Assembly (NCBI GenBank): GCA_008363265.1
Contig: RHKR01000097.1
Coordinates: 1 to 13,123, forward strand
From: Chlorobiota bacterium
GTDB lineage: Bacteria > Bacteroidota > Ignavibacteria > Ignavibacteriales > Ignavibacteriaceae
Direction: 5' to 3'
Length of the DNA: 13,123 nt
Position 1 is the first letter of the stretch, and every line of letters begins with the position of its first letter. The position numbers were made by a program, and so were the translations under genes. The notes under the pieces were generated by a model, which had not been told where the DNA came from, ran no database searches, and worked only from the letters and a program-made list of their open reading frames with translations. Below are positions 1 through 13,123 of this stretch, one piece after another.

Positions 1-154
1 GGCACGCAGGTGTTGTAAGCACCAGATCAAATGAGATGTTATTTCCATCAATTGAAAGATTCTTGATCATATTCAGTGAGACAAGATCTTTCTTCAGGTC
101 AGGTTCGATCACCGTAGACAGTGCCTTAAGTATCTTTTCGTTTGTGATAGCCAT
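1..154 (-). CDS. mrp: Mrp/NBP35-family Fe-S carrier ATPase, N-terminal part (runs off window)
   Basis: Only the first 51 codons lie in the window; the rest continues beyond base 1. They start MAITNEKILKALSTVIEPDL and end in DLVLTTPAC. This is the MIP18/DUF59 domain that precedes the P-loop ATPase domain in bacterial Mrp (ApbC) proteins, and the TTPAC ending matches the cysteine-containing loop of that domain. Mrp proteins bind and transfer iron-sulfur clusters in the cytoplasm; that role is family knowledge, because the ATPase part is not visible. The ATG at 154-152 is preceded by AAAGGA on the minus strand, which overlaps the stop codon of ppk1. Only 9 bases separate the two genes, so co-transcription with ppk1 is likely. 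A stand-alone DUF59 protein (SufT/PaaD-like) is the alternative, less likely from the wording of the motif. Confidence 0.72.
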   Translation of the reverse strand, partial: MAITNEKILKALSTVIEPDLKKDLVSLNMIKNLSIDGNNISFDLVLTTPAC

Positions 155-163
155 TAGTATCCT

Positions 164-1189
164 TTAGTGGTTTGAATATTCGAATTGCTGATTCATCAGC
201 CATTCCTGGGCGCTCAGCTCCTCGATGGTTTCGCGTGGAGCGAGCGAATATTTCTTGTTTGGATCGAGTACCCGGGCCTTCACGTTATCGTGGAGGTATA
301 TCTCGAGTACGGTATTTCTTAAATAATTTTTGATCGAGCGGTCAAACACAGGCGTCATCAGCTCAACCCTCCGGTCGAGGTTCCTCTGCATGATATCCGC
401 GCTGCTTATATAAAGGTCTTCCTCACCGTTGTTGTAGAAGTAGAAGATCCGCGAGTGTTCCAGATATCTTCCGACAATACTTCTCACCCGGATATTCTCT
501 GAAATGCCGGGAAGTCCCGGTACGAGACAGCAGATACCCCTCACTATCAGGTCGATATCCACTCCCGCCTGTGAGGCTTCATAAAGGTAACCGATAATAT
601 CGGGGTCGACGAGTGAGTTAACTTTTATGATAATTCTTGCCTTTTTCCCCTGTTTCGCCCATTCGATCTCGCGGCTGATCAGTTGCTCTATCCTCTGCCG
701 GAGGTTTATCGGAGCAACGGCCACCTGACGGAAATCCTTCTGCGCGCTGTATCCGGTCAGGATATTGAAGATGTCGCTTACATCGTTGCAGATGTCCTCA
801 TTGCAGGTCATAAGCCCGAGATCGGTGTACAGTTTTGCTGTTGAAGCGTTATAGTTACCGGTGGCCACGTGCACATACCGGGTGAGCTGGTGCTGTTCGC
901 GGCGGACCACCAGTGTCATCTTGGCGTGGGTTTTTAGGCCGATTAGTCCATATACCACATGCACGCCGACACTTTCAAGTTGTTTTGCCCAGTAGATATT
1001 GTTCTCTTCGTCGAACCGTGCCTTGAGTTCAACCAGAACGGCCACCTGTTTCCTGTTCTCAGCTGCTTCGATAAGGGCGGCAACCACGGGTGAGTTCTTT
1101 CCGACGCGGTAGAGGGTCTGCTTTATTGCCAGCACATCAGGATCGCGGGATGCCTGCTTGATAAAATCAACGACCGGTTTGAATGATTT
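164..1189 (-). pseudogene. ppk1: Polyphosphate kinase PPK1, C-terminal catalytic part, out of frame with the N-terminal part
   Basis: The PPK1 homology resumes at KSFKPVVDFIKQASRDPDVL and runs 341 residues to TAA at 164. It contains LAIKQTLYRVGKNSP, VELKARFDEENN, GLKTHAKM (the conserved His corresponding to E. coli His435, the autophosphorylation site), YVHVATGNYN (equivalent of His454) and, in the second HKD-like domain, GRYLEHSRIFYF (equivalent of His592). All expected catalytic residues are therefore present. The first usable start in this frame is a GTG at 1135 inside the conserved region, which does not look like a natural start. Between the two parts the family's G-D-[IV]-L-L-H/Y-H/Y-P-Y segment is missing. 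Restoring about 11 residues would give a protein of about 703 residues, the usual PPK1 size. The two parts should be read as one interrupted gene, or as an intact gene with an assembly gap. Confidence 0.85.
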
Positions 1190-2241
1190 ATCACCTGAAA
1201 AATACTCTCTTCCTCAAATATCTTGGGAAGCTTCGGGATGTAAGGTTTCTCCTTTATCTGACTGAGAGGGAGAGAGTAAAAACTCATCACATCACTCAGC
1301 CCAAGAGGGGGAACCAGGGGATAGACATCCGAATACTGAATCTCAAGATTTGTTACTATCGTTTCGATCATTTTCGCGGGCATTTCGCGGTCAACCTCGA
1401 GCCTCACGACGTTTCCGAACATCCTCTGTTTTATATTCTCTTCTATCTGCTCGAGGAGGTCGTCCGCCTCGTCTTCCTGTATCTCGATGTCTGTGTCGCG
1501 TGTAAGCCTGAAGCAGTAGGCCTCCAGAATTTTCATTTTAGGGAAGAGGCGACCGATGTTTGACCTGATCAGGTCTTCCAGCCAGATGAATCTGATCTCG
1601 CCGTTATTGCCGTTATCTTCAGGTTTGGCGAGGATTGTATCTATCCTGAGAAGTCTGGGGAGAATGCCCGGGACTTTCACTCTCGCGAAGCGGGTCTCGC
1701 CTTCGGTATCCTTGATCGTCACCGCGAGGCTTAGTGATAAATTCGAAATATAGGGAAACGGCCTTCCCGGGTCGAGTGCCAACGGGGTGAGGACGGGAAA
1801 TATCTGCTGCTCAAAATATTCGCTGAGCTTCGCTCTTTCACCCGAAGTAAGTTTAGCGCATGAAGTTACGGACACACCGCAGTCTTCCAGTTCAGGCACG
1901 ATGTGGTGGTTCCAGTATTCCTGGAGGTTATCCACGAGCGGCCGCACTTCCTTTTCGATCTCGTGAAGGGTTCTCTGAGGAGTAAGACCGTCGATCGTGA
2001 TCTCGGAAATGTTGGCAGCGATCTGCTCTTTTATACCCGACACACGGATCATATAGAACTCATCGAGGTTCGAGCAGAAGATCGAAATGAACTTGATCCT
2101 CTCGAGCAGGGGGAGCCCGGGGTGCAGGGCTTCGTCGAGCACCCGCTTGTTGAACTCGATCCAGCTCAGGTCGCGGTTTATAAAATTTTCAGGAACCAGA
2201 TACTTTTTGATCTGGTCTTTTATCCGGTCTTTTCTCTTCAT
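1123..2241 (-). CDS. ppk1: Polyphosphate kinase PPK1, N-terminal part of a broken gene
   Basis: PPK1 makes long-chain polyphosphate reversibly from ATP. This open frame (372 codons) holds the N-terminal and head domains. NFINRDLSWIEFNKRVLDEA at residues 19-38 and CSNLDEFYMIR a little further on are the family's opening signatures, the latter containing the Asn that contacts the nucleotide. The frame matches the family up to about residue 351 (ESIFQVI). The last 21 residues (NHSNRSL to CWQ) are nonsense, and the true PPK sequence resumes in another frame. The ATG at 2241 has no convincing Shine-Dalgarno, only an A/T-rich upstream stretch, which is common in this phylum. The upstream region carries a loose TATATTTA on this strand but no promoter I would defend. 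If the break is real, the product lacks both catalytic histidine domains and cannot be an active kinase. Confidence 0.88.
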   Translation of the reverse strand: MKRKDRIKDQIKKYLVPENFINRDLSWIEFNKRVLDEALHPGLPLLERIKFISIFCSNLDEFYMIRVSGIKEQIAANISEITIDGLTPQRTLHEIEKEVRPLVDNLQEYWNHHIVPELEDCGVSVTSCAKLTSGERAKLSEYFEQQIFPVLTPLALDPGRPFPYISNLSLSLAVTIKDTEGETRFARVKVPGILPRLLRIDTILAKPEDNGNNGEIRFIWLEDLIRSNIGRLFPKMKILEAYCFRLTRDTDIEIQEDEADDLLEQIEENIKQRMFGNVVRLEVDREMPAKMIETIVTNLEIQYSDVYPLVPPLGLSDVMSFYSLPLSQIKEKPYIPKLPKIFEEESIFQVINHSNRSLILSSRHPAILMCWQ

Positions 2242-2473
2242 ATTTCATTTTTTATTAAACCATAAATATACAAAGATTCAGGGAGATTTCAGAGAGGGAA
2301 CGGGAGGGTGAGGGGGAGGATCGTACGGCTGGTGGGTTGTTACTGTTTACAGAGGGAAGTCACTTTGTTTGGTCTAATTTATAAAAATAATTATATTTTG
2401 AGCTGACAGGGGCATTAAATTTCAAATTATTAAAAAAAATATTGTACAAAAACAAAAATATTTTAGAAACCTC
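2242..2473. other. Divergent intergenic region without a recognised gene
   Basis: This is the gap between the minus-strand ppk1 start and the plus-strand promoter copy 1. It holds a G-rich plus-strand stretch (about 2286-2325) and then an A/T-rich stretch (about 2378-2465) directly upstream of the promoter. No coding frame, terminator or repeat could be supported. The ppk1 promoter must lie here, but I could not place it with confidence. Confidence 0.5.
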
Positions 2474-2503
2474 TTGACTTTAAAATGAATAAATCGTAAA
2501 TTG
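2474..2503 (+). promoter_or_regulatory. Promoter copy 1 (TTG -20 nt- TAAATTG)
   Basis: TTGACTTTAAA begins at 2474 and TAAATTG lies at 2497-2503. The start-to-start distance of 23 bases is identical in all three promoter copies of this window. The layout resembles the Bacteroidota housekeeping promoter (-33 TTG, -7 TAnnTTTG), with a one-base shorter -7 element. It is followed exactly 10 bases after the start of TAAATTG by the invariant 19-base box, so transcription probably starts within or just before that box. It would drive protein A, the giant surface protein and protein B. Confidence 0.72.
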
Positions 2504-2506
2504 CTT

Positions 2507-2885
2507 TCAGGTTATGTGAGGTTTAGTCAACAATTTCCGGCAACAAAAAAAGGAGTAGTTCTTTAATCTTTTAGATAGACAATTTTAGGAAAGCGCGCCA
2601 TCAAAAGTTTTGGTTGGTGATGGGAAAAGGCTTATCAATTCTTCGAATCCGCCCCCGCGGAGGCCGCTTTCCTCTTTTTAATCCCGCAATCGTAACCTGA
2701 TCTAAAAAGATCCGTCCACTTTATGCAATCCCAGACGATCATTCAATGACATCCATGAGCCACGCTTTTTAGCCGCATTTACGCGGTTTAACTGCTGTCA
2801 ACCAAGAGCCATGTAAATGTCAACATGTAGTCCCCGTTCACGCGGACGACTTGCAATGCTTTATATAATAATCAAAAATATAAAT
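2507..2885 (+). promoter_or_regulatory. Structured 5' leader copy 1, upstream of protein A and the giant surface protein
   Basis: This untranslated leader is about 380 nt long. It opens with the box TCAGGTTATGTGAGGTTTA (2507-2525), shared exactly with the other two leaders. A purine-rich AGGAG near 2551 has no start codon at a useful distance. Next comes a possible three-way junction: P1 AGGAAAGCG (2587-2595) with CGCTTTCCT (2665-2673); P2 CCATCA (2598-2603) with TGATGG (2618-2623), a 14-nt loop; P3 TCCGC (2648-2652) with GCGGA (2657-2661), loop CCCC. A T-rich tract follows, then ATCGTAACCTGATCTAA (2689-2705), which matches leader 3 at 15 of 17 positions. A further CCGC/GCGG hairpin sits near 2773-2786. 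No known riboswitch class was recognised. Because P1' is followed by five T, part of this could also act as an attenuator. Confidence 0.55.
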
Positions 2886-3077
2886 ATGCTCTCTTACAAA
2901 TATTCTTTTGATGAAACCTACGACAGGCCCCTTCTTCCGGAGCGGAAAACAGAACGCAAACGGAGCTGGAAGGCGACACTGGTAATTCTGCCAATACTTG
3001 TCGTCATTGGCACTGTACTGCTTGTTTTCAGTCCGGTTAAGATGGTGCAGCTCCTGTTCGAAAAGTTCTCAGCATAA
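2886..3077 (+). CDS. Small single-span membrane protein A (63 aa), unknown function
   Basis: Not recognised from any named family. The start is set at the ATG at 2886 because the protein then begins MLSYKYSFD, matching the paralogue at 12385 (MLAYKYSFD). A longer reading from 2817 adds 23 unmatched residues. The N-terminal 28 residues are polar and carry a KTERKRSWK basic patch. One hydrophobic span follows (about residues 29-49, LVILPILVVIG onward), then SPVKMVQLLFEKF. The basic patch before the span predicts N-in, C-out topology in the inner membrane. The YKYSFD start, the VILPIL core and the SPVKMxQLxxEKF end are conserved in the paralogue, while the linker is not. There is no Shine-Dalgarno; the upstream region is A/T only. 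The giant surface gene starts 30 bases downstream, so the two are probably co-transcribed. Confidence 0.8.
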   Translation: MLSYKYSFDETYDRPLLPERKTERKRSWKATLVILPILVVIGTVLLVFSPVKMVQLLFEKFSA

Positions 3078-3107
3078 ATATCCACAAACAAAAGGTTAGG
3101 TTCTCTT

Positions 3108-6100
3108 ATGAGAAAAAGGTTACAATCTTTAGTTAATCTTCTGATTCCTGTTTCAGCGGGAAAGACAGTTGGACTCATGGCCATCTTCTTTCTTTTGTCC
3201 GCTGAAGTTGTGATTGGACAAAATATGGCCAATTACACTTTCTCAGCGACATCAGGATCATACACAGCCCTTACTGGCGCAACAACGGCCACGCTCAGCG
3301 CCGGTACTAACGATGAAGGTACTTACAACTCAATTCCTATCGGGTTTACCTTCACTTACATGGGTCGTCAATATACGACCATATCAGCATCAACAAACGG
3401 GTGGCTGACTTTTGGACAGTCGATCTCCTCCTATGCACTTTCAAACGCACTCGCGACCGGAGGAACCCGCCCGCTAATCGCCCCACTCTGGGACGATAAC
3501 GACATGACCAGCGGCTCGTTCAGTTACAAGACTGAAGGTTCAGCTCCGAACAGGGTTTTTACCGCTCAGTATTCAAACGTGGAATGGAACTACAATGCCG
3601 CGAGCGGAGTGATCTCATTCCAGGTAAAGCTTTACGAAGCTTCAGGGGCGGTGGAATTTGTCTATAATCCAGAAGCAGGTACGGTCACTTCCGGCTCAGC
3701 ATCGATCGGTATAGCTGCAACAGCAACAGGATCGGGAAATTACCTTTCGCTCAACGGCACTGGGACAAGTCCCACTGTAAGTTCCGCAACAGAAACAACG
3801 ACGCTCGCAACCAAACCTTCGTCAGGCCAAGTGTATACTTTTACACCACCTGCAACAGTTCCCTTGGATCCATCCGGACTGTCATTCACCTCTGTAACAA
3901 TCTCGGGGATGACACTGAACTGGACTGATAACTCATCTGATGAGGTTGCTTTTTCGATCCTTAGATCGGATGACAATGGCGTAACTTATAATGTTGTAGG
4001 CAATGTTGCTGCAAATACGGCGACATATGCTGCCACTGGCCTATTACCAGGGACGACCTACTTTTGGGAAGTCAGGGCACTAACTGAAGGAAGAGCTAGC
4101 GGTGCATCATCAGGATCACAGGCCACAAATGCTGCTTCGTTCAGCGGTACAAAATCAGTTGGGCCCACGGGTGATTATGGAACACTGACAGCTGCTCTCG
4201 CAGATATCAACACACAAGGCCTTTCGGGCCCTGCAATCCTTGAACTGCAGACAGGTTATGTTTCCACTTCAGAGACCTTCCCGATCGTTTTCAGTAATTT
4301 CGCGGGACTTTCAGCGACGAACACACTGACGGTCAGGCCGGTAACAGGTGCTACAGGACTCTCGATCTCAAGCTCGAACACGACAGCCACCATCTCAATG
4401 AATGCCGGTGATTACGTTACCATCGACGGAAGACCGGGAGGAAGCGGCTCGAACAGGGAACTGACTATAACCAATACTTCTGCGTCGGGTCCCGCGATCC
4501 TGTTCATTAACGATGCGACAAACAATAACATCAGATATTGCACCATCACAGGTACCGCGAACACCAGCACATCTTCAGGTGTTATTTTCTTTAGTACTAC
4601 GACAGGAACCACAGGTAACGACAATAATATTATAGAATATTGCGATATCAACGCTTTTGGTTCAGCCCATGGAATATATGCCGCAGGTACGACAGGTGCT
4701 GACAACAGCGGTGTGCAGATCCTCAACAACAATATCCGTGATTTTTACATCAGCAGTTCTTCAACGACATCAACGTACGGTCTCAGGCTTGGTTCTGCAA
4801 ATACAGCCTGGACAATATCAGGGAACAGTTTCTACCAGTCTGCATCAAGGGCATATTCATCAACTGCAGTAATCCATTACATGCTTGGTATATCAAACTC
4901 ATCAACCGGTAACGGATTTGTGATCTCCGGCAACTATTTTGGCGGAAGCGGACCGCTGGCCACAGGCACCTATACAATGACCACAGGCCAGCAGAGATTG
5001 TTTGTGATGGATCTGACTGTCGGAACCACAACCGCCACAAGTATCCAAGGCAATCTAATTACAGCTATCGCTTGTACAACTGCATTTACAACAACAGGTT
5101 CTTCGGGCATCCTGGGAATGAATCTTTCAGCAGGATCATTTAATGTCGGCACGGTCACGCGTAATACAATAGGTTCCATCACGGCTACCGGGGCCATTAA
5201 TCTTCATATTACTGGTGCAACAGGTCCACTGTTTGTTGGTATCAACTACGCGGCCACCTCCGGAACCACAGTGATCCATAACAACGCGATCGGCGGATTG
5301 CTCGCAACGACAACAACAGCGACGGCATACCTGAGCCTATATCCGATATCGGTAAGTCAAAGCGGTCATACCCTTACGGTATCAGACAATATCATCGGAA
5401 GCACAACCGTTGCCAACAGTGTTTATAACAATACAGGAGGGACATCAACTTCCACTTACCAGACGAGAGGCATAAACCTTTCTTCAACTGGTGTAATAAC
5501 CATTTCAGGCAATACCATTGCGAATATAACCGCTTCCGGTACCGGTACTGCAACCACCCTGGCGGGCATCTATCTCTCTGCCACACCCTCGACAACGGGA
5601 TGGACAATAACCGGCAACACGATCCGCAACCTGACAAATGCCTCGACCTCAACGGTTTCAACAACCATTCTTGCCGCACTGTCAGGAATTGCAATGAGCG
5701 GTTCACAGAACCACCAGGTCTCAGGCAATACCATCCATTCGCTCGTGAACAGCGCAGCAAGTGCCACTGTCACCGTTTCGGGTATCTATTTCTCTGGGTC
5801 ATCATCATTACAATCAAGGCTTGAGAAGAACTTCATACATTCGCTCTCTACCACATCGACAAGTTCCTCCGCTGTAGTCAATGGTATAATACTCACGGGT
5901 GGATTACACTCTCTCAGAAACAACATGATCAGGCTGGGAATTGACAAGGATGGGAATGCGATTACCAATCCAAACTTTATCAACGGTATCTACAAGACTG
6001 TCGGCACAGTAGGCTCCTATTTCCACAACAGCGTTTACATCGGTGGCACAGGAGTCGGGGCGGGCACAGGCAAATCACACGCGTTCAGAAAGACCGGCAC

Positions 6101-8810
6101 ATCGGGCGCTGACAGCTTGTTCAACAATATTTTCTTCAACGCCCGTTCAAACGCTTCCGGAGGCGGCGCCAGACATTATGCGTTCGCGGTTAACCAGTCC
6201 AGCGGTCTTGTGTCCAATTTCAATGTGATCTTCGTATCGGGAACTGACGGCACATACGGCACCCGCGACGATGGATCAACAACCAATTACACAACCATTG
6301 CTGACCTGAGAACCGGCTTCGGAACTGATGCAAATTCGATCGCGTACAACCCCAACTATACAAACGCGACCGGTTCAAGCTCTCTCGTTGATCTTCATAT
6401 CTCCAATCCGACGGTTGTCGAAGCAACAGGAACGAATATCACCTATGTGACCGAAGACTTCGACGGAGCAGCCAGAAGCGGACTTACCCCGGTTGACATT
6501 GGTGCCGACGCTGGTAATTTCACGCCGCTTGATGTATCTCCTCCTGTAATCACATACACTGCGCTTTCAGGTACATCCAGCACCTCCTCCAGAACACTTG
6601 CAAGTGTTACTATCTCCGATAACAGCGGTGTGAATGTAACCGCGGGAACCGCTCCGAGGATATACTTCAAGAGGTCAACAGACGACAACGTCTTCGCCGG
6701 CAATACCGACGCGGACAACGGATGGAAGTATGTTGAATCAACCACGGGTTCCTCGCCCTTCTCTTTCACGATAGATTACAGTATCCTCTTCGGTGGCGGG
6801 GTTACAGCCGGAAATATCATCCAGTACTTTGTTGTAGCGCAGGACCAAGCAGCAACACCGAGTGTCGGCATTAATTCGGGCAGTTTTGCCACGACGCCTT
6901 CTGATGTTGATCTTGCGGGTGCTTTCCCGATAGGAGGAACCATCAATTCCTACTCGATAGTTGGCAGTATTTCAGGTACATTCACTGTCGGAGCAAGCGG
7001 AGCCACATATACCACGATTCAGAATGCTGTAAATGATGTCGCCTCGAAAGAAATGACGGGTGCCGTTCAGCTCAATCTTATTGACGCGACCTACGCTGAA
7101 ACCGTCACGATCCCTGCCTTTACCGGCAGCAGCGCGACCAATACCCTGACGATCAAACCGACCGGAACCTGCGCGATAACCACAACATCAGCAACTGCGG
7201 TGATCAACATGTCAGGATCCGATTATGTGATAATTGACGGTTCAAGCACACCGGGTGGATCAACCAGGGACCTGACCATTACCAACAACAGCACTTCCAC
7301 AAACTCGGGAGTGGTCTGGGTTACGAACAACGGTACCAACGGCGCAACAAACAATACATTCAAGAATCTGAATCTTTCAGGGAATGCCTCAACAACCACA
7401 TTCTGCGGAATAGGTACCGGAGGCAGCACCATTGGTGCCACACTGGGCTCGGGCAACAATAACAATGTGATCGACAATTGTATTTTTACAGGATCTGTTT
7501 ACGGTATTTACACATCCGGAGCAAGCGCATCCTCGAAGAACACCGGCACCCAAATAATAAATAACCGGATACTGTCAGGAGTCGGCAGATTCGGTATCTA
7601 TGTCGGATTTGAAGACGGTGTGATAATCAGGAACAATCAGATCGGTGGTATATCCAATAGTGGTTCAGTGGATGCATTCGGTATAACCCTCGGTTTGAAT
7701 GCATTTGCCAGCACTTCTGCAACCGGTAATGAAGTAACCAATGCCACTGTCACCTTTAACACTATCACACAGGTCTTTCAATCCAATACCTACAGCGCGG
7801 CAGGTATCGCGGTTGCAACTGCAACTTCGGGTACAACACTAATAGCAAACAACATGGTCAGTGGTGTGGCATCGAACGCAACCAGTGGAGATATCAGCGC
7901 TGGCATCTTCCTTGGCGGGGGTACGGGAAGCACAACCAATGTATATCACAACAGTGTGTGGATGAACGGTGCGATCCCCGGGACTACAGCAGGAACACAA
8001 GCCTCATTTGCGCTTGCAATCGTGGCTACGACACCTGTGGTGGATATCCGCAACAATATCTTCAGAAACACCCAAACTCCGAACACAAGTGGAACTACAA
8101 AATTCTACGCTGTGGGGCTCTCCTATACATCAACCACAGGTAACTACCTAAATCTGACATCTGAAAACAACATACTTGATGTCGCATCCGGGGCTGCTTA
8201 CTTCGTCGGAATTACGGGCAGCCTTTCTGCCGGTACGACCCGTTTGGCGATAGCAGACTGGAGAACGGAAACAGGGCGTGACCTTCTTTCACAGCAGGCA
8301 AATCCGCAGTTCCATACTTTCTCGAACCTGCACGTCCTTCCGACCTCCCCGGCAAGCAACTCGGGAGCCAACCTGACATCGGTTGTCTCAACCGATTATG
8401 ACGGTGAGGCAAGGTCAACAACGCCCGATATCGGTGCGGATGAGTTCGTGTCAAGTGCGGCCTCTGTTGCTGGTTCAATAACATCTCCGACTCTCAGCAG
8501 CTATACCGCATTGTTCGCTTTAACGAATTCCGGTGGTGTAGAGATAAACCCAACTTCATATTCAACAGGTGCAACTTTCACTGCCCAGTACTTTGGCAGC
8601 GGAAGAACAGGTGCTGTTCCTGCAGGAGTTCTTAACCTGTCACCTTACTATTGGACACTTTCCTCGGATGCGAGCAGTTTCTTCCTCGGATGCGAGCAGT
8701 TTCAACGTGGCGATAAGATTCTACTTCGACCAGATCGCAAGCAGTGGTGTATCCGATTACAGCACCTTGCGCCTCTACAGAAGAGCAGGTACAGGAAATA
8801 CTTGGACTGA
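3108..8810 (+). CDS. Giant secreted beta-helix surface protein, N-terminal 1858 residues plus out-of-frame tail
   Basis: Secreted T9SS cargo, probably a cell-surface or adhesin-like protein; its ligand is unknown. The start ATG at 3108 opens a long signal peptide (basic MRKR, hydrophobic residues about 20-36) with predicted cleavage at IG|Q, so mature Gln38. Residues about 40-245 form a beta-sandwich module (PIGFTFTYMGRQY, STNGWLTFG, PLIAPLWDD) common in FCB surface proteins. A fibronectin type III domain follows (about 250-340). Then come two right-handed parallel beta-helix modules (about 345-1140 and 1286-1778) rich in GN(T/Y/F)I-type turns and Ser/Thr/Gly. Each ends in a DxDGxARS...DIGAD motif. 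An Ig-like linker (about 1143-1283) lies between them. A Gly/Ser-rich C-terminal module begins near 1780. Reading is correct up to SSDASSF (residue 1858). After that the 22-bp duplication at 8660-8703 shifts the frame, and the last 42 residues are spurious. The protein as encoded lacks its sorting domain. Confidence 0.88.
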   Translation: MRKRLQSLVNLLIPVSAGKTVGLMAIFFLLSAEVVIGQNMANYTFSATSGSYTALTGATTATLSAGTNDEGTYNSIPIGFTFTYMGRQYTTISASTNGWLTFGQSISSYALSNALATGGTRPLIAPLWDDNDMTSGSFSYKTEGSAPNRVFTAQYSNVEWNYNAASGVISFQVKLYEASGAVEFVYNPEAGTVTSGSASIGIAATATGSGNYLSLNGTGTSPTVSSATETTTLATKPSSGQVYTFTPPATVPLDPSGLSFTSVTISGMTLNWTDNSSDEVAFSILRSDDNGVTYNVVGNVAANTATYAATGLLPGTTYFWEVRALTEGRASGASSGSQATNAASFSGTKSVGPTGDYGTLTAALADINTQGLSGPAILELQTGYVSTSETFPIVFSNFAGLSATNTLTVRPVTGATGLSISSSNTTATISMNAGDYVTIDGRPGGSGSNRELTITNTSASGPAILFINDATNNNIRYCTITGTANTSTSSGVIFFSTTTGTTGNDNNIIEYCDINAFGSAHGIYAAGTTGADNSGVQILNNNIRDFYISSSSTTSTYGLRLGSANTAWTISGNSFYQSASRAYSSTAVIHYMLGISNSSTGNGFVISGNYFGGSGPLATGTYTMTTGQQRLFVMDLTVGTTTATSIQGNLITAIACTTAFTTTGSSGILGMNLSAGSFNVGTVTRNTIGSITATGAINLHITGATGPLFVGINYAATSGTTVIHNNAIGGLLATTTTATAYLSLYPISVSQSGHTLTVSDNIIGSTTVANSVYNNTGGTSTSTYQTRGINLSSTGVITISGNTIANITASGTGTATTLAGIYLSATPSTTGWTITGNTIRNLTNASTSTVSTTILAALSGIAMSGSQNHQVSGNTIHSLVNSAASATVTVSGIYFSGSSSLQSRLEKNFIHSLSTTSTSSSAVVNGIILTGGLHSLRNNMIRLGIDKDGNAITNPNFINGIYKTVGTVGSYFHNSVYIGGTGVGAGTGKSHAFRKTGTSGADSLFNNIFFNARSNASGGGARHYAFAVNQSSGLVSNFNVIFVSGTDGTYGTRDDGSTTNYTTIADLRTGFGTDANSIAYNPNYTNATGSSSLVDLHISNPTVVEATGTNITYVTEDFDGAARSGLTPVDIGADAGNFTPLDVSPPVITYTALSGTSSTSSRTLASVTISDNSGVNVTAGTAPRIYFKRSTDDNVFAGNTDADNGWKYVESTTGSSPFSFTIDYSILFGGGVTAGNIIQYFVVAQDQAATPSVGINSGSFATTPSDVDLAGAFPIGGTINSYSIVGSISGTFTVGASGATYTTIQNAVNDVASKEMTGAVQLNLIDATYAETVTIPAFTGSSATNTLTIKPTGTCAITTTSATAVINMSGSDYVIIDGSSTPGGSTRDLTITNNSTSTNSGVVWVTNNGTNGATNNTFKNLNLSGNASTTTFCGIGTGGSTIGATLGSGNNNNVIDNCIFTGSVYGIYTSGASASSKNTGTQIINNRILSGVGRFGIYVGFEDGVIIRNNQIGGISNSGSVDAFGITLGLNAFASTSATGNEVTNATVTFNTITQVFQSNTYSAAGIAVATATSGTTLIANNMVSGVASNATSGDISAGIFLGGGTGSTTNVYHNSVWMNGAIPGTTAGTQASFALAIVATTPVVDIRNNIFRNTQTPNTSGTTKFYAVGLSYTSTTGNYLNLTSENNILDVASGAAYFVGITGSLSAGTTRLAIADWRTETGRDLLSQQANPQFHTFSNLHVLPTSPASNSGANLTSVVSTDYDGEARSTTPDIGADEFVSSAASVAGSITSPTLSSYTALFALTNSGGVEINPTSYSTGATFTAQYFGSGRTGAVPAGVLNLSPYYWTLSSDASSFFLGCEQFQRGDKILLRPDRKQWCIRLQHLAPLQKSRYRKYLD
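8660..8703 (+). repeat. Perfect 22-bp tandem duplication that shifts the reading frame
   Basis: Bases 8660-8681 and 8682-8703 are identical, back to back. Twenty-two is not a multiple of three, so the upstream frame is lost after SSDASSF. Deleting one unit restores a single frame reading SSDASSFNVAIRFYF and a total of 2120 codons from 3108 to 9489, including the stop. The repeat fits slipped-strand replication, a revertible event. It equally fits an assembly error. Confidence 0.95.
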
Positions 8811-9489
8811 AATAACAGCAGGTCTTACAAAAACTGCAACCTATATCGAAGTTTCAGGCCTGACCTCATTCAGCGAATTCGCATTCGGTGGTGATGTCGA
8901 CAACCCCCTCCCTGTTGAACTGGTTAACTTCCAGGCTAAGGTAAAGAGCAGAAGCGCCCTCCTCAGCTGGGAAACCAAGACAGAGGTTGACAACTCAGGC
9001 TTTGAAGTTGAAAGGATGGACAAGGACGGTGACTGGAAGAAAGTGGCTTTCATAGAAGGACACGGAACCAGTAACTCGACCAAGTATTACAGCTTCGAGG
9101 ACAAGAAACTCTCTTCAGGCAAGCATTCATACAGACTGAAACAGATCGACAACGACGGCACAGTTAGCTACAGCGAAGTATTGGATGTATCGATCGATCT
9201 TCCGGCAGAGTTCGCACTAAGCCAGAACTACCCGAATCCGTTCAACCCGTCGACCAAGGTTGACTACCAGCTCGCGGCCGACTCAAGGGTCACCATCGAG
9301 CTCTACGGTATCACGGGCGAAAGAGTGGCGGTTCTGGTTAACCAGGAACAGGAAGCCGGCTACTATACGATGATGATAGACAGCTACACCCACCGCATGG
9401 CATCGGGTATCTACATCTACCGCATGATAGCAACAGATGCGGCAGGTAAAAACTTTGTCGCCACCAAGAAACTTTCATTATTAAAGTAA
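8683..9489 (+). pseudogene. C-terminal part of the giant surface protein, with T9SS type A sorting domain, out of frame
   Basis: This is the natural continuation of the gene starting at 3108, in the +1 frame, 268 residues to TAA at 9489. In restored numbering it finishes the module with YFDQI..SGVSDYSTLRLYRR and then enters a fibronectin-like module (DNPLPVELVNFQAK, WETKTEVDNSGFEVER, about residues 1923-2025). It ends with a 92-residue type A sorting domain (about 2028-2119) carrying QNYPNPFNPSTKVDYQL, ITGERVAVLVN and MASGIYIYRM. Such domains direct export through the T9SS and are normally removed or exchanged for an anchor at the cell surface. The fragment has no signal peptide and no credible start of its own; ATG codons such as 8569 lie inside the upstream coding region. 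The last 205 codons align without gaps to the gene ending at 11960. Confidence 0.85.
8871..9489 (+). repeat. Duplicated 3' coding cassette, copy in the giant surface gene
   Basis: This stretch of 619 bases aligns without any gap to 11342-11960, both ending exactly at the stop codon. It encodes the end of one module, the DNPLPVEL module and the sorting domain. Protein identity is highest in the sorting domain. Confidence 0.85.
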
Positions 9490-9508
9490 AGAGCAGGAGA
9501 ACATGATT

Positions 9509-9697
9509 ATGAACAATGAATTATATAATTGGACAATAAGCCACGGAGATTATCACCGTCAGCATGGAGACTACGACAAACTCTACCAGAGAGGGAAGAA
9601 ACGGGATAAACTTTTCCGGGCTTTACTCTGGCTTGGGGCAGCGTTCGTTACATACATTGTCTTCTTTAAGGTTCTTGCCTACGCAGCAGGAAAGTAG
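9509..9697 (+). CDS. Small single-span membrane protein B (62 aa), unknown function
   Basis: Not recognised from any named family. AGGAGA at 9495-9500 is only 2 bases from the ATG at 9503 but 8 from the ATG at 9509, so the latter start (MNNELYNW) is preferred. It also lines up with the paralogue MSRNLYQSW at 12627. The N-terminal half is polar and Tyr/Asp-rich (GDYHRQHGDYDKLY), followed by a basic KRGKKRDK-like patch. One hydrophobic span follows (about residues 37-55), ending FFKVLAYAAGK. N-in, C-out topology is predicted. W-x-I-x-x-GD-x-x-R, DYDKLY, KRD and FFKVLAYAA-K are kept in the paralogue. It starts 19 bases after the giant gene's stop, so it is the last gene of that operon, just before the terminator at 9748. 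With protein A it brackets the surface protein gene. Confidence 0.8.
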   Translation: MNNELYNWTISHGDYHRQHGDYDKLYQRGKKRDKLFRALLWLGAAFVTYIVFFKVLAYAAGK

Positions 9698-9747
9698 GGA
9701 ACCGATGAACTTTTCCTTCTAAAAGAGAAAAGACCTAACCACCTTGG

Positions 9748-9777
9748 CCCGCCCCCAGTGATGAGGGCGGGTTTTTT
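9748..9777 (+). terminator. Rho-independent terminator after protein B
   Basis: CCCGCCC (9748-9754) pairs with GGGCGGG (9765-9771) around a 10-nt loop and is followed by six T. It closes the A / giant protein / B unit. Its arms and part of the loop resemble the terminator at 11987, suggesting the whole end of the unit was copied along with the locus. Confidence 0.92.
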
Positions 9778-9856
9778 ATTCTTCAATACATTCGATTTCT
9801 CTCCTGGTCTCACCGATCAGAAATTTGAAATAATATTAAAAATATTCAGTTAAATA

Positions 9857-9886
9857 TTGCATCTAATTTGAATAGTTTGTAACTTG
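9857..9886 (+). promoter_or_regulatory. Promoter copy 2 (TTG -20 nt- TAACTTG)
   Basis: TTGCATCTAAT starts at 9857 and TAACTTG lies at 9880-9886, again 23 bases start to start. The invariant 19-base box begins exactly 10 bases after the TAACTTG start, as in the other copies. The upstream element has diverged more than in copies 1 and 3, which share TTGACTTTAAA. It would transcribe the cargo gene starting at 10206. Confidence 0.72.
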
Positions 9887-9889
9887 CAT

Positions 9890-10205
9890 TCAGGTTATGT
9901 GAGGTTTAATTAACACTATCCATTCATCAACAAACGGAGGTGCCTGCAAAGGTCCCAAACATCTGCACAGATACAACGAAAAGCCTGATCACAAGATTGG
10001 TTCTTTGGTCAGGGAAAAAGAAATGCTTCTTCATTCTGCTTTGGCAGGTGACATACTTTCCGCCCCATTTATTACCTCCAACATAACCTTGCCATAATGA
10101 CCCGGTGGTTGACACTGATTCGTGAAAACGCGTGAATCCATGTTACCTCGATTCGCGGTTCAATCTTTACAAACTCAAGATCTTTTAATAACTGTAAGGT
10201 TTATC
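9890..10205 (+). promoter_or_regulatory. Structured 5' leader copy 2, upstream of a T9SS cargo gene
   Basis: The leader starts with the same 19-base box (9890-9908) and AATTAAC, then CAACAAACGGAGGT with no start codon at a useful distance. The clearest stem is CCTGATCA (9984-9991) with TGGTCAGG (10006-10013), eight pairs including one G-U, around a 14-nt loop as in leader 1. It is followed by GGGAAAAAG and a weak AATG/CATT stem. The enclosing P1 is poor here (CGAAAAG with CTTTCCG, one mismatch); a competing pairing of 9943-9951 with 10039-10048 is possible. ATAACC (10083-10088) corresponds to the conserved block after P1' in leaders 1 and 3. No A- or B-type gene intervenes before the cargo start. 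Confidence 0.45.
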
Positions 10206-10856
10206 ATGAGGAAATTTCTTCTTTTTAATTCAGACAGTCCCCGGATACGCAATTTTCAATTTAGTGTTGCTTTACTGGTTACAGCACTTCTGGTGTCACT
10301 GCCGGTCACATACGGTCAGTCGAACTCAGCTGCAGGGACCGGAAGAACCGGCTACACTTCAACTTCACTTCAGAAGGGGGATTACAAGCCTCAGGAGGTG
10401 ACAGAAGAGTTTGAGATCACTGAACTCTCGTACAGTACAAATTTTACAGCCGAACTTGGCTGGCGGCTCGAGCCGTCATCAGGCGACCTGCTGATCTCCA
10501 AGGTAAATGCCACGAACAGGTTCGGTACGGCGAACGATCCCACATACAAGTTTGATTTTTACTACAGGTCAAACGGTACCCGGCAGATAATTGCCGGTCC
10601 GGAAATGGACCTTCGCGGTTACACAAATCCGAAGCTGAAATTCGATGTGTCACACTGCGTGTATGTACAATTCAGTCCCAGTAACGACAGGCTGGAAGTG
10701 GTGTACACAACCGATAATGGAGCAACCTGGCTGACAGGTTCTCCCGCGTTGTACAACAAAGCAGGAAGTGTGCTTGCGACAAGGGCACTTGACTACAACC
10801 CTTTCACCCCTTCACTTGCATCCGAGTGGAGACGGGAGACGGTTGACCTGAGCTAG
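10206..10856 (+). CDS. T9SS cargo surface protein, N-terminal 216 residues, ended by an in-frame TAG
   Basis: The ATG at 10206 is preferred over the GTG at 10122. It follows AAGGTTTATC, much like the giant gene's start, and it opens a signal peptide (MRKFLLF, hydrophobic residues about 19-35) with cleavage at YG|Q after residue 37. That is the same length and cleavage context as in the giant protein. The mature part (about 50-216) looks like a beta-sandwich module with GPEMDLRGYTNPKLKFDVSH, RLEVVYTTDNGATW and EWRRETVDLS, a wording typical of MAM/cleaved-adhesin-like domains. Codon 217 is TAG (10854-10856), inside the perfect palindrome GAGCTAGCTC. The same frame continues with the rest of the domain. 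As written, the product is a secreted fragment without a sorting domain. Other genes in the window end normally with TAG, so general recoding of TAG is unlikely. Confidence 0.8.
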   Translation: MRKFLLFNSDSPRIRNFQFSVALLVTALLVSLPVTYGQSNSAAGTGRTGYTSTSLQKGDYKPQEVTEEFEITELSYSTNFTAELGWRLEPSSGDLLISKVNATNRFGTANDPTYKFDFYYRSNGTRQIIAGPEMDLRGYTNPKLKFDVSHCVYVQFSPSNDRLEVVYTTDNGATWLTGSPALYNKAGSVLATRALDYNPFTPSLASEWRRETVDLS

Positions 10857-11960
10857 CTCGCCGGAATGAGCGGTATAAGGCTCGGCTTCAGGGGTGTGAG
10901 CAATAACGGGAATAACGCGTTCATCGATAATATTTACATCTACGAAGGAGGGACGACACACTCTCAGACGGTTACGGCCTACAATACGCAATGGCAATAC
11001 TTCGGTACCACCGGTATAGGTATCAGGTTCAGCACAGGAAACAGCCTGGACGTGAACCTTACCGTGGATAAGATAAATTCGAACCCGGGGGGAACTCTGC
11101 CTCCCGGAGATTTGACAAATCTCGGAAAAATTTACTGGTCGGTGACGGTAAATTCAGGAACCGCGGATGGTACCTACTCGTTTAGCGTTGATTATCGTAA
11201 CTATCCCGGAGTAAATAACAAAAACACGGTTCATCTCCTGAAGAGGGACAACGAAACGGCGGAGTGGGTCGATCTGGGTACCCCTGATTTTGTTGGAACA
11301 GGTTCCTCGACAGAATGGATGTGGTATGGTTTGACCGGTTTCAGCGAATTCGCTATCGCCGGAGGTGATGACAACCCCCTCCCCGTTGAACTTGCCAACT
11401 TCACGGCTAAGGCAAAGAACCGGACTGTAACCCTGAAATGGGAAACAAAAACCGAGGTTGACAACTCCGGATTTGAAGTGCAGCGGCTCGATGGGGAAGG
11501 TGACTGGAAGAAGATTTCTTTCATCGAAGGACACGGAACAACCAACTCGACCAAGTACTACTCGTTCGAAGATACCAAACTACCGGCAGGCAAACACTCG
11601 TACAGACTGAAACAGATCGACAATGATGGCACCACTTCCTATAGTGATGTCGTTGAAGTTACGATCGATCTTCCGAAAGAGTTCGCTCTAAGTCAGAACT
11701 ATCCGAATCCGTTCAACCCTTCGACCAAGGTTGACTACCAGCTCGCAGCAGACTCAAAGGTTACCATTGAGCTCTATGGCATCACGGGCGAAAGAGTTGC
11801 GGGTCTTGTAAACCAGGAACAGGAAGCGGGCTATTACACCATGATGATAGACAGTTACACCCACATGATGGCTTCCGGTATCTACATCTACAGGATGATA
11901 GCTACCGGTCCGACGGGGAAGAGCTTCGTGATGACGAAGAAACTCACGCTGATGAAGTAG
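10857..11960 (+). pseudogene. Continuation of the T9SS cargo protein after the TAG, with type A sorting domain
   Basis: Same frame as the preceding part, 367 codons to TAG at 11960; the full gene would have 584 codons. LAGMSGIRLGFRGVSNNG and NAFIDNIYIYEGG complete the N-terminal beta-sandwich domain, showing that the gene was once continuous. A second module follows (LTVDKINSNPGG to EFAIAGG), then the fibronectin-like DNPLPVELANFTAK module and a 92-residue sorting domain with QNYPNPFNPSTKVDYQL. I count 10 differences from the giant protein in these last 92 residues. The ATG at 10866 could in principle start a separate protein, but it lies within a conserved domain, has no signal peptide and no convincing ribosome site. 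A terminator follows 26 bases after the stop. Confidence 0.82.
11342..11960 (+). repeat. Duplicated 3' coding cassette, copy in the second cargo gene
   Basis: Partner of 8871-9489, same length, no gaps. Most differences are scattered single substitutions, fitting an older duplication with purifying selection or occasional gene conversion. Confidence 0.85.
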
Positions 11961-11986
11961 CAGACTGCTGACATAAATCCTTATAA

Positions 11987-12018
11987 AACCCGCCTTCAGC
12001 AGTGAGGGCGGGTTTTTT
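11987..12018 (+). terminator. Rho-independent terminator after the second cargo gene
   Basis: AACCCGCC (11987-11994) pairs with GGCGGGTT (12007-12014), loop 12 nt, followed by a T run to 12018. Sequence is close to the terminator at 9748-9777. Confidence 0.92.
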
Positions 12019-12042
12019 ATTAAAAAATATTTTTTGAACCTA

Positions 12043-12072
12043 TTGACTTTAAATCAAGAAATTACTAATTTG
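12043..12072 (+). promoter_or_regulatory. Promoter copy 3 (TTG -20 nt- TAATTTG)
   Basis: TTGACTTTAAA begins at 12043 and TAATTTG lies at 12066-12072, 23 bases start to start as in copies 1 and 2. The invariant 19-base box starts 10 bases after TAATTTG begins. It drives A' and B' and possibly the LamG-like gene beyond. Confidence 0.74.
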
Positions 12073-12075
12073 AAC

Positions 12076-12384
12076 TCAGGTTATGTGAGGTTTAGTTAAC
12101 ACCACTTTTTCACCAACACCGGAGGTTACTTTCTCTTTTAGATTCCACATTTTTCAATGAACAGCGCAGCCGTAAAGAAAATACGGTTTGTGAGGAAAAC
12201 AACTACAATTTTTGAATGCACTTCGGTGCAAAGGTTGCGCTTTTCTTTTTTTACCCCTCGATCATAACCAGATCTAATTGGACCCCCTCATAGTTTTTTA
12301 ATCCAACTACTTAATTAGCTGATACGGCCGTTTTTTGCGGTTATTCGCGTTTTAAACAATTAATGTAACATCCACAGGATTGAA
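12076..12384 (+). promoter_or_regulatory. Structured 5' leader copy 3, upstream of A' and B'
   Basis: The leader opens with the 19-base box (12076-12094) and GTTAAC, then CCAACACCGGAGGT with no start codon nearby. A branched fold parallels leader 1: P1 AGCGCA (12163-12168) with TGCGCT (12236-12241), extendable to nine pairs with one G-U; P2 CCGTA (12170-12174) with TACGG (12182-12186); P3 TGCAC (12217-12221) with GTGCA (12226-12230) closed by the stable loop TTCG. The stem sequences differ from leader 1 while pairing is kept, which suggests compensatory change. A TTTTCTTTTTTT tract and ATCATAACCAGATCTAA (12261-12277) follow. An AGGA near 12376 serves A'. Confidence 0.58.
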
Positions 12385-12615
12385 ATGCTGGCATACAAAT
12401 ATTCATTTGACGACGTGATGGAGAAACCTCTCATCTCCGCCCCCATGCCCGGGGGAGGGAAGCGAGGTTTGCTCACAACAGTGGTAATTCTACCCATTCT
12501 TTTGGCGATCGGCATCGTTTTGCTCATCTACAGCCCGGTTAAAATGATCCAACTGGCAGTAGAGAAATTTCAGGACAGGAAATTCATACCATTACAACTA
12601 AGTGAAACCGAGTAA
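12385..12615 (+). CDS. Small single-span membrane protein A' (76 aa), paralogue of protein A
   Basis: Paralogue of the protein at 2886. MLAYKYSFD at the start, VVILPILLAIG in the membrane span (about residues 31-51) and SPVKMIQLAVEKF after it are shared. The linker (SAPMPGGGKRGLL) is unrelated, and a C-terminal extension of about 13 residues (ending QLSETE) is unique. An AGGA ribosome site precedes the ATG by about 6 bases. Function is unknown. The KR patch before the span predicts N-in topology, leaving the conserved SPVKM..EKF segment on the periplasmic side. It is followed 11 bases later by B', so here A and B are neighbours rather than flanking a cargo gene. Confidence 0.83.
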   Translation: MLAYKYSFDDVMEKPLISAPMPGGGKRGLLTTVVILPILLAIGIVLLIYSPVKMIQLAVEKFQDRKFIPLQLSETE

Positions 12616-12626
12616 GGGAGGAAACT

Positions 12627-12818
12627 ATGTCGAGAAACCTCTACCAAAGTTGGGATATCACACAAGGGGATTTTTATCGTTCCCCGCGCGACTATGATAA
12701 GCTATACAAGAAACACCAGAAACGGGACAGAATTGTTGCCCTCACGGTCTGGTTAGCGGTGGCATACTTTACCGGAGTGATCTTCTTTAAAGTACTTGCT
12801 TACGCAGCTGCCAAATAG
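12627..12818 (+). CDS. Small single-span membrane protein B' (63 aa), paralogue of protein B
   Basis: Paralogue of the protein at 9509. Shared parts are W-x-I-x-x-GD-x-Y/H-R, DYDKLY, KRD and FFKVLAYAA-K; the span covers about residues 38-56. GGGAGG at 12616-12621 gives a strong ribosome site 5 bases before the ATG. The cytoplasmic half is rich in Tyr, Asp and Lys/Arg. The most conserved residues are those just before the span and the last 11 residues, suggesting protein contacts at both faces of the membrane. Translational coupling with A' is likely given the 11-base gap. Function is unknown. Confidence 0.83.
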   Translation: MSRNLYQSWDITQGDFYRSPRDYDKLYKKHQKRDRIVALTVWLAVAYFTGVIFFKVLAYAAAK

Positions 12819-12830
12819 TTAATATTTTTA

Positions 12831-12860
12831 AACCTCAGAGACCACGCCTGAGGTTTTTTT
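12831..12860 (+). terminator. Terminator-like hairpin between B' and the LamG-like gene
   Basis: AACCTCAG (12831-12838) pairs with CTGAGGTT (12848-12855), loop 9 nt, followed by T to 12860. It either ends the A'B' transcript or partly attenuates read-through into the gene at 12890. No copy of the repeated promoter is found between it and that gene. Confidence 0.85.
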
Positions 12861-12889
12861 ATTTATTAAAGTTATCGTGAGGAAACGCC

Positions 12890-13123
12890 ATGAAAGTAAC
12901 CGGGATAATTTTAACCGCTTTTTTAATATTTACAACCTTGGCACATTCTCAGATCGGAGGATACGCCCTAAACTTCGATGGTGTGGATGATTATGCCTAT
13001 GCGACAGCTGCAGTTCCATACGATGACAGGACCATTGAGGTGTGGATCAAGTCATCCGCATCAGTTTATCAAGTATTTATCGGCCTTACAAACTTTCTCC
13101 CCGGAAACTCTCCTTCCGTATTT
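12890..13123 (+). CDS. Secreted LamG/concanavalin-like domain protein, N-terminal part (runs off window)
   Basis: The first 78 codons are present. ATG at 12890 follows GAGG at 12879-12882. MKVTGIILTAFLIFTTLAHS is a signal peptide with cleavage at S20|Q21, again leaving Gln at the mature N-terminus. The mature part begins GGYALNFDGVDDYAYA and continues with RTIEVWIKS, the opening of a LamG/pentraxin-like jelly-roll domain (ALxFDGxDDYV ... TIExWxK) common in large FCB surface proteins. A T9SS sorting domain would be expected at the unseen C-terminus; that is inference from the neighbours. It lies 29 bases beyond the hairpin following B'. Confidence 0.82.
   Translation, partial: MKVTGIILTAFLIFTTLAHSQIGGYALNFDGVDDYAYATAAVPYDDRTIEVWIKSSASVYQVFIGLTNFLPGNSPSVF

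Follow-up and report, generated by a model that had tools for sequence, protein, structure and literature searches.

How the synthesis of cargo proteins for the type IX secretion system (T9SS) is matched to the supply of their glycolipid anchor is, to our knowledge, an open question. It is raised here by two kinds of tiny membrane-protein gene, A and B, found beside surface-protein genes in a 13,123-nucleotide stretch of Chlorobiota DNA (contig RHKR01000097.1), the whole of which is called the window. A 60-residue family that recurs beside cargo genes, beside initiating sugar transferases and next to a locus of the LPS-transport type offers a small, testable handle on the matching of cargo and anchor, and the neighbourhoods of the B genes hint at a part in making or placing the sugar-lipid tether of surface proteins. 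The four small genes in the window are:

2886..3077, plus strand: A, a 63-residue single-span membrane protein of the A family (ORF list, A/A' alignment)
9503..9697, plus strand: B, a 64-residue, predicted tail-anchored membrane protein of the W-x-I-x-x-G-D-Y family (alignment, motif, profile search)
12385..12615, plus strand: A', a 76-residue paralogue of A whose C-terminal tail is longer (A search, alignment)
12627..12818, plus strand: B', a 63-residue paralogue of B, separated from A' by 11 bp and preceded by GGGAGG (ORF list, alignment)

All four had been placed here by a first-pass annotation and are confirmed in the ORF list. Pairwise alignment gives 54% identity between A and A' and 50% between B and B', and a search of the assembly's own genome with A, up to an E value of 10, returned A and A' only. 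The start of A is backed by its counterparts in genomes G002 and G003, which begin MLTYKYS. The annotated end of B holds, but its start had been put at 9509, which is the second ATG; translation more likely begins at 9503, given an AGGAG at 9495-9499 and the opening M-[MI]-[NTS]-[NE] of close relatives. This leaves 13 bp between B and the preceding cargo stop codon. In an AlphaFold model of B, numbered from 9509, residues 1-20, and with them the motif region, are of low confidence, and residues 21-61 form one helix. The cargo and putative cargo genes associated with these small genes are:

3108..8810, plus strand: giant cargo, first open frame, with a signal-like start (by eye) and FN3 and choice-of-anchor Q matches above cut-offs
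8569..9489, plus strand: giant cargo, C-terminal part in a different frame, with a T9SS type A sorting domain (TIGR04183, PF18962)
10122..11960, plus strand: second cargo, likely start 10206, with a sorting-domain-like C-terminus (PF18962 below cut-off)
12890..13123, plus strand: first part of an ORF that looks LamG-like by eye, its frame cut by the contig end at 13123

A and B do flank a giant T9SS cargo gene, although here it is not in a single frame but is split between 3108-8810 and 8569-9489, and an exact 22-nt tandem duplication at 8660-8703 lies where the frame changes. The gene encodes a cargo with a type A sorting domain, which scores 26 bits with TIGR04183 (curated cut-off 23) and 25 bits with PF18962 (below the cut-off of 27) and is out of frame with the body in this assembly. 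The second cargo has a tail 88% identical to that of the first. It reaches 24.7 bits with PF18962 (E 3e-5, cut-off 27) and is not among the TIGR04183 matches; its frame is interrupted by an in-frame TAG at 10854-10856, and it has no B directly 3' of it. A Pfam scan of the LamG-like ORF gave no significant match, the best being Cadherin-like at E 0.099.

Around these genes lie several candidate control elements:

2442..2538, plus strand: promoter-like stretch and start of the leader, copy 1, upstream of A-cargo-B (direct repeat family D2; leader pattern at 2508)
2506..2725, plus strand: conserved leader, copy 1, a candidate structured RNA (alignment A8 of eight leaders, pseudoknot-type pairing counts)
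9748..9780, plus strand: terminator-like hairpin after B (repeat D11; folding z -2.8, equalled or bettered by 4 of 200 shuffles)
9825..9921, plus strand: promoter-like stretch with leader (second copy), ahead of the second cargo (repeat family D2, leader pattern)
12011..12107, plus strand: promoter-like stretch with leader (third copy), ahead of A'B' (repeat family D2, leader pattern)
about 12830..12860, plus strand: terminator-like hairpin with a T-run, downstream of B' and ahead of the LamG-like ORF (folding z -4.7, equalled by none of 200 shuffles)

The idea that the operons share the same promoter was right in substance, as the D2 stretch and a 5' leader precede A, the second cargo and A'. 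Copy 1 contains the promoter-like site TTGACT-17-TAAATT at 2474-2502 (9 of 12 positions matched) and is the only D2 copy picked up in a promoter scan of the region, a scan that found fewer such sites than its shuffles (7 against 14.2). The conserved leader ahead of the three operons is possibly a pseudoknotted RNA; the RNAalifold consensus of the leader alone is weak (-4.7 kcal/mol), and no Rfam covariance model matches in the window up to E=1. Outside the genus, a single match to the leader pattern in 76 further genomes of the family (G027, three mismatches) is read as chance because a backward control pattern matched four times. Both hairpins were missed by a simple terminator scan, and terminator-like sites in the region are fewer than in shuffles (5 against a mean of 10.8). 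A'B' had been described as attached to the LamG-like gene that follows; the order stands, but the T-run hairpin parts B' from that ORF, so A'B' looks like a bicistron of its own.

By profile search, B is found in 79 of the 164 genomes of Ignavibacteriales. It is predicted to start with a cytosolic part of about 41 residues that bears W-x-[IV]-x-x-G-D-[YF], followed by a basic stretch, one C-terminal membrane helix and about four residues outside. The window's B and B' both carry this motif ahead of the C-terminal span, and the looser form W-x4-[GCS]-D-[YF], or something close to it, is present in 109 of 112 copies. Topology was scored on those 112 of the 118 B copies, five of more than 130 residues and one short fragment being dropped. 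Lysines plus arginines are more numerous before the span than after it in all 112, and it is this positive-charge pattern that places the conserved part in the cytosol. The family is, on sequence criteria, predicted to be tail-anchored in the inner membrane with its conserved part cytosolic. Small size, a single hydrophobic span and tandem copies would also suit membrane peptides of a toxic or stress type (type I toxin-like) that multiply in tandem, a reading that is extremely improbable given a cytosolic motif near-invariant across the order, conserved synteny in Melioribacteraceae-type genomes and an operon position behind cargos.

No described family in the libraries searched matched the B family, which was found here only in Ignavibacteriales. 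The first-pass annotation had recognised neither A nor B, and none of A, A', B and B' scores above cut-off against Pfam and NCBIfam (best, A to DUF5510 at 16.2 bits, cut-off 27). Against Pfam, 42 B-family members (alignment A3) touched 23 families with at most two members each (best E 0.0028), and 11 members (alignment A4) gave five single weak matches in PHROGs (best E 0.0039). Four matches of the B profile to solved structures up to E 1, namely two that look designed by name, one GPCR entry and Pep12p, all lie over the helix part and were not credited. At E<=0.001, matches occur in 16 of 198 genomes of the phylum, 13 of them in the order; the others (G239, G088, G093) were not credited because they are partial matches inside frames of 290-769 residues. 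A scan of named genomes for close relatives of the window-type B confirmed none of 78 stretches, single-sequence protein searches returned two clusters for A and two for B', and none of the open-licence papers found on type IX secretion, in Ignavibacteria or with small membrane proteins in operons, names such proteins in its title or abstract opening.

A is a genus-specific small membrane protein present in some B operons. Its credible copies come from only four genomes, all of the window's genus, and six of the seven are accompanied by a B. Weak matches outside the genus (G260, G314, G020; E 5.9e-4 to 0.0092) were not credited, and a relationship of A to B was rejected when profile comparison gave only an 8-column match (probability 22). 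In G001, A has no B in its 3-kb locus or on its contig at E<=1e-5. The proposal of a dedicated A+B two-component system survives in part: the link of B to cargos and the tandem small genes hold, but a fixed pair is ruled out, A being confined to one genus while B is order-wide. Other genera too have small B-family genes lined up in tandem behind cargos (L072, L079, L161, L164). Regulatory small membrane proteins such as CydH are likewise very small, have one span and are operon partners of a larger membrane system. The match of A' to the CydH model NF033411 is sub-threshold (12.9 bits, cut-off 30) and B and B' have none; B differs in carrying a conserved cytosolic motif.

Linkage to cargo was counted when a cargo gene on the same strand ends no more than 120 bp before B. 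In the window's family a cargo directly precedes 30 of 74 short B copies, compared with 15 of 357 control genes and none of 46 small control ORFs. The cargo-linked short copies spread over eight genera; the gap, measured in 32 linked copies, has a median of 16 bp and is 9-20 bp in 17 of them. The earlier view of B as a membrane protein is borne out, together with a statistical tie to T9SS cargo genes; B is enriched after cargos, but many copies are distant from any. Outside the window's family few copies are linked in this way (2 of 13 and 1 of 23), and one B clade is nearly without linkage (39 of 40 rows), its members converging on an lptB-like gene in genomes of the Melioribacteraceae type or, in the window's family, lying next to a BadF-type gene. 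Neighbouring and orthologous B copies are not independent, so that p values based on them overstate.

This linkage also fits an export adaptor, in which B with A or a second B at the inner membrane would aid Sec export or T9SS motor coupling of very large cargos. Tandem small membrane genes after cargos are in keeping with it, and linked cargos are longer (median 860 residues in 33 entries against 566 in 28 control cargos, Mann-Whitney p 0.019, some entries being cut by contig ends or frame breaks). Such a role is nevertheless unlikely. The conserved part of B is placed in the cytosol, a position that speaks against its touching exported cargo directly; many copies lie away from any cargo; and sorting-domain matches number at least 150 in five of six genomes and 128 in the sixth, against 3-8 copies of B in the same genomes. 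Folding control, one of the roles first suggested, fits the neighbourhoods less well than does the cytosolic side of glycolipid synthesis.

It is very unlikely that B helps to process a subtype of cargo with a longer last hairpin in its sorting domain. A 26-34-residue tail is found in 14 of 31 linked and 6 of 66 unlinked cargos (Fisher p 1e-4, although some tails were misread because the regular expression took the first match). For a reverse test, 26 of the top-scoring matches to the long sorting domain in G003, G010 and G009 were read; the script marked six as followed by B, and two more, L240 and L258, are B loci. B stands at 7 of the 20 with a 27-29-residue tail, nearly all from the profile's training set or near copies. 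Linked cargos can also carry the short type (L064, L066, L067). Sorting-domain specificity of B, enriched in the first count yet weak in the reverse test, was set aside.

A somewhat doubtful but more substantial alternative is hitch-hiking, whereby B has another core function and recombines as a block with the sorting domain while cargo bodies are swapped, with no function specific to the cargo. Distances between B copies and between sorting domains correlate (Mantel r 0.61, 32 pairs, a value reached in none of 2000 permutations), and at L074 unrelated cargo bodies can go with a B that is 91% and a sorting domain that is 92% identical. At the ppk1 locus, high conservation between the window and G003 (80%) is limited to the last ~200 cargo residues. 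The clade almost free of cargo linkage fits as well, as does the homogenisation of sorting domains of adjacent cargos even without B (L203), which rules out homogenisation as an effect of B. Against this, cargo linkage extends across eight genera and, on a tree of poor resolution, implies 13 changes, of which starred branches force five or more, and hitch-hiking leaves unexplained the link to PF02397 sugar transferases, often without an intervening cargo.

That link is seen as nine PF02397-like genes within 500 bp of the 118 B copies, against 0.2-0.3 expected; the other 109 copies have no transferase within that distance, some loci stopping at contig edges. Six B loci read in the window's family also contain a PF02397 sugar transferase. 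The arrangements are:

L155, L166 and, with 264 bp between cargo and B, L159: cargo-B-transferase
L074: cargo-B-transferase-cargo-B-cargo-B
L072: transferase-cargo-B-B (transferase to cargo 409-468 bp, range with L079)
L079: transferase-cargo-B-B-B (transferase to cargo 409-468 bp, range with L072)
L132, L138, L139, L140: transferase, then a long B after 4-23 bp
L144: transferase, then a long B after 262 bp

Pfam confirmed PF02397 for nine of the 11 transferase genes and another search identified the remaining two; the L074 transferase has an in-frame stop. The 13-kb window itself holds no PF02397-like gene, the genome's three being on other contigs, and the four genomes of the window's genus have three matches each, none within B loci. 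Twenty other transferase loci that were read contain no B, and three (L300, L302, L306) have a cargo beside the transferase, so the cargo may be what connects B to transferases. A convergent lptB-like ABC gene, which its orientation places outside the B operon, abuts B in 18 of 21 named loci; at L116, Pfam confirmed ABC_tran, OstA-type and LptC neighbours.

The combination recalls the WbaP/A-LPS system of Porphyromonas gingivalis, whose transferase we take to belong to PF02397, in that T9SS cargo and anchor glycan are the common theme and PF02397 genes adjoin B and cargo here. In that species WbaP is required for A-LPS, which anchors T9SS cargo, and wbaP mutants lose A-LPS and release unglycosylated cargo (PMC4560394). 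The linking sugar of A-LPS is described as present on cargo C-termini (PMC7468200). Unlike WbaP of P. gingivalis, which has 498 residues, the transferases near B have 185-293 residues, whilst B is a non-enzyme with no counterpart in the accounts of WbaP and A-LPS consulted. Activation by phosphorylation, described for CapM of S. aureus, is a precedent for controlling a small transferase (PMC10942596).

We tentatively regard B as a cytosol-facing adaptor of cargo-linked glycolipid synthesis, which is a reasonable possibility and the best of the readings considered. The W-x-I-x-x-G-D-Y peptide would dock on, recruit or regulate a cytosol-facing partner in this synthesis, the likeliest being the phosphoglycosyl transferase with which the glycan tethering T9SS cargo begins, and this action would match cargo production with the making or placing of its anchor. 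A narrower form, itself rather doubtful, makes B a membrane-tethered docking peptide that brings or tunes the phosphoglycosyl transferase for a particular T9SS cargo, with the copy adjoining the lptB-like gene serving LPS assembly generally. As B is often the next gene after the cargo stop codon, cargo synthesis would switch on its own lipid-linked anchor.

Accessory genes beside T9SS substrates have a familiar form in the PorP/SprF-type helpers, outer-membrane proteins that adjoin type B cargo genes and are tied to type B sorting domains. B resembles them as a cargo-linked accessory gene but is a single-span protein of 62-64 residues tied to type A domains. Its other neighbours include mscL, an aldehyde dehydrogenase gene, a purine-phosphorylase-like gene (by eye) and an rRNA methyltransferase gene.

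The four small single-span membrane-protein genes claimed by the first-pass annotation are real, and the duplication that it described is seen in the identity of A to A' (54%) and of B to B' (50%). They lie in the window, which is a whole contig, as follows.

2886-3077, A
9503-9697, B
12385-12615, A'
12627-12818, B'

A is separated by 30 bp from the giant type IX secretion system (T9SS) cargo gene, the cargo by 13 bp from B, and A' by 11 bp from B'. Hairpins with T-runs are found 3' of B and of B' (folding z -2.8 and -4.7), neither of which is in the list of a simple terminator scan. The hairpin 3' of B' stands between the A'B' pair and the LamG-like reading frame. Three large genes, ppk1 and the first and second cargo, are broken on this contig, and assembly quality may be the cause. 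On the minus strand (164-2241) ppk1 is split over two overlapping frames, compared with a single 704-aa frame in G002, another genome of the genus, and the second cargo contains an in-frame TAG (10854-10856). An exact 22-nt tandem duplication at the frame change of the giant cargo (8660-8703) is either an assembly error or a switchable site.

The A family is far narrower than that of B, with seven copies, all in the four genomes of the window's genus. The suggested pairing of A with B is upheld in part: B accompanies six of the seven copies, directly behind A or behind the cargo (one of these partners, in G002, being broken into two frames), but the A copy of G001 has no B, and B occurs across the order whereas A is confined to the genus.

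Three operons of the window have in common a conserved leader of about 220 nt, located behind a promoter-like stretch; a 97-nt repeat comprises this stretch and the first part of the leader. The aligned copies are the following.

Window 2506-2725, leader
Window 9889-10110, leader
Window 12075-12295, leader
Fetched loci L062, L063, L200, L201 and L202, leader

The window's genome contains four copies, and G002 and G003 two each, a range of three species in one genus; none is found in G001, a scan of 76 other genomes of the family gave no credible copy, and Rfam has no match to the copies of the window. By their coordinates, three of the eight aligned leaders precede A, one A' and three a sorting-domain cargo, the eighth (contig C74 of the window's genome) ending near the contig edge. 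Two helices of 9 and 8 bp in pseudoknot order are paired in 90.8% of cells, a value as high in 0 of 500 shuffles, and five cells are changed on both sides (1 of 500 shuffles). The covariation score is not reached in shuffles, and sliding the helices lowers the values. Of the five measures, two are unremarkable (58/500 for pairs with double changes; 262/500 for pair types), the first helix has zero double changes and the fold that RNAalifold finds by itself is weak; the conservation may instead reflect a pair of DNA-binding sites. The leader is a candidate for a cis-regulatory RNA that would govern a surface-protein regulon, and covariation lends some support to pairing of the pseudoknot type.

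A search with B and B' over 79 genomes, the window's own and those of relatives, gave strong matches within the genus and weaker ones outside it. An alignment of 42 of these sequences, in which W, G and D are invariant, matches 79 of 164 genomes of the order (E<=1e-5); a search of 198 genomes drawn from the phylum gave no credible member outside the order. Among 5.8 billion proteins a profile search returned 69 B-family matches, called 'hypothetical protein' nearly throughout where the source gives a name. The hosts of named matches are Melioribacteraceae, Ignavibacteria/Ignavibacteriales or Bacteroidetes/Bacteroidota MAGs, bacterium BRH_c32 and one Syntrophomonadaceae MAG. The named relatives belong to the Ignavibacteriales (Melioribacter roseus and Melioribacter MAGs, Stygiobacter electus, Ignavibacteria/Ignavibacteriales MAGs), plus a few that bear just the title Bacteroidetes or bacterium. 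The first-pass annotation recognised neither family; Pfam, NCBIfam and PHROGs contain no above-cut-off match for B.

For 112 of 118 distinct B proteins (fetched loci, E<=1e-4; five above 130 aa and one fragment set aside), lysine plus arginine in the 15 residues before the span exceed those in the 15 after it in every case (on average 5.96 against 0.68). Median length is 41 residues for the N-terminal part and 4 for the tail, and the motif of the family (W-x4-[GCS]-D-[YF] or close to it) is present in 109. In an AlphaFold model built from 48 sequences, residues 1-20 have low confidence and 21-61 form a single helix (mean pLDDT 77.6, pTM 0.44). Charge bias, part lengths and prediction together suggest that B is a short cytosolic peptide attached to a membrane helix, with no folded domain. 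A long form (13 proteins, 106-149 aa) has an extended N-terminal part, with WW ahead of the motif in 10.

The proposed tie of B to sorting-domain genes is supported within the window's family, probably the Ignavibacteriaceae. After three of 77 short copies at contig edges were set aside, 30 of 74, in eight genera, come after a T9SS cargo (same strand, <=120 bp). The control, 20 regions of 20 kb spaced evenly over four genomes, gives 15 of 357 genes and 0 of 46 small ORFs (Fisher p 2e-15, with copies not independent and the cargo profile built from these same loci). The figures are 2 of 13 copies in the order's other families and 1 of 23 in named loci. On a B tree of 104 rows and 64 columns, with 54 of 101 inner branches open, the linked label must change 13 times, at least five of them forced. 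Cargos far outnumber B: of six genomes, five have at least 150 sorting-domain matches each and one has 128, with 3-8 B in the same genomes (E<=1e-5). A subtype of the sorting domain, in which the last hairpin is longer, is enriched in B-linked cargos without being diagnostic.

Longer-hairpin cargo tails: L062, L063, L072, L074, L077, L079, L149, L153, L155, L158, L161, L162, L164 and the window

A 59-aa B-type gene on contig C7 of genome G009 (L248), 25 bp after a short-tail cargo, was seen only in a reverse test and is outside all counts. Locus L072, where a cargo is followed by two B genes in tandem, has a third small membrane ORF of 48 aa 18 bp further on, directly past position 8228.

At the ppk1-side locus, comparison of the window (3108-9489) with G003 (L063) shows conservation of A (62%), cargo tail (80%) and B (77%), with a cargo body alignable only piecewise (28-40%). 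Most of the cargo body has been replaced at this locus, with A, cargo tail and B kept. Similarly, in L074, with cargos of 775 and 1723 aa, the B genes are 91% and the tails 92% alike, and the bodies match only over the last 37 residues compared. This cassette pattern also fits hitch-hiking, in which B and the cargo tail recombine as a block and B has no cargo-specific function, because in L203 tails are homogenised without B.

B is also found in other settings. In 18 of 21 named loci its immediate neighbour is a convergent lptB-like ABC gene, and B mostly comes after a gene of 527-553 aa; L126 stops at a contig edge, and L130 and L131 differ. Pfam identifies ABC_tran, OstA-type/LptD_N, LptC and aldehyde dehydrogenase among the neighbours in L116. 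One copy of this locus (L111, M. roseus MAG) has B 92 bp downstream of a cargo. Another copy, present in several genera of the window's family, is flanked by aminotransferase-V and BadF-type genes (Pfam on L081). In two genomes of one genus a B-family gene is directly 3' of an mscL-type gene (L156:4722-4904; L178:524-706, Pfam MscL on the neighbour).

A further neighbour is a sugar transferase of family PF02397. Long B follows such a gene by 4-23 bp in L132, L138, L139 and L140 and, with a gap of 262 bp, in L144; other long copies (e.g. L133, L134, L141) have cargo-like genes nearby and no adjoining PF02397 gene. With short B, the order cargo-B-transferase is found in L155, L166 and L159 (B to transferase 46, 49 and 36 bp), B in L159 being 264 bp downstream of the cargo. 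Transferase-cargo-B strings occur in L072 and L079, and in L074 short B is 149 bp from a transferase with an in-frame stop. Among 118 B copies, nine transferase genes were observed at a distance of up to 500 bp; the control regions, with 1 in 400 kb, would give 0.29 and the per-genome rate 0.21. That rate is if anything high, since the 2-9 matches per genome come from a set of 23 picked in part for these loci. Twenty further transferase loci, hand-picked from PF02397 matches, contain no B; in three of them a cargo adjoins the transferase.

Earlier reports describe wbaP mutants of P. gingivalis that lack A-LPS and release cargo unglycosylated (PMC4560394), place the linking sugar of A-LPS on cargo C-termini (PMC7468200) and, for the M. 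roseus genome, mention enzymes with Por sorting domains (PMC3534657). Taken with the transferase neighbourhoods, the A-LPS and wbaP work points to the cytosolic side of anchor-glycan synthesis as the most coherent site of action for B, where it may contact the sugar transferase. Genome G266 encodes a 69-aa protein, possibly another small partner, with a cargo on one side and a PF02397 transferase on the other (L300:2999-3208, L306:2231-2440).
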